DNA of 64,000 nt from Desulfomonile tiedjei DSM 6799. GTDB lineage: Bacteria; Desulfobacterota; Desulfomonilia; Desulfomonilales; Desulfomonilaceae. This document shows, piece by piece, positions 1-64,000 of this stretch. Every line of letters begins with the position of its first letter. Position 1 is the stretch's first letter. Position numbers and translations under genes: made by a program. The stretch spans positions 1,302,001 to 1,366,000 of the forward strand of contig NC_018025.1 in NCBI RefSeq assembly GCF_000266945.1, in the 5' to 3' direction. The notes beneath the pieces are model-generated. The model was given only the letters and a program-made list of their open reading frames with translations. It did not search any database and was not told the DNA's origin.

Positions 1-1
1 C

Positions 2-1219
2 ATTAACAGGGCAAATGAACTGAAAATCGATTGGAAAGAGCTTGCGGAAAAATTTGTCCGGGAATTCTACGTCGATATGGATGCCTTGGGAGTGCTGAGA
101 CCCACCAGAGAACCCAAGGCCACGGAATTTATTGCTCAAATCCAGGCCTTGATAGCGAAACTTGTTGAAGGAAAATACGCTTACACCGTTGATGGCGATG
201 TGATGTTTTCCGTCGCGAGCTTTCCCGAATACGGAAAGTTGTCTGGGAAAAAAGTGGATGAGCTCATGTCGGGTGCACGGGTGGATGTAAATGAAAAGAA
301 GAAAAATCCCCTTGATTTTGCACTCTGGAAGGCTGCCAAACCCGGCGAGCCCTCATGGGAAAGTCCGTGGGGACCGGGACGACCCGGCTGGCACATTGAG
401 TGCTCGGCAATGAGTATGTTCTACTTGGGGCAACACTTCGACATCCATGGTGGCGGGGCAGACCTGACCTTTCCGCATCACGAAAATGAAATCGCCCAAT
501 CAGAGGCGGCAACGGGTGAAACTTTCGTAAATTATTGGGTCCATAACGGTTTTGTGAATATACGGGCTGAAAAAATGTCCAAATCGCTGGGAAATGTCCT
601 GAATATTCGAGACATTCTGAAAACCGTACATCCCGAAGCTTTACGTCATTTCCTGCTCACGAGTCATTACAGGAGCCCATTAGATTACAGCGACGCCTTT
701 GTCAAAGAATCTTCGACTGCACTGGAACGGCTGTACGCTGCAATGGCCGCACTGGACGAACTTATTGAAGCCCGCGGCACATCGGACGATCTTCCCCAGG
801 AATTGACGGGAATCGAAGAACGTTTTTCCGAAGCAATGGATGATGACTTTAACACCCCCAGAGCACTTGCGATATTGTTCGAGGCCGCACGGACGATCAA
901 CCGAATTTCGGGAACGAATTCGGTTCCCAAGCCTGAATTACTCAGAGAAGTCAAGGATCGCATACTGCATGTAGCACGCGAAGTGCTGGGAATCTTACGT
1001 GAGGATCAGACCGAATTTCTCGAACGCGCTCGAAAAGCCGGGGCCCCGGAACTTGGGATCTCGGAGGAGCTGATTCAACAGTACATCGTTGAGAGAGCTG
1101 AAGCGAGGAAAAGTAAGAATTTTGCCCGAGCGGATGAGATTCGAAACGAACTCGCTTCCAAGGGAATCGTCCTTGAAGATACCCCTAAGGGCACCATCTG
1201 GAAAGTGAAAGAATCCTAA
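2..1219 (+). CDS. cysS: Cysteinyl-tRNA synthetase, 5' end outside window
   Basis: Class I aminoacyl-tRNA synthetase that charges tRNA-Cys in the cytosol. The frame is open from the window edge, so about the last 405 residues are present and the N-terminal HIGH motif lies upstream. Visible are the WHIECSAMS segment with a zinc-ligand cysteine, the GGGADLTFPHHENE block that supplies further zinc/active-site residues, and the KMSKSLGN loop that binds ATP. The C-terminal half carries the helical anticodon-binding region and ends in the usual small domain (GIVLEDTPKGTIWKV). The next gene, an ABC ATPase, starts 9 nt downstream on the same strand, suggesting co-transcription. The identity is secure; only the start is unseen. 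Confidence 0.97.
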   Translation: MNRANELKIDWKELAEKFVREFYVDMDALGVLRPTREPKATEFIAQIQALIAKLVEGKYAYTVDGDVMFSVASFPEYGKLSGKKVDELMSGARVDVNEKKKNPLDFALWKAAKPGEPSWESPWGPGRPGWHIECSAMSMFYLGQHFDIHGGGADLTFPHHENEIAQSEAATGETFVNYWVHNGFVNIRAEKMSKSLGNVLNIRDILKTVHPEALRHFLLTSHYRSPLDYSDAFVKESSTALERLYAAMAALDELIEARGTSDDLPQELTGIEERFSEAMDDDFNTPRALAILFEAARTINRISGTNSVPKPELLREVKDRILHVAREVLGILREDQTEFLERARKAGAPELGISEELIQQYIVERAEARKSKNFARADEIRNELASKGIVLEDTPKGTIWKVKES

Positions 1220-1227
1220 CGGAATTC

Positions 1228-2082
1228 ATGCATATCTCTTTCGATCGAGTGACTCATACCTATAATAAAGATACACAGCTCGAGCTTACGGCTCTGAGTG
1301 GTATTTCCTTCGAACTGCCCTCTCATCGTTCGCTAGGAATCCTTGGGGGCACAGGCTCCGGAAAAACGACCTTGATAAAATTGTTGAACGGACTTCTGTA
1401 TCCCACGAGCGGAAGAATATTGATTGACGGGAAAGATACGAGGGATTACGGTTCGGACCTCGCCTTGAGGGTAGGGGTGGTGTTTCAGCGTCCGGAACGC
1501 CAGTTATTCGAGGATACAGTTTTCAATGACATTTCTTTTGTACTCAGGAGGTTCTCGGGACTTCCTCACTCTGAAATCCGGGAAATTGCGTGGTCGGCCG
1601 GTCGGATGATGGGGTTGAACTTGGATCGTATCGGAGAACGGCATCCCGAATCGCTTTCGGATTCCGAAAAACGGAAAGTCGCCATTGCAGGGATACTGGT
1701 CAATCAACCACACATTCTCGTATTGGACGAGCCTGGAGTCGGCCTGGACCCCGCGGCTGTGTCAGATCTGGTACAATTGCTCGGCACTATGAAAACATCA
1801 GGAGACAGGTCGGTTATCATCGTATCGCATGACATGGGTCCCTTTCTGCCGATTCTCGATACCCTCCTGGTACTGAATCAGGGAAAGCTTTCAGCAATCG
1901 GCACACCGGAAGAGGTTTGTGGAGAGCTCGCTGAAGACCCGGAAATGAGGAACATTTTGCCTCCGATTGCTCTCCTTGTTCATGAACTCCGATTGGCGGG
2001 TTTTCCGATTCCTTTTGGAGAATATCGAATACCGGAGCTCGCGGAAGAAATCGCACGACTCGCGGGAGACCATAGAATATGA
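1228..2082 (+). CDS. ABC transporter ATPase, energy-coupling-factor (EcfA/CbiO) type
   Basis: A 284-residue ATPase of the ECF/CbiO class, which normally powers vitamin or metal uptake together with a T protein and an S protein. Walker A is GGTGSGKTT at about residues 40-48, the Q-loop lies in VGVVFQRPE, Walker B is ILVLDEPGVGLDP near 170, and the H-loop is in IIVSHD. The ABC signature is degenerate: LSDSEKRKVAIAG where family members usually read LSGGQKRRVAIAG. No T or S component is in the window, so partners must be encoded elsewhere or the protein has another role. It starts 9 nt after cysS and overlaps the LolA-like gene by 4 nt (ATGA), so it belongs to a cysS-ATPase-lolA-rimO run. Confidence 0.85.
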   Translation: MHISFDRVTHTYNKDTQLELTALSGISFELPSHRSLGILGGTGSGKTTLIKLLNGLLYPTSGRILIDGKDTRDYGSDLALRVGVVFQRPERQLFEDTVFNDISFVLRRFSGLPHSEIREIAWSAGRMMGLNLDRIGERHPESLSDSEKRKVAIAGILVNQPHILVLDEPGVGLDPAAVSDLVQLLGTMKTSGDRSVIIVSHDMGPFLPILDTLLVLNQGKLSAIGTPEEVCGELAEDPEMRNILPPIALLVHELRLAGFPIPFGEYRIPELAEEIARLAGDHRI

Positions 2083-2771
2083 GAGGATTGATCGCAGGAT
2101 TAGCATTGTGGCTGTTGTTCGGTCAGGGAATCGCTTCCGCCCAGGATCGCCCTGCTGCAATCGATCAAATTGTAGGAAAATTACAGGAAGTCTATTCGCA
2201 TCATTGTTGTTTTAAGGCGCGTTTCGATCAGTTGACGGTAAATACGGCAATGGACCTGAGAGATAAGTTTCAAGGCGTCATGTTCGTGAAGAAACCCGGC
2301 TCCATTTCATTGGAAGTGGATTTCCCTGAACCACAAAAAGTCGTCGTAAAAGGAAAGACATACGCGATCTATTTTCCCCAGGACGGGACCTCTGCAAACG
2401 GTGAAATACCACCCGAGATGAACGTGGAGCAATTTTTCGGCTTTTTCACCAATATCGGAAATCTGGGCCGAAACTTCACAATCACCTTTCCTCCAAAGGC
2501 TCTGGACAAAGAAGAGAATATGTATTTTCTGGAATTGACCGATGCAGTCAACCCGAGCAGCACGTACAGGATGGTCCTCGGGATCGATGCTGCAAAATTC
2601 ACGGTGAAACGTGCAATCATCTACGATGCTCTGGGTAATTACAACCGCTTTGACTTGACGGATTTTACATTTCTCGATTCTCTTCCGGATTCCCGCTTTG
2701 AAATATCGAGCGCGCCCCTGCACAAACTCCCCCCTGCACAAGGTTTTTACGGTAATCGTGAGAAACAGTAA
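2079..2771 (+). CDS. lolA: LolA-like outer-membrane lipoprotein carrier protein
   Basis: A 230-residue exported protein. Residues 1-21 form a signal peptide with a hydrophobic core and AxA-like cleavage site (GIASAQD). The mature part fits LolA: a helix with FKARFDQLTV, a beta strand with KFQGVMFVKKPGSISLEV, then alternating strands that build the open barrel holding lipoprotein acyl chains in the periplasm. Length is close to the family norm. The start overlaps the ATPase stop by 4 nt and the end overlaps the rimO start, implying translational coupling. The family call is good; assigning it as the main LolA is an inference because genomes of this type can carry several LolA-fold proteins. 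Confidence 0.82.
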   Translation: MRGLIAGLALWLLFGQGIASAQDRPAAIDQIVGKLQEVYSHHCCFKARFDQLTVNTAMDLRDKFQGVMFVKKPGSISLEVDFPEPQKVVVKGKTYAIYFPQDGTSANGEIPPEMNVEQFFGFFTNIGNLGRNFTITFPPKALDKEENMYFLELTDAVNPSSTYRMVLGIDAAKFTVKRAIIYDALGNYNRFDLTDFTFLDSLPDSRFEISSAPLHKLPPAQGFYGNREKQ

Positions 2772-4068
2772 GACAGTTCACATCATAAGTCTTGGATGTC
2801 CGAAGAACAGGGTGGACACGGAACGTATTCTCTCTACTCTCTTCGACCGGGGATATACACACTCGGACGATCCGTTGACCGCTCGGTATATCATCATCAA
2901 CACCTGTGCATTCATCGAACCAGCCGTAGAAGAATCCATAGATGCAATTCTCGATGTCAAGTCAGAGCATCCGGATGCATTTGTTGTCGTGGCCGGCTGT
3001 CTGCCATTACGATACAGAGAAGACCTGGTGGATTCGCTCCCGGAGATTGACCTTTTTCTCACTCCGGATCGTATCCATGAACTTCCGGACTTGATTGCTG
3101 CCAAGACCGCACCAGATCCCCGGGGCGACACGATCTACGGAGCTTCCGTATCCGGACGAGTTCTCACCACCCCTGGCTATGCTTATCTGAAAATCGCTGA
3201 AGGATGCTCCAGAAGATGTACGTACTGCACCATTCCTTCCATACGCGGCCCGCTCAGGAGCTATGATAGCGAGATGCTGGCTCAGGAAGCGGAATCTCTG
3301 GCTTCCTGCAATGTCAGAGAACTGGTGTTGGTTGCGCAGGATCTCACGGCCTATGGAGTGGAAAAAAACGAGAAACACTCCTTAACCAATCTTCTCAAAA
3401 GATTGGAAATTATTCAGGATCTCAGATGGATACGTCTCATGTATCTTCACCCGGACGGCATACCTCGATCTCTTCCGGAACTGATGAAGAATTCCGAGAA
3501 AATACTGCCGTACATGGATATTCCGTTTCAGCACGTATCCGACCACGTGCTCAAGTCCATGGGGAGACCCTGGAAAGGAAACCGGATACGCAAATTGGTT
3601 GACAATCTGCGGAACGCAATTCCGGGCCTGGTCCTCCGTACGACCTTTATGGTGGGATTTCCGACGGAAAGGGACGAGGACTTTCAAGAATTGAGAGACT
3701 TTGTCCAAGAGTTCCGAATCGAACATGTTGGCGTTTTCGCATATTCCCCCGAGGAAGGCACTCCCGCGTTTGACCTGGGGAACCCGATTCCTGATCAGGT
3801 GAAAAATGCGCGATCCAGTGAAATACAAAACATACATTCTCGGTTCATAAAACGCAGATTGAAGGAAAAGGTGGGTACAACGCAGGAAAGCATTATCGAA
3901 GGAGTATCCTCGGAAACGGATCTATTGCTCCAGGGACGCACCTGGGATCAGGCTCCCGAAGTCGATGGTGTGCTCTATATCACTTCCGGAGATGGTATTG
4001 CGGGTGAAATACACAAAGTGAAAATTACTGCCACGCATGGGCCCGATCTTTTCGGGGAAATTATCTGA
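2758..4068 (+). CDS. rimO: Ribosomal protein S12 methylthiotransferase RimO
   Basis: A radical-SAM methylthiotransferase that modifies an aspartate of ribosomal protein S12. The N-terminal UPF0004 domain has its three cluster cysteines in ISLGCPKNRVDTE, NTCAF and VAGCLP; the SLGCPKN form is typical of RimO rather than MiaB. The radical-SAM cluster is C150-x3-C154-x2-C157 (CSRRCTYC). The TRAM domain closes the protein. I chose the GTG at 2758 (436 aa), 14 nt before the lolA stop, because residues from there align with the family start; an in-frame TTG at 2698 would add 20 residues inside lolA and looks unlikely. It is the last gene of the cysS run. Confidence 0.93.
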   Translation: MRNSKTVHIISLGCPKNRVDTERILSTLFDRGYTHSDDPLTARYIIINTCAFIEPAVEESIDAILDVKSEHPDAFVVVAGCLPLRYREDLVDSLPEIDLFLTPDRIHELPDLIAAKTAPDPRGDTIYGASVSGRVLTTPGYAYLKIAEGCSRRCTYCTIPSIRGPLRSYDSEMLAQEAESLASCNVRELVLVAQDLTAYGVEKNEKHSLTNLLKRLEIIQDLRWIRLMYLHPDGIPRSLPELMKNSEKILPYMDIPFQHVSDHVLKSMGRPWKGNRIRKLVDNLRNAIPGLVLRTTFMVGFPTERDEDFQELRDFVQEFRIEHVGVFAYSPEEGTPAFDLGNPIPDQVKNARSSEIQNIHSRFIKRRLKEKVGTTQESIIEGVSSETDLLLQGRTWDQAPEVDGVLYITSGDGIAGEIHKVKITATHGPDLFGEII

Positions 4069-4108
4069 TTTTTGTAGGGAATGCGCTTTCAAAGCAGTAA
4101 GATTTGGG

Positions 4109-4130
4109 GAACCTTTTCTGCAAAAGGTTC
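4109..4130. terminator. Hairpin after rimO, possible terminator
   Basis: The arms GAACCTTTT and AAAAGGTTC pair perfectly over 9 bp around a CTGC loop, 41 nt after the rimO stop. No uninterrupted T-run follows directly (the next bases are tccaacccttttc), so it may be a weak terminator or a dispersed palindromic repeat. Confidence 0.5.
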
Positions 4131-4171
4131 TCCAACCCTTTTCAAAAAACTTTTAACACTGGCCTAAGGAA

Positions 4172-4349
4172 ACTGTCTCAAAAGTCGAAATTCATCCCAG
4201 ATCGTGGCACGAATTCCTCATCTTCCTGCTGGCCTGATTGTAGGGGCGGGCCTCGTGTCCGCCCAAATGAGGGTAGGCACTAGGCCTACCCCTACGAAGA
4301 TGGCGAATCGTGGCACGATTCTTTATGGATTCATGAGTTTTGAGACAGT
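4172..4349. repeat. MITE-like repeat A, copy 1, with perfect 12-bp terminal inverted repeats
   Basis: A 178-bp element ending in ACTGTCTCAAAA (4172-4183) and its perfect reverse complement TTTTGAGACAGT (4338-4349). Inside are two strong hairpins (GGGCGGGC...CCGCCC and GGGTAGGC...GGCCTACCC) and two copies of ATCGTGGCACGA. A related copy lies at 48343-48511. There is no reading frame long enough for a transposase, so if mobile it would depend on one supplied from elsewhere. Confidence 0.8.
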
Positions 4350-4419
4350 CTCTAAGTCCCGGTGCTATAGCCGTTGACATAATTTCTAACCTTTTGACCA
4401 CATTGTTCTTTGAAAGGAC

Positions 4420-4501
4420 GGTAGGGGCCGGCGTGCCTGCCAGCCCGAACTGGTTGATTTGTATTTGAAAAATGTGCCGGCACGGAGGCACGGCACCCAC
4501 C
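4420..4501 (+). repeat. Dispersed repeat B, copy 1
   Basis: Begins GGTAGGGGCCGGCGT and ends in a GTGCCGGCACGGAGGC... block followed by ACGGCACCCAC. Two more copies occur at 8363-8449 (same orientation) and 58696-58806 (opposite). Similarity with the 58.7-kb copy continues some 25 bp further, through the CCACCAATT and GCGCTTT-like bases. All three copies are intergenic. Confidence 0.8.
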
Positions 4502-4688
4502 AATTGTCGAGCAGTGCTTTTCGCAACTGGATACTATTTTATACACTTGCTATAAATCCTCAGATTTGTTCCCCCTGGGTCGTTGCCTCCCCGCTTCATT
4601 TCGAAATGGAAAAAAGAGCCATTGGCGGATTTCCGGCTAGCCCGAGTCTCTGCCGGCCTTCTGCGGAGTGCTCCAGGACTGGAGTTCT

Positions 4689-4772
4689 TTATCTGTATAA
4701 GAACAAATAAAGTCCGACAGCGAGGGTGAATGTGGCAATCACAACGATTCTGATGACGAGATCCGTTTCCAT
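4689..4772 (-). CDS. Possible single-TM micropeptide (27 aa)
   Basis: An ATG-initiated frame of 27 codons whose translation is almost entirely one hydrophobic helix: a short acidic N-terminus (METDL), a run of V, I, L, F and A with no charge between residues 8 and 25, and a C-terminal Tyr-Arg. That is the composition of small single-pass membrane proteins. There is no recognisable Shine-Dalgarno sequence upstream and no neighbour on the same strand, so this may be chance. I report it because the region is otherwise empty. Confidence 0.22.
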   Translation of the reverse strand: METDLVIRIVVIATFTLAVGLYLFLYR

Positions 4773-4940
4773 AGGAGTAATGATACCCGAGCAGTGCGAG
4801 AAGCCCAAGGACAAAAAATCGTAGAAGTATTAAACAGAAAATTTGGCAGGTTGCAAGCGGTTTTAAATATAGATGTGTAAATTTTATAATCCATCACTTT
4901 AGTAAAATTAGCTATCCTCTGGTTTTTTAGGATTTTTTCG

Positions 4941-4970
4941 TTGACATAGTAGCGGTTCCTTTGCTATGAT
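4941..4970 (+). promoter_or_regulatory. Sigma-70-type promoter of pilQ
   Basis: A perfect -35 TTGACA (4941-4946), an 18-nt spacer and a -10 TATGAT (4965-4970; 5 of 6 to consensus). The predicted transcript starts near 4977 and carries a leader of about 125 nt before the pilQ ATG at 5102. Confidence 0.7.
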
Positions 4971-4986
4971 CCTTGCAGCTTAACAT

Positions 4987-5020
4987 CCGATACAGGAATC
5001 GAATACTCGTACTGTATCGG
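4987..5020 (+). promoter_or_regulatory. Perfect stem-loop in the pilQ leader
   Basis: CCGATACAG (4987-4995) and CTGTATCGG (5012-5020) form a perfect 9-bp inverted repeat with a 16-nt loop, about 10 nt after the predicted transcription start. A second, imperfect fold is possible over 5043-5092, where GTGG pairs with CCAC and flanking GAC pairs with GTC. It does not match the c-di-GMP-I riboswitch consensus as I know it, so no ligand is proposed. Confidence 0.5.
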
Positions 5021-5101
5021 ACCATTTCAAACGATAACCCAGAGACGCCGTGGCTCCGCATGGTCTGGATCGCATCCACACGGTCTTCGAGAGAGGACAA
5101 A

Positions 5102-8100
5102 ATGAGGTCACCTGAAAAAAGATACAAATCCCTATGGCTTAGCTGCCTTTTGATTGCAATGGTCTGCTCCTATGCTGGGGCCGATCCCGGAGAATTAACC
5201 GGTATCGATGTGAATGAAGAGGGGAAAACCCTTGTCATTGCAACCAAAGGAACGGCAGGCAAGCATCTGGCACGTGTCATCGGAAATCCCAATAGACTGG
5301 TTTTGGATTTTGAGGGCACCTCGTTAGGTAAAGTGCAGCGGAAAGTGAGTGTGAACAAGCGGGACATTCATGAAATCCGTATTGGCACGCACAAGTCCAA
5401 TGCACGGATCGTCGTGGATTTTCAGGACCGGCCGGTCCCCCCGTTTACGGTGCGCCGCGAACAGGAAAAAGTCCTCGTCGCATTCGGGACTTCCATATCC
5501 GCGGAACTCGGTGAAGCAAACCCTGCGCACGAAGATAAGGAGCAATCAGCCAGAGGAAAAGCTCCATTGGATCCGAAGTTGGTGCCTGCTGCTGCAAAGC
5601 CGATAGAAGAGGCACCTGCGCCGCAGGAAAAGAGCATAAGAGTTGCAGTCAAGCCCGATAATTCTTCCGAACGCGGATCAAAGTTCGGTGAACTGCGTCA
5701 GGCAGCAGCCTCGAATATCCGACCGCCCGAGGTGAATGGAATCGGCAAGCTGTCCCAGAACATGGAGAGACACATCGCGCCTCCTCCCATGCTCAAGGAA
5801 TCAGACGTGCAAACCGATGCCCCCGCCCAGGCCGGCGGCGCTTCGAGACGTGGAGGGGGACCTCAGATGGTGAAAGAGGTCCGCCCGCCTGTGACGCCCC
5901 CCACGCCCGATCCCAGGTTGTTGGTGCAAGAAATCACGGAACTCAAATTCATCCAGGTGGGACATAACGCTCGGCTTATGGTCATGGGTGGCGATCACCT
6001 GGATTATCGAGTGAACAAAATATCCCCCACAAAAGTCAGATTGGATCTCATCAACGCTGAGATTCCCAAGATCCATCAAAAACCCTTGAGAACAGACCTT
6101 TTCTCCACTTCGGTCGAGATGATAATTCCGGGAACGCAGAACATCTTCATTCAACTCAAAGACGCGGTGCCATATCAGGTTGAAAAGAAGAAGGGCGTCC
6201 TCATGGTTGACTTTCCTCCGCCCCGTTTCGTGATGACTCCGGATCAGAAAGGCCAGAAGGGACCTGATGTTGCCAAACAGCAGGCAGTCTCTCAGGCCAG
6301 GGAGTCGCGGCGAGAGGCTATGAGGATTATCAGAGAGGAACAGATCCTCAAAGACAACGAAGCGCGGCGTCGAACTCTGGATTCTCTGCAGAAACAAATA
6401 GATGAGCTCCAGAAACAGCGCACAGAGATATTGAAGAAACAGCAGGTTACTCCGGATCCTGAAATATTCAACAAACCGATAACCATGGATTTCCAAGGAA
6501 TTTCGCTGAAAAATGCCTTCCGGCTCTTGGCGGAACAAGCAGGTATCAACATTATCGTGGGCGATGAAGTGACAGGAACCACCACTCTGAGATTGTTCCA
6601 GGTGCCGCTGGGACAGGTGATCGATACCATTCTCAATACGCATAAGCTGGATCGAGAAATGGTCGGCAACGTCATGAGGGTCGGCAAGCGAGAAGAGATG
6701 TCAAAGCTCAAAACCGAAAAAGCAGCTCAGGCATCGAAGGACCTTGCTGATTTGGACAACCGTATCGCGGCAATCCGTCAGGATATTCAGAAGAGACGGG
6801 AAGAGATGAATAAGGCTCTGGCGGATCTCGAACAAAAAGACGCGGGCGAAATACCGGTTGAGGAAGTCAACACCGAAGAGTTCGGCGAGGCCGGTTGTGT
6901 CGATATCGAAGGCGAGACAGTATGCTTCTACTACGCTCTGACGAAGCTCGTTTATCAAAAACCTTCGGATATCATACGAACACTCAACTGCGTGTTCAAT
7001 CTCAAGTGTGGGGACGCCGGCCCCCGGCCTGGTACCGTAGCGGCTCTCGAAACGGACCGCGCAGAAAAGATGAAGCCGTTCCTCAAGCAAATCGAAGATC
7101 AGGGCAGATCTCTCTACGGTAGAGAGGGACGGGAATTGATGGAACGTGCGAGCCGCATGATAAGCGAGCAGCAGACTGCTGAAGCTCAAGCGAGAACTGC
7201 GGAAGCCATCCAGCGGGGGCCAAGGGTAGGTGTTGCAGCGCCCGGCGCAGCTCCCATGGATCCACGACTCGCGCAGATTATTGTCAACAGCATGATGTGG
7301 GCTGATGACACGAACCGTACCATCTTCATCAAAGACACTGCAGAACGTCTTGCTCAGATCAAGAAGATGATTTACTCCATGGACAAACCATTGCCGCAGG
7401 TCCTTATCGAGAGCCGAGTAGTAGTGGCATCCAAAGGTTGGACACGAGGCGTGGGTATCACCTGGGGTGGTAGAAATGCCCAAAGCGGTCCCTTGACCAA
7501 TAACAGGAAATCATTCTGGGGCATTGCCGGTGGCGGCGCAACAGCAGCGAGCCCTACCACAGGGGTAACGTCTCCGGCGCAGCCTGAAGGAACTCCTGCT
7601 ACCTCTGCATTCGCTGTCAACCTTCCGGTCTCAGCCGGTCAAGGCGCACTGGACCTGCAGTTCGGATTCCTGTCAGGAAACTACGCGACGGACCTCAACT
7701 CTATCATTAATATCGGGGAACTTAACCGACAGGCCAAGACGATCTCCAGACCCAAAGTTCAGGTGCTGGACGGCAAAGAAGCCAAAATCACAATCGGTAG
7801 CAACATAGCCTACCCCGGACTCTTTGAAGTGACCTGGGTGAAAGCGGCTCTGGAACTCACGGTCAAACCTCTGATCTATGCAGATGGAAGAGTCCAGATG
7901 GACATAAAGATTACGGATGATGCTCCTGGAGCGGTATTGAACGGGTTCACGTCGATCGATACCCGGGCCGCCAATACGGTCATGATAGTAAAAGATGGCG
8001 ATACGGCCGTAATCGGCGGAATAAATCGAACAATCTCCAGCTCCACACGAGAGGGTTGGCCTGGACTCATGAATGTGCCGGTAATCAACTACCTCTTCTC

Positions 8101-8185
8101 AAACAGGAACAAAGACAAGTCAGGTGACGACCTGTTGGTCTTCATAACCCCCACCATTGTGAAGCGCCCGCCGCTTGCATCCTGA
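5102..8185 (+). CDS. pilQ: Type IV pilus secretin, PilQ-like
   Basis: A 1027-residue outer-membrane secretin that would form the pore for type IV pili. Start at ATG 5102, preceded by GAGAGG and followed by a signal peptide. Domain order: AMIN domain (about 35-125), a proline/alanine-rich linker, second AMIN domain (about 275-375), coiled coil (about 393-448), STN/secretin N region from about 460 (ITMDFQGISLKNAFRLL), second coiled coil (about 533-580), a segment with four cysteines (about 599-635), then the secretin core from about 767 ending in LVFITPTIVKRP. PilQ is usually 600-900 residues, so this one is long; the coiled coils and cysteine segment account for the extra length. No pilMNOP genes are adjacent. 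It is monocistronic, between a strong promoter and a terminator. Confidence 0.85.
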   Translation: MRSPEKRYKSLWLSCLLIAMVCSYAGADPGELTGIDVNEEGKTLVIATKGTAGKHLARVIGNPNRLVLDFEGTSLGKVQRKVSVNKRDIHEIRIGTHKSNARIVVDFQDRPVPPFTVRREQEKVLVAFGTSISAELGEANPAHEDKEQSARGKAPLDPKLVPAAAKPIEEAPAPQEKSIRVAVKPDNSSERGSKFGELRQAAASNIRPPEVNGIGKLSQNMERHIAPPPMLKESDVQTDAPAQAGGASRRGGGPQMVKEVRPPVTPPTPDPRLLVQEITELKFIQVGHNARLMVMGGDHLDYRVNKISPTKVRLDLINAEIPKIHQKPLRTDLFSTSVEMIIPGTQNIFIQLKDAVPYQVEKKKGVLMVDFPPPRFVMTPDQKGQKGPDVAKQQAVSQARESRREAMRIIREEQILKDNEARRRTLDSLQKQIDELQKQRTEILKKQQVTPDPEIFNKPITMDFQGISLKNAFRLLAEQAGINIIVGDEVTGTTTLRLFQVPLGQVIDTILNTHKLDREMVGNVMRVGKREEMSKLKTEKAAQASKDLADLDNRIAAIRQDIQKRREEMNKALADLEQKDAGEIPVEEVNTEEFGEAGCVDIEGETVCFYYALTKLVYQKPSDIIRTLNCVFNLKCGDAGPRPGTVAALETDRAEKMKPFLKQIEDQGRSLYGREGRELMERASRMISEQQTAEAQARTAEAIQRGPRVGVAAPGAAPMDPRLAQIIVNSMMWADDTNRTIFIKDTAERLAQIKKMIYSMDKPLPQVLIESRVVVASKGWTRGVGITWGGRNAQSGPLTNNRKSFWGIAGGGATAASPTTGVTSPAQPEGTPATSAFAVNLPVSAGQGALDLQFGFLSGNYATDLNSIINIGELNRQAKTISRPKVQVLDGKEAKITIGSNIAYPGLFEVTWVKAALELTVKPLIYADGRVQMDIKITDDAPGAVLNGFTSIDTRAANTVMIVKDGDTAVIGGINRTISSSTREGWPGLMNVPVINYLFSNRNKDKSGDDLLVFITPTIVKRPPLAS

Positions 8186-8207
8186 TTGCACCTAATGCCA
8201 TCACTCC

Positions 8208-8245
8208 AGGCTTCTCTTCCTTCGGGGAGAGAGGCCTTTTCTTTT
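8208..8245 (+). terminator. Rho-independent terminator of pilQ
   Basis: Arms AGGCTTCTCTTCC (8208-8220) and GGGAGAGAGGCCT (8225-8237) pair with one mismatch and a G-T pair around a TTCG tetraloop. The T-rich tract TTTTCTTTTC follows. It lies 22 nt after the pilQ stop. Confidence 0.85.
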
Positions 8246-8584
8246 CTCCCATCTTACCGTCGGAGCCTTGCTCATCTTTCGTCCCGGAGGAACGCACGAA
8301 GAAAGGCTATAGCGATTGCCAAAGATTCTGACGTTTATCCCGCTTGTGAATTACAGGATATTGGTAGGGGCCGGCGTCCCTGTCGGTCCATTCTATCGAT
8401 ATCATTGATCATATTGAAGATGTGTCGGCACGGAGGCACGGCACCCACTAATACTCTTTTTCTGAATCAAACATTAGTTTTGACACTTACCTATATACTT
8501 TTGAGAATCATGCATGAAGGGAGGCTTCTTACAAATAGTCAGCTCTACATTTTGCTTTCATTACGAATCGTGCAATTGCGAAGC
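8246..8584. other. Intergenic region with one dispersed repeat
   Basis: Between the pilQ terminator and the 3' end of the convergent gene at 8585. The only structure I recognise is dispersed repeat B at 8363-8449. A plus-strand frame at 8186-8773 runs through this area but overlaps the real minus-strand gene and lacks a ribosome-binding site. Confidence 0.7.
8363..8449 (+). repeat. Dispersed repeat B, copy 2
   Basis: Starts GGTAGGGGCCGGCGT and ends GGCACGGAGGCACGGCACCC, matching the copy at 4420-4501 at both ends with a more diverged middle. Confidence 0.8.
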
Positions 8585-9442
8585 TCATTCATTCGGGCGA
8601 GCATTTGCGCCAGTGCTTGCTTTTGGGCCAAGAATCGGTTCGATCAACACTTCCAGAGATTGCACCGTAGGCAATGTTTGTTCCCACGAGTGGGTGAGCT
8701 CGTCTCCCTGGACAACGAGTTCTTCAGCGAGTTTTTTTGCCGCCGCAGCAGCACGCGCAAGTCTCAGAGATGACTCTCTGTCCCCGGAATCGCCTGAAAC
8801 TGCGATCAGTACATTGGCATGCTGCAATACGGCATCCCACATTTGTTTCGTCCGTTTCCTGTGTGTCTGATCTGCGGTATTGCATGGAAGCACCTGAGTC
8901 GCGGAAATTGCTTTCACCACGGCAAGCCTGACTTCCTGCAACTTTCTGTGTATGTCACTTTCATACGATCCCGCATTACGGTAAGGGGAGGGGCTATCGG
9001 GGCTGAGGATTTCCAGGAGCTGGGTCGAACGTTTATCGTACGCTCTCCTCAATCGCCGAAAATCGTCCATAGCCTTCAAATCCCGATTGATTATGTCCTG
9101 CAGTTTGTGGAAAGCAACTGAAATCTTTGCAAAAGCACTCTTCTGATCGTCATTGCCGATTTGCTTTTCGATAGCTTTCAGGTAGGCGTTCAGGGCCTCA
9201 TTGTTCTCACGGATCTGCTGGACAAGCACCAGATCCCCGGAATCCAGGTAAGCACTCAGAAGCAAAGGGATAGACTGCACACCGATCTGGAATGAATGAA
9301 CAAGGTGATCCAGAGGATAAGGCTTGCCATCCGAATCCTCAGCACGCCCGTCAAGAGCAAAAAGGCTGAGTGACATGGCAGTCCCCCATGCAAAAACGAC
9401 CAGGAGCGTGGAAACCACAAGACCGAATAGGAACTTTTTCAT
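8585..9442 (-). CDS. Membrane-anchored helical protein resembling a sensor input domain
   Basis: 285 residues of unknown function. Residues 4-27 are one hydrophobic segment, either an uncleaved anchor or a signal peptide. The rest is strongly helical and rich in A, L, K, E and Q, with long amphipathic stretches (for example around QIRENNEALNAYLKAIEKQI). This looks like the periplasmic four-helix bundle of chemoreceptors or histidine kinases, but no second TM, HAMP, kinase or signalling domain follows. GGAG lies 8 nt before the ATG. It is followed at a distance by another gene of unknown function reading the same way. I do not recognise a named family; the sensor comparison is by appearance only. 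Confidence 0.7.
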   Translation of the reverse strand: MKKFLFGLVVSTLLVVFAWGTAMSLSLFALDGRAEDSDGKPYPLDHLVHSFQIGVQSIPLLLSAYLDSGDLVLVQQIRENNEALNAYLKAIEKQIGNDDQKSAFAKISVAFHKLQDIINRDLKAMDDFRRLRRAYDKRSTQLLEILSPDSPSPYRNAGSYESDIHRKLQEVRLAVVKAISATQVLPCNTADQTHRKRTKQMWDAVLQHANVLIAVSGDSGDRESSLRLARAAAAAKKLAEELVVQGDELTHSWEQTLPTVQSLEVLIEPILGPKASTGANARPNE

Positions 9443-9629
9443 GGGATTCTCCGGCTAGAAAAAATCGGCAATCAGGGTGAGGGAGTAGTCATCAGAAACA
9501 GGCAAAACGATCGGCCCGACAACAGCTCGTTCCGAGATCGTCATCCGGACAGGGTTTCACTAACATGCACATATTTGCTTCGTATTAGACGAAGCACCTC
9601 ACCCCTCAAGATAGGCTTCGCGGCAAGAT

Positions 9630-10154
9630 TCAAGCCACGGCAGAATCAGCCAATTTTTCTCGAAATTCTTCGATGACGGAGACGAAATCGTCTTCTTCAG
9701 CTTTTGTACCGATCTTGGGAACGACCGCGCTTCCGGAAATTCCCAGTGCTGACAGACGCTTCCGTTCTTTATGCACAATCTTCTTTTTGTCCGACAAAGA
9801 ATCCTTCATTTCCGACCTGAAAGCTGCTCTGAATTCCTTCAGAATCGGTGCCTTATGCGGAGCAAGCAATTCCATCACTTCCGTATACTTGAGGACCTCC
9901 TCCTTACGCCGCAAATCTTCAACGAGAAGATTCCATAAATTTCGCCGAATCAGCTTCCGATCGGACTCCGGCTCCTGGTTCAAAGCAGCAAGTGCTTCGT
10001 CGCGGATTGCGATGTCATCAAGGAGTTTGAGTTTGTAGCCTTTTGCCTTTTTTAGCATTTCTTCACGGCGAATGTCTTCGCGTTCTTCCGCAGACAGAGA
10101 CATTCCCTTGGTTCTCGCCATAATGAGATCGATAGTACTTGGAATTTCGCTCAA
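9630..10154 (-). CDS. Conserved-looking helical protein of unknown function
   Basis: 174 residues, soluble, no signal peptide, very rich in Lys, Glu and Arg. Most of it should be helical (for example AEEREDIRREEMLKKAKGYKLK) with a possible coiled coil; the C-terminal third includes a short Gly/Ser/Val loop (ALGISGSAVVPKIG). It sits 28 nt downstream of proA on the same strand, so it is probably the distal gene of a proA operon. I do not recognise the family, and nothing in the sequence points to a role in proline metabolism. Confidence 0.7.
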   Translation of the reverse strand: MSEIPSTIDLIMARTKGMSLSAEEREDIRREEMLKKAKGYKLKLLDDIAIRDEALAALNQEPESDRKLIRRNLWNLLVEDLRRKEEVLKYTEVMELLAPHKAPILKEFRAAFRSEMKDSLSDKKKIVHKERKRLSALGISGSAVVPKIGTKAEEDDFVSVIEEFREKLADSAVA

Positions 10155-10182
10155 TTTTCACCTGCAGCATGTCTGGTAAGGT

Positions 10183-11439
10183 TTATTCGCGGATTTGACC
10201 TTCACCCAAGACGATAAATTTGGTCGTCGTCAGATCTTCAACTCCCATGGGGCCGTAGGAATGGATCTTCGTGGTGCTGATGCCGATTTCCGCTCCGAGC
10301 CCATACACATATCCGTCACTCATCCTGGTGGCTGCGTTCACGATGACCGAGGACGAATTCACTTCTTTCAAGAATTTCTGAGCCGCCTCATAATCCCTGG
10401 TTACGATGGATTCTGTGTGCAAAGACCCATATTTGGCGATGTGCGAGATAGCCGCGTCGATACTGTCCACTACTTTGACAGCAAGGATCAGATCGAGATA
10501 TTCAGCGTACCAGTCATCTTCAGTGGCTACTTTCATTGAGTTCACGATAGCCCGGGCTCCATCGCATCCACGCAGCTCCACGCCTGCCGCTCCAAGGGAA
10601 TCCGCTGCAACGGGAAGGAATCGTGCGGCAATGTCTTTGTGGACGAGCAGAGTTTCCAGAGCATTGCAGACTCCGGGACGTTGCGCTTTGGAATTGACCG
10701 TCAGCTTAACGGCCATTTCCAGGTCCGCTTCCTTGTCCACGTACAGATGGCAGACTCCTTTGTAATGCTTGATAACCGGAATCCTGGAATTGGCCGCCAC
10801 AAAGCGGATCAGTTCCTCTCCTCCTCGCGGAATGATGAGATCGATAAGCTCCTCGAGCTTAAGCATGTGAAGGATGGCATCTCGATCGGTCGTGGGCAGA
10901 AGATTTACGACATCTTCATTGACACCGTTTTCTTTCAGAGTTTCCTTGAACAGATTCACAATGGCCTGATTCGATCGATGAGCTTCCGACCCACCCCTGA
11001 GGATCACGGCATTTCCCGCTTTGAGGCACAGGGCGCCGGCATCGGCGGTAACATTCGGCCTGGATTCGTAGATGATTCCGATAACTCCCAGGGGAATGCG
11101 CATTCTGCCGACTCGCATTCCATTGGGCCTTGTCCACATTCTCACCACTTCTCCCACCGGGTCGGGAAATGCAGCTATTTCTTCAAGGCCCGCAGCAGTC
11201 TGCTCGATCACCTTGTCGGATAACGTGAGCCGGTCGATCATTGCCGCGGAAATTCCCTTGTCCTTTGCTGCTCTTACATCTTCTGCATTCTGCTGCTGAA
11301 GCTCGCGGCGCTTCTCGCGCAATTTGGCCGCCAGTTCTCTCAGGATTTTTTCTTTAACGCTCATGGGAAGTATCGCTGCTTCTCGGGCAGCGTCATGGGT
11401 GAGCGTAGCGATACGAAGCACTTGTTCTTCTAATGACAT
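10183..11439 (-). CDS. proA: Glutamate-5-semialdehyde dehydrogenase (gamma-glutamyl phosphate reductase)
   Basis: Second step of proline synthesis: NADPH-dependent reduction of glutamyl-5-phosphate to the semialdehyde in the cytosol. At 418 residues it has the normal ProA length. Visible are the aldehyde-dehydrogenase-fold NADP region (GVIGIIYESRPNVTADA, LCLKAGNAVILRGGSEA), the catalytic cysteine block in AQRPGVCNALETLLVH, and the C-terminal YGLGAEIGISTTKIHSYGPMG signature. The start at 11439 is preceded by GGAG at good spacing; an upstream in-frame ATG at 11490 is less likely. proB is not in the window. Confidence 0.97.
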   Translation of the reverse strand: MSLEEQVLRIATLTHDAAREAAILPMSVKEKILRELAAKLREKRRELQQQNAEDVRAAKDKGISAAMIDRLTLSDKVIEQTAAGLEEIAAFPDPVGEVVRMWTRPNGMRVGRMRIPLGVIGIIYESRPNVTADAGALCLKAGNAVILRGGSEAHRSNQAIVNLFKETLKENGVNEDVVNLLPTTDRDAILHMLKLEELIDLIIPRGGEELIRFVAANSRIPVIKHYKGVCHLYVDKEADLEMAVKLTVNSKAQRPGVCNALETLLVHKDIAARFLPVAADSLGAAGVELRGCDGARAIVNSMKVATEDDWYAEYLDLILAVKVVDSIDAAISHIAKYGSLHTESIVTRDYEAAQKFLKEVNSSSVIVNAATRMSDGYVYGLGAEIGISTTKIHSYGPMGVEDLTTTKFIVLGEGQIRE

Positions 11440-11763
11440 GGTAACTCCAGGTTGGGAGAGATTTGCCGGAGTTCTCGAGATGTGCCGCAACGCAGAACTA
11501 TGGAACGGCTTAGGAATCCGGTCCTCTCGTATCCGAACCGCTCAAGCAATGCCGCGGCTGGATGACATCTGAAAGAATCTAGCACCGGATGTCTTCCTGC
11601 GTCAATCCCTGAAGAAAATCACAGCCGAATCTCTCGGGTACACTGTTTTGCCGAAGAAGTGAACGTCGGTCCGAAAAGCAAGTACGTATTAGAGGAACGA
11701 GAGCGTATATTCTGCCGACATCGTCCAATGTGCGATACGCGATACTCAATAGATTCTGTTTGT
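11440..11763. other. Intergenic region without recognised features
   Basis: 324 nt between the proA start and the end of the methyltransferase gene, both on the minus strand. It must contain the proA promoter, but I see no convincing hexamer pair, repeat or small gene. A minus-strand frame reaching 11914 overlaps the methyltransferase out of frame and is not supported. Confidence 0.6.
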
Positions 11764-12369
11764 CTATGCAACAACAAATTTGATCATATAGTTGAGTCCA
11801 AGATCGGTCAGCCCTATCTTCTCGTAGCCGAAAGGCGCTATTGAGATGTCGATATCCTCCGACGCCAGCCGGATGTGCTCTGGTGGTCCCCAATACCAGT
11901 GTTCCTTCTTGCACTCGACAATTGCCACACGACCATGCGGTCTTAGAACACGGCGAACCTCCGAGAACAACATATTCTTGCTTCTGGCGACATTAGGAAT
12001 ATGGAGGACAGTCGCTATGAGGCAGACGTCGATGCAGTCGTCCTGTATGGGAAGAGGCGCGGTGATGTCAGTCGCGATAGCCTTGATATTTCGCAGTCCC
12101 TGGGCATTAGCCTCCTTGCTCAGGTCGACAATCAGATCCGCGTCTTTGTCCAGCGCGTATACGGTTCCCGACTCCCCGACGATCTTCGAGGCATGGACGG
12201 AATACTCTCCTGTACCGCATCCTACATCAAGAAACCAATCACCTTCTTTGAGAGCGAGTTCACGAAAAACACGATCCGGATCATGCGTCCAGAAGCTGCT
12301 CGGATGGCGATGTCTAGGTTCCTGCCGTCCATGATGTCGTCGATGATCGCATCCAGGTTTCTCGCTCAT
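11764..12369 (-). CDS. Class I SAM-dependent methyltransferase with His-rich N-terminus
   Basis: About 201 residues from the ATG at 12369. The SAM-binding motif I is WFLDVGCGTGEYSVHA, motif II includes VYALDKDADL, and later blocks (LIATVLHIPN, VLRPHGRVAIVE) fit small class I methyltransferases. Residues 5-25 are unusually rich in His and Arg (CDHRRHHGRQEPRHRHP), with a lone Cys, which could bind a metal. It is the distal gene of the marR-RND cluster, 79 nt beyond the O-methyltransferase stop. The substrate is unknown. The start is uncertain: the frame stays open to 12441, and no clear ribosome-binding site marks either ATG. Confidence 0.8.
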   Translation of the reverse strand: MSEKPGCDHRRHHGRQEPRHRHPSSFWTHDPDRVFRELALKEGDWFLDVGCGTGEYSVHASKIVGESGTVYALDKDADLIVDLSKEANAQGLRNIKAIATDITAPLPIQDDCIDVCLIATVLHIPNVARSKNMLFSEVRRVLRPHGRVAIVECKKEHWYWGPPEHIRLASEDIDISIAPFGYEKIGLTDLGLNYMIKFVVA

Positions 12370-12448
12370 GTTGTTCACGTTTTTTGCACTGCCGAAACAC
12401 TGACGCGGTTCCCGGCCGGAAAGGGTTGCTGTCCGCGGCACGCTGACA

Positions 12449-13468
12449 TCATGACTTTTGTTTCTTCCTAGCCGCCAAAATCAGGTTGATTTCTTCTTGG
12501 CTTGTGCTTCCTACCACGAAATCCGCGAATCCTGCGATGCTCAAGGCTGATTCGAGATCGACTCGCGAGATAAAATGGCTGGTCCCTAACACGAGGTACG
12601 AGATTAAGTTGACGATGGATCTGTAATTCCTGGCTGCCTCGCTCTCAGGATTCATGTGGTTGGAGACGAACCAGCCTCCTGGCTTGAGACACGTAGCGAT
12701 TTTCTCAAGCACGCTTCCAAGATCATCCATAAACACATGAAGAACCTCAGAAGTTAACACCAGGTCAAAAGCCTTTTCCGGCAAATCATCTGTGCGCATG
12801 TCAGCGGCCAATACCGACAGTCTTTCCCCGTAACCCGCTTCGCGGCACAGGTCCTCGATAGCAGGTGTGACATTGGGGAGGTCCACAATTACAGCGGTCA
12901 TATGCGGGTTACGATCCAGCAGCGCCATCGTGTAACGACCATGGTTGCCGCCGATATCACACATTGAACGCATGTCCATAAAGCCGGGTAGAGCAACGAT
13001 GAACTCAGTTGCGTTCTGAAGCGACCCTCGCATGGCATATTGGAGCATACCTTGAAGAGAGGCGGGGGATGCAAATTTCTCGGTGAAGTGATTTCGGACT
13101 CTGCCGGGCTTGCTCAGGAGAGAAGGCATTTCACGCACAACAAAGTCGCAAGTTCCCTGGTGAAGTTCGAGTACCTGTCCCTGATAAAAAGGTGAGTTCG
13201 TCACGAGAAACTCGGACGCCAGTGCCGTATTTTGATACAGAGCTTCTCTCTTGACAATCAGACCTGTGATTTCGAGTACATTCAGGAGCGCTTCCGTGGC
13301 TGACTCTGATGTCTTCATGGAAGCTGATATTTCCTGAATGGTCCGCGGCATCTCCAATGCATCGAATAGCCTCATCCGAACTGATTCCAAGATCGCTTTG
13401 GATATGACCGATCCCATAAAGAACGCTTCTATCGATTCAAAGCTATGTTTCGGTTTCAACATTTGCAT
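12449..13468 (-). CDS. O-methyltransferase, plant/CrtF-like two-domain family
   Basis: 339 residues. The N-terminal winged-helix dimerisation domain (about 15-100; RLFDALEMPRTIQEISA) precedes a SAM domain with motif I CDIGGNHGRYTMALL, motif II VIVDLPNV, and the LTSEVLHVFMDD and LKPGGWFVSNHM blocks. This architecture is that of O-methyltransferases acting on phenolic or polyketide-like hydroxyls (hydroxyneurosporene methyltransferase family), though members with other acceptors exist. The start at 13468 has GGAGG five nucleotides upstream. It follows the RND permease by 72 nt on the same strand and probably belongs to the same transcript. The catalytic His position is not certain; LHVF may supply it. 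Confidence 0.85.
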   Translation of the reverse strand: MQMLKPKHSFESIEAFFMGSVISKAILESVRMRLFDALEMPRTIQEISASMKTSESATEALLNVLEITGLIVKREALYQNTALASEFLVTNSPFYQGQVLELHQGTCDFVVREMPSLLSKPGRVRNHFTEKFASPASLQGMLQYAMRGSLQNATEFIVALPGFMDMRSMCDIGGNHGRYTMALLDRNPHMTAVIVDLPNVTPAIEDLCREAGYGERLSVLAADMRTDDLPEKAFDLVLTSEVLHVFMDDLGSVLEKIATCLKPGGWFVSNHMNPESEAARNYRSIVNLISYLVLGTSHFISRVDLESALSIAGFADFVVGSTSQEEINLILAARKKQKS

Positions 13469-13540
13469 AGCATCCTCCGTTGTGGTGTTTGTTCGGGCAC
13501 ACGTGGGTCCCTGATAGAATGTTAGGCCTCTCAGAGGCGC

Positions 13541-16500
13541 CTACCGGCGAATTCTGAAAAATGTGCTATATAGCACGGGTACAACAACGAGAGTCAGTAT
13601 TGTTGCGAAAGTTAAGCCTCCCATAATGGTCGCTGCCATGGGAGCGAAGAAAGGATCCCACAACAGCGGAGTCATCCCAAGTACCGTGGAGAACGCGGCC
13701 ATGCTTACAGGTCGCACGCGGCTCACGGCAGCGTCGATGACAGCTCCGTAGCGACTCTTGCCCTCTGCTATTTCAAGGTTTGTCCGATCGAGCAGAACGA
13801 TTGAGTTTCTTATGAGCATGCCCGACAGGCTGAGAAAGCCCAACATAGCCATGAAGCCAAAAGGTTTTGCGGTAAGGAGCATTCCAGCCGTTACACCGAT
13901 CACGGCCAACGGAAGGCAGAGGAAAATGATGAGGGGGTGGCGAAATGTATTGAACAACATGATCGAGATGAGGAACATGGCAATGAATGCGATGGGGACG
14001 TTTGACATGAGCTTCTGGTTCGCTTCCTCATGCTCCTCGTGTTCACCACCCCATTCAAGCTTATATCCTGGGGGCAATTCGATGCTTTCGATTGGCATGC
14101 GCAACTGTCGAAATAATGTATCGGTTGTTCCAGTCACTTGCTTGCAGGACACGCGGATTGTTCGAATGCGATTCAGCCGATGGATCACAGGATCTTCCCA
14201 GCAACTCACAGCTCCCTCCGTTACCTGGTCAATAGGAACCCATCTACTCTGCGCAGTACTCCAAACCTGGACGTTATCCACGTTGTCAACGCCGCATCGC
14301 TGATCGCGAAGGGGGCGAAGCATGACCGGCAGCAGGTCATCTCCTTTACGGTACAATCCGGCTGCAGAACCTGAAAAGTTCATGGCCAGAGATCGGGCAA
14401 TGTCTGGACGAGTAACACCAATCTCGCGCGAGCGCGCGTCTGCCAGACGCAGTGATTCGACTTTAACGCGATCTCCCCAATCAGTTCTTATGCTACGGGT
14501 GTTGCCATGTGCGTACATGACAGCTCTGACCTTCTCGGCCAAATCACGCAGTGTATTCACATCATGCCCACTGAGACGCGCTACCACAGCTCCACCACCG
14601 GGTCCTAGCTTGAATGCATCCACGCTCGTGACAGCGTTGGGATGATGATTTTTCAAGTAGGTTGTGAGCTGCTCCCGCAGTGTCGAGATTCTCTCATAAT
14701 GATCTACAGTTACAAGCAGTTGACCGTAGGCGCTATTCTGCATTTCCGGTTCGTATGTCAACAGAAATCGCAGTGGGCCGCGTCCGACAAAGCTCGTTAC
14801 GTCCCTGACGCCATCCAGGGTGCGAACGAACGTTTCAATGGCGGCCACTTGGTTGGAGGTCTCATAAATATGGGTACCTTCCGGCAGCCAAACATCCAAC
14901 GTGAACTGAGGGCGATTCATGTCCGGCATGAAGTCCTGCTTGACGAATCCGAAACCCCATATGGCAATCAGCAACTGGGCCATCACCACAGCCAGCGTGA
15001 TCCAGCGATGATCGATGCACCACCCTACCAATTTTCGGTACGAGCGATAGAACGGATTATCATGGGGATCTTTTTCGCTACGTTTTGCTAATGGGAGAAA
15101 AGTGACGCACAGGTATGGTGTAACCGTGATTGCGAAGACCCAGCTCAAACCGAGCGACAGGCATATAACTTGGAAAAGGCTTTTCAACCATTCACCGGTC
15201 ATGTCTTTTGAAAGCGTGATGGCCGCGAATGCAAGGATCGCGATGGCCGTCGCTCCGAGCAGTGGCCATTGGGTTTCTGCCACCGTTTTTTCAGCCGCTT
15301 GCGATCTACTCATGCCTTGATGCGATTTGATAACGGTTCCCTCCACTACCACAATGGCGTCGTCAACCAGCATTCCCATTGCAATGATCAACGCGCCCAG
15401 CGAGATGCGCTGCAACGTGATACCCAACGTGTACATGCACAAAAACGTGACAAAAACGATGATGAGAAGAACCGCGCCCATGATGCACCCTTCGCGCAGC
15501 CCCATAAAGACCACCAGGAGCAGAATCACAATGAGCACACCCTCGAAGAGGCCAAGCACGAACTCTCGCACCGCTTCCCTCACCTTTTCACCCTGGTGCG
15601 CGATCGGATGGATTTCGATGCCTACAGGAATCCGTGCCTCCAATTGGGCGAGTCGTTCCTTTATCGCTTCGCCCATGGCAATGACATTTCCCCCGGAACC
15701 CGTGGAAACGCCGAGGCCGACAGCGGTGCTTCCGTTCCAGCGCAAGATTTCGTTGGGTGGATCGAGATACCCTCGCTCGATTCGAGCCACATCCTTCAAG
15801 CGGATCATGCGTCTTTGCGATCCGCCTTGAACAAGTTGTTCCCCCAGGTCTTCTATGCGCGAATAATCGCCAGTAACGCGGAGACGAACATCTTCGGGGC
15901 CTACTTTGACCCGTCCCGCTTCTGTGACCGCGTTCTGTTGGTTGATCGCATCAAAAATCGCCGTGGGCGGCAGTCCGAGTTGGGCAAGCTTGACCCGATC
16001 TACTTCGACATATATTGCTTCGCTGTGTATGCCCCAGAAGTCGATACGCCCAACGTTCGGGCATAATAACAGCTCTCGGCGCAGGTCCTCTGAGACCTCT
16101 TTCAAGTCATGCTGGGAGTAACCGTCGCCTGTGATGGCAAAGAGGACACCATACACGTCTCCGAAATCGTCGTTAACAACCGAGGCCTTGCAGCCGGGAG
16201 GCAAGTGACTCGCAGCTGTGTCGACCCTTCGGCGGAGTTCGTCCCACACTTGCGGAAGAGTTTCTTTGTCATAGATTTCCTGCATCTCAGCGAAGATGAT
16301 CGAGAGTCCAGGCCGGGAAATGGACCGCACCTCCTTCAACTGTTTTAGTTGTTGGATGGCTGTCTCCAGAGGCTCGGTGACTTCCAGTTCAACTTCCTCG
16401 GCGGTGGCCCCCGGATATTCGGTATAAATCACTGCTTCCTTGATCGTGTACTCCGGGTCTTCCAAACGACCGAGTTTTCCGTACGCCAGAATTCCTCCCA

Positions 16501-16567
16501 CGGTGACCAGAATGATGGACACAAGCGTGACGACATTGTGTCGAATGGCATATCCCGCAAGATTCAT
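13541..16567 (-). CDS. RND-family efflux transporter, inner-membrane permease
   Basis: 1008 residues, the size of AcrB/MexB-type proton-driven pumps. The N-terminal TM1, a porter region, TM2-6, a second porter region from about 560 and TM8-12 can be followed. The proton-relay pair of acidic residues is present in TM4 (MGMLVDDAIVVVEG, near residue 402). The closing segment (ATIMGGLTFATILTLVVVPVLY) is typical. It overlaps the upstream membrane fusion gene by 4 nt. No outer-membrane channel is in the operon; the TolC-family gene at 31321 is a possible but unproven partner. The sequence does not show the substrate; it looks closer to the multidrug than to the metal-efflux type, with moderate confidence. 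Confidence 0.95.
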   Translation of the reverse strand: MNLAGYAIRHNVVTLVSIILVTVGGILAYGKLGRLEDPEYTIKEAVIYTEYPGATAEEVELEVTEPLETAIQQLKQLKEVRSISRPGLSIIFAEMQEIYDKETLPQVWDELRRRVDTAASHLPPGCKASVVNDDFGDVYGVLFAITGDGYSQHDLKEVSEDLRRELLLCPNVGRIDFWGIHSEAIYVEVDRVKLAQLGLPPTAIFDAINQQNAVTEAGRVKVGPEDVRLRVTGDYSRIEDLGEQLVQGGSQRRMIRLKDVARIERGYLDPPNEILRWNGSTAVGLGVSTGSGGNVIAMGEAIKERLAQLEARIPVGIEIHPIAHQGEKVREAVREFVLGLFEGVLIVILLLVVFMGLREGCIMGAVLLIIVFVTFLCMYTLGITLQRISLGALIIAMGMLVDDAIVVVEGTVIKSHQGMSRSQAAEKTVAETQWPLLGATAIAILAFAAITLSKDMTGEWLKSLFQVICLSLGLSWVFAITVTPYLCVTFLPLAKRSEKDPHDNPFYRSYRKLVGWCIDHRWITLAVVMAQLLIAIWGFGFVKQDFMPDMNRPQFTLDVWLPEGTHIYETSNQVAAIETFVRTLDGVRDVTSFVGRGPLRFLLTYEPEMQNSAYGQLLVTVDHYERISTLREQLTTYLKNHHPNAVTSVDAFKLGPGGGAVVARLSGHDVNTLRDLAEKVRAVMYAHGNTRSIRTDWGDRVKVESLRLADARSREIGVTRPDIARSLAMNFSGSAAGLYRKGDDLLPVMLRPLRDQRCGVDNVDNVQVWSTAQSRWVPIDQVTEGAVSCWEDPVIHRLNRIRTIRVSCKQVTGTTDTLFRQLRMPIESIELPPGYKLEWGGEHEEHEEANQKLMSNVPIAFIAMFLISIMLFNTFRHPLIIFLCLPLAVIGVTAGMLLTAKPFGFMAMLGFLSLSGMLIRNSIVLLDRTNLEIAEGKSRYGAVIDAAVSRVRPVSMAAFSTVLGMTPLLWDPFFAPMAATIMGGLTFATILTLVVVPVLYSTFFRIRR

Positions 16568-17760
16568 CCGTCGAGTCCCTTCTTACCTGCGATCATTGGT
16601 CGAACCCTGATGTCTTCTCGCAATGTGCGCAGCCCGGCTACGGCTACGTATTGTCCCGGTTGGAGCCCAGAAAGAATCTCGACACCTCCGTCGCGCAACA
16701 CACCGACCTGAACCCTCGTTTTATGCGGTGGCCCGCCATTGGGTTCTACTACCCAGACGTTCGACTCTCCATTAGTGTCGGCCCAAACCGCTTCAGCAGG
16801 AATCAAAGCGACTCGTTGCGGCTGTTGGGATCTCCCCGGAAACGCTGTTACCTCAGCTCGTACCGTCGCTGTCATTCCAGGATAAACTGCTAAATCGGCC
16901 GGCGGGTTCAGGCCGACTACAACGTCAAATGTGCGGGTCACGGTATCAGACTGCAAACTGAATTCTCGGATGGAGGCATCAAACCAGCGATCGCCGTCAG
17001 CGTCAAAGTGGACCTGTATGCTCCTAAGCACTTCGGCTCCGCCATGAGCAATGAGTCGCTCCGGCAGTTGAATGACGACTTCGATTAGAGAGATGTCCTG
17101 GAACGAAAGAATGGGTTGCTTGGCTTGAACATGCTCGTGATTCTCGACATGTCGCTTGGCGACCACGCCATTGAACGGAGCGGACAACACGGTATCTTCC
17201 AGGGCTTTTTCACGAATGCGCAATTCTGCCCAGGCAATATTGCAGGCAGCCTCAGCCTTATCAAACTCAGCCTGGCAGACGACTTCCTTGGCTCTCAGGG
17301 ACTGAGTCCGATCAAAAGCCCGCTTGGCGTCCAAATATTTTGCCTTGGCCGCATCCAAAGCATTCCGATAATCTCGTTGATCCAATTCGGCCAGCACTGC
17401 ACCTTTTTTGATCTTCTCACCTTCCCGCACTGTCAGCGTTTCCAACAAACCGGGAACTGAGAAGGCCAATTCGGCCCGCCGATTCGCCTGCACCTTGCCT
17501 GGAAACGAGCGAACACAACTGTCGGAGAAAGGCTGCACCATGAAGGTCGGAATAGGGCGCACTACCGTCGCTGATACCGAAGGTTCCCCACCTCGTTGGG
17601 GTCTCGTCACGAGCGCTCCGCCCCAGGTCGCCACGGCAAGAGCCACGAGTCCAACGGCCCCAATGGTAATGAAACGCATCCTTTTCACAAATTCGCAGGT
17701 GGCCGGCGAGGCGATACCTTCAGTTGTCACATTAGTTAAGTAGCTTAACCAACACCACAT
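16564..17760 (-). CDS. RND efflux periplasmic adaptor (membrane fusion protein)
   Basis: 398 residues linking the RND pump to an outer-membrane channel. A hydrophobic segment (about 30-50, FITIGAVGLVALAVATWGG) anchors or exports it. Then come the barrel-sandwich half (VREGEKIKKGAVLAELDQRDY), the helical hairpin (about 130-190), the second lipoyl half (LSAPFNGVVAKRHVENHEHV) and beta-barrel/proximal domains. I chose ATG 17760 because AAGGA from the end of marR sits about 10 nt upstream; an internal ATG at 17679 is a plausible alternative and would give a more ordinary N-terminus. It follows marR by 6 nt and overlaps the RND gene. Confidence 0.92.
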   Translation of the reverse strand: MWCWLSYLTNVTTEGIASPATCEFVKRMRFITIGAVGLVALAVATWGGALVTRPQRGGEPSVSATVVRPIPTFMVQPFSDSCVRSFPGKVQANRRAELAFSVPGLLETLTVREGEKIKKGAVLAELDQRDYRNALDAAKAKYLDAKRAFDRTQSLRAKEVVCQAEFDKAEAACNIAWAELRIREKALEDTVLSAPFNGVVAKRHVENHEHVQAKQPILSFQDISLIEVVIQLPERLIAHGGAEVLRSIQVHFDADGDRWFDASIREFSLQSDTVTRTFDVVVGLNPPADLAVYPGMTATVRAEVTAFPGRSQQPQRVALIPAEAVWADTNGESNVWVVEPNGGPPHKTRVQVGVLRDGGVEILSGLQPGQYVAVAGLRTLREDIRVRPMIAGKKGLDG

Positions 17761-17766
17761 AAAAAA

Positions 17767-18234
17767 TTATTCCTTGGTCAGGCGCTCGTCCATGATGCTC
17801 CCAATAGCTTCCAACAGCACCGATAGAGTCGCGATTTGCTGAAGCGAGAATACGCTCAAGCGGTTCGTTATATAAGTCATGTCCGCGCCGTGAAAATGCT
17901 CATGGGCATCAAAGGCCCGCCACCCTAACTGCGTGAGGGAAAGCTCCAACTCCTTATTGCTGTGCGGAGCCTGCCTCTTCTGCAGGAAGCCCTTTCCCGC
18001 AAGCTTCGTCGCTAGTTGAGAAGCCGCGCTCTTCGTGACGCCAAAGTGAATCGCCACGTCAGTGACACTCATTTTCTTGTGCTCGCCAACGGCCTGGATC
18101 ATATGGGCTTCCTGGGTGGTGATTTCTACACCTTCCTCAACGCGGATCGGCAGCTTCTCGATACGCGCGTATTTTTTCGCGACCCGCAAAAGCTCTCGTA
18201 TCGCTGCCTTGATAAGGTCATCTTTGGTTTCCAT
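17767..18234 (-). CDS. MarR-family transcriptional regulator
   Basis: 155 residues with a winged helix-turn-helix of the MarR type: the recognition region is VTDVAIHFGVTKSAASQLATKL, followed by the wing (KGFLQKRQAPHSNKELELSLT). As first gene of the marR-adaptor-RND cluster it most likely represses its own operon in the absence of a small-molecule ligand, the usual arrangement for such pumps. The ATG at 18234 gives the normal family length; in-frame codons further up (18261, 18348) run through the promoter and a palindromic repeat. The predicted transcription start lies at or very near 18234, so the mRNA may be leaderless or nearly so. Confidence 0.88.
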   Translation of the reverse strand: METKDDLIKAAIRELLRVAKKYARIEKLPIRVEEGVEITTQEAHMIQAVGEHKKMSVTDVAIHFGVTKSAASQLATKLAGKGFLQKRQAPHSNKELELSLTQLGWRAFDAHEHFHGADMTYITNRLSVFSLQQIATLSVLLEAIGSIMDERLTKE

Positions 18235-18239
18235 ACCGA

Positions 18240-18269
18240 AATGGTACAGGCCATTAACCATTAAGTCAA
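18240..18269 (-). promoter_or_regulatory. Promoter and possible MarR operator of the RND operon
   Basis: Read on the minus strand: -35 TTGACT (18269-18264), 17-nt spacer, -10 TACCAT (18246-18241). The inverted repeat AATGG-TACAGG-CCATT (18240-18255) overlaps the -10 and is a natural candidate for repressor binding. Directly repeated TTAATGG units lie in the spacer. Confidence 0.5.
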
Positions 18270-18302
18270 GGGGAAAATTATCTGTCAAAAGCTCAGTCCG
18301 AT

Positions 18303-18388
18303 TCAAATCCTCCCAGCCCCCTTTACGAAAGGGGGTAAGAGGCAACATCTTAATTCCCTCCTAATTTAAAAGAGGCAGGGGGATTTTT
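18303..18388. repeat. Palindromic C/G-rich repeat D, copy 1
   Basis: CCCCCTTT (18317-18324) and AAAGGGGG (18328-18335) form a perfect 8-bp hairpin, and the flanks (AAATCCTCCC... and ...GCAGGGGGATTTTT) are also complementary. A related sequence lies at 53407-53446. This design is widespread in bacterial intergenic DNA. The rest of the gap to 18565 shows nothing recognisable. Confidence 0.65.
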
Positions 18389-18565
18389 CGACCAAACATC
18401 TGAACCAAGTTTCGGTCGTTTATCTTAGCAATGACTATGGATGGCTCGTTTTCAGATAGAGATGTGAATGAAGCATTTTCCTCTTATCAACAATATCAAT
18501 GAGATAAGATTTGTACGATTCAGCGGATTGTGTGGCGATCGGAGGACTCTTTCGAGGAGGTCTCT

Positions 18566-18646
18566 ATGGGTGGCAAAGATGATGCTCTTGAGATGTCGTT
18601 GCTTTTGCCCAAGAGCCGATATAAGAAGGATGTAGGCTTTTCTTGA
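18566..18646 (+). CDS. Small ORF (26 aa) ahead of mobB
   Basis: An ATG five nucleotides after a near-perfect GAGGAGG opens a 26-codon frame ending in TGA 27 nt before mobB. The peptide starts MGGKDDALE, continues with a short LLL patch and ends in a basic/aromatic stretch (KSRYKKDV). It is too short to place in a family. The strong ribosome-binding site and position suggest either a real micropeptide or a leader that affects mobB translation. It could also be the remnant of a longer gene. Confidence 0.4.
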   Translation: MGGKDDALEMSLLLPKSRYKKDVGFS

Positions 18647-18673
18647 AACAAGACGCATGTCGGAGTAGGCTAT

Positions 18674-19171
18674 ATGATCCCAATTGTATCCATTGTCGGC
18701 AAATCGGATTCCGGAAAGACTACACTGCTGGAGAAAGTTGTCAGGGAACTGCGATCTCGGGGTTATCGCATCGCGACCATAAAGCATGACGCGCACAGCT
18801 TTGAAATCGATCACGAGGGCAAAGATTCATGGAGGCACAAGCAAGCCGGCGCGAATCTGACAATCATATCATCTCCCACGAAAATGGCTCTTGTAGCGGA
18901 TACCGATCACGATCATTCTCTCTCTGAATTGCGGGAAAAACTTATAAAGGATATGGACCTGATCATCAGCGAAGGATACAAACGAGAAGTCCATCCAAAG
19001 ATCGAAGTATTCAGGAGTGAAATGAAACGCGACCTGCTTTGCGAGAAAGATGACAATCTCGTGGCAATCGCAGGGGATCCGTCCAATCCTCCGGAAGGAA
19101 TCCCTGTGTTCGATCTGAACGATCCCGGACCTCTGTGTGATTTTATTGTGAAACGGTTTATCCGAACCTGA
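18674..19171 (+). CDS. mobB: Molybdopterin-guanine dinucleotide biosynthesis adaptor MobB
   Basis: 165-residue P-loop GTPase-like protein that assists formation of the dinucleotide form of the molybdenum cofactor. Walker A is GKSDSGKTT near residues 9-17, and the IKHDAHSFEIDHEGKDSWRHKQAGA block is characteristic of MobB. GGAG lies 8 nt before the ATG. It stands close to a molybdenum hydroxylase operon (21140-24892), which needs a dinucleotide cofactor, so the context agrees. MobA is not in the window. Confidence 0.93.
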   Translation: MIPIVSIVGKSDSGKTTLLEKVVRELRSRGYRIATIKHDAHSFEIDHEGKDSWRHKQAGANLTIISSPTKMALVADTDHDHSLSELREKLIKDMDLIISEGYKREVHPKIEVFRSEMKRDLLCEKDDNLVAIAGDPSNPPEGIPVFDLNDPGPLCDFIVKRFIRT

Positions 19172-19177
19172 ACTTGA

Positions 19178-19984
19178 TTATTGCGGTTCCGAATGATTGC
19201 TGATCACTTTCGAGAGCGTTTCGCCTGTCAAACGGCTAAGTCGTTCGGCTCGTGCGATACTTTCGCTACTCAATTCAGTATCCAGACTGACGATCCAGAA
19301 TCCGGCAACCATTCTCCTCCTGGCCTTTTTGCCGTAAAAAATCGGAACAGCCACTGCCCAAACATTGGGAAGATACTCTTCCACATCGTGAGCTATTCCG
19401 TTCGATCTCACTTTTTCAAGTTCGGCAAGGTACACGTCAGGCTCGACTATCGAATGTTTCGTAAATCGAGGCAACGGCCTGGAACGTACAATTCTGCTCA
19501 CCTCGTCAACATCGTGATGTGCCAGGAAGACCTTACCTGCTGCTCCGGCAAACATGGATATCCTCGTTCCCGGTCGCGCTCTTATCTTCAACTCTTTTGA
19601 AGACTCGATCTGATCCAGGATAAGCAATTGCTGCCCCGCCCAGATGCCGAGAAAAATATCTTCATCCAACTCCTGTCCCAGCTTTTCGAGGTGCGGCCGT
19701 GCAAGCTCCACGAGAGGCATTCTCACGACGGCATTCGATGCCAGATCTTTTACCGCGTGTCCGCAGGTATACTTTCTTGAAATGGGATCCCGTAGCACCC
19801 ACCCGGACTCTTCCAGCGCAGCCAGAATACCGTGAGTCGTGGATTTCGCGAGAGAGAGCTTGGATGCTATTTCGCTGATTCCGGGATTTGCGGAAGCGCT
19901 TATGATCATTTTGAGCACCCGCATTGCCTTGGAAACGATGGGAGCCGAATACACTATATGTGACGAATCCTGTTTTGCAGCCAT
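19178..19984 (-). CDS. IclR-family transcriptional regulator
   Basis: 268 residues: an N-terminal winged helix-turn-helix (about 20-75; NPGISEIASKLSLAKSTTHGILAAL) and a C-terminal IclR effector domain (ARPHLEKLGQELDEDIFLGIWAGQQLLILDQIES, then RARPGTRISMFAGAAGKVFLA). IclR proteins commonly control catabolism of aromatic acids and other small carbon sources. It is divergent from the cysteine-rich gene and the molybdenum hydroxylase subunits, so those are its likely targets. GGTGA precedes the ATG at 19984. The effector cannot be read from sequence. Confidence 0.93.
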   Translation of the reverse strand: MAAKQDSSHIVYSAPIVSKAMRVLKMIISASANPGISEIASKLSLAKSTTHGILAALEESGWVLRDPISRKYTCGHAVKDLASNAVVRMPLVELARPHLEKLGQELDEDIFLGIWAGQQLLILDQIESSKELKIRARPGTRISMFAGAAGKVFLAHHDVDEVSRIVRSRPLPRFTKHSIVEPDVYLAELEKVRSNGIAHDVEEYLPNVWAVAVPIFYGKKARRRMVAGFWIVSLDTELSSESIARAERLSRLTGETLSKVISNHSEPQ

Positions 19985-20248
19985 GAAGTCACCCGATCTT
20001 TATCGATTCTTTATCGTTCTTTATCCGAGAACATCATTTCGATCAATTGACAACGACCCGGAAGAGACCCGAATCGATGGTGTGTGAATTTGCAGCAATC
20101 AAAGTGCCGTAGAAAATCTTTGCTCGACTGTCGCTTACCGAATCCGGGGACGACAATGTTCCCTCTGGTTCATGGTAGTGAACGAGAGTATTTGTAACTT
20201 GTCCTCGCGCAGTTGTCAAATGTTTTCATCAGCTCTCTTCTTTATCAC

Positions 20249-20278
20249 TTGACAAGATGGCTGCTCGAAAGCTATGCT
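20249..20278 (+). promoter_or_regulatory. Sigma-70-type promoter ahead of the Cys-rich gene
   Basis: Perfect -35 TTGACA (20249-20254), 18-nt spacer, -10 TATGCT (20273-20278). The -10 overlaps the first ATG of the following frame (20274), so if this promoter is used the protein must start further down, most likely at ATG 20322. Confidence 0.5.
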
Positions 20279-21053
20279 AAAAATGAAAGTTCCTGATACA
20301 GAAATTTTATCCGGGCTGCACATGCTCCAGATCAAACTCACTGATATTCATCGGGCCACTCTTCCCGTCAGATGCGGGAATGAAGGTTGGATTGGAATTT
20401 CCCCAGCCGGAGATCGATATCACGTCGTTGTTCCTGTTGACGTACAAATTGCCCGAGGAGTATTAGCCTGCAATCTTCCTACAGACGGAACGCCCTTCGG
20501 AGGTTATTCCGGCTGGCTTTATTTCAGATGCCCGCCATTTGAGAGTGAATCCGAGAATGAGGACGTCGAACGTCAAGAATGTGTTGCAAGGACGGCCGAA
20601 GAACTCATCTGTTTTCTCGAATCGTATGATATTCACGCCGCCTTGATTCCCCATACTGATCCAAATTCCCCTGCGAAACCGAATACCGACACTGAGGCTT
20701 GTTCCCACAGTTCGGATGAAGCAGATTCCCCGGCTATCTGCTGTGACGGTTGCGGCAAAGAATGGAATCGGCTTGCACCTTTCTTGAGAGATCCGGATTT
20801 GACGTTGATTCGGTACAAGGCATTTTGTGAAGACTTTCAAAAAGGGACCTACGTCTTCTCCCATTCGTGCGGCTCGAACCTCCATGTTCCGGTTTCACGC
20901 TTCATTCGACCTCGATCCGGGGGAAAGTCACTGATAGCTTCTCATGCATGCCCCGGATTGTGCTATTACGAGACATCCCTTCTGACCTGTTCCGCAGTAT
21001 GCGATGGTTCCCCATATAGGAGAATTGCACGAAAAATAAGTTCAAAACCTTAG
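20274..21053 (+). CDS. Cysteine-rich protein of unknown function
   Basis: Up to 259 residues with no signal peptide or TM segment. The N-terminal half is a mixed alpha/beta region. The C-terminal half is rich in cysteines in metal-site-like spacings: CCDGCGKEW near 158-165, an FCEDFQKG block, SHSCGSNLHVP, HACPGLCYYE and LTCSAVCDG. This suggests zinc or iron-sulfur binding. I do not recognise the family. It lies between the IclR regulator and the molybdenum hydroxylase genes, 86 nt ahead of the FAD subunit on the same strand, so it may be part of that transcript. The start is unclear: the annotated ATG overlaps a promoter -10, and ATG 20322 (243 aa) is a good alternative. Confidence 0.65.
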   Translation: MLKMKVPDTEILSGLHMLQIKLTDIHRATLPVRCGNEGWIGISPAGDRYHVVVPVDVQIARGVLACNLPTDGTPFGGYSGWLYFRCPPFESESENEDVERQECVARTAEELICFLESYDIHAALIPHTDPNSPAKPNTDTEACSHSSDEADSPAICCDGCGKEWNRLAPFLRDPDLTLIRYKAFCEDFQKGTYVFSHSCGSNLHVPVSRFIRPRSGGKSLIASHACPGLCYYETSLLTCSAVCDGSPYRRIARKISSKP

Positions 21054-21139
21054 AAGGTCATTGGCTGTACCGTGACCTTATTCTTAACTGCTTTTCGATG
21101 TTTGTTGAAAACATTTCTTAGTCTCAGGAGGAAAAAAGT

Positions 21140-22027
21140 ATGCTCCTGCCGAAATTCGAGTACCACGAGCCCACTACGCTTGAAGAAGCTCTGCAATTAC
21201 TGTCCGAACTCGGAGGGAATGCAAAGATTCTCGCTGGTGGAACCGATCTTCTCGTGAAGATGAAATTGAAGATAGATCGACCCAAGCACGTAATCTCTAT
21301 CGCCCGCGTTCCGGGTCTTGATTCAATCGTGCCCAGGGACGGTCATGCGATAACCATAGGTGCCGGCGTGAGTGCTGCAAGTCTCGCCCGTCACGAGAAG
21401 CTACGAGACCGATTCACTCCTCTTGCATTGGCTGCCGGTCGTCTTGGTGCTCCCATGATACGCAACCGGGCGACTATCGGGGGAAATCTTGTCAACGGCC
21501 GACCTGCTGCAGATCTTTCCCCGGCATGCATGGTACTCAATGCGAAATTCAGGCTTAAGTCCGCATCTGCAGAAAGAGAAATCTCGGCAAACGAATTCTT
21601 TCGCGGACCGGGAGACACCGCAATCGAACCGCATGAACTAATGGTGAGCATTCACGCTGAAACACCTCCACCCTGGAGTGGGGGCGCGTACATAAAACTC
21701 GGGGCTCGCAAGACGCTGGAGATTTCCATGGTGAACGTTGCGGTGCTCCTGACTTTGAAGGCTCCCGACGGTCCTATTGCGGAAGCAAGAATCGCCCTCG
21801 GTTCCGTTGCCCCTACTCCGGTAAGGGCATACGCTGCGGAAGAGTTTCTTGTGGGAAAAGAGCCAAGTGACGAGCTGTTCCAGCAAGCCGGTGAAATCGG
21901 AGTAGGGCTTTGCAGCCCGATAACGGATCACCGGGGGACAATGGAGTACCGGTGCATGATGATCGAAGTGCTTACGAAGCGTGCACTGAAACAGGCACTC
22001 GAGCGTGCCAAAGTATGGCAGCCGTGA
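21140..22027 (+). CDS. Molybdenum hydroxylase, FAD-binding subunit
   Basis: 295 residues of the xanthine dehydrogenase/CO dehydrogenase medium-subunit family, passing electrons between FAD and the iron-sulfur subunit. FAD contacts are visible in AKILAGGTDLLVKMK and in RNRATIGGNLVNGRPAADLSP; the C-terminal CO_deh_flav_C domain starts near 175. AGGAGG stands 9 nt before the ATG. Canonical 4-hydroxybenzoyl-CoA reductase beta subunits are longer and carry an inserted 4Fe-4S segment; I see no such cysteine-rich insert here, so this protein is of the simpler XdhB/CoxM type even though the large subunit resembles HcrA. First of three contiguous subunit genes. Confidence 0.92.
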   Translation: MLLPKFEYHEPTTLEEALQLLSELGGNAKILAGGTDLLVKMKLKIDRPKHVISIARVPGLDSIVPRDGHAITIGAGVSAASLARHEKLRDRFTPLALAAGRLGAPMIRNRATIGGNLVNGRPAADLSPACMVLNAKFRLKSASAEREISANEFFRGPGDTAIEPHELMVSIHAETPPPWSGGAYIKLGARKTLEISMVNVAVLLTLKAPDGPIAEARIALGSVAPTPVRAYAAEEFLVGKEPSDELFQQAGEIGVGLCSPITDHRGTMEYRCMMIEVLTKRALKQALERAKVWQP

Positions 22028-22062
22028 CCGTTGCCGCAGAATTCCAGGGGAGACGAATACCT

Positions 22063-22545
22063 ATGAAGACCATCATACAGCTCACAGTAAACGGGCAACC
22101 GACAGAAGCCGCTGTGGATTCAAATACAACGCTCCTGCAGTTCTTGAGAGAGGACCTGGGACTCACCGGCACGAAACACGGATGCGGTCTCGGTGATTGC
22201 GGCGCTTGCACGGTCATTTTGGATGGAAAGCCTGTAAATGCGTGCCTTGTTCTCGCAGTTCAGGCACGAGGCAGAGAAGTCATCACCATCGAAGGACTCG
22301 AAGAAGACGGCCGACTGCATCCCATTCAACAGGCTTTCGTGGACAAGGGCGCAATTCAATGCGGTTTCTGCAGTCCCGGCATGATACTCTCTGCAAAGGC
22401 CTTGCTGGACGAAAATCCCAAACCTACGGAAATGGATATACGAACCGCGATCTCGGGTAATCTCTGCCGATGCACTGGTTATCAAAAAATCGTGGAAGCT
22501 ATCGAGGAAGCGTCCCGCACGCTCCAGGGCACGGAGGTATCCTGA
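22063..22545 (+). CDS. Molybdenum hydroxylase, 2x[2Fe-2S] subunit
   Basis: 160 residues with both iron-sulfur sites of the family: the plant-type cluster cysteines at 41, 46, 49 and 61 (CGLGDCGAC...C) and the helical-domain cluster at 100, 103, 135 and 137 (CGFC...CRC). Soluble, cytosolic, no signal. The ATG at 22063 is preceded by GGGGAG; the longer open frame from 21910 lies inside the FAD subunit and is not used. It relays electrons from the Mo site to FAD. The large subunit gene starts one nucleotide after its stop. Confidence 0.95.
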   Translation: MKTIIQLTVNGQPTEAAVDSNTTLLQFLREDLGLTGTKHGCGLGDCGACTVILDGKPVNACLVLAVQARGREVITIEGLEEDGRLHPIQQAFVDKGAIQCGFCSPGMILSAKALLDENPKPTEMDIRTAISGNLCRCTGYQKIVEAIEEASRTLQGTEVS

Positions 22546-22546
22546 C

Positions 22547-24892
22547 ATGAGTGACTACCAGGTTCTCAACTCGAGGGCGCCTCGTTTGGACGGTCCGGTC
22601 AAGGCAACAGGTCGGGCAAAGTACGCTGACGATATCAGTATGCCGGGCATGCTCTATGCCGGAATACTGCAAAGTCCGCTGGCACATGCCAAGATACTCC
22701 ACATCGATACTTCAAAGGCCAAGAAACTGCCTGGAGTAAAAGCGATAATAACGGCCAAGGATGTAGGGCTGATAAAATACGGGGTTTCTCCGGCTCGGTA
22801 CGACGAGACCCTGTTCGCGTTCGATAAGGTCCGGTACGTGGGAGACGAAATTGCTGCAGTCGCTGCGGTGGATCAAGCTACCGTGCAGGAAGCGTTGAGT
22901 CTCATCAAAGTCGATTACGAAGAGCTACCCGCAGTTTTCGATATGTTCGAAGCGATGAAGGAAGGGGCTCCTCAGCTTCATGCAGAGTTTCCCGGCAATT
23001 TGAATGCCGAGGTTCATCAGGAATTCGGAGATACGGAAGCAGCTTTGCAGGGATGCGATCTTGTTGTGGACCACACGTTCCTCAACAAACGGCAGGATGC
23101 GGCGTTCATAGAGCCCCAGTCCTGTATCGCTGTGTTCGATTTGGACGGCAAACTGACACTGCATACTTCTACCCAGGTTCCTCACTATGTCATGCGGACC
23201 GTGGCAATGGTCCTTCAGATCCCTGTGGGTAACGTGCGGGTTGTAAAACCGTACGTGGGCGGAGGATTCGGCCCGAAATGCGAAGCAAACCCAATGGAAA
23301 TGAGCTGCGGGTTTCTCGCTCGTCAAACAGGGCGGCCTGTGAAAATGACGTACAGCAGGGAACAGGTATTCCTTCACAGCCGCGCAAGACACCAGTTCTA
23401 CGCGGAAATGAGTCTCGGCGTGAAAAAAGACGGGACCATGGTTGCGCTCAAGAATAAAGCCGTTCTGGATGGCGGAGCGTACACCAGTTTCGGAATAGCG
23501 ACCGTGTATTATTCAGGTTCGCTCCTTGGTGGACCGTACAAGCTCCAGGCCATGAAATACGACGGAATGAGAGCCTACACGAACAAGCCGGCCTGTGGGG
23601 CCCAGCGGGGACACGGAGGAGTTGCCCATCGTGCAGCTTTCGAGCAGCTTCTGGACATGACTGCGGAGAAACTCGGAATGGATCCCGTGGAATTCCGGTT
23701 GAAGAACATGATGGTAACGGGAGACATGACGATAAATGAGCTGGATATGTCCAGCCTGGGAATGAAAGAGTGTATAGAAGCCGTGCGCGATGGTTCGGAC
23801 TGGTCCAATAAGAAAGGAAAACTGCCGAAAGGAAAAGGAATCGGCGTGGCATGCGGATTCTTCGTTTCCGGTGCAGGATATCCCATATACAGGTCCGATA
23901 CGTATCATTCCACCGTGGTGATCAAAGTCAGTGAAGATGGCGGCATAGTCAACGTGTTGACCGGTTCCGCGGAAATAGGGCAGGGCTCTGACACGACTAT
24001 GGCCATGATTGCCGCCGAAACCTTGGGAATTCCGCTGGATCATGTCCGGGTGACATCCGGCGATACGGATCTGAGCGTTGACCTGGGAGCATATTCCAGC
24101 CGCCAAACTCTTATGACCGGCCATGCCACAAAGGAAGCGGCAGAACAGGTACGCGGCCGAATCGTGGAGTACCTCGCGGAGGCTATGGGATGCGATCCTT
24201 CTTCCATAAGCTTCAAGAATGGAAACGTGCTGTTCGATGGCGGTCCGGGCAATTTTGAACAGATCCGAAGCTTTTACATCAAAGAGCATCGCGGCTGGAC
24301 AGATCCTCCGACAGGCGACTACCTGACTTTCAGAGAGGCAGCCCGGCTCGCATTTATCAAGGGTGGTACACTCGTCGGGACCGGAAAATACAAACCACCC
24401 CGACTTGGAGGGTCGTACAAAGGGGCTGCGGTAGGCACTTCCCCTGCGTACGGGTGCTCGGCACAGGTTGTAGAAGTTACAGTCGATCTCGAAACCGGAG
24501 AAGTGACTGTGGACAAGATGACTGATGCGCATGACTGCGGCTTGGCCATCAACCGGACTCTGGTGGAAGGGCAGATGCAGGGATCTCTCTCCATGGGACT
24601 TGGCGAGTGCCTCTTCGAGGAAGTCAAATTCGATTCCAGAGGCCGTATCTTGAACGCCTCCCTGGGTGAGTATCGTATCCCTACTGCTCTGGACATGCCG
24701 AATGTAAAAAGTATCATTGTCGAATCGCATGAGCCCAATGGGCCGTACGGAGCGAAAGAGGTAGGGGAAGGCGCGATCATGCCAACCATCCCGGCGATAT
24801 TGAATGCCATTTACGATGCGACAGGTGTTCGGGTCACCGAATTGCCGGTCTCCTCTGAACGGCTCTTCATGGGAATAAAAGCCAAAAAGTAA
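22547..24892 (+). CDS. Molybdenum hydroxylase, molybdopterin-binding large subunit (4-hydroxybenzoyl-CoA reductase-like)
   Basis: 781 residues: the Ald_Xan_dh_C a/b-hammerhead domain (about 20-125; RLDGPVKATGRAKYADDI) and the molybdopterin-binding domain (about 140-690; VVKPYVGGGFGPKCE, TNKPACGAQRGHGG, GSAEIGQGSDTTMA). The catalytic glutamate is E741 in GAKEVGEGA. From memory the closest comparison is HcrA of 4-hydroxybenzoyl-CoA reductase (shared YTN-P-CGA-RGHG block), but xanthine or aldehyde substrates cannot be excluded. With the two preceding subunits and nearby mobB it should form a complete cytosolic enzyme, probably under the IclR regulator. Confidence 0.92.
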   Translation: MSDYQVLNSRAPRLDGPVKATGRAKYADDISMPGMLYAGILQSPLAHAKILHIDTSKAKKLPGVKAIITAKDVGLIKYGVSPARYDETLFAFDKVRYVGDEIAAVAAVDQATVQEALSLIKVDYEELPAVFDMFEAMKEGAPQLHAEFPGNLNAEVHQEFGDTEAALQGCDLVVDHTFLNKRQDAAFIEPQSCIAVFDLDGKLTLHTSTQVPHYVMRTVAMVLQIPVGNVRVVKPYVGGGFGPKCEANPMEMSCGFLARQTGRPVKMTYSREQVFLHSRARHQFYAEMSLGVKKDGTMVALKNKAVLDGGAYTSFGIATVYYSGSLLGGPYKLQAMKYDGMRAYTNKPACGAQRGHGGVAHRAAFEQLLDMTAEKLGMDPVEFRLKNMMVTGDMTINELDMSSLGMKECIEAVRDGSDWSNKKGKLPKGKGIGVACGFFVSGAGYPIYRSDTYHSTVVIKVSEDGGIVNVLTGSAEIGQGSDTTMAMIAAETLGIPLDHVRVTSGDTDLSVDLGAYSSRQTLMTGHATKEAAEQVRGRIVEYLAEAMGCDPSSISFKNGNVLFDGGPGNFEQIRSFYIKEHRGWTDPPTGDYLTFREAARLAFIKGGTLVGTGKYKPPRLGGSYKGAAVGTSPAYGCSAQVVEVTVDLETGEVTVDKMTDAHDCGLAINRTLVEGQMQGSLSMGLGECLFEEVKFDSRGRILNASLGEYRIPTALDMPNVKSIIVESHEPNGPYGAKEVGEGAIMPTIPAILNAIYDATGVRVTELPVSSERLFMGIKAKK

Positions 24893-24916
24893 TCGGATAG
24901 TACGGAAACACAAGAC

Positions 24917-24947
24917 GGGAAACGCTTCTCATAGGAAGTGTTTCCCG
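24917..24947 (+). terminator. Hairpin after the molybdenum hydroxylase operon
   Basis: GGGAAACGCTTC and GGAAGTGTTTCCC pair over about 12 bp (one G-T pair) around a short loop, 24 nt after the large-subunit stop. No T-run follows, so termination would be inefficient and the sulfur-carrier gene could be reached by readthrough. Confidence 0.5.
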
Positions 24948-25020
24948 AATATCCTTATACTGCATTCCGCCCCAACGAGATTTCGTTATTTCGGAAAGTG
25001 TTCCACCCCAGAGGATTCTC

Positions 25021-25224
25021 TTGCAGTTCTTGTTCAACGGATTTCCGGAAAAAGTCGAAGAATCCAGCCTGACGATTCAGCAGTTGCTCGACCGCACCCA
25101 TGAGGATGACCCCGCTGTCATTGTGGAACTGAACGGACGGTACGTACACAGAAAAGATTTTGCCATGACAATGATTGCAGAAGGGGATCGCGTCGAATTC
25201 ATCCACCCCTCTTTCGGCGGCTAA
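25021..25224 (+). CDS. ThiS/MoaD-like ubiquitin-fold sulfur carrier
   Basis: 67 residues ending in the Gly-Gly that is adenylated and thiocarboxylated in this superfamily. Conserved positions fit ThiS: VIVELNGRYVHRKDF and EGDRVEFIHPSFGG. The start is TTG with AGAGGA five nucleotides upstream. No thiG, thiF, moaE or moeB is nearby. Its place 128 nt after the molybdenum hydroxylase large subunit suggests a role linked to that enzyme or its cofactor, but a general thiamin or cysteine pathway role fits equally well. Confidence 0.82.
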   Translation: MQFLFNGFPEKVEESSLTIQQLLDRTHEDDPAVIVELNGRYVHRKDFAMTMIAEGDRVEFIHPSFGG

Positions 25225-25318
25225 GGATCTGAAATCGGGGAGAACTTCTTGTAATCGTCATGATTAGTCTGCTGCCTCTCCTAAATAACAAATAAACAGA
25301 TCTTGTTTGGTTCAGCAG

Positions 25319-25347
25319 TTGCAACATACGTTTCATTCCTCTATATT
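25319..25347 (+). promoter_or_regulatory. Sigma-70-type promoter of the methyltransferase at 25378
   Basis: -35 TTGCAA (25319-25324), 17-nt spacer, -10 TATATT (25342-25347, 5 of 6 to consensus). The predicted leader is about 24 nt and contains the AGAGG ribosome-binding site. Confidence 0.55.
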
Positions 25348-25377
25348 AATTAGACTAAACTATTGCAGAGGAACGGC

Positions 25378-25926
25378 ATGGAAAAACACGTATGTCCCTG
25401 GTGGATAGGGTACCTCTTGGTAAATCCGATTCGCCGCTGGCTCCAAAACCCGGATAAAATTCTGGCTCCCTATGTCCGTGATGGAATGACCGTGCTCGAC
25501 ATCGGTCCGGGAATGGGATTCTTCACTATTCCTGCATCTCGGCTGGTAGGAGCCAATGGAAAGGTCATAGCCGTAGATGTTCAGGAAAGAATGCTTACTG
25601 CATTGCAGAGAAGAGCACGCAATGCAGGCATGGCCGAACGCATCGTCACCAGAGTGTGCCGGCAGGATGACATCATGGTTTCCGAACCGATAGACGTATG
25701 TCTTGCATTGCACATGGTGCATGAAGTTCCCGATCCGGATCGTTTGTTCTCTCAGATCAAGGACATTCTGAAGCCCGGGGGAATAGTACTTTTGGCTGAG
25801 CCGCGGGGGCACGTGTCGAAGGAAGAATTTCAGACTACTCTCGATGTCGCATCTGCGGCAGGCCTGAAAATAATTGACGAACCTGAAATACGTCGCAGTC
25901 GGTCGGCAGTCCTTGCCATCAACTAA
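25378..25926 (+). CDS. Class I SAM-dependent methyltransferase
   Basis: 182 residues. SAM motif I is VLDIGPGMGFFTIPASRL, followed by KVIAVDVQERML and LALHMVHEVPD; the LKPGGIVLLAEPRGHVS strand is typical of the UbiE-like group. An N-terminal CPWWIGYLLVNPIRRW segment resembles other short methyltransferases of anaerobes. ATG 25378 is preceded by AGAGG; the open frame upstream uses only a TTG. It is transcribed alone from its own promoter. The substrate is not evident. Confidence 0.85.
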   Translation: MEKHVCPWWIGYLLVNPIRRWLQNPDKILAPYVRDGMTVLDIGPGMGFFTIPASRLVGANGKVIAVDVQERMLTALQRRARNAGMAERIVTRVCRQDDIMVSEPIDVCLALHMVHEVPDPDRLFSQIKDILKPGGIVLLAEPRGHVSKEEFQTTLDVASAAGLKIIDEPEIRRSRSAVLAIN

Positions 25927-25985
25927 TAGCGACAGGGAGGCTGCCGGGAAGATGGATCGAACAGTCTGGCACAGGATTCGTGAGG

Positions 25986-26795
25986 TCAGAATTCCGAATC
26001 GTCCGGAGGCACAGCCAACCCGTGTCCGGGAATGAATGGAATTGCAGCAACGGGAAACCCTTTGATCCAACGAATGCCGCAGCGAACCACCGATTTAACC
26101 GGAGCAGCATGAACAAAGTCTTCAGGGTTGCCCAACAATGCGTCCTGTTCCAACATGGATGGTATTATCCTGATACTGTGTCCCTGGTTCGCATCATAGC
26201 TGTAGAACGGCTTTAACTCTTCCGGAATGTACCCGGGATAATCTTCGACCGTCTTCGGTTTGCCGGATCCTTGTGTTCCTTCAGGCCGGAATTCAATGAG
26301 TTCCCAGAGGTTTTCTCTCGGATAGGATTGGGCACAGAACCCCCGCACCGCACGGTCAAACTCGATGTCTGTCCAGGGCGCGGTTTTCCTGATCATGGGT
26401 TCCAAGTACTTGAAGAATTTTTGAAAAGAGTTCGATGTGGCTATGGAAAATTCTTTGCCACTTTCATCATAGAAATGTACGGTGAGTGTATCTTGTTGTG
26501 AAATACGTTTGAAATCCTCATCTTCTTCTTCGGAGTAGAAATTCCACCAGATATCGAATATTTCTTCTATTTCCTCGGAGTACACTCGGATCATGGTCAG
26601 CACGAGGAGAACATCGTTGAATTTTATGGCCCCTGCGCGTTGCTGAATGCCTATATTGCCGTTGGATTTGGGGAACTCGGCCACAGAACGGACAAAGAAC
26701 CCGACCTGACCCGGGGCGTTGGGGCCTGGAGCATACAATCCGTGAAAGCTTTGCCCGGGAAACAATTTAACTTTCTCGGGATTTATCATTTTCAT
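25986..26795 (-). CDS. Protein of unknown function
   Basis: 269 residues, soluble, no signal peptide or TM segment. The N-terminus has a Pro/Gly-rich stretch (FPGQSFHGLYAPGPNAPGQ), the centre is acidic and aromatic (EIFDIWWNFYSEEEDEDF), and the C-terminus ends in another Pro/Gly-rich segment. The start at 26795 has AGAGG six nucleotides upstream. It is isolated, convergent with the methyltransferase and divergent from the slipin. I do not recognise the family. Confidence 0.7.
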   Translation of the reverse strand: MKMINPEKVKLFPGQSFHGLYAPGPNAPGQVGFFVRSVAEFPKSNGNIGIQQRAGAIKFNDVLLVLTMIRVYSEEIEEIFDIWWNFYSEEEDEDFKRISQQDTLTVHFYDESGKEFSIATSNSFQKFFKYLEPMIRKTAPWTDIEFDRAVRGFCAQSYPRENLWELIEFRPEGTQGSGKPKTVEDYPGYIPEELKPFYSYDANQGHSIRIIPSMLEQDALLGNPEDFVHAAPVKSVVRCGIRWIKGFPVAAIPFIPGHGLAVPPDDSEF

Positions 26796-27197
26796 GAATG
26801 TCCTCTCCTTCGCTCAAATATTAGCAAAAGGATGAAATCCGGTCCATCGAATTCAAACAACCGGTTTTGAGAAGGTCGCACCTCTCTAATCTGTCCCCTG
26901 CTCCAGTTTGAAGTTCCGTATTTGACTTTGGAGTTCATAAACCGACTAAATAAAGTTATTCCTGTTTAGGAAATGGGCAAGAGCTTTGATTCTGAACAAA
27001 TTTCTCATGTGAATAAGGTAATTTGATCCCAGTGAAAAAGCAGTTGGTTTGCACGGCAGAGATTGACGCAGATCAAGCCTTGTTCCATTATAGTCCCAGG
27101 AATTGGGGGGGTGCAGTCGGTTACCAAATAGCATTCCCCGATCGCGAAGTTCCGGGCCTTCTATTACGGGACGGTTTTCTACAACGAGGAGGAGTCC
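26796..27197. other. Divergent intergenic region with an FNR-like palindrome
   Basis: 402 nt between the unknown gene (minus) and the slipin (plus), so it should hold both promoters. Apart from the FNR-like box near 27063-27076 and TATAGT at 27089-27094, I see no other recognised element. Confidence 0.6.
27063..27076 (+). promoter_or_regulatory. FNR/CRP-family-like box upstream of the slipin
   Basis: TTGAC-GCAG-ATCAA differs by one base from the FNR consensus TTGAT-N4-ATCAA. TATAGT, a good -10, begins 12 nt downstream (27089-27094). The palindrome thus covers the -35 region. Confidence 0.35.
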
Positions 27198-27956
27198 ATG
27201 TATGCACTCGGTATAATCATATTTCTCATCGTGATTTTCCTGTTCATGGCCATCAAGATCCTGAACGAGTACGAGCGGGCAGTGGTATTCCGTCTCGGAA
27301 GGATCATCGATCACAAAGGCCCCGGTCTTATCATTCTGATCCCTATCATCGATCGTATGGTGAGAGTGAGTCTCCGCACTGTTGCCATGGATGTGCCTTC
27401 CCAGGACGTGATCACCCGTGACAACGTGTCCGTGAAGGTCAACGCGGTCATTTATTTCCGTGTCATGGACCCCACGAAAGCTGTTATAGAAGTTGAGAAC
27501 TATTTGTACGCAACTTCGCAGTTGGCTCAGACGACTCTCAGAAGCGTGTGCGGACAATCGGAACTGGATGAGCTCCTTTCCGAGCGGGAAAAGATCAACA
27601 TGGAGATTCAGGAGATTCTGGACCGGCACACCGATCCCTGGGGGGTTAAGGTGAGCATGGTCGAGGTAAAGCATATCGATCTGCCTTCCGAGATGCAGCG
27701 AGCTATTGCCCGCCAGGCGGAAGCCGAAAGAGAGCGACGAGCCAAAGTCATCAATGCCGAGGGCGAATACCAGGCTGCTGCACGCCTTTCCGAAGCAGCT
27801 ATGATTATAGCCAAGGAACCCACGGCTCTCCAGCTCCGCTATCTCCAGACATTGGTGGAGGTTGCTGCGGAGAAGAATTCTACGACCATCTTCCCCATAC
27901 CGATTGATCTTCTGGAGCCCTTTATCAAGAAGACCGGCGCAATCGAAGAAAAATGA
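27198..27956 (+). CDS. Slipin / SPFH (band 7) membrane protein
   Basis: 252 residues: one N-terminal TM helix (about 3-20), an SPFH/stomatin domain ([36 protein letters not shown] through [18 protein letters not shown]), then a charged helical tail ([26 protein letters not shown]). This matches prokaryotic slipins, which organise membrane microdomains and are often paired with NfeD; no nfeD is present here. GAGGAGG precedes the ATG at good spacing. It is followed at about 80 nt by a small polytopic membrane protein, likely in the same transcript. Confidence 0.93.
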
Positions 27957-28036
27957 GGCTTCCCACGGTAGCTTCAAACAATCGGTATTGGACCTGAAAT
28001 TCGAAGAAAGCTGAAGACCGGGGAGAAGGACCGATC

Positions 28037-28468
28037 ATGCACGGAATAGTGATAAGGTGGCTCATAACTACAGTCTCCATTCTTCTCATCCCGTACATTT
28101 TGTCCGGGGTCCGGGTAGAGAGTGTCTGGAGCGCATTATTTGCCGGAGCAATACTCGGAATATTAAACGCAGTGGTGAGACCGGTCCTCATAATACTCAC
28201 GTTTCCGCTTACAATAGTCACTCTGGGGCTCTTTATTCTCGTTATAAATGCATTGCTCTTCCAACTGGCCGGGGCTATTGTGCCCGGGCTTCACATCGCT
28301 TCTTTCTGGTCGGCTCTCTTTGCTTCAATTATCGTCACTATCGTATCCTGGTCCATGAATTCCCTGGTCTCCGGAGGAGGCGGCGAAAGGACAGTTTTCG
28401 TACGCCGATGGGAAAGCGGACCGATAGACATGCACAGAGGCCGGTCGGGAAAATGGGAGCGAGATTAG
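28037..28468 (+). CDS. Small four-TM protein, PF04020 ("phage holin family"/YvlD-like)
   Basis: 143 residues with four predicted TM helices (about 5-22, 28-48, 52-80, 86-108) and a hydrophilic C-terminal tail. The GAILGILNAVVRPVLIILTFPLTIVTLG motif is the hallmark of PF04020; Bacillus YvlD belongs here. Despite the database name, chromosomal members are not proven holins. GGAGAAGG precedes the ATG. It lies between the slipin and a NamZ-like muramidase on the same strand. Confidence 0.88.
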   Translation: MHGIVIRWLITTVSILLIPYILSGVRVESVWSALFAGAILGILNAVVRPVLIILTFPLTIVTLGLFILVINALLFQLAGAIVPGLHIASFWSALFASIIVTIVSWSMNSLVSGGGGERTVFVRRWESGPIDMHRGRSGKWERD

Positions 28469-28534
28469 AGTGAATCTTGAGGCACGGCAGGTTGTTCATA
28501 CGTTTCTCTCAGTCCGAGATCATAGAATAGCTGC

Positions 28535-29707
28535 ATGGTAATTACAGGTCTCGAAAGAATTCTCCGGGAACCTCAGGTGCTCTCGCGCGCCGGGAGACTG
28601 GGGCTTTTGTATAATTACGCCTCGGTCAATACTCGGTTCGAGTCGAGCGCGGATCTGATTGCTGCACGATTCCCGGGCAGATTGAGAACATTGTTCGGAC
28701 CCCAGCATGGTGTGGGCGGAACCGAGCAGGACAATATGCGCGAGACCGGCCACGGGATGCATCCATATTTGAACATTCCCGTGTACAGTTTGTATTCCGA
28801 AACGCGAATCCCGCGACCCGACATGCTCGAATCCGTGGACACCGTGCTTGTCGACATCCAGGACGTAGGGACCCGCGTCTATACCTTTGCCACGACAGTG
28901 CTGAATCTTATGCACGCGTGTGCAGAGACCGGGAAAGCTGTTTTTATCCTTGACAGGCCGAATCCGATCGACGGTAAAGACGTTGAAGGCAATATCCTGA
29001 ATCCTGCATTCGCCAGTTTTGTAGGGCCATTTCCCATTCCCATGCGGCACGGCATGACACTGGGTGAACTCATGGCCTTGTATCATGCGGAACTGGACAT
29101 AGGGTGCGAACTGGAAATAATAACTCTTGGCGGCTGGAATCCGAACACGTATTTCGAGGACACCGGTTTGCCGTGGATTTTACCATCCCCGAACATGCCG
29201 CTGGTGGAAACTGCTGTTGTATATCCTGGACAGGTGATTCTGGAGGGGACGAATCTCTCTGAAGGGAGAGGAACCACGAGACCGTTCGAGATATGGGGCG
29301 CTCCTTTCATTGAACCCGGACATGTGACAAATCTCCTGGAAAAGAACTGCATTACTGGCGCAGTGTTGCGGGAGACGGATTTCAAGCCGACCTTCAACAA
29401 GTGGGCCGGTCAACATTGCAGAGGGTATCAGATTCACGTCACCGATCGAGAGCTGTTTCGACCTTTCCGAGCTACACTGGCCTTTATTTCTGCACTGCTG
29501 AAACTCTATCCCGAAGAATTCAGATGGTCTGAACCGCCTTACGAGTACGTCTCGGACAAGCTTCCCGTGGATGTCATTCTCGGGGATGACAGGCTCCGTC
29601 TGGACCTGGAGCAGGGACGCTCTATCGAAGACCTTGAGCATAGCTGGTCCGAGGATTTGGACAAATTCCTCTCATTACGGTCCCGATTTCTTCTCTACCC
29701 GCGATAA
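28535..29707 (+). CDS. DUF1343 protein, NamZ-like exo-beta-N-acetylmuramidase
   Basis: 390 residues of the DUF1343/GH171 family; Bacillus NamZ in this family removes terminal N-acetylmuramic acid from peptidoglycan fragments. Conserved blocks visible: LFGPQHGVGGTEQDNM, LVDIQDVGTRVYTF, ILDRPNPI, LPSPNMP and LSEGRGTTRPFEIWGAPF. No signal peptide is seen at the N-terminus (MVITGLERILRE), so the enzyme is probably cytosolic and would act on recycled muropeptides. It starts 66 nt after the PF04020 gene. Confidence 0.87.
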   Translation: MVITGLERILREPQVLSRAGRLGLLYNYASVNTRFESSADLIAARFPGRLRTLFGPQHGVGGTEQDNMRETGHGMHPYLNIPVYSLYSETRIPRPDMLESVDTVLVDIQDVGTRVYTFATTVLNLMHACAETGKAVFILDRPNPIDGKDVEGNILNPAFASFVGPFPIPMRHGMTLGELMALYHAELDIGCELEIITLGGWNPNTYFEDTGLPWILPSPNMPLVETAVVYPGQVILEGTNLSEGRGTTRPFEIWGAPFIEPGHVTNLLEKNCITGAVLRETDFKPTFNKWAGQHCRGYQIHVTDRELFRPFRATLAFISALLKLYPEEFRWSEPPYEYVSDKLPVDVILGDDRLRLDLEQGRSIEDLEHSWSEDLDKFLSLRSRFLLYPR

Positions 29708-29764
29708 TTTATCGGTCCTCTTTCGGAACCCATCTGTAGAACCGTCTCGTTCCGTTCGATAAAC

Positions 29765-29786
29765 AAGAGTTTCCTAAATAACTCTT
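29765..29786 (+). terminator. Hairpin after the NamZ-like gene
   Basis: AAGAGTT and AACTCTT form a perfect 7-bp stem with an 8-nt loop, 58 nt after the stop. There is no T-run afterwards, so this is a weak terminator candidate. Confidence 0.35.
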
Positions 29787-29887
29787 CTTGCGAGAAAGGG
29801 GTTCCCCGATTTTACTCGTCTGGGTGCGGATCGGTATGAATACTTAATCGATAGCTCCCTTTCCCCGATTTTTACCAAGTTTTCTGG

Positions 29888-29917
29888 TTGACAATCATCC
29901 AACCCTTCCCATAACAT
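29888..29917 (+). promoter_or_regulatory. Sigma-70-type promoter of the M20 peptidase
   Basis: Perfect -35 TTGACA (29888-29893), 18-nt spacer and a weaker -10 TAACAT (29912-29917; 4 of 6). The leader would be about 45 nt. Confidence 0.4.
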
Positions 29918-29967
29918 GCTGGATCGAACTGTGTTCTGCCGGGACGACGTTGTACGTCTTTGGAGGA

Positions 29968-31194
29968 ATGGTGGATTTTCAAGAAATAGCGCGAAAAATT
30001 GATGGCCTTTCCAGTGAATGTACCGAATTTCTCGTACGGATCTGTTCTATTCCGGCGCTTGGTCCGGATAACAACGGAACCGGAGAAATGGCAAAGTACC
30101 AGGTTGTGAAAGATGCAGTGACAGCGCTGAATCCCGATCTCATCGAGGAAATCCACGCACCGGACGAGCGGGTTCCCGATGGTGTTCGACCTAATCTCCT
30201 GGCGGTTTTCCATGGTAGAGACAATGCCAGAACATTATGGATCTTGTCCCATATCGATGTAGTTCCGCCCGGGGAACAGAGATTATGGGAGCATGATCCG
30301 TTCAAACCTGAGGTCCGGGACGGGTTTATTTCGGGACGCGGCGTAGAAGACAACGGGCAGGCAGTGGTGGCAAGCATTTTTGCAGCCCGCGCTGTTAAAG
30401 AGACCGTTGGATTCGGGATGAATGTGGGCTTGGCTCTCGTCTCTGACGAGGAGACCGGCAGCTTGTACGGACTTGATTACATTTTGCATCAGCGGCCGGA
30501 CCTTTTCAAACCCGAAGATCTGATTCTCGTTCCTGATGCCGGAAATGCCGATGGTGATGTCATCGAGATAGCGGAAAAACATTTGCTGCATGTGAAGTTC
30601 ACCATAAAGGGACTTCAGGGACACGCGAGTCGCCCGGACAAGTGCAGGAACACTCTGAGGGCTGCTGCACATTTCGTTGTCGAGCTCGATGAGCTGCTCC
30701 ACAGCAAGTTCAACAGTAAGAATACTTTTTTCAATCCGCCCGAGAGTACGTTCGAGCCGACTCGTAAAGAAGCGAACGTGCCAAACGTGAACACCATTCC
30801 TGGCGAAGACGTCCTGTTCTTTGATTGCAGGATTTTGCCGGATCTGGATCCCAGGCAGGTCTTGGACGAGATGGAACTGGTGGCAGAGTCTGTCCAAGAA
30901 CGATTCGGCGTCCAAATAGCTGTCGATGAGTTTCTCAGGTCGGATTCCCCGAATCCCACGCCTGCCGATGCACCTGTAGTGTTCGCTCTCGCACAGGCTG
31001 TCCAGGAGATCTATGGGGTTCAACCGCGGCCTCATGGAATCGGCGGACAAACAGTTGCGACATTTTTTCGAAAAAGAGGACTGTACGCAGCAGTCTGGGA
31101 AAAGATTCTCCAAATGGCACACGCGCCCAACGAAAGAGTGTCAGTGGAAAATCTGATCGGGAATACGAAAGTATTCGCGAGGATGATGGTCTGA
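29968..31194 (+). CDS. M20-family metallopeptidase/deacylase
   Basis: 408 residues of the ArgE/DapE/CPG2 dizinc hydrolase family. Metal ligands are visible as SHIDVVPPG (His), GRGVEDNGQ (bridging Asp), SDEETGS (catalytic Glu and Glu ligand), VPDAGN (Asp) and QMAHAPNE (His). A dimerisation domain is inserted at about 190-300 (IKGLQGHASRPDKC). GGAGGA immediately precedes ATG 29968 and is better spaced for the next codon, GTG 29971, so either may start. No signal peptide. The substrate (dipeptide, acyl-amino acid or other) cannot be told from sequence. Confidence 0.92.
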   Translation: MVDFQEIARKIDGLSSECTEFLVRICSIPALGPDNNGTGEMAKYQVVKDAVTALNPDLIEEIHAPDERVPDGVRPNLLAVFHGRDNARTLWILSHIDVVPPGEQRLWEHDPFKPEVRDGFISGRGVEDNGQAVVASIFAARAVKETVGFGMNVGLALVSDEETGSLYGLDYILHQRPDLFKPEDLILVPDAGNADGDVIEIAEKHLLHVKFTIKGLQGHASRPDKCRNTLRAAAHFVVELDELLHSKFNSKNTFFNPPESTFEPTRKEANVPNVNTIPGEDVLFFDCRILPDLDPRQVLDEMELVAESVQERFGVQIAVDEFLRSDSPNPTPADAPVVFALAQAVQEIYGVQPRPHGIGGQTVATFFRKRGLYAAVWEKILQMAHAPNERVSVENLIGNTKVFARMMV

Positions 31195-31320
31195 AGGAAC
31201 TCCCTCTGCTGCACTTTTCCGCACGTTTCAGACTCTCGCTTCCGCCTGAAACACGCTCTGCATAAGGAAGCGCTGTATTTTTTCCCGGATGTCCGGGTTT
31301 TTGCTTAAGGAGGACGAGGT

Positions 31321-32733
31321 ATGGGTTGTTCGAATGCCTCGAAGTGTCTATTTACAATTGCTATCCTCGGATTGTTGTTGGCCGTCATTCCACTCGCTGC
31401 GAATGCAGCCGAGTCTAACAGAAGGAACAGGGCCGACAGCAGACTCTCTCTTGCTCAAGCTGTTTCAATTTCTCTGACCAGAAATCTCAGAATGGCCGAT
31501 GCCAGATTGGATGTCAGAGAGAAAGAGTCTCAGCGTCGGGAAGCATATTCGGATTTTTTCCCCACAATCGATCTGCAGTACGCCGGGACGGGGTACAGAT
31601 ATCAGAGTTCTACAGCAATTGCTTCGTTGACCGGAACTCACCCAAGCCGATGGGCGATCCGTGGAGACCCCTCTGGCGGTACCGGACTTGCGCCCACTTA
31701 TCCGTACCGTATCGATCCCTTCAAGCTTTTCAGCATGTCCGCGACGATAACCCAGCCTCTGTATACCGGAGGCAAGTTATTAAATGACTATAAGTACGCC
31801 CGTCTCGGGGTGGATTATTCGGCGATTCAATTTGACGTGGAACGCCAGGACCTTACCCTGGATGTGTATGAAGCGTACTATCAGCTCGTGCAAGCGGAAA
31901 AATTGTTGGAAGTGGCGGATGCATCGATCCGAGCGCTCGAGGCGCTCCGTAATCAGACTCTGGAGTTTTACAAAGCCGGCGTGGTTCCCAAAGTCGATGT
32001 TCTGTCCACCGAAGGCCAGCTTGCCACGGCAAAGATCCAGAGAACCCAAGCTTTGACCGACATAGGCAAATCCAAGGCTACTCTGAATTTTCTATTACGG
32101 TATCCTCAAGAGACTCCGATAGATGTCATCCAGGACACGGCATATCGGCCGAACAATTACGCTATTCCCGCTATTTACGGAATAGCGGCAGCGAACAGGG
32201 TTGAAATCCGGCAGGCGAATATATCTGTGGAGCAGGCTCTGGCATTGGTAAAATCCGCAAAAGCCGACCTGTTGCCATCCATCCAGGTGCAAGGTCAGGC
32301 CTCAAGGATAAATGACGACTGGAACACATTCGATCCTGAAGGCACCAACGATTGGCGGCTCCAGGGAATCCTCTCATGGACTTTCGACATGTTCCGGCAG
32401 CGTGAGACCGTCCAGGAAAGGCGAGTCACCCAAGCCCGGGCATTCGTTGCCAGGGAACAATTGGTCGAACAGATTATGGAAGAAGTGAAGACTTCGTTCC
32501 TGGACATGAAACGCTCCGAAAGCGACATAGAGAATAACCGCAAGGCAGTTGAATTCAGAAGAGAGAATTTCCGTATCAACCAGGAGCGGTACAAAGAGCA
32601 GGTTGCAACGTACATAGAAGTTCTCGATGCGCAAAGGCAGCTTTCGTCGGCAGAAGGCGATCTGATAGTTTCTCTGATCGGGTACAAGACTAACCAGGCA
32701 AATTTGGAAAGGCGGCTCGGCACCATACGGTAA
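31321..32733 (+). CDS. TolC-family outer-membrane efflux protein
   Basis: 470 residues with a signal peptide (about 1-30) and two repeats of the outer-membrane efflux fold: long helices with TLDVYEAYYQLVQAEKLLEVA in the first half and VKTSFLDMKRSESDIENNRKAVE in the second, plus the Gly/Tyr-rich strand segments of the beta-barrel (DLQYAGTGYRYQSS). AAGGAGG lies upstream of the ATG. A small secreted protein gene follows 11 nt later. No pump genes are adjacent, so it may serve several exporters, including the RND pump at 13541-17760. Confidence 0.93.
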   Translation: MGCSNASKCLFTIAILGLLLAVIPLAANAAESNRRNRADSRLSLAQAVSISLTRNLRMADARLDVREKESQRREAYSDFFPTIDLQYAGTGYRYQSSTAIASLTGTHPSRWAIRGDPSGGTGLAPTYPYRIDPFKLFSMSATITQPLYTGGKLLNDYKYARLGVDYSAIQFDVERQDLTLDVYEAYYQLVQAEKLLEVADASIRALEALRNQTLEFYKAGVVPKVDVLSTEGQLATAKIQRTQALTDIGKSKATLNFLLRYPQETPIDVIQDTAYRPNNYAIPAIYGIAAANRVEIRQANISVEQALALVKSAKADLLPSIQVQGQASRINDDWNTFDPEGTNDWRLQGILSWTFDMFRQRETVQERRVTQARAFVAREQLVEQIMEEVKTSFLDMKRSESDIENNRKAVEFRRENFRINQERYKEQVATYIEVLDAQRQLSSAEGDLIVSLIGYKTNQANLERRLGTIR

Positions 32734-32744
32734 AGGTTTCTACA

Positions 32745-33188
32745 ATGTTCCGTCCACTTAAATGCATTTGGGCTACAGCCTATATAGTATTGGCTTTGGC
32801 AGTCTCGCCGGTTCTCGGACAGGATGTCCCAGGACAAGCAACACCTACTACTGCTTCTTCCGGCAGGCCCAGCACCATTCGAGTTAAACAGAATATCTTG
32901 GTGAAAAAACAGGAAGCGTTGCAGCGACAGGTAAACGACGCTCTCCGCTGTATCGAAAATGCGAGCAATCCTCAAACGCTTCGTGACCCACAGGGTAACA
33001 TCAACCTGGTTCCTCAAACGGACCTCGTCAACTGCAGAAGGCAATTGGCAACATATCAGCGGGAGCTGCAATCACTTCTACGGCAGAGTACGAGACTCGG
33101 CCAAGACGCTACTGCAGCTTCACTGCAGCTTCAACGTCAATTGCAGGTTGTGGAGAGAGCAGCGCGACTGAGATGGCTCAGTGAATAA
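32745..33188 (+). CDS. Small secreted protein with coiled coil, unknown function
   Basis: 147 residues. Signal peptide at about 1-25 (WATAYIVLALAVSPVLGQD). The mature part begins with a Thr/Ser/Pro-rich stretch, then two helical heptad-like regions (VKKQEALQRQVNDAL; RQLATYQRELQSLLRQS and QLQRQLQVVERAARL) with one Cys in each (ALRCIEN, VNCRRQL) that could form a disulfide. AAAGG precedes the ATG. It is 11 nt from the TolC-family gene, so probably co-expressed. I do not recognise a family. Confidence 0.75.
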   Translation: MFRPLKCIWATAYIVLALAVSPVLGQDVPGQATPTTASSGRPSTIRVKQNILVKKQEALQRQVNDALRCIENASNPQTLRDPQGNINLVPQTDLVNCRRQLATYQRELQSLLRQSTRLGQDATAASLQLQRQLQVVERAARLRWLSE

Positions 33189-33407
33189 AAGGTAGGATTT
33201 CCGGAAGATAGCAGAAGAACAGTGACGAAAAGCTGTATGCCTCAATGTACACGGAGTCTCCCCGGCAATGGGGGAAGAATCGACACCTCAGCCTGACAGT
33301 TCACTTCCCGCGTAAACAACAGTAAATTCGTGCACCCCCAGGAGTGAACACCTCATCTCTGGCTATGGATGGAGCGCACTCCCGGGGAACACACAATTTG
33401 CGAAAAA

Positions 33408-33725
33408 CTAAACGCACCCGGTGGGTTTGGGGAGTCCTGCCACTTTACAGGCGCCCTTGGCCGGTCCGGATGGAAACAGCTCATAGATCTTTTTGAGTTT
33501 GAAGCCGGTATCTTTGCAGACTTTGCGGATCATCGGAGCAATGTTGAATTCCAGGTAATAATTCCTGAGATAATGGACCACTTTCCAGTGCTCGTCCGTC
33601 ATTTCCTGGATACCTTCGGTCTTGGCAAACAGTTTTGCAACTTCTTCGTTCCACAGATCCGGATCTTGGAGAAAACCGTCCTCATCAACTTCAAAAGTTC
33701 TACCTTCGATTTCGAGCGTAGGCAT
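33408..33725 (-). CDS. dsrC: DsrC, sulfite-reductase sulfur-carrier protein
   Basis: 105 residues, the standard DsrC/TusE size. Both redox cysteines of true DsrC are present: Cys93 (KGACKVAG) and penultimate Cys104 (TGCV), ten residues apart, which distinguishes DsrC from TusE-type proteins with one cysteine. DsrC is co-substrate of dissimilatory sulfite reductase and passes sulfur as a trisulfide to the DsrMKJOP complex. AAAGGAGG stands before the ATG, and a stem-loop lies in the leader. It is monocistronic and away from dsrAB, as is common. Confidence 0.96.
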   Translation of the reverse strand: MPTLEIEGRTFEVDEDGFLQDPDLWNEEVAKLFAKTEGIQEMTDEHWKVVHYLRNYYLEFNIAPMIRKVCKDTGFKLKKIYELFPSGPAKGACKVAGLPKPTGCV

Positions 33726-33750
33726 TCGAAAGACCTCCTTTATCTGGAAA

Positions 33751-33776
33751 ATTTGCCGGGAAATAACCGGGCAAAT
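33751..33776 (-). promoter_or_regulatory. Stem-loop in the dsrC 5' region
   Basis: ATTTGCC and GGCAAAT form a 7-bp stem extended by two more pairs after one mismatch, 25 nt ahead of the dsrC start. It could stabilise the transcript or, less likely, be an operator. Confidence 0.4.
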
Positions 33777-33942
33777 CGTGTAATCCTACAGATGTTATCA
33801 CTAGTGCTCCGCAAAAACAACATTCAACATGTTTTTTTTTCCAAGGATTCCTGCACCGAAGGTATCACGCGTCGTTCGGGTGACCCAACCTACATGACAG
33901 GTCCGAATGGGCAAGAAATCCTGTCGTCAGCACACGATTTAA

Positions 33943-34392
33943 CTACTTCTTCTTAATCTTTGTCTCCACATCCTGGATGTATTTTTCGAGATTCCTTCTT
34001 ACTACAGGCCGTTTCTCACGTGTAAGCGCTTCCTGGTAAGCCTTTAGGGCCGAAGGATAATTCTTCTGAATCTCATACACCAGTCCCATGAGGCCGTATG
34101 CCTCGGGATAGTTCGGATTCAACTGAACCGCTTTCTGAAGATCCAGTATGCTCTTGTCATATTCCCCCATCTTGGAATACGCAATAGCTCGATTGTGATA
34201 GGTGAGATAAAAGTTTGCGTTCTGTTCGATGGATCTGGTGAACAGGTCTATGGCCCGTTCCCATTTTTCCACGCGCAACGCGAATTCCCCCTGCTCATAG
34301 AAATCCAGGTAATCGTCGCCCGTTGCAGTTCCGACAAGAACCGCGCACAGAATCACCAGAGCCCAAAGAAATCGCATTGGTTTCGTTCCCAT
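33943..34392 (-). CDS. Exported TPR protein
   Basis: About 149 residues. A signal peptide (FLWALVILCAVLVGTATG) is followed by three tetratricopeptide repeats (YEQGEFALRVEKWERAIDLF, AYSKMGEYDKSILDLQKAV, VYEIQKNYPSALKAYQEAL). TPRs mediate protein contacts; its partner is unknown. The start is uncertain: ATG 34392, ATG 34377 and GTG 34401 are all possible and none has a strong ribosome-binding site. It is divergent from the acyltransferase gene. Confidence 0.8.
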   Translation of the reverse strand: MGTKPMRFLWALVILCAVLVGTATGDDYLDFYEQGEFALRVEKWERAIDLFTRSIEQNANFYLTYHNRAIAYSKMGEYDKSILDLQKAVQLNPNYPEAYGLMGLVYEIQKNYPSALKAYQEALTREKRPVVRRNLEKYIQDVETKIKKK

Positions 34393-34595
34393 ACTTGCCA
34401 CAACCGGAGCCCCTGAAAGATGTGTATATTAACACAAAATTATCTGAAGAAAACCTTTTCTTTACGGCACATTTATTTTTCTCCGAGCAGACAAACTCCA
34501 TTGCCCAACGATGCTCGGATCTGATAGCCTCTCTTCACACGAGCCCGCAAAACGAGTATCGACCCGTTTCCCCTCCGCGCGGGCGGATCCATGAT

Positions 34596-37220
34596 ATGAC
34601 TCAGAGGAGGCCCAGGCCGCATATGAACGAATCCGTTAACGGAAAAACCGTTCCGGAACATTTGAGAAACGGTCATTTCACGCATGTTGCAGGGATACTG
34701 GACCAAGAACCGCCCTGGATACTACGTAAACTCATCCCGATACTCTCAAAGCAAGTCCGAATTGACGACGAAGTTATTGGCAGGCTCCGTGAGCTCCAGG
34801 CTGCCGGGCCTGTCGTCTATGCCATGAAGTATCGCAACATCTACGATTTGCATTTTCTCCGTATGCGATTTGCGGAACTTGGCCTTCCGGTTCCTTCTTT
34901 TGTTTTCGATACTTCCGCAGCAGCCACAGGATCGTTCCGGAAATTTTTCAAGGTGTGGGGCGCGACTTTGAGCGGAGTCATCCAGCAGCACCGATTTCCG
35001 AGACCATCGGAGGACGTGCTGAAGGAAATACTCGAAAACCGCGGCAGTGCAGCAGTGACATTCCTTGTCGATGAAAAAACGACAAGAGATCGATACGTAT
35101 ATCCTGACAGCGATCCGATAAGAATCCTTCTGGACGTACAGGGCCGGCTTTCCGCTTCCATAGCCATTGTTCCGTTGATCATCCTCTATGATCGCAGCCG
35201 TCGCAACGTGGTACCTTCATTCTGGGAAACCCTTCTGGGCGATCCGGATAATCCCGGCTTTGTGCGGAGGATTGCCACGGCATTCAGAACGTGGACCGTC
35301 CCGGAACTCTTGATAGGCGAACCGGTTCATCTGGTCGCGGAATTCGAGGAATTCGGTTCCAGTCCGGAATGGGACGAGTTACCCGTTCGAGTGCGGCAGA
35401 AGCTTGTCGATTCCATTAACTCACGAATTCGAGTGAACAGGGGGCCTGAAAAGTTATCCCGTACGGAAATGAAAGAACGGGTTCTGCAAGATGCGCGGGT
35501 ACAGCGGTCGGTCAGGGAAATTGCATCGAAGGAGGGAGAAACCGAGGAGAAGACGAAGAAACTCGCCGAATCCTATGTAGACGAGATTGCCGCGAATCAG
35601 CAACTTCAGATTCACCATTTCCTTTATTATGTACTTAGGGCGCTCTTTGCCAAAGTCTTTGACGGCGTAGATAGCCAAGCATCTGATTTTGCGAAGCTGA
35701 AAAAAGCGAACGCAGAATCGTCTTTGATCTATGTTTCGTGCCATAAGAGCCATTTTGATTACCTGCTTGTCGGGTATTTCTCATTTATCAACCAAATGGC
35801 CATTCCTCACATGGCCGCAGGCAAGAATCTTTCATTTTGGCCCATCGGACCGATACTGCGTCGAGGCGGAGCATTCTTCATTCGACGGACGTTCAGAGGA
35901 CTGGGGCTGTATACGTATGTTTTTACAGCATATCTCAAAGTCCTTGTTCGGGAAAAAATCAATATAAACTTCTATATAGAAGGCGCCAGGAGCAGAACGG
36001 GTAAATTGACGCCCCCTAGAATGGGCATGCTGGCCTTTCTCCTCCAGACCATAGAAGAAGGGGCGGTCCCGGATCTCATTTTTGTGCCGACATACATAGG
36101 ATACGATCGCGTACCGGAAGAAAAGTCTTATCTCAAAGAATTAGCGGGAAAAGAAAAAGAAAAAGAGAGCTTTTGGCAGTTTCTTCAGGCTCGGACCGTA
36201 CTCAAGAAGCGATTCGGAAAAGTGTATGTAAGGTTTCGAGATCCGGTTTCCTTTGTGGAATTCTGTTCTCTCGCAGGACATCAAGTGCAACCAGGAAGCT
36301 CTTTTCTGAAAGAAAATCGGAAACTGCTCCAGGATTTCGCATACTACCTGATGTATGGAATTGTACGGGCCGGTGTGGTGAGCCATATCGATCTCACCGC
36401 AGCAGGGTTGATCTGCAGAGGAGCGGAGCAAGTCACTCGTGAAGAATTGGTTGAAGCGGTACAATGTTTTTGGGACGTATGTAACCATGAAGGTTTCGAG
36501 CTTTCTCAGACTGCCAAAGATCCTGAATTCGCAGTAAGAAATGCTCTTGATTCTTTCGTGGCACGAGGGTTCCTGGAAACAGGTGAAGGAGCATCCAATG
36601 AGAATACAATATTCAAGGTGAGTCAATCCAGAGTTCCCAATTTAGATTTTTATAGAAATGGAATAGTGAATTGCGTGTGGGACTCGTCGTTGCTAGCCAT
36701 GATTCTCCTGGGCAGAGGCCCCGAAGCTCTGGAGAACCTCTCGGTGATATCCGAGGAATTTGAACTCTTGAAGGATCTCCTTTCAAAAGAGCTCATCGTT
36801 AACCCTCTCCAGAAGACGTCGAATTCGCTTGCAGAAAAGATCCGGTTCTTCAGGGAGCAGAACTGGATTTATTCACAAGGAGAATCGCTCATACTGCGTA
36901 AGGCCCCGCTGGAGTGCCTGGCCGGAGTGCTGCGCGACCTCGTTGAAATTTACTATGTTGCTCTGGTTGCTTCGGAAGATGCTCGGGAAGTAAGCCAAAA
37001 AGAACTGATGAAAAAAATGGCATTTCTCATGGAAGAAGCCCGAAACACGGAGAATCCTCGTCTCAAACCGGCTCTTGCCGCAGTTCCCGTTAATAACGCG
37101 TTGACGCGTTACTCGGAACTGGGGATTCTCGAATATCGGACTTCCAGAAAGTATCTGACCGGAGTAGCGGATCACCAGCAACTGACATCAGTGAAGAACC
37201 TGTTGAGCAGCCTTCTGTGA
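34596..37220 (+). CDS. plsB: Glycerol-3-phosphate acyltransferase, PlsB type
   Basis: About 874 residues. The four acyltransferase motifs are clear: HKSHFD (H-x4-D, near residue 383), GGAFFIRRTF, NFYIEGARSRTGKLTPPRMGM and LIFVPTYIGYDRVPEE. Large flanking helical regions are those of PlsB, which makes 1-acyl-glycerol-3-phosphate at the inner membrane. Start choice is hard: ATG 34596 has GGCGGA 8 nt upstream, while ATG 34623 has AGAGGAGG but 12 nt away; the upstream open frame to 34323 overlaps the divergent gene and is discounted. Co-occurrence with a PlsX/PlsY system cannot be judged here. Confidence 0.9.
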   Translation: MTQRRPRPHMNESVNGKTVPEHLRNGHFTHVAGILDQEPPWILRKLIPILSKQVRIDDEVIGRLRELQAAGPVVYAMKYRNIYDLHFLRMRFAELGLPVPSFVFDTSAAATGSFRKFFKVWGATLSGVIQQHRFPRPSEDVLKEILENRGSAAVTFLVDEKTTRDRYVYPDSDPIRILLDVQGRLSASIAIVPLIILYDRSRRNVVPSFWETLLGDPDNPGFVRRIATAFRTWTVPELLIGEPVHLVAEFEEFGSSPEWDELPVRVRQKLVDSINSRIRVNRGPEKLSRTEMKERVLQDARVQRSVREIASKEGETEEKTKKLAESYVDEIAANQQLQIHHFLYYVLRALFAKVFDGVDSQASDFAKLKKANAESSLIYVSCHKSHFDYLLVGYFSFINQMAIPHMAAGKNLSFWPIGPILRRGGAFFIRRTFRGLGLYTYVFTAYLKVLVREKININFYIEGARSRTGKLTPPRMGMLAFLLQTIEEGAVPDLIFVPTYIGYDRVPEEKSYLKELAGKEKEKESFWQFLQARTVLKKRFGKVYVRFRDPVSFVEFCSLAGHQVQPGSSFLKENRKLLQDFAYYLMYGIVRAGVVSHIDLTAAGLICRGAEQVTREELVEAVQCFWDVCNHEGFELSQTAKDPEFAVRNALDSFVARGFLETGEGASNENTIFKVSQSRVPNLDFYRNGIVNCVWDSSLLAMILLGRGPEALENLSVISEEFELLKDLLSKELIVNPLQKTSNSLAEKIRFFREQNWIYSQGESLILRKAPLECLAGVLRDLVEIYYVALVASEDAREVSQKELMKKMAFLMEEARNTENPRLKPALAAVPVNNALTRYSELGILEYRTSRKYLTGVADHQQLTSVKNLLSSLL

Positions 37221-37228
37221 ACTCCTGC

Positions 37229-37576
37229 TCACTTGCCCCGGTGATGTCTTCGATAATTGGCCGCCCAGTTGGTGAAGACATCCTCACCATGGCCGATTAC
37301 GCCGTACCCGCCGTAAAGGTCGTTCCAATGTTGTGTTGCCTCGAGTGTGGCTTTGAATTCGGCCGATCCGGAGTGTTGAATGGGATTGAGCCATCTGCGA
37401 ACACCAAAAGTGTATTCGTATGGATCTCCTTTGTGACTGGGATATGGCACATTCCTGGTGAGGGGATATTCCAGGCTATAGGGAAGGACTTTCGTATGCA
37501 TAGGCTGCATGGCCCATCCACCGCTAAAGCTCAGGAGAACAAGACCTACTGCTGCTATGAGGAGAGATTTTCTCAT
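37229..37576 (-). CDS. Small exported protein of unknown function
   Basis: 115 residues. Signal peptide at about 1-22 (KSLLIAAVGLVLLSFSGGWA). The mature protein is basic and rich in Tyr, His, Trp and Gly (DPYEYTFGVRRW, QHWNDLYGGYG, NWAANYRRHHRGK) with no cysteine. GGAG precedes the ATG at 37576; the frame open to 37627 is less likely. It ends 8 nt from the convergent plsB. I do not recognise it. Confidence 0.75.
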   Translation of the reverse strand: MRKSLLIAAVGLVLLSFSGGWAMQPMHTKVLPYSLEYPLTRNVPYPSHKGDPYEYTFGVRRWLNPIQHSGSAEFKATLEATQHWNDLYGGYGVIGHGEDVFTNWAANYRRHHRGK

Positions 37577-37731
37577 GGGTGCTCCGCTTAAAGAATGAAT
37601 ACCTCGACGTTTATTGAACAATATCATATATCATTCTGATTTGGCAAGTATAAATTACTGGATAGTCCGAGATTACAAATAGCAACTGGTACTGTATCTT
37701 TCGATTTCACAACAAAAATTGCATCCATTTC

Positions 37732-37756
37732 ATGGAATTTTACTCTGGTATTCCAT
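37732..37756 (+). promoter_or_regulatory. Candidate upstream activator site for the sigma-54 promoter
   Basis: ATGGAAT (37732-37738) and ATTCCAT (37750-37756) are a perfect inverted repeat, half-sites 18 bp apart centre to centre. It is centred about 168 nt upstream of the predicted start, in the range used by NtrC-type activators. No activator gene is adjacent. Confidence 0.4.
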
Positions 37757-37884
37757 TTCAATCTAAAACAATTCCTTATCATGGTGTCAGTTTCTCTTAC
37801 AGTTCATCCAAAGAATTTACAGATGCCATTATCGGAAGGATGCGTAATATTGTGTCGTTTTGACGGATATTCCAGAGATGTTAC

Positions 37885-37901
37885 TTGGCACTCTCATTGC
37901 A
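37885..37901 (+). promoter_or_regulatory. Sigma-54 (RpoN) promoter
   Basis: TTGGCAC-TCTCA-TTGCA matches the sigma-54 consensus TGGCAC-N5-TTGCW at every fixed base, with the -24 GG and -12 GC ten nucleotides apart. The predicted start is near 37912, about 100 nt before the gene at 38012. Confidence 0.75.
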
Positions 37902-38011
37902 TAGTTGTCTTTTTGTCACCTTGAGGACGAGAGGAAATCCACCGAGCGTGGCAGGGCTGAACGAGAACGCCTAAATGTACGAGCATCACGACCCCAAGTA
38001 GGAGGTGAGCC

Positions 38012-38494
38012 ATGATAATTCAGAATCACGAACTATTCAGGGAATTGAGCCAGGAAACGATATTCGAGATTTCCAAAGTCATGGTCGAACAACGTTTCAA
38101 CAAAGGAGCCATAGTTTATACGCAAAAAGATCGTGCTCTCTATTTTTACATTTTGGGCGAAGGAAACGTCCGACTCACCATGGCGGAACAAGCCGAAATC
38201 GATTACAGCGTCACCAGGACAGGAGAAGTTTTTGGGTGGTCAAGCATGGTAGGACGTCGTTACTACACTGCGAATGCCGAGTGTCTTCAGCCGAGCAAGG
38301 TGTACATGATCGACAAGGAAAAACTTATAACTATTTTTCAGAAGAACCCCAGAGACGGAATGAAGTTTTATGAGCGTCTTGCGGCTGCAGTAGTGCAACG
38401 ACTGGTAGACAACTACAACGCTTTTATTACAGGCGGGACTCTTCAAGGGGTTACCTACGGCTCCGGTCAGGTCATGGGCGCGGGCGAGGAATAG
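38012..38494 (+). CDS. Cyclic-nucleotide-binding-domain protein without DNA-binding domain
   Basis: 160 residues made almost wholly of a Crp/Fnr-type sensor domain (about 5-135: FRELSQETIFEISKVM, FNKGAIVYTQKD, LYFYILGEGNVRLT, GEVFGWSSMVG, KVYMIDKEKLITIF). There is no helix-turn-helix, and the protein stops after a Gly-rich tail, so it is not a transcription factor alone. The cAMP phosphate-binding cassette is weak: GEVFGWSSMV keeps the Gly-Glu but lacks the usual Arg, so the ligand is uncertain. TAGGAGGTG precedes the ATG. It lies alone downstream of a sigma-54 promoter. Confidence 0.85.
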   Translation: MIIQNHELFRELSQETIFEISKVMVEQRFNKGAIVYTQKDRALYFYILGEGNVRLTMAEQAEIDYSVTRTGEVFGWSSMVGRRYYTANAECLQPSKVYMIDKEKLITIFQKNPRDGMKFYERLAAAVVQRLVDNYNAFITGGTLQGVTYGSGQVMGAGEE

Positions 38495-38621
38495 AGGGAA
38501 AGCAAAATTGAAGGGATCTCCGGAAAACAGGGGGTCCCCTATAAGCGTTAAAACAAGAATCCGGCGTAAGATGTGATGACCAAAGCGATCCGCATCTTTT
38601 TTGCCAGAGTTTCTGAATGAC

Positions 38622-38710
38622 TGTCATTGCGAGCGAAGCGAAGCAATCGCCTGAAATTGAGAGCCTGAATCCCAGGCGATTGCCACGTCGCTGCGCTCCT
38701 CGCAATGACA
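38622..38710. repeat. Palindromic repeat C (TGTCATTGCGAG type)
   Basis: An 89-bp element bounded by TGTCATTGCGAG (38622-38633) and its perfect complement CTCGCAATGACA (38699-38710), with an inner pair (GCAATCGCCT / AGGCGATTGC). I know this as a common intergenic palindrome in many bacteria of different phyla. Only one copy is in this window. Confidence 0.8.
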
Positions 38711-38779
38711 ATTATCTGTTTTCTTTGATGGTTTATGCCCCGCAAACGTAATCATGAAACAGATATTCCTTTCTTTACA

Positions 38780-38810
38780 GATTACACATAATGACTCCAC
38801 ATGTGTAATC
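38780..38810. promoter_or_regulatory. Perfect 10-bp inverted repeat
   Basis: GATTACACAT (38780-38789) and ATGTGTAATC (38801-38810) are exactly complementary around an 11-nt spacer. No T-run follows, so it is not a typical terminator. It resembles a dimeric regulator site, about 500 nt upstream of the YeiH-type gene. Confidence 0.45.
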
Positions 38811-39312
38811 GAGAGTGTATCAACAAAGCAATTGGAATTGCGCCCCCTCTATACGCGAATCAAGCTCGCATTTTGCCGCGCTAAAAAATCGCGTGATACC
38901 AATGTGCGTTCAAAGAAGTAATCCCGCCACCGGCGGGACCGGCCCAAAACAGATCTCTCAATACTCCTTCTGTGAAAGTATATTGGTATGACACAGAATT
39001 AGAGCAATTTGCGGGCATCTGAAACAGCACAATTTTGTTCTTTGTGCAGGAGAATTGTTATATAGATTAACTGAACGAGAGAAAGCCGGCTGACGTCTGC
39101 CGGAGCCTTTGAATCGTTGCTCTATGGCGCTGCGACAGCCTGTTCTACGAGTCAACATACGAAAACGGGTGCCTTTGCTTCATTACATTTTTAGATCGGG
39201 GGAGGTGATAAGACCAGTCATTTGCAAAAGTCTCTCTCATACTAATCCATTCAGTTAAAGACTGTGGTCTATGTATCGCGCTCGGACGCACCGAGAAAGG
39301 AGCTGACAAGCT

Positions 39313-40851
39313 ATGTCAAACGGCAAACTAGGTTGGTCAGTACTTTGGAAAACAGAAGATTGGCTGGCTGTATGGATAGGATTTCTCATCATCGGTCTGG
39401 TGCTCGCAGGACTCACGGTAAAACCGCCGAAGTTCAAATGGGCCACCGAGGGTGAGTTTAAAACGTTTGTCAATGAGATGACTCCTGTAGTGGACAACTT
39501 GGCCAAACAGGCTGCTGCCAAAGGCGAACAGGACCTTCAAACCCAAGCTGCAGCTCTGAAAGCGGCCATGGAAAAGGGCGACAGAAAAGCAGTTGGAGAC
39601 GCGGCGAAAAAACTGGAGTCTACGGCCAAGAACGTCAAAGATAAAGATTTGAAGAAAAAGGGAGCCGATCTGGGCAAGCAGATTTCCGGAAACGCCGGAA
39701 ACTTGATCGGCAAAGTATTTTCCTCAGACAACATTCTCTGGTCCATATACATAGCAATCGGTATTCTCATTCTGAGCGTCATTGCCCTATCTCTCCTGGG
39801 AGTAAATGTAGGGCTCTTTGTGATAGGTTTTCCCATAGTGTTCATTATTGCGTGGATTTCATTACTTCTTGCGGGTAATTACACGATCAATGTATATGGC
39901 CTGGAATATGTCCTGTGGTGTCTGTTTCTTGGACTTTTCATAAGTAACGTAATTGGTGTACCTGATTGGCTGAAACCTGCTGTTCAGACCGAGTTTTATA
40001 TCAAAACAGGTCTCGTGGTTCTCGGTGCAGGTATTCTCTTTGGAGAGATTATCCAGGCGGGAGCGCTCGGCATTCTCCAGGCAGTGTTGGTGGTCGGTGT
40101 CGTCTGGTACATGTGCTACTGGATTGCCCGTAAACTTCAAGTAGATGAAGAATTTTCGGCAATTCTGGCAAGTGCCGTTTCCATCTGCGGTGTATCGGCT
40201 GCCATTGCAACTTCGGGCGCAATAAAGGGCGATCCCAAGAAATTGAGCTACACAACATCCATCGTGCTCATCTGCGCGGTTCCCATGATGGTTCTGCAGC
40301 CAATCATATCGAAGTACTTCGGCATACCGGATGCGGTTGCCGGAGCATGGCTTGGCGGGACTCTCGACACGAGCGGGTCCGTTGTTGCTGCGGGCTCTCT
40401 TATCAGCGAAACGGCCATGAAGGTCGGCGTTATCGTCAAAATGTCCCAGAACGTGCTCATCGGTGTTGCCGCCTTCATCTTGGCTGTGGTCTGGACCTTC
40501 AAGAAGGCGGAGGAAGTACCTGGCGGCGAAAAACCCGGTGCGATCGAAATATGGAACAGATTTCCCAAGTTCGTTCTCGGGTTCATGATTGCATCGTTGA
40601 TTTTCTCATTCTTGCTGCCTGAAGCGACAGTGAAGGCAACAAAGGGTGTGCTATCCGGCTTACGGACATACTGGTTCGCTCTGGCCTTCGTTTCTATCGG
40701 ATTGGAAACCAGATTTGCAGAATTGGCGACTCTTGGCGGCGGCCGACCTGCGATAGCATTCCTTATAGCTCAGGGAATCAACATACTCTGGACCTTACTT
40801 CTGGCTTATCTCATTTTTGGCGGAATTCTGTTCGCCGCACCCGCCTTCTAG
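39313..40851 (+). CDS. YeiH/UPF0324-family transporter with inserted soluble domain
   Basis: 512 residues, against about 330-350 for ordinary YeiH. After TM1 (about 17-37) comes a soluble, Ala/Lys-rich helical segment (about 41-138). The polytopic core then follows with the family blocks (VLGAGILFGEII, ASAVSICGVSAAIATSGAIKG, AGAWLGGTLDTSGSVVAAGSLI, FVSIGLETRF). Distant relatives are called putative sulfate exporters, but the substrate is unproven. Long versions of this kind would fit sulfate reducers handling sulfur anions; that is inference. AAAGGAG lies 10 nt before the ATG. The gene stands alone. Confidence 0.88.
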   Translation: MSNGKLGWSVLWKTEDWLAVWIGFLIIGLVLAGLTVKPPKFKWATEGEFKTFVNEMTPVVDNLAKQAAAKGEQDLQTQAAALKAAMEKGDRKAVGDAAKKLESTAKNVKDKDLKKKGADLGKQISGNAGNLIGKVFSSDNILWSIYIAIGILILSVIALSLLGVNVGLFVIGFPIVFIIAWISLLLAGNYTINVYGLEYVLWCLFLGLFISNVIGVPDWLKPAVQTEFYIKTGLVVLGAGILFGEIIQAGALGILQAVLVVGVVWYMCYWIARKLQVDEEFSAILASAVSICGVSAAIATSGAIKGDPKKLSYTTSIVLICAVPMMVLQPIISKYFGIPDAVAGAWLGGTLDTSGSVVAAGSLISETAMKVGVIVKMSQNVLIGVAAFILAVVWTFKKAEEVPGGEKPGAIEIWNRFPKFVLGFMIASLIFSFLLPEATVKATKGVLSGLRTYWFALAFVSIGLETRFAELATLGGGRPAIAFLIAQGINILWTLLLAYLIFGGILFAAPAF

Positions 40852-40866
40852 AATCATCAAAGCTCG

Positions 40867-40897
40867 AAGCGCGTGCCTGTTTCTGTGGTACGCGCTT
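40867..40897. terminator. Bidirectional terminator between the YeiH-type and beta-CASP genes
   Basis: AAGCGCGTGCC (40867-40877) and GGTACGCGCTT (40887-40897) pair over 11 bp with one G-T pair and a 9-nt loop. A T/C-rich tract (TACTCTTCT) follows on the plus strand. The two flanking genes converge here. Confidence 0.65.
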
Positions 40898-40949
40898 ACT
40901 CTTCTGTGAACCCCTTTTCAGGGCGGAGACGATCATTGTCTTACTTTCA

Positions 40950-42380
40950 TTATTGTGAATCAGTGAGAATGATTTTTTGTTCGGTCGCAGGCTGAAGGCT
41001 CAGCGCTTCCGGATGCCGTTCTGAAAAACTGTGGTTCAGCCATTCGGTTGATTCGGGTTCGCCGTGAACCCATACAGCAACTCGGGGATTGAAATGATCC
41101 GCGATACTCAGCAGATCGTCGCGAGTTGCATGAGAGGAAAGAGAGAAACGGCGCCGGTGAGGACAAATCACCCGTATGCGGCGGTCACTTTTCAGATCCG
41201 GTTGCACAAAGTCGCCGGTGGCCGCTCCGGCGAGTTCGTAGCCGAATTCCTCCGGTGCTACATAGCTCGTGAAAAAGATGCCGTTCTTCTCCGATTGCAC
41301 CAGTTCTTCCGCAAGCCGTGCAGAAGGGCTTCCTCGCGACAGCATGCCGCTTGTGAACACGAAAATTGAAGGAACCCGCGTGAGTTCCTGGGCTGTCTTG
41401 AATTCGTCGTTCACGTTGAATGCAGTTACTCTGCGAGATGCAATGCTGATGATCTTGGGATCGTAACCGTTGAGGTACTCCGGATACATCTCGTACACTT
41501 TGTTGATTGCGGAGGAAAGCCCATGATGATAGAGGACCGGAGTATCCACAGGTATCAAACCATCCCATTTCATGGATTCCAGAAGAACGATAAGTTCTTG
41601 TGTCTTTCCCAGGGCAAATGAAGGGAGCAACACATGACCGCCTCTCTGGAGTGTGTCGTTGATCTCTTCCGCGAGGGCGTGAGTTTCGGCTTTCCTGTCA
41701 TTGTTGGGATCGGATTCTATTGAACCTCTGGTGGATTCGATGAGGAGAAAGTCTATGTCATCCGCTAAATCCGGTAGCATGCATCCGTTGTGGATCGTCT
41801 GTTTGTGTTTCGCAATGTCGCCCGTGTAGACCAACGAGTGCCCCCCGTCCCACAAGACAACTCCTGCTGCACCGAGAATATGCCCTGACGGAAAGAAGGA
41901 ACCGAACAGGCCGTCTGCAATGCGGAATTTTTCTCCGAATGTGTGGGCAGCGAAAACACTCCTGGAAGCAAACATCTTTGAAACAGACTGCCTGTCGAGA
42001 CACCATTCGTACGGATAATCTTCGCTCTGTCCACGCGGACAAACCTGCATTTTGGCCGAATCCATCAACATGAGAGGAATAAGCTTCTTGGACGGGACAG
42101 TCACGTGTACGCGGCGTCCGCGGCCCAGGTACGCATCCATAATGATGGGGAGACTGCCGACATGATCGATATGAGCGTGTGTGACAATGACAGCATCCAC
42201 CCCCCTCTTGCCCAATGCGTCAAAGCGCGGAAGCGATTCGTATCCTTTCTTGGTTACGTCCAGGCCGCAATCCAGGAGAATTCTCGAACCTTTCCAGTCC
42301 AGAAGATAGGAATTTGCTCCTATTTCCCGGCCACCCCCTAAGACAGTGATACTGATGGGTTTTCTACTGGTCACCGGCAT
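40950..42380 (-). CDS. Metallo-beta-lactamase-fold beta-CASP ribonuclease
   Basis: 476 residues. The metal-binding motif THAHIDH is at about 67-73, with further ligands in FFPSGHILGAAG and VYTGDI, and the beta-CASP region (about 215-400) shows LIESTRG, LLPSFALGKTQELIVLL and VFTSGMLSRGSP. The C-terminal RRRFSLSSHATRDDLLSIADHFNP and VHGEPE segments match RNA-processing members (RNase J / CPSF-73-like). A cytosolic RNA nuclease is likely. The start at 42380 overlaps the end of a small upstream frame; AGGA is only 2 nt from the ATG and suits GTG 42374 better. Confidence 0.92.
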   Translation of the reverse strand: MPVTSRKPISITVLGGGREIGANSYLLDWKGSRILLDCGLDVTKKGYESLPRFDALGKRGVDAVIVTHAHIDHVGSLPIIMDAYLGRGRRVHVTVPSKKLIPLMLMDSAKMQVCPRGQSEDYPYEWCLDRQSVSKMFASRSVFAAHTFGEKFRIADGLFGSFFPSGHILGAAGVVLWDGGHSLVYTGDIAKHKQTIHNGCMLPDLADDIDFLLIESTRGSIESDPNNDRKAETHALAEEINDTLQRGGHVLLPSFALGKTQELIVLLESMKWDGLIPVDTPVLYHHGLSSAINKVYEMYPEYLNGYDPKIISIASRRVTAFNVNDEFKTAQELTRVPSIFVFTSGMLSRGSPSARLAEELVQSEKNGIFFTSYVAPEEFGYELAGAATGDFVQPDLKSDRRIRVICPHRRRFSLSSHATRDDLLSIADHFNPRVAVWVHGEPESTEWLNHSFSERHPEALSLQPATEQKIILTDSQ

Positions 42381-42559
42381 TTCCTGTTAGTGAAAGTTTC
42401 GCGTAAATAAGGCGTCGAATGCTCTCCTAGAATGTGAACGGCACAGTGATCTGTAAAGTCTTTGTACCATATTTTCATACATTTCGTAGCCTCAATCGGA
42501 CAGTATGGCGATCTCTCTACATCCATATGCACGTGCATGTTGCTTTCGGCGTAGTTCAA
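42371..42559 (-). CDS. Possible small Cys/His protein coupled to the beta-CASP gene
   Basis: An open frame of up to 62 residues in otherwise non-coding DNA, ending 10 nt inside the beta-CASP start. From the ATG at 42538 it has 55 residues with four Cys and several His (HVHMDVE, SPYCP, ATKCMKIWYKDFTDHC, NRKC), which hints at a metal site. The first codon at 42559 is TTG, and no good ribosome-binding site precedes either start. It could be a chance frame; the overlap with the next gene is the main support. Confidence 0.3.
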   Translation of the reverse strand: MNYAESNMHVHMDVERSPYCPIEATKCMKIWYKDFTDHCAVHILGEHSTPYLRETFTNRKCR

Positions 42560-42813
42560 TTCTAAAATCGGAACGGATTATGTCGTTAGTTCAGTTGAGA
42601 GACAGTCAGACATTCTGGTAATGACTGTTCCTGGTGTCGCGGATCACGGCCTCCGTGCACCGGTAGGGGTCCCGCGAACACCCGGGATGGGTGCCCGGTA
42701 GCGGACGCAGGGCACCGATACTTTTCGAAACTTTTAGAAGACACGCGGACGGGTTCCGCTTTGATTGACCGTTGTTCCGGCCTCGAGCCGGACTTATTAT
42801 TAAGGAGGATCGC
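42560..42813. other. Intergenic region before ndk with GC-rich palindromes
   Basis: It holds a GC-rich patch at about 42650-42712 with repeated GGGTGCCC/GGGCACC-type words and CCGGTAG repeated at both sides (CACCGGTAGGGG and CCCGGTAGCGG). It may be a diverged repeat distantly related to family B. No gene is seen. Confidence 0.5.
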
Positions 42814-43227
42814 ATGGAAAAGACTCTTTCCATCATCAAACCGGATGGCGTATCGAAGAATCTCATAGGAGAAGTAATCAAGACATTCGAGTCGCAGGGA
42901 ATCAGAATTGCGGCAGCGAAAATGAAGCTTTTGAGCCGCAAAGAAGCAGAAGGATTCTACTATGTTCATAAAGAACGCCCTTTCTTCGGAGAACTGGTAG
43001 AATTCATGATGTCGGGACCCGTGGTCTTGATGGTGTTGGAAGGAGAGGACGTGATTCGACGGAATCGTGAAATCATGGGAGCGACCGATCCTGCAGAAGC
43101 GGCGCCTGGAACTATCCGAGCAAAATGGGCTGACAGTAAACAGAACAATATTGTGCACGGATCCGATTCTCCTGAAAGCGCGGCATTTGAGATAGGGTAC
43201 TTCTTCAGCGGAATAGAAATATTTTGA
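42814..43227 (+). CDS. ndk: Nucleoside diphosphate kinase
   Basis: 137 residues, the standard length. It transfers the gamma-phosphate of NTPs to NDPs via a phospho-histidine. The active-site His115 is in NNIVHGSDS, and the N-terminal [10 protein letters not shown] and RKWADS-like nucleotide site (GTIRAKWAD) are present. AAGGAGG is five nucleotides before ATG 42814; an upstream GTG/ATG extension to 42772 is not needed. The rlmN start overlaps its stop codon. Confidence 0.97.
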
Positions 43228-44291
43228 TGAGCGTTTCTCACAAATCTCAACCTGAGACATGCGTTCCGGACCTGGTGGGAATGCCGCATTCCGAGATGGA
43301 AGACTTTTTCCGCGGACTCGGAAAAGAACGGTACAGAGCCGCCCAGGTAATGAAGTGGATACACCAGGACTTGTCCGATTCATTCGCGGGCATGACCAAT
43401 CTGTCCAAGAGACTCAGGGACGAACTGAATGAAAGAGCAGGGTTGTGTATCCCGACGCTGATCGACATGCAGTGTTCGGAGGATGGTACCACCAAGTTTC
43501 TCCTGGGCCTGGAAGACGGACTCAGGGTTGAAACGGTGCTGATCCCTTCCGAGGATCACGACACGCTGTGTGTGTCCACTCAGGTGGGATGCGCCATGGG
43601 CTGCAGAATTTGCAGAACCGGTTCCATGGGATTTGTGAGAAATCTTACTGCCGGAGAAATCGTTTCTCAGCTTCTGACTGTGCGACGGCGCTTGCCGAGC
43701 AGTCGGATCACCAACATAGTCTTTATGGGAATGGGAGAGCCACTCGCGAATTTCGATCAAACCGTGAAAGCGCTGAACATACTGAGCCACCCCAATGGAC
43801 CCCAGGTTTCCTGGCGCAGGATAACGGTGTCCACTGTTGGGCTGGTTCCTCGAATAACCGAGCTGGGAAACCGGGTGAGAGCCAAGCTTGCGGTCAGTCT
43901 CAATGCGGTGACCGACGAACAACGGGATCAGATAATGCCGATCAACAAAAAGTATCCCATCGGCACGCTTATGGAGACGTTGAGAAAATATCCCGTCACC
44001 AGAGGTGACCGTATTACCATCGAGTACGTGCTGATACGAGGTCTGAACGACTCCGATGCGGATGCACGACAATTAGTGCGATTGCTCAATCCCATTCGCG
44101 CAAAGGTGAATCTCATTCCGCTCAATGATGAGGCAACAGGCGATCTCGAATCACCTTTGCCTGAACGGGTGCTCAAGTTCCAGGACATACTCCTGAACCG
44201 TTCGCTCATGGCTATTGTCCGCAAGTCCAGAGGCAGGGATGTTCTCGCGGCATGCGGACAATTAGCGTCCCGTGGGACAGAACTCCCGTGA
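43227..44291 (+). CDS. rlmN: Dual-specificity RNA methyltransferase RlmN
   Basis: 354-residue radical-SAM enzyme that methylates C2 of A2503 in 23S rRNA and A37 in some tRNAs. The cluster cysteines are C122-x3-C126-x2-C129 (CAMGCRIC), GMGEPLANFD follows, and the second catalytic cysteine is C343 in AACGQL. The ATG overlaps the ndk stop by one nucleotide, so the two are translationally coupled. Confidence 0.96.
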   Translation: MSVSHKSQPETCVPDLVGMPHSEMEDFFRGLGKERYRAAQVMKWIHQDLSDSFAGMTNLSKRLRDELNERAGLCIPTLIDMQCSEDGTTKFLLGLEDGLRVETVLIPSEDHDTLCVSTQVGCAMGCRICRTGSMGFVRNLTAGEIVSQLLTVRRRLPSSRITNIVFMGMGEPLANFDQTVKALNILSHPNGPQVSWRRITVSTVGLVPRITELGNRVRAKLAVSLNAVTDEQRDQIMPINKKYPIGTLMETLRKYPVTRGDRITIEYVLIRGLNDSDADARQLVRLLNPIRAKVNLIPLNDEATGDLESPLPERVLKFQDILLNRSLMAIVRKSRGRDVLAACGQLASRGTELP

Positions 44292-45886
44292 CCGACCATT
44301 TCCCGGAACTCATTGCCGCATTATCCAACCCCGCGGTTTATCCTGTGCGGCCTGATTCCGTACAAGTCTTGCAGACCCACATTTCTGTCGTTTTTATAGC
44401 AGGAGACCTGGTTTACAAAATCAAGAAGCCGGTGAATTTCGGATTCCTAGATTTCACCACTCGAGAGAAGCGTACATATTACTGTCACCGCGAAGTGGCA
44501 CTCAATTCCCGATTTTCAAAGGGGATTTACCTTGATGTTGCAACCATTTACCGGACGGATTCCGGAATCGATCTGACAGGGCCGGGTGAAGCGATCGAGT
44601 CCGCAGTCGTTATGCGGAGAATTCCGGAAGAGGCACTCTTGATAAGTATGGTTGATCGGGATCGTGTAACTCCGGAACTCCTGGACCGCATTTCCTCCTG
44701 TATTGCATATTTCCATGCACAAGCCGAACGAGGCCCGCAAATAGATGCCTTCGGATCTCCCCGGGTGATTCGAAATAATGTGACAGAAAACTTCGTGCAG
44801 ACAGAACCGTACATTTCCCGAACCATCGATCGTTCCGTGTACGATGAGACGCGAGCGCTCTCCATTCAGTTCCTGGCGGAGAATGAACCACTGTTTACAA
44901 AAAGAGTTCAAGAAGGATTCATTCGGGACTGTCACGGAGATCTGCATCTCGATCACGTAATCGTACTGGATGAGATAATGTTGTTGGACTGTATCGAATT
45001 CAACGATCGTTTTCGGTACGGAGATACTGCTTCCGATCTTGCATTCCTTCTTATGGACTTTGAATATCGAGGATATCCCGCTTTTGCAGACCGCGTATCA
45101 AAGCAGTACGCAGCCGCATCAGGCGATGAGGATGCATTGAAGCTCCTGGGATTCTACAAATCCTATCGTGCCTTTGTTCGAGGTAAAGTGATCGGATTTA
45201 CTCTGGACGAACCTGAAGTACCGGAGCAGGACAAGGCTGCGGCGGCAATGAGGGCGCGCTCGTATTTCGATCTGGCTCTTGCAAATCTGAAAGCTCCCCC
45301 TGAACCGGTGCTGATCGTCACATGCGGGCTTATGGGAAGTGGAAAAAGCTTCATTGCGGAGAAACTCGGGAAACGGCTCGGAATAACCCCTATACGATCG
45401 GATGTGCTGAGAAAACGCATGTACGGCCTCTCTCCTGCAGAACATCAGCTTGACAACTATCGCGAGGGGTTCTATACGTCTGGGGCGACGGAAAGGACGT
45501 ACCAGGCGCTTCTGGCAGACGCTCGGGAAGCTCTTACGCGTGGTTCATCCGTCATTCTCGATGCCTCGTTCGCTCGATACGAGGATCGGGTCAGAGCGGC
45601 CCGGTTAGCGCTCGATGCTGGCGCACGTTTCAGAATCGTATGCTGCTGGGCACCGGACAAGACAATTCATGCTAGGCTCGTAGATCGCTCAGCCAAATCG
45701 AACGAACCCTCGGATGGTCGGTGGGAAATCTTTTCACAACACAAAAGCGATTTCGAAAACATCCGGGAAGACGAGAAGAAACATTGCAGAACGTGGGATT
45801 CTACAGGGGATACGAATACGTTTCTCAGAGAATTTGTCAGAGAATTGACGTTCGACAGGAATATCAGCCGAGGCGTATACGATTAG
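44288..45886 (+). CDS. Bifunctional aminoglycoside-phosphotransferase-like / P-loop kinase fusion
   Basis: About 532 residues. The N-terminal half is a protein-kinase-like APH domain: VYKIKKPVNFGFLDF carries the ATP-binding lysine, and HGDLHLDHV the catalytic Asp. The C-terminal part, from about 340, is a P-loop kinase (GLMGSGKSF, then IRSDVLRKR and VILDASF). This fusion is a known bacterial family; despite its name antibiotic resistance is not established. GTG 44288 overlaps the rlmN stop (GTGA), so I prefer it to ATG 44252. No signal peptide; a small-molecule kinase role is the safe reading. Confidence 0.85.
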   Translation: MTDHFPELIAALSNPAVYPVRPDSVQVLQTHISVVFIAGDLVYKIKKPVNFGFLDFTTREKRTYYCHREVALNSRFSKGIYLDVATIYRTDSGIDLTGPGEAIESAVVMRRIPEEALLISMVDRDRVTPELLDRISSCIAYFHAQAERGPQIDAFGSPRVIRNNVTENFVQTEPYISRTIDRSVYDETRALSIQFLAENEPLFTKRVQEGFIRDCHGDLHLDHVIVLDEIMLLDCIEFNDRFRYGDTASDLAFLLMDFEYRGYPAFADRVSKQYAAASGDEDALKLLGFYKSYRAFVRGKVIGFTLDEPEVPEQDKAAAAMRARSYFDLALANLKAPPEPVLIVTCGLMGSGKSFIAEKLGKRLGITPIRSDVLRKRMYGLSPAEHQLDNYREGFYTSGATERTYQALLADAREALTRGSSVILDASFARYEDRVRAARLALDAGARFRIVCCWAPDKTIHARLVDRSAKSNEPSDGRWEIFSQHKSDFENIREDEKKHCRTWDSTGDTNTFLREFVRELTFDRNISRGVYD

Positions 45887-45943
45887 CAGGTCTTTCCTAC
45901 CTTTTTTCCACACTCCCTATCTATGAAATGCGAGGAATATGCC

Positions 45944-46837
45944 ATGAGTTGCGGGAAACTCCTTAGGTTTCTTCCATTGGTTTTGGTTCTGCTGGGCTGC
46001 GTTCCCCAACAACTCGGACTTTCGTCAGCGGACAAGAAAACCGTTCAGTTCCATTATCAGTTGGGGATCACCTATCTCGGCGAGGGCAAAACACCTCAAG
46101 CCATAAAAGAGCTCACTACAGCGCAGAGCTTGTATGCTGGTAGCGCCGATATCGAGCACGCACTCGGATTGGCTTATCAGCAAAAAGGCATGACCGACAA
46201 AGCTATCGAACAGTATGAGAAAGCCATAGGACTGGACGAGAAGCTCACGGAAGCCCGAAACAACTACGGAACTGCTCTTCTGGCAAAAGGCGAGTACGAT
46301 AAAGCTTTGGAGCAGTTTGAAAAATGTTTGGCCGATCTCCAGTACGCAACTCCGGAAAAGGCAGCGTATAATATGGGGGTAGCGTATTTCAACAAGAAGG
46401 ACCTGGATAAGGCAACAGAATATTACGAGAAAGCCATCAAACTGAAGGACGACAATCCGAACGCACTGTTCAATCTGGGATACATTTACGAGGAAAAGAA
46501 GAATTTCGGAAAGGCCCTGGATGCATATAAGAAAGCAGCCACCCTGGATCCGTCTTTTAAAGAAGCTTTCTATCGATTGGGAGTCATCTACGACAACCAG
46601 CAGGAATACGGTAAGTCACTGGAAGCACTTAAAAATGCGGTTCAAGTCGATCCGGATTATCTCGCTGCTCAATATCGCCTTGGAATGGTCTTTCTCAAAA
46701 CCGGCAACATGGAAGGCGGGCTCAAGAAACTGGAGTTCGTTGTGAAAACCGATCCGGAAAGCCAATTCGCGAAGGACGCTTTGGGAGAACTCAACAAACA
46801 AAAAATAGTTCCTTTGAAGAAATCCACCAGCCGATAA
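45944..46837 (+). CDS. TPR-repeat lipoprotein
   Basis: 297 residues. Signal peptide with lipobox LLGC (cysteine near residue 21), so anchored to a membrane from the periplasmic side. The rest is a continuous series of about seven tetratricopeptide repeats (LGEGKTPQAIKELTTAQSLY, YQQKGMTDKAIEQYEKAIGL, AKGEYDKALEQFEKCLADL and so on). It resembles PilF/PilW-type pilotins of type IV pili, which would fit the pilQ gene elsewhere in the window, but TPR similarity alone is weak evidence. ATG 45944 has GAGGA 7 nt upstream; ATG 45923 is less likely. Confidence 0.85.
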   Translation: MSCGKLLRFLPLVLVLLGCVPQQLGLSSADKKTVQFHYQLGITYLGEGKTPQAIKELTTAQSLYAGSADIEHALGLAYQQKGMTDKAIEQYEKAIGLDEKLTEARNNYGTALLAKGEYDKALEQFEKCLADLQYATPEKAAYNMGVAYFNKKDLDKATEYYEKAIKLKDDNPNALFNLGYIYEEKKNFGKALDAYKKAATLDPSFKEAFYRLGVIYDNQQEYGKSLEALKNAVQVDPDYLAAQYRLGMVFLKTGNMEGGLKKLEFVVKTDPESQFAKDALGELNKQKIVPLKKSTSR

Positions 46838-46882
46838 AGAACGTGTAATGCCATTTCGCAGTTATGCATATAAGATAGCGAA

Positions 46883-46949
46883 GGCTGGGGTGTTCTGAGC
46901 GGAGTGATTAGACGGCTCTGCGTCGTCCGGAGCGAAGGATACTCCAGCC
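46883..46949. repeat. Imperfect palindromic element after the TPR lipoprotein
   Basis: GGCTGGGGTGTTCTGAGCGG and CCGGAGCGAAGGATACTCCAGCC are complementary over most of their length around a TGCGTCG centre. It could terminate the upstream transcript or be a dispersed repeat; no second copy is in the window. Confidence 0.5.
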
Positions 46950-46993
46950 TCTCGGATTATGAGAAGAAGAGCGAATCTGTATAAGGAGTTTCC

Positions 46994-47593
46994 ATGCCGA
47001 GAATTCAACGGGCTCTCATAAGTGTGACGGATAAGTCGGGTATCGAAGTTCTGGCTCGCGGTCTAGCGGAATTTGGAGTGGAAATCCTGTCCACAGGGGG
47101 AACCGCTGCCGCATTGGGCCGAGCAGGCCTGACAATCCGAGAAGTTTCCGATTTCACAGGCTTTCCGGAAATGCTGGACGGACGGGTAAAGACCCTGCAC
47201 CCCAAAATCCATGGAGGCATTCTCGGCATCCGGACGCGGCCTGAACATGCTCAAGCTATGGAAAAGCATGGCATTTCACCTATAGACATGGTCGTGGTGA
47301 ATCTGTACGCGTTCGAAAAGACCATAGCGAAAGAGGGATGCACGTTGGAAGATGCCATTGAAAATATCGATATCGGCGGGCCGACCCTCCTGAGAGCTTC
47401 AGCGAAAAATTATCCATTCGTTACTGTTGTGACCGATCCTGCGGATTACTCCTTGATCCTGAACGAAATGCGAAGCTCCGAGGGATCGGTTTCATTGGAA
47501 ACCAATTTCCGGTTAGCCAAGAAAGTCTTTCAACTCACTTCAGCGTACGATGCAGCGATTACCGATTATTTGAAATCCGCAGAGCTCGATTAG
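46994..47593 (+). CDS. purH: Stand-alone IMP cyclohydrolase (N-terminal half of PurH)
   Basis: 199 residues covering only the MGS-like cyclohydrolase domain of bifunctional PurH (about 515 residues). Key blocks are [54 protein letters not shown] and [17 protein letters not shown]. It closes the purine ring from FAICAR to IMP. The AICAR formyltransferase half is missing here and must be a separate gene or replaced by PurP. The C-terminus ends naturally (stop, then purE 21 nt later), so this is a split enzyme, not a frameshift. AAGGAG precedes the ATG. Confidence 0.93.
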
Positions 47594-47614
47594 TTTTCCG
47601 GCAAGAGAGAAGTT

Positions 47615-48112
47615 ATGGGAAATATTCAAGTTGGAATTTTGATGGGCAGCGATTCTGATTTGCCCGTAATGCAGAGAGCCGCTTCAGTGCTGAGAGAATT
47701 CGGGATAGAGTACTTCATGACTGTCGCTTCCGCTCACCGGACGCCGGACAGAGTGATTGAGCTGGCCAAGCGGGCTGAAAATGAAGGATGGAAAATTCTC
47801 ATAGCAGGTGCAGGAATGGCGGCCCATCTGGCGGGCTTCATCGCTGCGCACACAGTGCTGCCGGTAATCGGAGTTCCCATGGATTCGTCCCCCCTTGGAG
47901 GCCTGGACGCACTCTTATCCACTGTGCAGATGCCAGGGGGAGTTCCTGTTGCTACGATGGGCCTGGGGTCTGCAGGAGCCAAAAATGCCGGACTCTTCGC
48001 TGTGGAAATTCTCGCTTTGCAGGACCCGGAATTGAAGCAAAAACTCAAAGATTACCGGGAAGAACAGCGCAAGCTCATTGAAGAAAAAGCAGCAGCACTT
48101 TCGCAGCAATGA
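47615..48112 (+). CDS. purE: 5-(carboxyamino)imidazole ribonucleotide mutase
   Basis: 165-residue class I PurE. The GILMGSDSDLPVM phosphate-binding loop, SAHRTPDR, and GAGMAAHLAGFIAAHTVLPVIGVP are all present. It converts N5-CAIR to CAIR in purine synthesis. It follows purH by 21 nt with AGAGAG upstream. purK is not in the window. Confidence 0.97.
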   Translation: MGNIQVGILMGSDSDLPVMQRAASVLREFGIEYFMTVASAHRTPDRVIELAKRAENEGWKILIAGAGMAAHLAGFIAAHTVLPVIGVPMDSSPLGGLDALLSTVQMPGGVPVATMGLGSAGAKNAGLFAVEILALQDPELKQKLKDYREEQRKLIEEKAAALSQQ

Positions 48113-48179
48113 CGAGGGACGACAGCGCTCTGCCGACCTTTCTCCTTAATTCCAAACGTGTCAGAACCTGCCGTACATC

Positions 48180-48208
48180 TTGATCTGCATGCAAATCTAT
48201 TTTAGAAT
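48180..48208 (+). promoter_or_regulatory. Sigma-70-type promoter of the tetR-ABC-ubiE-menA operon
   Basis: -35 TTGATC (48180-48185), 17-nt spacer, -10 TAGAAT (48203-48208, 5 of 6). It is 389 nt upstream of tetR; the next gene upstream (purE) ends at 48112. Confidence 0.5.
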
Positions 48209-48222
48209 GACCGGGTGGTCAT
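48207..48222 (+). promoter_or_regulatory. TetR-type operator
   Basis: ATGACC-GGGT-GGTCAT is a perfect 6-bp inverted repeat with 4-nt spacer, of the TGACC...GGTCA type bound by many TetR-family regulators. It overlaps the end of the -10 and covers the predicted start site, where a repressor would block initiation. Confidence 0.55.
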
Positions 48223-48289
48223 CACACCGGGAAGCCTGACAAGTAGGTCGCTTTGTCCGGATGAACGACTGACCGATAATGTTGTCTCC

Positions 48290-48328
48290 TCAGGATTCAG
48301 CCTTCCCTCCAGGACTCAAGAATCCTGA
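48290..48328. repeat. Perfect 9-bp inverted repeat
   Basis: TCAGGATTC (48290-48298) and GAATCCTGA (48320-48328) are exactly complementary with a 21-nt loop, in the leader between operator and MITE-like element. Confidence 0.5.
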
Positions 48329-48342
48329 GGGCTGTGAACTGG

Positions 48343-48511
48343 AGAATCGAAATTTATCCCAGACCGTGGCACGTATTTCTCATCACTTTTCCGGTCTGAT
48401 TGTAGGGGCGGGCCTAGTGCCCGCCCAAATAAAGGGTAGGCACTAGGTCTACCCCTACAAAGATAGCGAATCGTGCCACGATTTGTATGTTTTGGATAAT
48501 TTTGAGACAGC
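48343..48511. repeat. MITE-like repeat A, copy 2
   Basis: It shares the interior of the 4172-4349 copy (GATTGTAGGGGCGGGCC, CCGCCCAAAT, GGGTAGGCACTAGG, ACCCCTAC, AGCGAATCGTG) and the right end TTTTGAGACAG. The left end has decayed. It lies between the predicted promoter and tetR. Confidence 0.78.
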
Positions 48512-48596
48512 CTCGCGAGACGCGAGACCTGCCCCTACTGTGGCTTCCATCTGTGAGTAAGAGTCCCAGGTTTGATTTTCTTAACCGAGTGGAGAA

Positions 48597-49289
48597 ATGC
48601 ACGACCATTCAGAATCCGGAACAGAGCTTTTCAAAAATCTTCCCCTGGAAAAAAGGGAAAAAGTCTTTGACGCTGCTGTGGCAGAATTCGCTTCAAAAGG
48701 CTACAGAAATGCTTCCATGAATTCACTGGTGCGAGCTGCTGGAATCAGCAAGGGAAGCATATTTCAATATTTTAGGACCAAGCGGAACCTTTTCGATGCA
48801 GTTCTGGAACTCGCTGTGGATCAGGTGAAGAATTATTTACGCAAAGTGCGTTCCGATACTGAAGAGATGCCTTTTCCGGTACGTCTGGGAACACTGCTCA
48901 GGTCGGGATTTGCGTTTATAGATAAGCATCCTCTTCTGTCTGCCATCTATTTTCAGCTCCTCCAGTCTGGTGATGCTCCATTCGGCACGGAGAGGATACT
49001 TCGGTTGCGCAAGCTCGGAAATGAGTTCCTTACTGAAATGTTGGATGAAGCGATTTCCCGCGGTGAAGTGCGATCGGATCTCGACCGGCAAAAGGCGGCA
49101 TTCCTGGTGAACTCTCTTATGGAGACTCTCCTGAGGGCTTATTACACGGAATTTCTGGATTCGGGGCTCGGTTTGTACAAAGGGTCTGTTCAGAATCGAG
49201 AGGCATGGATAGAAACGGCGGTTGCATTCATTGTGTCCGGTTTGGGTAACGGATCTTCAGATAAAGTCTGTGAACAAGGGAGGAAATAA
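48597..49289 (+). CDS. TetR/AcrR-family transcriptional regulator
   Basis: 230 residues. Helix-turn-helix in about 20-65 (VFDAAVAEFASKGYRNASMNSLVRAAGISKGSIFQYFRTKRNLFDAVL), followed by a helical ligand domain. First gene of an operon with an ABC importer, ubiE and menA; its last codon overlaps the start of the binding-protein gene. It probably regulates this operon through the palindrome at 48207-48222. GGAG is close to the ATG. Confidence 0.92.
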   Translation: MHDHSESGTELFKNLPLEKREKVFDAAVAEFASKGYRNASMNSLVRAAGISKGSIFQYFRTKRNLFDAVLELAVDQVKNYLRKVRSDTEEMPFPVRLGTLLRSGFAFIDKHPLLSAIYFQLLQSGDAPFGTERILRLRKLGNEFLTEMLDEAISRGEVRSDLDRQKAAFLVNSLMETLLRAYYTEFLDSGLGLYKGSVQNREAWIETAVAFIVSGLGNGSSDKVCEQGRK

Positions 49290-50230
49290 TGCGGATTCGC
49301 ACAATTTTAACTTTGTCTGCACTGGTGCTTTCAGTTTTCATCCCATACAGTGGGGCCCAGGCACAGGAGAAGATACGCTTCGGCGTGCTTCCCGTACTTC
49401 AGGCGCTGCCTTTGTTTGTCGCCCAGGACAACAAACTCTTCGAGAAGAACGGGATCCAAGTGGAATTGATCCCGTTCAACACGGCAACAGAAAAGGACGT
49501 GGCACTTACTACGGGAAACATTGACGGCTACTTTGGCGACCTGTTAACTGCTGTCGTCCTCCAGGCGAATCGGCATAACGTAAGAATCGTTGCGACAAGC
49601 TATGACACTCGCAAGGATAAGCGCATGTTTGCAGTCCTGGGTAAACCGAAATGCGAGTATAAGTCGGTGAGCGATTTGGCTGGTATTCCGGTGGCCATCT
49701 CATCGAATTCCGTTATCGATTTCGTGACGGAGCGGCTCCTCACCGGAAATGGAGTGCCTCAGGATAAAGTAGCAGTGGTTGAAGCCAAGAACATCGGGCT
49801 GAGAATGCAGATGTTACTTTCCGGTCAGGTCGAAGCAGCGACGCTCCCGGAACCTCTGGCAACGGCAGCAATCGGGAAAGGGGCCATCCTTCTCGCGGAT
49901 GACTCGAAACTGGGTGAAAGCCAGACAGTGCTGGTTTTTTCCGGCGGATATCTGGACAAGAAACCTGCTGCGGTCAAAGCGTTTCTTATGGCTCAAAATG
50001 AAGCAAGCAAGCTCATAAACGAGAACCCGGATTCCGCCCGGACCACCATGGTCGAGCATGTCAGGCTGCCCGAACATCTCAAGGCGAGTTATCCGGTTCC
50101 TCGATTTCCGGAACTCGCAGCGCCTGAAAAAGACAATGTTCAGACGATTATCCAATGGCTTACCAAGAAAGGTGTAATTTCGGAATCGCTCACATACGAG
50201 CAGGTTGTGAATGCTTCATACCTCCCATGA
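49289..50230 (+). CDS. ABC transporter substrate-binding protein, NMT1/THI5-SsuA family
   Basis: 313 residues. Signal peptide (about 1-26, ending SGAQAQ) and a type 2 periplasmic binding fold: IRFGVLPVLQALPLFVAQDNKLFEKNGIQVELIPF, GYFGDLLTAVVL, LAGIPVAISSNSVIDFVTERLL, and the hinge strands. Relatives bind sulfonates, nitrate, pyrimidine thiamin precursors and similar organic molecules; the ligand here is unknown. ATG overlaps the tetR end. Genes for the ATPase, permease and two menaquinone enzymes follow without gaps. Confidence 0.88.
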   Translation: MRIRTILTLSALVLSVFIPYSGAQAQEKIRFGVLPVLQALPLFVAQDNKLFEKNGIQVELIPFNTATEKDVALTTGNIDGYFGDLLTAVVLQANRHNVRIVATSYDTRKDKRMFAVLGKPKCEYKSVSDLAGIPVAISSNSVIDFVTERLLTGNGVPQDKVAVVEAKNIGLRMQMLLSGQVEAATLPEPLATAAIGKGAILLADDSKLGESQTVLVFSGGYLDKKPAAVKAFLMAQNEASKLINENPDSARTTMVEHVRLPEHLKASYPVPRFPELAAPEKDNVQTIIQWLTKKGVISESLTYEQVVNASYLP

Positions 50231-50972
50231 ACTCATGGGCTGCATTGCGGCAGCCAAAATGTATCTCACTGACAACGGTCCGATTCCGGCACTGAGCGCG
50301 ACCGATTTTGCCCTATGTCCCGGTGAGACAGCGGCAATTGTAGGGCCGTCAGGTTGTGGCAAATCCACCTTGCTCTTACTCATGGCAGGACTCGAACAAC
50401 CTACTTCGGGACACCTGCTCTTTAAGGGTGAACCTTTACGCAGGCCTCATCGGGAAATAGCGCTGGTCCTCCAGGATTACGGCCTCTTCCCGTGGAAGTC
50501 GGTGCGGGACAATGTGGAACTCGGCCTCAAGATACGCAACGAGCCTATCGAAGAAGACCGGACGAACGAGCTTCTCACCGAACTGGATATCGGAGAAAAA
50601 GGCTCGGTTTATCCCCAACAGCTTTCAGGCGGTCAAAAGCAACGGGTCGCACTTGCCCGCGCCCTGATCCTGAAACCGTCACTGCTGTTGCTCGACGAGC
50701 CGTTTGCAGCACTGGATACCTTGACCCGAGAGCGGCTTCAGGACCTTGTGGCGGATCTATGGGGTAAGCTCGGATTCGGCATGGTCGTTGTCACGCACAA
50801 TATTCAGGAAGCGGTGCGGCTCGGTCGAAGAATTCTCGTCATGGGAGGCACTCCGGGCAAGGTGCTCGAAACGGTCGAGAATCCTCTAGGGTGTACAGAA
50901 AATTATCGCGGGACCGACATATTTTATGAAATGTACAAACAGGTACGCGGTCTTCTGGAGCAGAACGGATGA
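50211..50972 (+). CDS. ABC transporter ATPase, SsuB/TauB type
   Basis: 253 residues. Walker A GPSGCGKST (about 44-52), Q-loop VLQDYGLFPWKSV, signature LSGGQKQR, Walker B LLLLDEPFAALD and the H-loop in VVTHNIQEA. The GLFPW and PFAALDTLTR words are typical of nitrate/sulfonate/taurine importers. Start at 50211 overlaps the binding protein by 20 nt; ATG 50235 is the alternative. Confidence 0.93.
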   Translation: MLHTSHELMGCIAAAKMYLTDNGPIPALSATDFALCPGETAAIVGPSGCGKSTLLLLMAGLEQPTSGHLLFKGEPLRRPHREIALVLQDYGLFPWKSVRDNVELGLKIRNEPIEEDRTNELLTELDIGEKGSVYPQQLSGGQKQRVALARALILKPSLLLLDEPFAALDTLTRERLQDLVADLWGKLGFGMVVVTHNIQEAVRLGRRILVMGGTPGKVLETVENPLGCTENYRGTDIFYEMYKQVRGLLEQNG

Positions 50973-51712
50973 CGAATTCCCGTACAAGCTACTTCTGGGG
51001 AGTTCTCGTTCTGCTGGCGATCTGGCAAATCGGCGCGTGGATAGCTGGAGAAATGGTCCTGGCCGGACCGTTCACGGTCCTGCGAAAACTCGTGAGCGAG
51101 GCCGGCACGCGAAAGTTTTGGCTCCATGTGAGCACTTCATGGATGCGGGTGCTTGCCTCGCTGGCGATCTCCTTCATTACTGCAGTACCTCTTGGATTAC
51201 TGCTCGGGTCGAATCCACGAGCGGATCGTCTTGCCAGTCCATTGATTTATTTGACCTATCCGGTTCCGAAAATCGTTTTGCTCCCCCTGGTGCTGCTGAT
51301 TTTCGGTCTTGGCGATATGGGCAAAATTGCCATGCTCTCACTGATTCTCTTTTACCAATTGCTTATTACGACACGTGATGCGGCGCGATCCGTGCCCCGT
51401 TCAGCCAGATATGCACTTTTTAGCCTGGGGGGAACTAAGCGGCATCTGTTTGCCCACGTGATATGGCCGTCCACGCTTCCGTCGGTATTCACCGCATTGA
51501 GAATCGCTACAGGAACCGTCGTTGCCGTGCTATTCTTCGTCGAATCCATCGGTACGCGATACGGCATGGGATTTTACATACTGGACGCATGGGGCAGGGG
51601 CGACGTGCCTCAGATATTTGTAGGAATAGTCGTTCTGGCCCTTATGGGCGTTGTTCTGTACGAAACCTTCGATATTCTTGAAAGAGTCTTCTGTAAATGG
51701 AACCAGCTTTAG
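50969..51712 (+). CDS. ABC transporter permease, SsuC/TauC type
   Basis: 247 residues with six TM helices (from GVLVLLAIWQIGAWIAG to IFVGIVVLALMGVVLYE) and the EAA-like cytoplasmic loop ARYALFSLGGTKRHLFAHVIWPSTLPSVFTALRIA that docks on the ATPase. It overlaps the ATPase by 4 nt. The ubiE start lies 16 nt inside its end, which ties the transporter closely to the menaquinone genes. Confidence 0.93.
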   Translation: MTNSRTSYFWGVLVLLAIWQIGAWIAGEMVLAGPFTVLRKLVSEAGTRKFWLHVSTSWMRVLASLAISFITAVPLGLLLGSNPRADRLASPLIYLTYPVPKIVLLPLVLLIFGLGDMGKIAMLSLILFYQLLITTRDAARSVPRSARYALFSLGGTKRHLFAHVIWPSTLPSVFTALRIATGTVVAVLFFVESIGTRYGMGFYILDAWGRGDVPQIFVGIVVLALMGVVLYETFDILERVFCKWNQL

Positions 51713-52434
51713 AAAACAAACCTTTGAAACAATGGACGGATCAGGAACGAATTCACGCGGTAAAACGCATTTTCAACACCATCAGCCCGCATTACGACCT
51801 CTTGAACAGAATCATGTCCGCGCGAAGGGACGTTTCGTGGAGACGTTTCGTAGTAAAACGATTACCTGAAGATGCTAAGACCATCCTGGACGTTGCCACA
51901 GGGACCGGCGATCTTGCCATCGAAATTGCCGCAAGTCGGGACAGGAAGGTTTTCGGGGCCGATTTCGTCGAAAACATGATGCGTCTGGCAATCGAAAAGA
52001 CCAACGATCGGAATCTATCCGAAAAAATCTCCTATACCGCGGCTGATGCTTTGCATTTGCCGTTTCCGGATAACACGTTCGATGCTGCAACTGTTGCATT
52101 CGGCATACGGAACATGCCGGACAGGCTTGCGGCAATTAAGGAGATGAAGCGTGTCGTCCGACCGCAGGGAAAAATCCTCGTTTTGGAAATGACCTTCCCG
52201 AGGAACCTGCGTCTCAGGCGCTTCTTTACATGGTACTTGAATAATGTGATCCCTTTTGTTGGTGGATTGATCTCGGGAAACAAGAGCGCGTACACGTACC
52301 TGCCCGACTCTATCCAGGATTTCCTCCACCCGGACGATCTGACCGACCTGTTCGACAGGGCCGGACTGAAATCCGTGAAAGCGTTTCCGCTGACCTTTGG
52401 TTTGACGTATCTTCACGAGGGATACGTATCGTGA
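51697..52434 (+). CDS. ubiE: Demethylmenaquinone methyltransferase UbiE/MenG
   Basis: 245 residues. It fits UbiE/MenG throughout: VKRIFNTISPHYDLLNRIMSARRDVSWRR, TILDVATGTGDLAIEIA (SAM motif I), DALHLPFPDNTFDAATVAFGIRNMPD, and LEMTFPRN. It adds the ring methyl group to demethylmenaquinone at the membrane. It overlaps the permease by 16 nt and menA by 4 nt. Confidence 0.95.
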   Translation: MEPALENKPLKQWTDQERIHAVKRIFNTISPHYDLLNRIMSARRDVSWRRFVVKRLPEDAKTILDVATGTGDLAIEIAASRDRKVFGADFVENMMRLAIEKTNDRNLSEKISYTAADALHLPFPDNTFDAATVAFGIRNMPDRLAAIKEMKRVVRPQGKILVLEMTFPRNLRLRRFFTWYLNNVIPFVGGLISGNKSAYTYLPDSIQDFLHPDDLTDLFDRAGLKSVKAFPLTFGLTYLHEGYVS

Positions 52435-53321
52435 CCCACGAGCGTTTAGGTGCATGGATTCAGGCAAGTCGTGTTCCTTTTTTCGTTGCAACGCTCATTC
52501 CCCTCACTCTCGGTGGAGTCGTGGCTGCTCGGGCAGGCGCATGGAATACGGGACGCTGGACCATCGTTCTGATTGCTTCTTTTCTTGTCCATCTGTGTAC
52601 GAATCTGGCGAACGACTATTTCGATTATGAAACCGGCGCGGATTCAGGCGAATCCATCGGGGGAAGCAGAGTCATTCAGGAAGGCAAGATCGCTCCCCAA
52701 GAAATCCGGAATGCTCTCATCCTTCTGTACACAATAGCGTTCGCATGCGGAGTCTGGATTGTGTGGGCATCGGGAGTCTGGTGGCTTGCAGGTGTAATGG
52801 GGTTTTCTTTTTTCTCAAGCGTTTTCTATACCGCTCCGCCTATTCGATATGGATATCTCGGACTGGGGGAACTCTTTGTAGGGATCAATATGGGACCCAT
52901 CATGGTCGGGGGAACAGCGGCTGCCGTTGCAGGAGGTTCCATCGAGAAAGCCTGGGCGGTTTCGATCCCCATTGGTCTCATGGTTGCGATGATTCTCTAT
53001 TACCAATCTCTTCCCGATATCAAGACGGATAAGAGTGTAGGCAAGCGCACCATAGCCGTACGTCTGGGGAACCCGGCCGCAATCTGGGGGTTCAGAGTCT
53101 TTGCTGCAGCTTCGTTGATCTCCATTGCCGGGCTCGTACTTTTTGGGGTGGTCCACCCCGTAGCACTCCTGTCCCTTGTGACGATCCTTCAGGTATATGG
53201 AATAGACCGTATGATTCGAATGAGCCGGGACTGGCAGGATTTGCACGATCGGGGCGGGCGCATGCGCCTGTTTTATCTCACGAACGGATTGTTGTTGATC
53301 CTGGCCGCTGCACTGTCTTGA
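52431..53321 (+). CDS. menA: 1,4-dihydroxy-2-naphthoate (or related) polyprenyltransferase, UbiA family
   Basis: 296 residues with eight or nine TM helices. The two prenyl-diphosphate/Mg motifs are NDYFDYETGAD and DIKTDKSVGKRT. It attaches the isoprenoid tail in menaquinone synthesis; whether its acceptor is the MenABC-pathway naphthoate or the futalosine-pathway one cannot be told here because no other menaquinone genes are present. GTG start overlaps ubiE (GTGA). It is the last gene of the operon. Confidence 0.93.
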   Translation: MTHERLGAWIQASRVPFFVATLIPLTLGGVVAARAGAWNTGRWTIVLIASFLVHLCTNLANDYFDYETGADSGESIGGSRVIQEGKIAPQEIRNALILLYTIAFACGVWIVWASGVWWLAGVMGFSFFSSVFYTAPPIRYGYLGLGELFVGINMGPIMVGGTAAAVAGGSIEKAWAVSIPIGLMVAMILYYQSLPDIKTDKSVGKRTIAVRLGNPAAIWGFRVFAAASLISIAGLVLFGVVHPVALLSLVTILQVYGIDRMIRMSRDWQDLHDRGGRMRLFYLTNGLLLILAAALS

Positions 53322-53406
53322 AAGCAATCGGCCCGTAAAACCCAGCAGGGTGAATGCGACTGTTGAACGATTACTTCGCATCAATTTGCTTTAAAGTTAG
53401 ACAAAA

Positions 53407-53446
53407 ATTCCCTCTAACTCCCCTTTATTAAAGGAGGGAATGGGGG
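53407..53446. repeat. Palindromic C/G-rich repeat D, copy 2
   Basis: CTCCCCTTT-ATT-AAAGGAGGG forms a strong hairpin, with further pairing between the flanking CCCTC and GGGGG. It is related to the element at 18303-18388 and could terminate the menA transcript. Confidence 0.6.
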
Positions 53447-53448
53447 CG

Positions 53449-53651
53449 TAGGCGCTAACTTATGGCGTTTTTGGTCGTTTGTTCCGGAGGAACAACTGAC
53501 AATAGGCCGGTGATTCATCGCCGGATAAGGAAAAACCTAATGATTTTAGAGTCCGGGAGGGACGGCTGATACACAAATTCCCGGCAATGAATTACCGGGC
53601 TATTTTCTTTGGTCCCTGCGGGACAAAGAATTGCAGAAAAATTAGCGCCTA
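53449..53651. repeat. Multi-hairpin element bounded by a 10-bp inverted repeat
   Basis: TAGGCGCTAA (53449-53458) and TTAGCGCCTA (53642-53651) are exact complements. Between them lie at least four hairpins in series: GTTCC-GGA-GGAAC, CCGGTGA...TCGCCGG, CCCGGCAAT...ATTACCGGG and CTTTGGTCCC...GGGACAAAG. There is no coding frame. Confidence 0.7.
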
Positions 53652-53685
53652 TGGGGAATGGGGGGTTTTGAACGCAAATTGATTA

Positions 53686-53940
53686 TTAGAGACTACCTTC
53701 TCTGGACCAGTGCTCGGATTGCTGTTTCTTGCGCTCGTCCCACTGTTGGCGTGCTTCGGAGGGTGGGGGGATGATATTGGAAAGGGATCTGAGGCCGGGA
53801 ACTTTTCTCGTGAGCCATCCTTCTTCCTGTTCTGTGTCGAATCCTGCTTTCACAGGGTTTCCAGCCTTCAAAGCGGAACATGAACTGAGCAACGGCATGA
53901 AGAGAATGGACATAACCAAGAGCATTGCATGAAATTTCAT
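53686..53940 (-). CDS. Small lipoprotein of unknown function
   Basis: 84 residues. Signal peptide with lipobox LLSSC (Cys near 21). The mature part is short and hydrophilic (KAGNPVKAGFDTEQEEGWLTRKVPG), ending in a Gln/Lys/Glu-rich tail (ARQQWDERKKQQSEHW). GGGG lies upstream of the ATG. It is about 170 nt downstream of the spermidine-synthase-like gene on the same strand. No family recognised. Confidence 0.72.
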   Translation of the reverse strand: MKFHAMLLVMSILFMPLLSSCSALKAGNPVKAGFDTEQEEGWLTRKVPGLRSLSNIIPPPSEARQQWDERKKQQSEHWSREGSL

Positions 53941-54110
53941 AAATATCCCCTGTTCATGAAGGGTTGATTAAATGCGACCAACCGGGGATGAGCTTATAAC
54001 GATTATCGCCTGCGGATACAAGAACTTTTCTCTCATACATTAAAAAAGTTTTTAAATTTTCCGAGTCATAAGGGCAATGATGAGAATCGATGCCAGGAAA
54101 TTGGATGGAT

Positions 54111-56609
54111 CTATTTGATACCTTTTTGATTCAAAGGTGAATAGCAAGGGGAATCCCCCTGCAAGAAGCCACGATTTCCTATTTGGCGGAATAAACTTCC
54201 TGCAATCACATATACCGCTGCTGCAGAAACCAGGAGTGCGTCGAACCCCCACACCATGGCAATCAGGACTGCCGCGCATGCCGATATGACTGATGCGAAT
54301 CCATTGATCGCCCATGCAAGGGGAACTGCGGGGGCAGCATTTTCGTGCACCTTCATCAATCCGGAGGGGAAGGGCATTCCCATGAAGAAAGCGGGAATCG
54401 CCATGACTCCTATTCCAATGGAATATTTGCAGAATTCGGAGGCTCCGGCTGCAGACTCGAGAAGAAGGGGGAATGCAAAAGTAAAAGCGAGCACAAAAAG
54501 ACTTATAATGCACCCCACGGAAACAATCCCCCCAGGGATACTGCGTGAAACGGAAGACGAACAGAAACTGCCTATTCCTGCAAAAAAGAGAAACGTTCCT
54601 ACCACCACTCCCGCAGCGATCACGGGATCGCCGAAGAAACGTGTGAAGATCTGAACAAAACTCATCTCCACGAACATGAACCCAATTCCCAGACATCCGA
54701 AGTAACCCGCCAAAGAGATCACGTACCTGAACGACGGACCTTCTGCACTTCGAATCAGCAGGATCGCCGGACCGGGAATCAATATCGAAGCGAAAGTGAT
54801 TGCCCATAACAATGAGATCAGCAGCACGAGAAAACCCATTTCAGCCCGGGCAGGCCACAACGGACCGAATACTTCCGCCAGGCGCGCCAACGATCTCCAT
54901 TTGAAAAAATCGTAGAAGAAAGGACTGTCGTCACGCGCCGGTTCGATGCGAAAGAGCCAGGTGTCGAGGAATTCTTCACGATTCGTTGGGAGCAGCTTAT
55001 TGACCGCTTCGTGATACCAGGATTTCCCACCCGGTCCGGGAAGCACGTGAATCTTATTTGTGTCTTCAGGCCGTATTCCAGGAAACCATTCAACTTCCCA
55101 CGACATTTTTCGAGCTGCCTCTCGGAAAGCATTCACCTCGGTATCGGTGAATTCCGATCTTCCTACCAGGGTCACAAAGGAAAGCTCGTCCCGTGCAAGC
55201 AGCAGGTGATTACCGGGCGCCTTTGCTCCCGCTCTCTCCAGAGCTTCTATCCAGGTTGCAATAATCTTGAGATTATCCCGGGCAGGCTCCTGTATTCCCC
55301 GTACCACGCAAGCAATTCCCCTTTCCGAAAGCCGGGAGAGGCTCTTGCCATATCCCTCGACGGTAGCCAAATAGTCTTCCCGCAGCCCTCCTATGCCGCC
55401 TGAGCCTGCGGCAAATCCTTCCAGTCCGGCAAATTGTATGACATCGAATACCTCATCGGTTGAATCGAGAAACGCCCGAGGTTCCTGTACGCCGATCCGT
55501 ACACGGGGATCGTCGAACACATGGCTCGCGTGCTCCCGCAGGACTCTGACGATATTGGCATCCGGCTGAACCACGGTAATCGAATCGGCCGGTGTGAGCC
55601 GTGCCGCCCAGATGTGAACTCCCCCGGTTTCTCCCAGAATCAGAACTCGTTTGGGTGCGATTATCTTGTAGGGCAGGGAGTAAAGAGCGCTGTCAAGAAA
55701 CCGTGCGTCCTTCTCTGATTTTATGTCGAGAATGGATCCGACCTGGAATCCGTCCACCAGGAGCATATCCATGGGAGGAGGCGCTTCCCGAGAACTGAGA
55801 GCAAGCAGCGAATGGAATAGCGAGCTCGAGAACACATCTATTCGACCTCTCGGACCGGATCGCGATATCAGCCTTTCAGCAGCTCCCTGTTTCTCCAATT
55901 GCTGCACGTAAGCCAAGGGTTTGTACTGATCCACGTTGAGCGGGAACGACCGGTCGGGGGGCAGGGCAAACCCAGCCGAAACGATGATTGCCGTCCCTGC
56001 AAGAACCCACGAGTACGCAGCACTTCCTGTCCGGGCCGCGAAGAGAAGGAACAAGCCTGATACGAGGACCACAAGCGACAGAACCAGCACAAGCCCGTTG
56101 GCTGGAAAACGTGCGAGTAGCACTATGGACCCGATCGCTCCAGCAGCACTCCCGGCGAGATTGGATGCGTAGATTCCCGGTACTTCCTCTTTTCCCGCCA
56201 TGAGGGCAAGTCCTATGAGCAATCCGGCCAAAAGAAAAGGCAGACTATGGACGACCCAGAAGAGCGTCCACCAGGCAATGGTGCTTCCCCACGCTATAGG
56301 CGGAAAATAGACATTCAAAGGGAGCAATTCCCCGACCTTGAAACTGGCCGGAAGACACAAAGCGAAAACGAGAGTCCCCCATCTCAGCACATTCTCAGAG
56401 TTCTTCTCAAACCATGCCCCACCCAATGCGAGTATTGCTCCACCCGCACCAAACCCCAGCAGCGCACAACTGATCACGAGAAATGAGAAATGATGATAGC
56501 GCGCGATAAGCAGACAGCGCATCAGTACGATCTGCCATCCCACCGCGACGAACGAAATAAGGAAAATCGCGGCAAGAAAAAACCCGTACCGCATCGAAAC
56601 AGCATTCAT
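54111..56609 (-). CDS. Polytopic membrane protein with spermidine-synthase-like domain
   Basis: 832 residues: about six or seven N-terminal TM helices (1-210), a soluble Rossmann-type domain like spermidine synthase (about 225-560; APKRVLILGETGGVHIWAARL, DSITVVQPDANIVRVLREH, FDVIQFAGLEG), and about seven C-terminal TM helices (585-815). Such fused proteins are common in Desulfobacterota and their substrate is unknown. The SpeE polyamine-binding residues are not obviously kept (the usual GGGDG loop reads GETGG), so true spermidine synthesis is doubtful. It begins 3 nt after the pcm stop. Confidence 0.85.
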   Translation of the reverse strand: MNAVSMRYGFFLAAIFLISFVAVGWQIVLMRCLLIARYHHFSFLVISCALLGFGAGGAILALGGAWFEKNSENVLRWGTLVFALCLPASFKVGELLPLNVYFPPIAWGSTIAWWTLFWVVHSLPFLLAGLLIGLALMAGKEEVPGIYASNLAGSAAGAIGSIVLLARFPANGLVLVLSLVVLVSGLFLLFAARTGSAAYSWVLAGTAIIVSAGFALPPDRSFPLNVDQYKPLAYVQQLEKQGAAERLISRSGPRGRIDVFSSSLFHSLLALSSREAPPPMDMLLVDGFQVGSILDIKSEKDARFLDSALYSLPYKIIAPKRVLILGETGGVHIWAARLTPADSITVVQPDANIVRVLREHASHVFDDPRVRIGVQEPRAFLDSTDEVFDVIQFAGLEGFAAGSGGIGGLREDYLATVEGYGKSLSRLSERGIACVVRGIQEPARDNLKIIATWIEALERAGAKAPGNHLLLARDELSFVTLVGRSEFTDTEVNAFREAARKMSWEVEWFPGIRPEDTNKIHVLPGPGGKSWYHEAVNKLLPTNREEFLDTWLFRIEPARDDSPFFYDFFKWRSLARLAEVFGPLWPARAEMGFLVLLISLLWAITFASILIPGPAILLIRSAEGPSFRYVISLAGYFGCLGIGFMFVEMSFVQIFTRFFGDPVIAAGVVVGTFLFFAGIGSFCSSSVSRSIPGGIVSVGCIISLFVLAFTFAFPLLLESAAGASEFCKYSIGIGVMAIPAFFMGMPFPSGLMKVHENAAPAVPLAWAINGFASVISACAAVLIAMVWGFDALLVSAAAVYVIAGSLFRQIGNRGFLQGDSPCYSPLNQKGIK

Positions 56610-56612
56610 TTA

Positions 56613-57380
56613 TCAATGTGTTCCACGGAGCAGGGGAACGAATCGTACGAGTTCCAGAGTCTGTGAAGTACGGCCACCCTGCTGGTCTTTTGACACGAGC
56701 AGGAGTCTTTGCGTTTCGAAACCGCCCCCCACCGGGATAATCATTTTGCCTCCGGGCTTGAGCTGATCGAACAGGGGGGCAGGTATGTGCAATGCTGCAC
56801 AGGTTACAATGATGCGATCATAGGGAGCACCCTCGCTCAGGCCGAAGTATCCATCCCCCTGGCGAACGACGACGGATGAATAGCCCAGATCCTGAAGTCG
56901 CTTGGATGCCGACCGGTACAGCTCTTCGATAATTTCCACCGTGTACACGTGAGGCGTAATCTGTGCCAGAACTGCAGCCTGATATCCGGAGCCGGTACCG
57001 ATTTCGAGAACCTTCATTCCCGGTTCCACTCCCAGCGCCTGAGTCATGAGAGCAACGATGTACGGCTGGGAAATGGTCTGACCGAATCCTATGGGCAAAG
57101 GAGTGTCTTCATATGACAACCGCCTGTGACTGCTCGGCACGAACAGATGACGAGGAACCGTGAGCATAGCTTGCAGCACTGCAGCGTTTTCTATGGGAGT
57201 GCGGCCGAGACCCTTGAACTGAGTCTCCACCATGCGCTTGCGTTCCTGCTGCATTTCGGAAACGGGTAGAGATTGTGCGGATACAAGGATGTCAATCGAG
57301 CAGACGATCAGGAATGCCAATAGTGCGGCAACCCGGGTAAAGCAAAAAACATGTTGTCGATTTTGCGGACAGTTATACAT
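56613..57380 (-). CDS. pcm: Protein-L-isoaspartate O-methyltransferase with export signal
   Basis: 255 residues. The catalytic part is ordinary PCMT: MVETQFKGLGRTPIENAAVLQAML, VPRHLFVP, PLPIGFGQTISQPYIVALMTQAL, VLEIGTGSGYQAAVLAQI and VTCAALHIP. It repairs isoaspartyl residues in aged proteins. Unusually, residues about 12-36 form a hydrophobic signal sequence (TRVAALLAFLIVCSIDILVSAQS), pointing to a periplasmic enzyme. SAM supply in the periplasm is an open question for such forms. The ATG overlaps the rimI stop by one nucleotide. Confidence 0.92.
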   Translation of the reverse strand: MYNCPQNRQHVFCFTRVAALLAFLIVCSIDILVSAQSLPVSEMQQERKRMVETQFKGLGRTPIENAAVLQAMLTVPRHLFVPSSHRRLSYEDTPLPIGFGQTISQPYIVALMTQALGVEPGMKVLEIGTGSGYQAAVLAQITPHVYTVEIIEELYRSASKRLQDLGYSSVVVRQGDGYFGLSEGAPYDRIIVTCAALHIPAPLFDQLKPGGKMIIPVGGGFETQRLLLVSKDQQGGRTSQTLELVRFVPLLRGTH

Positions 57381-57880
57381 CAGCGCGCAATTTCTTCCGA
57401 ATTCTGGGGTGCTGATTCTGTCTGGTTACCCAACCATTTTTCCATGACAAAAGCATCGTCATCGACCACTGCATAGTATTTCTTCCGAAACCCGACGGAG
57501 TTGAATCCTGCTTTCTTGTAGAGCGCTCGAGCAGCGGAATTCCGTCGTGCGACCTCGAGGATAATACGATTCATGCCGTTCCCCCTGCAGATCTCTTCGA
57601 GGTGTTGCATGATCTTGAAACCAATACCGCGGCCTCGCTTTGTGTCGGCAACCGCGATATTGAACAGGTGAGCCTCATCGAGGACTTGCCAGAAACACAT
57701 GTACCCCACAATTTGCCCGGACTCCCTGAACACGATCAGTCGCGAATGCCTGTGGGCCAGTTCGTCGAGAAACATTTGTCGCGACCAGGGGGTTGGAAAA
57801 GAGACAGCCTCGATGCTCAAGACTTCGTCCAGATCTTCGGCAGTCATCGGTTCAGGCGTTATGTCGAGAATGTCGTACAT
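57380..57880 (-). CDS. rimI: Ribosomal protein S18 alanine N-acetyltransferase RimI
   Basis: 166-residue GNAT acetyltransferase. SFPTPWSRQMFLDEL, LFNIAVADTKRGRGIGFKIMQHL (acetyl-CoA loop RGRGIG), LEVARRNSAARALYKKAGF and RKKYYA are RimI hallmarks. It acetylates the N-terminus of S18. No strong ribosome-binding site is seen before ATG 57880; an internal ATG at 57847 is possible. It is followed directly by pcm. Confidence 0.92.
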   Translation of the reverse strand: MYDILDITPEPMTAEDLDEVLSIEAVSFPTPWSRQMFLDELAHRHSRLIVFRESGQIVGYMCFWQVLDEAHLFNIAVADTKRGRGIGFKIMQHLEEICRGNGMNRIILEVARRNSAARALYKKAGFNSVGFRKKYYAVVDDDAFVMEKWLGNQTESAPQNSEEIAR

Positions 57881-57907
57881 GTACGTGTTTTCAGGCGCTC
57901 GCGTTTT

Positions 57908-58603
57908 CTAGATACCAACCAGCAGCCCTCCCGCCAAAGCAGTTATCAGACCTGCCATAAACAACGCAATATGTCTCTTTTCGGCGAATCCCTGTAATAA
58001 TTCCATTGCTCCCACCAGAGGGACGGAATAGTAGCCCAACTCGAGCGCACGCTGAGCCGGTACAGGAAACCACGTAATAAAGATATCCACCAGGGTAGCT
58101 CCTGCAAGTACCGCCATGAAGATCATACCAAATGCACAGCCGAACCCGAGCAGCAAGCCTCCGAAGAAATATCGGGATAGAGGCGGTCCAAAGCCGTCAG
58201 CCAGAGACTTTTCGGCTTTTTGTGCCAGACCGCCCAGTCCGAGCCTGACCAGATAATCCAATCGGGCACCGGCAAATGCCAGGGGAAGAAGGATAAGAAA
58301 ACTGAGGAAAACCACTGCAGTAATCGAGACAGAAGAGGTCTGTTTTACAATGACTGCAACCGCAGCAGTGGAAACTGAAGCGATGGTGACATCCGGCGGA
58401 ACATATCCTCCAACCGGCGGCCTGTCCAACCACAAGACCTCATACAGGAGCCCTGCTGCAAGGCCGACTGTGAAATCTCCAAGGGCGAACCCGATCAAAG
58501 GCGCTGCCACGAGCGGTCTCGAGATCATGATTTGAAAGACCTGGAACCTGTCCAACCAAAGCAAGCCTCCGAGGGTTCCGGCCAGCAATGCGTCATAAAA
58601 CAT
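57908..58603 (-). CDS. PTS mannose-family EIIC component
   Basis: 231 residues, polytopic, of the mannose/fructose/sorbose EIIC family: GLLWLDRFQVFQIMISRPLVAAPLIGFALGD, LYEVLWLDRPPVGGYVPPD, then further TM helices. EIIC normally forms the sugar channel with EIID, which is absent here. It lies 376 nt downstream of EIIB across a repeat-bearing gap, on the same strand. Transport ability without EIID is doubtful; a regulatory role is possible. Confidence 0.88.
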   Translation of the reverse strand: MFYDALLAGTLGGLLWLDRFQVFQIMISRPLVAAPLIGFALGDFTVGLAAGLLYEVLWLDRPPVGGYVPPDVTIASVSTAAVAVIVKQTSSVSITAVVFLSFLILLPLAFAGARLDYLVRLGLGGLAQKAEKSLADGFGPPLSRYFFGGLLLGFGCAFGMIFMAVLAGATLVDIFITWFPVPAQRALELGYYSVPLVGAMELLQGFAEKRHIALFMAGLITALAGGLLVGI

Positions 58604-58979
58604 GGCAACAGCCCCAGGATTGAATTGTCACCGGGTGACAATCGGTGCAATCTTCGCCTTCAATACAGCGCCCATGGCAAATGTCCGGATTCTTGTCCGA
58701 TTGCGGAAAGCGCTTCTCGAAAATTGGTGGGTGCCGGCCTCCGTGCCGGCACATTTTTCAAAATAAATCGACCCGTTCGGCCCTGCAGGGACGTCCGCCC
58801 TACCGTTCCTTGTTAAGAGTAGGGTGTTCAAAAAGGTCAGATCATGTCAACTGCTGTAATCGCAAATCGTGAATCCAAGTAGCGTCGGTCCACTATGATG
58901 AGGACATGGTTACATCAAAGATCGCTTCTGAGTGGCTTTATGCGTTCCCGAGCACATGCACGGAGAACGTAAGTGTCGA
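58604..58979. other. Gap between the EIIB and EIIC genes, with a dispersed repeat
   Basis: 376 nt where EIIB and EIIC genes would usually be close together. It contains repeat B copy 3 (58696-58806). I looked for remnants of an EIID gene in the minus-strand frames and saw none. Confidence 0.65.
58696..58806 (-). repeat. Dispersed repeat B, copy 3
   Basis: In reverse complement it reads GGTAGGGC... through GAAAAATGTGCCGGCACGG to CACCCACCAATTTTCGAG, closely matching the 4420-4501 copy and extending beyond it. Confidence 0.82.
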
Positions 58980-59474
58980 TCACCTCTCTTCGGGCAGGCA
59001 ATCGCACACCTCGCAAAAATCAACAGACTTTTCAAAAGGCACACTCTGAATATGCACGCGCACCCCTTCCTCAACAATGTTCAAAAGTGCCCGAAGACTG
59101 TCATTGCCCAGTATCACGGATCTGCTCAAAGAAGCTACAGCGCTGTTTGCAGTTAAGTTGCCCAGGTTGAGGCGGTCGAAGTTCACTCCCAGTTTTTTGA
59201 GCCTGAGGGCGTCAAGGGGATTGTCCACGAGGATCATGCGTCTCACGTCTCTCTCGTTTTCACGCATGAGCAACGAGGCAATCCGATCGACACTGTCGAT
59301 CACGACTTTGACGGAAAATGGGACCGCAGATGAAAGAATTTCCTGTTGTATGAGATCATCGGCCAGGGCATCATTCGCAATGAATAATTCCTCTGCCCTG
59401 GTGGAAGGGACCCACCCTTCCAGGACTTGTCCGTGTATGAGCCTCTCGTCAACTCGTACGAGGACTATGGGCAT
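58980..59474 (-). CDS. PTS mannose-family EIIB component
   Basis: 164 residues. The phosphorylation site is His14 in DERLIHGQV, the signature of mannose-class EIIB, and FIANDALADD, VDNPLDALRL and NLGNLTA follow the family. It would accept phosphate from EIIA and pass it to a sugar. It follows EIIA by 41 nt. Confidence 0.93.
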   Translation of the reverse strand: MPIVLVRVDERLIHGQVLEGWVPSTRAEELFIANDALADDLIQQEILSSAVPFSVKVVIDSVDRIASLLMRENERDVRRMILVDNPLDALRLKKLGVNFDRLNLGNLTANSAVASLSRSVILGNDSLRALLNIVEEGVRVHIQSVPFEKSVDFCEVCDCLPEER

Positions 59475-59515
59475 CTATATACCTCGACGGCTTCCAGGCG
59501 CAGCGGCACTGTTCT

Positions 59516-59926
59516 TCATTTCATTCTCCGTCTCAAAAACTCGCCTGCGAGGTATATGTTCTCTTTGCCCGCATCCGCAACGAGTTTTGCCAGGCCGGTC
59601 AGATCCTGTTCGTTTCGTGAGTTGACTGCTTTAATGATCATGGGAAGGTTCAATCCGGTGACTACTTCAACGCTTCCCTCCTGGAGAAAAGCCAGCGAGA
59701 GATTCGTTGGAGTGCCTCCGAACAAATCCGTTAGAATTAACACACCGTTACCCTGACCGACCTTCTTGATGGAGTCGGCAATCTGATTTCTCAGAGAATC
59801 CGGTGAATCACCGGGATCTATACTCAAAGCTATTAACGAATCTTCAGAATTCAATCCTATTAAACGAGCGGTATTGATGAACTGCTGTCCCAACTCGCCA
59901 TGGGTCAGCACAAGTATTCCAATCAT
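59516..59926 (-). CDS. PTS mannose-family EIIA component
   Basis: 136 residues. Active His9 in LVLTHGELG; LTDLFGGTPTNLS and VVTGLNLPMI are family motifs. It receives phosphate from HPr. Neither HPr nor enzyme I is in the window. It follows rapZ by 25 nt. Confidence 0.95.
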   Translation of the reverse strand: MIGILVLTHGELGQQFINTARLIGLNSEDSLIALSIDPGDSPDSLRNQIADSIKKVGQGNGVLILTDLFGGTPTNLSLAFLQEGSVEVVTGLNLPMIIKAVNSRNEQDLTGLAKLVADAGKENIYLAGEFLRRRMK

Positions 59927-59951
59927 AGTTTACATTCCTGAGGTGTATGAA

Positions 59952-60812
59952 TTAAGTGCCTAATTCCCTATGCTTGACTTCCACTCTCGTATAATCGTTC
60001 CGAACGAGCAACTGCGCTATGTGTTCCGCAACGAGCACCGATCTGTGAAATCCACCCGTACATCCGATTGAAATAGTAAAGTACTGCTTCCCTTCCCGTA
60101 TGTAAAGAGGTAATAGGAACGTCAACAATTCTTCAAATTTATCAAGGAACTTGCGGGTAACTTCATGTCCGAGCAACCAGTTTGCCACACTAGGATCGCG
60201 GCCGTCTTTTGCTTTCAACTCCTCGACAAAAAAGGGATTCGGCAAGAAACGCACATCCAGAACCATGTCGGATTCCACGGGGACACCTTTTCCGAATCCG
60301 AAAGACATGACCACAACTTTTAAGTAATCGCTTCTATAGCTGTTGAATATTTTCCTGATTTCGTCACGGAGTTGATGAACCGTCATATCGGAGGTATCGA
60401 TGATCCAGTCCGACCGCTCGCGTATTTCCTGCAGTTCTTTTCGTTCTTTATTGATCCCATCCAGGAGGTTTCCTCTTGGCGCAAGAGGATGCTGACGTCG
60501 AGTCTGGCTGTAGCGCCGGACCAACACATCGTCTCTCGAATCCAGGAACAGAACGTCCAGACTCACCCCAGCCAATTCCAACGATTTCATGATGCTGGAA
60601 TAGCGAGGAAAGAATTCCCTTTGTCTCAGATCTATTATCAAGGCGAGGCGAGCGATTTCGCCCCCCGTGCTGTCCGCCAGTTCCAGGAGTTTGGGGAGAA
60701 GGTCCACAGGCAAATTGTCCACACAGAAGAATCCGACATCTTCCAGAGTCTTCGCTGCCGTAGATTTTCCTGAACCGGACATGCCCGTTACAATGACAAT
60801 TTTCCTATTCAT
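59952..60812 (-). CDS. rapZ: RNase adaptor / nucleotide-binding protein RapZ
   Basis: 286 residues. P-loop GMSGSGKST at 10-18, LVRRYSQTRRQHPL, and the C-terminal domain with SFGFGKGVPVESDMVLDVRFLPNPF, LLPLYIREGKQYFTISIGCTGGFHRSVLVAEHIA. In enterobacteria RapZ controls glucosamine-6-phosphate synthase via sRNAs; in other groups its role is less clear. It overlaps hprK by 4 nt. Confidence 0.96.
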   Translation of the reverse strand: MNRKIVIVTGMSGSGKSTAAKTLEDVGFFCVDNLPVDLLPKLLELADSTGGEIARLALIIDLRQREFFPRYSSIMKSLELAGVSLDVLFLDSRDDVLVRRYSQTRRQHPLAPRGNLLDGINKERKELQEIRERSDWIIDTSDMTVHQLRDEIRKIFNSYRSDYLKVVVMSFGFGKGVPVESDMVLDVRFLPNPFFVEELKAKDGRDPSVANWLLGHEVTRKFLDKFEELLTFLLPLYIREGKQYFTISIGCTGGFHRSVLVAEHIAQLLVRNDYTRVEVKHRELGT

Positions 60813-61291
60813 GAGTGTTTCACTGTGTCTGCATCACAAAAACGTCGTGCGAGAATCTCAATGAGGAGCGAAGGGTCAATGCTTTCAGTCACCGGTACGC
60901 GGACACTGGGGATCTCCTTGTCCAGGAGATTTGTAGTTCGCGTTTCCGGTTCAACTCGTCCCGAATCCCGCATTGGATCGTAAGCGTCCAAATCGGCAAT
61001 GAAGTCTATTCGTGCCGATTCGGCCACTCCGTGGGGGAACAGCGAACGGGCTTCAAAAACACCCAATCCCCGGACTTCTATTCTGACGTCTTTCTCCAGT
61101 GCCCTGCCCACCAGCGTTCCATCAGGTCCGGCGGTAATGTTGACAAGATCGTCCGCGACCAGACGGTGACCCCGATTCATGAGCTTGATGGCTGTGGCGG
61201 ATTTGCCCGAACCGGAAAGCCCCCGGATGAATACGCCAACTCCGTAAACTCTGACGAGAGAACCTCGTAATTTCGCGGATACCATGCTCAT
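60809..61291 (-). CDS. hprK: Short HPr kinase/phosphorylase (catalytic domain only)
   Basis: 160 residues against about 310 in Gram-positive HprK: the N-terminal DRTGG-like domain is missing, as in alphaproteobacterial short forms. Walker A is GLSGSGKSA (24-32), and RLVADDLVNI and EVRGLGVFEARSLFPHG match the catalytic and signature motifs. It would phosphorylate a serine of HPr and so control the PTS. First gene of hprK-rapZ-EIIA-EIIB; no clear ribosome-binding site was found for ATG 61291. Confidence 0.92.
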   Translation of the reverse strand: MSMVSAKLRGSLVRVYGVGVFIRGLSGSGKSATAIKLMNRGHRLVADDLVNITAGPDGTLVGRALEKDVRIEVRGLGVFEARSLFPHGVAESARIDFIADLDAYDPMRDSGRVEPETRTTNLLDKEIPSVRVPVTESIDPSLLIEILARRFCDADTVKHS

Positions 61292-61352
61292 TCATACCAT
61301 GTGTTGATTTGCGGATCAAATTATTAGCATTTCACATGCAATGAGAAAATGG

Positions 61353-61381
61353 TTGACATCCGGCTAAATATACATTAATTG
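61353..61381 (+). promoter_or_regulatory. Sigma-70-type promoter of the thioredoxin-like gene
   Basis: Perfect -35 TTGACA (61353-61358), 17-nt spacer and a weak -10 TAATTG (61376-61381) in AT-rich DNA. The leader to GTG 61429 is about 40 nt. Confidence 0.45.
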
Positions 61382-61428
61382 CAATATTGCTGTATATCAA
61401 TATTGTTCACCCGAAAGGAGCAAACCGA

Positions 61429-62055
61429 GTGCCTCTCTTCAAAAACATCATGGCAATCCTGACGATCATTCTTATAAGTGTTTCTGCTGCTCATGCCACT
61501 GACCTTACCCAGGCTGCAAACATTTTCCTGTATCCCAAGCGGTTCCAGGTCGCGAATATGGAACTGAAGACATCTTCCGGGCAAACGGTATCATTAAAAG
61601 ACTATCGCGGAAAGGTCGTGCTGTTACATTTCTGGTCTATAAACTGCCCAGCCTGCAAAGTTGAAGAACCGCTGCTCCATCAGTTAAAGAAAAACTTTGG
61701 ACCACTGGGATTGGAAATTCTGGCAGTCAACTTCGTTGATTCACCTCAGGAAATTATGGGGTATGCAGCCACACACGGATCGCCGTTTCCTGTCCTGTTT
61801 GACGCGGGCAAAGGGTTTGGGCTGAAAGTCGTGAACATGAGCGGCCGGAACACCGCATTTGTCGTGAACCCCATGCAAGAGGCAATACTTGAAGTTCCTG
61901 GCTTTCCAACAACCTACATTGTAGATTGCACAGGAAACGCTGTGGGATACAGCGTGGGTGTCGCCCGGTGGAACAATCAAGCTGCAGTACAGCTCATTCA
62001 GTCTCTCGTGGCTGACAAGAAATTCTGTGTGGCGGCGAATAATACCATTCGATAA
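61429..62055 (+). CDS. Exported TlpA/ResA-like thioredoxin-fold protein
   Basis: About 208 residues from GTG 61429, which has AAAGGAG 8 nt upstream; the longer frame from 61387 has no such signal. Signal peptide (about 1-24, ILTIILISVSAAHA). Thioredoxin fold with the redox motif INCPACKVEEPLL (CPAC) and the cis-proline loop GFPTTYIVD. The segment between them holds an unusual insertion (KVVNMSGRNTAFVVNP). CPAC is uncommon; related proteins work as periplasmic disulfide reductases in cytochrome c maturation, but nothing nearby confirms that. Confidence 0.85.
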   Translation: MPLFKNIMAILTIILISVSAAHATDLTQAANIFLYPKRFQVANMELKTSSGQTVSLKDYRGKVVLLHFWSINCPACKVEEPLLHQLKKNFGPLGLEILAVNFVDSPQEIMGYAATHGSPFPVLFDAGKGFGLKVVNMSGRNTAFVVNPMQEAILEVPGFPTTYIVDCTGNAVGYSVGVARWNNQAAVQLIQSLVADKKFCVAANNTIR

Positions 62056-62211
62056 CCGGTCGCAAGTGAACGTCACACATTTGATCTAAGAAGATGCGAT
62101 TAGCTGAAGTTTCAGGGTAAAACAACTCCTCTCTCTTCGTCATGACGGGAGAACTGTTCGATAAATGCGTGCAGAGTTGGACCTGTACGCTTGGGGAGTG
62201 CCAGTTTTCCC

Positions 62212-62240
62212 TTGACAAGGGGGGTTTAGATTGTTAGCTT
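62212..62240 (+). promoter_or_regulatory. Possible promoter of tRNA-Val and thrS
   Basis: Perfect -35 TTGACA (62212-62217), 17-nt spacer, poor -10 TAGCTT (62235-62240). It lies 11 nt ahead of the tRNA. Confidence 0.4.
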
Positions 62241-62250
62241 TTTTCGATGA

Positions 62251-62325
62251 AGGCGCGTAGCTCAGGGGGAGAGCATCACCTTGACGCGGTGAGGGTCTGG
62301 GGTTCAAATCCCCACGCGCCTACCA
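62251..62325 (+). tRNA. tRNA-Val (GAC anticodon)
   Basis: 75-nt cloverleaf with encoded CCA. Acceptor arms AGGCGCG and CGCGCCT pair over 7 bp, D-arm GCTC/GAGC, anticodon stem TCACC/GGTGA with loop TTGACGC giving anticodon GAC (valine, GUC codons and wobble), T-arm TGGGG/CCCCA with loop TTCAAAT. Discriminator A, then CCA. Confidence 0.96.
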
Positions 62326-62379
62326 GAGTACGAAGTTTTCCTTCCCGAATAAGAAAGAAAGAGGAGGGTTTTCCATTCA

Positions 62380-62436
62380 ATGATAAACAACGGGTTTCGG
62401 TACCCACCTGTTAAGATGTGTTTGCTTAAAGTATGA
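62380..62436 (+). CDS. 18-codon leader ORF overlapping the thrS start
   Basis: ATG 62380 opens an 18-residue frame ([10 protein letters not shown]...) whose TGA overlaps the thrS ATG as ATGA. AGGAGGG lies 11 nt before the ATG, slightly far but strong, while thrS itself has no ribosome-binding site. This arrangement suggests that ribosomes finishing the leader re-initiate on thrS. The peptide contains no Thr codon, so classic threonine attenuation is not indicated. Confidence 0.45.
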
Positions 62437-64000
62437 ACCCCTCCGTAGATATCCAAGTACAAGGCGAAAACAAGTCCTATTCTTCCGGAATAACCCCTGG
62501 AGACATATTGCAGGATCTTGGCATCGGCAATGGTCGTGAAATCGTTGCAGCGGATTTTAACGGCCACTCCATCGATTTGAGCACTCCGCTTACCGAATCG
62601 GGATCTCTCGATTTCATTGCGGTTCGGTCTCCCAGAGGTCTTGACATACTCAGGCATTCAACCGCACACGTGATGGCCCAGGCGGTCAAGGAACTGTTTC
62701 CGGATGCGAAAGTTACCATAGGACCGGCAATAGAAGACGGCTTTTACTACGATTTCGACACTTCGAGGCCCTTCACGCCCGAAGATCTGGAGAAAATCGA
62801 AACTCGCATGCAGGAGATCGTCAAAGGACGCCTGCCGTTCAGGCGTTTCGTTCTCCCGAGAGATGAAGCGACAAGATTTTTCCAGGAAAAGAACGAAACC
62901 TACAAAGTCGAATTGATCCGGGACATTAATGAAGCGGAGCTGAGCCTCTACACGCAGGGGGATTTCACGGATCTTTGCCGCGGACCTCATATTCCCGATT
63001 CCGGGTTCATCAAAGGTTTCAAGCTCACGAAAGTAGCAGGGGCTTATTGGCGGGGTGATGAGCGCAATCCCATGCTGCAGCGTATTTATGGTACAGCGTT
63101 TCCCTCCAAAGATGAACTCAAGGGTTACCTGCGTCTTCTCGAAGAAGCGAAAAAAAGAGATCACCGCAAAATCGGACGGGAACTGGATCTGTTTTCCATA
63201 GTGGATGACGTCGGTCCGGGTTTGGTTATCTGGCATCCGAAAGGTGCCATGCTCAGGTATCTCATCGAAGATTTCGAGCGGGTGGAGCACATTAAACGCG
63301 GCTATCAACTGGTCCAGGGACCGCAGATTCTGAAACGGGAGCTTTGGGAAAAATCAGGTCATTTTGATAATTACCGGGACAATATGTATTTCACCACTGT
63401 GGACGAGATAGATTACGGTATCAAACCGATGAACTGCCTTGCTCATATGATGATATACCGATCCAAGATCCGGTCTTATCGCGATCTGCCGCTCCGATTT
63501 TTCGAATTAGGAACCGTTCACCGGCATGAGAAAAGTGGTGTGCTTCACGGCTTGTTGAGAGTGAGACAGTTCACTCAGGATGATGCACACATCCTGTGTA
63601 CTCCGGAGCAGCTCAATGACGAGATCCTCGGCATCATCAATTTTGTCCGAGATGTTATGGGCATGTTCGGATTCGAGTACACCATGGAACTGAGCACCCG
63701 CCCCGAGAAATCCATCGGTACGGATGAAGATTGGGAACGTGCGACCAATGCCCTGGAGAGCACTTTGAAGCAACTTCAGGTAAACTATGAGATCAATGAA
63801 GGCGACGGCGCATTCTATGGACCGAAGATAGACATTAAACTGAAGGACGCTCTGTCACGCTCATGGCAATGTGCGACGATTCAGTGCGATTTCACTTTGC
63901 CGGACCGATTCGATCTCACGTACGTCGACTCTGACGGGCAACGGAAACGACCTGTCATGATTCACCGGGTGGTACTTGGAGCCATAGAGAGATTCATAGG
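62433..64000 (+). CDS. thrS: Threonyl-tRNA synthetase, 3' end outside window
   Basis: About 522 residues are present. Order: N-terminal TGS domain (1-65), editing domain with the H75-x3-H79 motif ([12 protein letters not shown]) and the usual second-site residues further on, then the class II catalytic core ([34 protein letters not shown] with the zinc-ligand Cys, [31 protein letters not shown]). The common MNCPGH block reads MNCLAH here. It charges tRNA-Thr and deacylates Ser-tRNA-Thr. The gene reads off the window end; in related genomes infC, rpmI and rplT follow. Confidence 0.96.

Follow-up and report, generated by a model that had tools for sequence, protein, structure and literature searches.

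We wanted to understand why, in Desulfomonile tiedjei DSM 6799, a gene for a stand-alone cyclic-nucleotide-binding-fold protein of 160 aa (38012-38494, + strand) lies downstream of a consensus sigma-54 promoter element, an arrangement that a preliminary description of this DNA had singled out as unusual and had taken to mean that RpoN controls a lone domain, possibly an adaptor. The question is, on the one hand, whether the promoter and the protein are what they seem and, on the other hand, whether their connection is a property of the protein family or of this locus. All positions are those of the window, i.e. the whole 64-kb stretch of DNA that was analyzed.

The -24/-12 element upstream of the sensor gene

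The promoter element TTGGCAC-N5-TTGCA occupies 37885-37901 on the + strand and consists, letter for letter as first described, of TTGGCAC (37885-37891), the spacer TCTCA, and TTGCA (37897-37901). It matches the sigma-54 consensus TGGCAC-N5-TTGCW exactly, and its GG at -24 and GC at -12 are spaced in the canonical 12-nt register. The element is intergenic and has the same orientation as the sensor gene, with 111 nt from the element to the ATG; from promoter geometry, transcription is predicted to start at 37912 on the + strand, 12 nt after the C of the -12 part. When the consensus was searched in the window, six matches with at most one mismatch were found, and the one at 37885-37901 was the sole exact match. 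By chance, 0.1 exact matches are expected per shuffle of the whole window (both strands), and when the 384-nt intergenic region was shuffled 20,000 times, 0.035% of the shuffles contained an exact match. In the whole genome (6,527,027 bases in two contigs), the exact motif occurs 30 times compared with 10 times for a reversed-motif control, which is a threefold enrichment. As judged by one simple ORF caller used on both sets, 21 of the 30 exact sites, but none of the 10 controls, lie between ORFs, and 15 of the 30 have, besides their intergenic position, an ORF start no more than 350 nt away, again compared with 0 of 10.

The genome encodes one RpoN DNA-binding domain and contains 77 Sigma54_activat matches, of which 67 are strong AAA+ domains; with 67 strong activator domains, sigma-54 control is common in D. 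tiedjei. Within the window there is no Sigma54_activat match, and the nearest strong one ends ~41 kb before the window start. According to a study of D. vulgaris (PMC4641369), this organism has the third-highest number of activators relative to genome size, behind D. tiedjei and Desulfomicrobium baculatum, and its sigma-54 motif is tGGcacg / tTGCt. Because the motif is enriched in the genome, placed between genes, and rare in shuffled DNA, and because RpoN and its activators are present, we conclude that 37885-37901 is very probably a real sigma-54 promoter, as the preliminary description had proposed.

The 160-aa protein and its family

The ORF at 38012-38494 is preceded by a strong Shine-Dalgarno sequence (AGGAGGTGA), and its product matches the Pfam family cNMP_binding (PF00027) with 56.3 bits against a cut-off of 27.5; the only other Pfam match was insignificant. 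Pfam gave no match to a DNA-binding domain, and the ORF ends after the C-terminal helix and a tail, with no helix-turn-helix. The protein is thus the sensor domain without a DNA-binding part that had been described, and, as the C-terminal helix-turn-helix is absent, it is not a CRP/FNR transcription factor. The AlphaFold model (mean pLDDT 83) comprises a beta-roll, a C-terminal helix (residues 113-141), and a low-confidence tail (residues 148-160), and the tail contains the sequence VTYGSGQV. Searched as DNA, a tail motif of this type occurs once in the genome, at the sensor gene, and the reversed control also occurs once. The best fold match in the PDB, as identified with Foldseek, is 3mdp (E 8.7e-11, 28% identity).

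In cyclic-nucleotide-binding proteins, a Glu and an Arg of the phosphate-binding cassette hold the cyclic nucleotide. When the 160-aa protein was aligned to cGMP-dependent protein kinase, the Glu and Arg of the kinase lay opposite Trp76 and Tyr85. By this signature, the protein falls outside the cAMP/cGMP-binding subset. The cassette is therefore altered, as had been said, but to call it weakened was an understatement, since almost every member of the family has other residues at both signature positions. The replacement by Trp76 and Tyr85, together with the family alignment, makes a non-cAMP ligand plausible for this protein, and an adaptor role, which had also been suggested, plausible with it.

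The protein belongs to a multi-copy family of single-domain proteins with the cyclic-nucleotide-binding fold, found mostly in sulfate-reducing and related deltaproteobacteria. Among 60 genomes searched (its own included), 48 had some match at E 0.001 or better, whereas strong matches (E below 1e-20) came only from its own taxonomic family and a single genome outside it. The 160-aa protein shares 52% identity with the nearest protein, has two further close copies in its own genome (49% and 36% identical), and is not grouped with any one relative in the family tree. For the counts that follow, a close set was formed from 22 of 28 tblastn matches (E below 1e-25, starting at residue 1-2, the window included). 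A scan of a second collection gave 83 loci, of which the best 80, mostly deltaproteobacterial, were kept; from these came a wider set of 51 loci (L121-L171), with L114-L120 left out as duplicate genomes and L172-L193 for E values above 1e-15. L165, the match to which starts at residue 7, was left out of the upstream and neighbor counts.

In 71 distinct proteins of at least 130 residues, Ala42, Gly51, Gly71, Glu72, Phe74, and Gly75 are invariant, and Trp76 is found in 68, Tyr85 in 70, and Cys91 in 64; because the wider scan used a pattern containing GE[AV]FGW, Gly71-Trp76 was partly preselected in the wider set, whereas Tyr85, Cys91, and the tail lay outside the patterns. Further, the motif (S/T)(Y/F/H)G is present in 41 of 54 C-terminal tails, compared with a mean of 3.0 and a maximum of 8 for shuffled tails, a count to be read with the motif having been defined after inspection of the tails and with kinship among members inflating it. 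Several members end exactly in PSYG, tails with the motif are present on both main sides of the family tree, and some members have no tail and end after the C-terminal helix. The 160-aa protein fits the family in its FGW...Y...C cassette, its C-terminal helix, its (S/T)(Y/F/H)G tail, and its lack of any other domain. Because so many members share the tail, we favor a role for it in binding a partner. No study of this stand-alone sensor family was recognized in the open-access literature, as judged by titles and the openings of abstracts.

Gene neighborhood and conservation of the arrangement

Upstream of the sensor gene, profile and homologue searches identified a PlsB-like glycerol-3-phosphate acyltransferase gene (34323-37220, + strand), followed by a small gene (37229-37627, - strand) that is convergent with the plsB-like gene and divergent from the sensor gene. 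The product of the small gene, which is probably secreted (judged by eye), has no Pfam match; a homologue of it accompanies the plsB-like gene in 5 of the 11 loci examined in relatives. Downstream, 818 nt separate the sensor gene from the next larger + strand ORF (39313-40851), which encodes a YeiH-like transporter of the Cons_hypoth698 family (the Pfam match is over its cut-off, and TIGR00698 is below its own). The two genes are not tightly linked, in agreement with the description of the sensor gene as the only gene downstream of the promoter. Two dispersed repeats lie in this gap. That at 38612-38722 is a palindromic, REP-like repeat (TCATTGCGAGCGAAGC...) with at least about 40 copies in the genome, many of them 93-96% identical (40 of 86 candidates were scored, so that the count is a lower bound). 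That at 38888-38996 is a MITE-like element, with terminal inverted repeats TGATACCAAT ... ATTGGTATGA recognized by eye; scoring of 40 out of 98 candidates in the genome gave tens of copies, full or partial, several of which are split into two ends ~100 nt apart. Rfam gave no match in 37200-39400 at gathering scores, and a comparison with plasmid records gave none either.

The lone organization of the gene had been regarded as peculiar, a view that the family does not bear out. Among members with both neighbors on the contig (22 of 22 close and 41 of 50 wide), simple ORF calls placed a same-strand ORF within 150 nt of just 6 of 22 close and 8 of 41 wider members, with one close entry (L042 at 2775) shortened by an in-frame stop. 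A lone sensor domain is therefore not unusual, because the family is usually encoded without a close same-strand neighbor. The neighbors themselves are mixed and include Usp, Na+/H+ exchanger, MFS, PHO4, ChrB-like, histidine kinase, and NrfD proteins; clustering of the neighbors revealed no consistent partner gene, the largest non-family cluster covering 8 loci. Five sensor-gene loci (L045, L046, L047, L049, and L053) contain a gene of the Usp cluster, and three of these also contain one of the Na+/H+ exchanger cluster.

The flanking genes were used to look for the same locus in relatives. A plsB-like gene was present in all 11 family relatives searched (G001-G011; G012-G017 lay outside that search), and in none of the 11 loci was it beside a family gene; the full 1.5 kb of downstream flank was available in 8 of the 11 loci and was shorter in G001, G003, and G010, the G001 contig ending at the end of the match. 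The PlsB-like protein of G001, the only same-genus genome among the 11, is 65% identical to that of the window, a value so low that the two are hardly the same species. The three close copies of the family gene in G001 have other genes upstream than the copy at 38012-38494 has, and a same-genus homologue (L050) has no -24/-12 element in the 400 nt above it. On the other side, no family member is encoded on the contigs that carry the five closest relatives of the transporter gene (72-79% identical), although one of these relatives starts 239 bases into its contig. Because neither the plsB loci nor the contigs of the transporter's relatives contain the family gene, the copy at this locus and its promoter were found, among the relatives' loci examined, only in this genome. 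No orthologous locus was found for footprinting of the promoter, the nearest protein being the one of 52% identity cited above.

We then scored the DNA upstream of 72 family genes against the sigma-54 consensus. In the adjoining intergenic DNA, the window scored 1.0 and the next best site 0.9, none of the 71 other family genes reached 0.95, and scores of at least 0.85 were found 7 times on the forward strand and 4 times on the reverse control strand. Three of these 7 sites, before L128, L136, and L140, are identical (TGGATCTGTTCTTGCG, containing TGGATC-N5-TTGCG) and lie at -235 before the family gene; they may be a promoter conserved in a subgroup or other conserved DNA. When the search was extended to 1 kb upstream (67,712 nt in total), scores of at least 0.9 were found at 4 forward sites (the window, L059, L051, and L055) and no reverse site. 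The sites of L051 and L055, both scoring 0.9, look by eye like coding DNA, the former in a ChrB-like gene region and the latter in an open frame. Apart from the window, L059 (genome G002, 2700-3260) was thus the one family gene of 71 to reach 0.95: its TGGCAT-N5-TTGCT lies 381 nt above the family gene and just before a TusA-like gene (PF01206, 37.3 bits against 28.6), which ends 72 nt above the family gene. The family member of L059, ~40% identical to the window's protein, is a distant paralogue, and its pairing with the TusA-like gene may constitute an independent sigma-54 operon.

The preliminary description had named the loss of the -24/-12 bases in relatives that keep the gene as one observation that would count against it. 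With 1 of 71 other family genes having a site of at least 0.95 within 1 kb upstream, and that one before a TusA-like gene, the outcome speaks mostly against a conserved arrangement. As no relative was found that keeps the gene at this locus, the outcome bears on conservation and not on the function of the site here; equally, the lack of conservation means that selection on the site cannot be demonstrated. In the open-access literature, as far as titles and abstract openings reveal, no report of a sigma-54-driven stand-alone cyclic-nucleotide-binding protein was recognized.

Weighing of the explanations and comparison with known systems

If the -24/-12 match were a chance or decayed site, the gene would be either silent or transcribed from an ordinary sigma-70-type promoter, and it would then be no surprise that the site is missing from nearly all family relatives, that the gene was not found at this locus in any relative, and that the reversed-motif control predicts ~10 exact matches genome-wide. 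We regard this as improbable, because 21 of 30 real matches but no control match are intergenic and because a sigma-70-type scan of 37500-39330, which gave 3 matches in total, as many as the shuffled mean, found none on the + strand ahead of the start codon. The opposite reading, in which gene, promoter, and upstream activator sequence form a designed control unit, depends on the inverted repeat at 37732-37756 (ATGGAAT at 37732-37738 and ATTCCAT at 37750-37756, i.e. perfect 7-bp arms with an 11-nt spacer), at which a dedicated enhancer-binding protein would act. The letters of this repeat are where they had been reported, ~140 nt above the -24 element, which is a plausible distance for an activator site, and with at most one mismatch the repeat is found at six places in the genome compared with none for the reversed control. 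The activator site that had been read into it was not supported, since the repeat is at chance level: perfect 7-bp inverted repeats with a spacer of 3-30 number 1 in the real intergenic DNA and 0.8 on average in 1000 shuffles, 46% of which contain at least one. Further, all four examined of the five other places lie inside ORFs, and the repeat is also within the intergenic DNA upstream of the divergent gene 37229-37627 and could therefore serve that gene instead. The shuffle frequency and the copies inside ORFs led us to reject the repeat as an operator and not to count it as an activator site, and they make the designed unit highly improbable.

Two other explanations concern the protein. It could still sense cAMP or cGMP and act as a buffer or adaptor, as CbpA of Pseudomonas aeruginosa does with cAMP; its membership of the cyclic-nucleotide-binding fold is clear, but the positions of the nucleotide-holding Glu and Arg are Trp and Tyr in nearly all members, and we think such sensing quite unlikely. 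Alternatively, it could be the soluble regulatory subunit of a transporter, for instance of the YeiH-like transporter 818 nt downstream, in keeping with several close paralogues that share their locus with Na+/H+ exchanger, MFS, PHO4, and Usp proteins. We consider this unlikely, given that neighbors vary among family loci, that two dispersed repeats occupy the gap before 39313, and that the transporter's closest relatives occur on contigs without a family member (with the one near its contig start included).

We favor, with a probability of about 60% for the full account including its mechanism, a lineage-specific sigma-54 hookup of one paralogue of a probably non-cAMP, adaptor-like sensor family. 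The element at 37885-37901, for which the argument is statistical, would be a working promoter that transcribes the 160-aa gene alone from the predicted start. Transcription would be switched on when one of the many enhancer-binding activators, bound at a site that we did not recognize, is activated. The product, as predicted by the model and the alignment, would be a single beta-roll sensor domain extended by a long helix and then by a flexible C-terminal tail that carries (S/T)(Y/F/H)G. Because the residues that hold cAMP or cGMP have been lost, the altered pocket most likely holds another small molecule, or no ligand, and the helix and tail would pass the state of the sensor to a partner protein encoded elsewhere.

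Overall, the promoter and the sensor protein are both of known kinds, and it is their connection that is lineage-specific and rare among relatives. We assign the sigma-54 link to the present paralogue and its lineage rather than to the family at large, in which a comparable link may have arisen separately in one distant paralogue of a different genome. As a tentative generalization, which we consider unlikely as a whole, the family with the Trp/Tyr/Cys pocket might read a non-cyclic-nucleotide ligand and signal to a partner via the conserved C-terminal SYG peptide. Individual copies would have come under the control of sigma-54 on separate occasions in separate lineages, the present gene being one case and the TusA-like/sensor pair of L059 perhaps another, and synthesis of the adaptor would thereby be restricted to times at which a specific activator is active. 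If the favored account is right, the view of the gene as an oddity, a solitary adaptor placed under RpoN, has to be revised: the sensor is a member of a widespread family whose altered pocket and tail motif are testable features, and what is local is the rewiring by the sigma-54 promoter.

Among known systems, the sigma-54 promoters of sulfate reducers, as given for D. vulgaris in PMC4641369, have the same -24/-12 consensus as 37885-37901. In contrast to promoters of that type, the element at 37885-37901 is not conserved among family members and has no recognized activator site. The sensor halves of CRP/FNR regulators (the DNR sensor domain 2z69, Clr 7pza, and GlxR) share their fold with the 160-aa protein, which differs from these regulators in having no helix-turn-helix and none of the cAMP signature residues. 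CbpA is, like it, a bacterial cyclic-nucleotide-binding protein without a DNA-binding domain; the likeness is one of general description, and CbpA binds cAMP whereas the 160-aa protein has lost the cAMP residues. A review describes CbpA of P. aeruginosa as a second cAMP effector, alongside Vfr. The putative cyclic nucleotide-binding protein Gmet_1532 of Geobacter metallireducens (PDB 3mdp) differs from the 160-aa protein in having Val instead of Trp at position 76, and its deposited chain of 142 residues stops at the C-terminal helix, lacking the (S/T)(Y/F/H)G tail. Like the 160-aa protein, it is a single fold with no DNA-binding part in the entry, the Glu is absent, and a Tyr replaces the phosphate-binding Arg.
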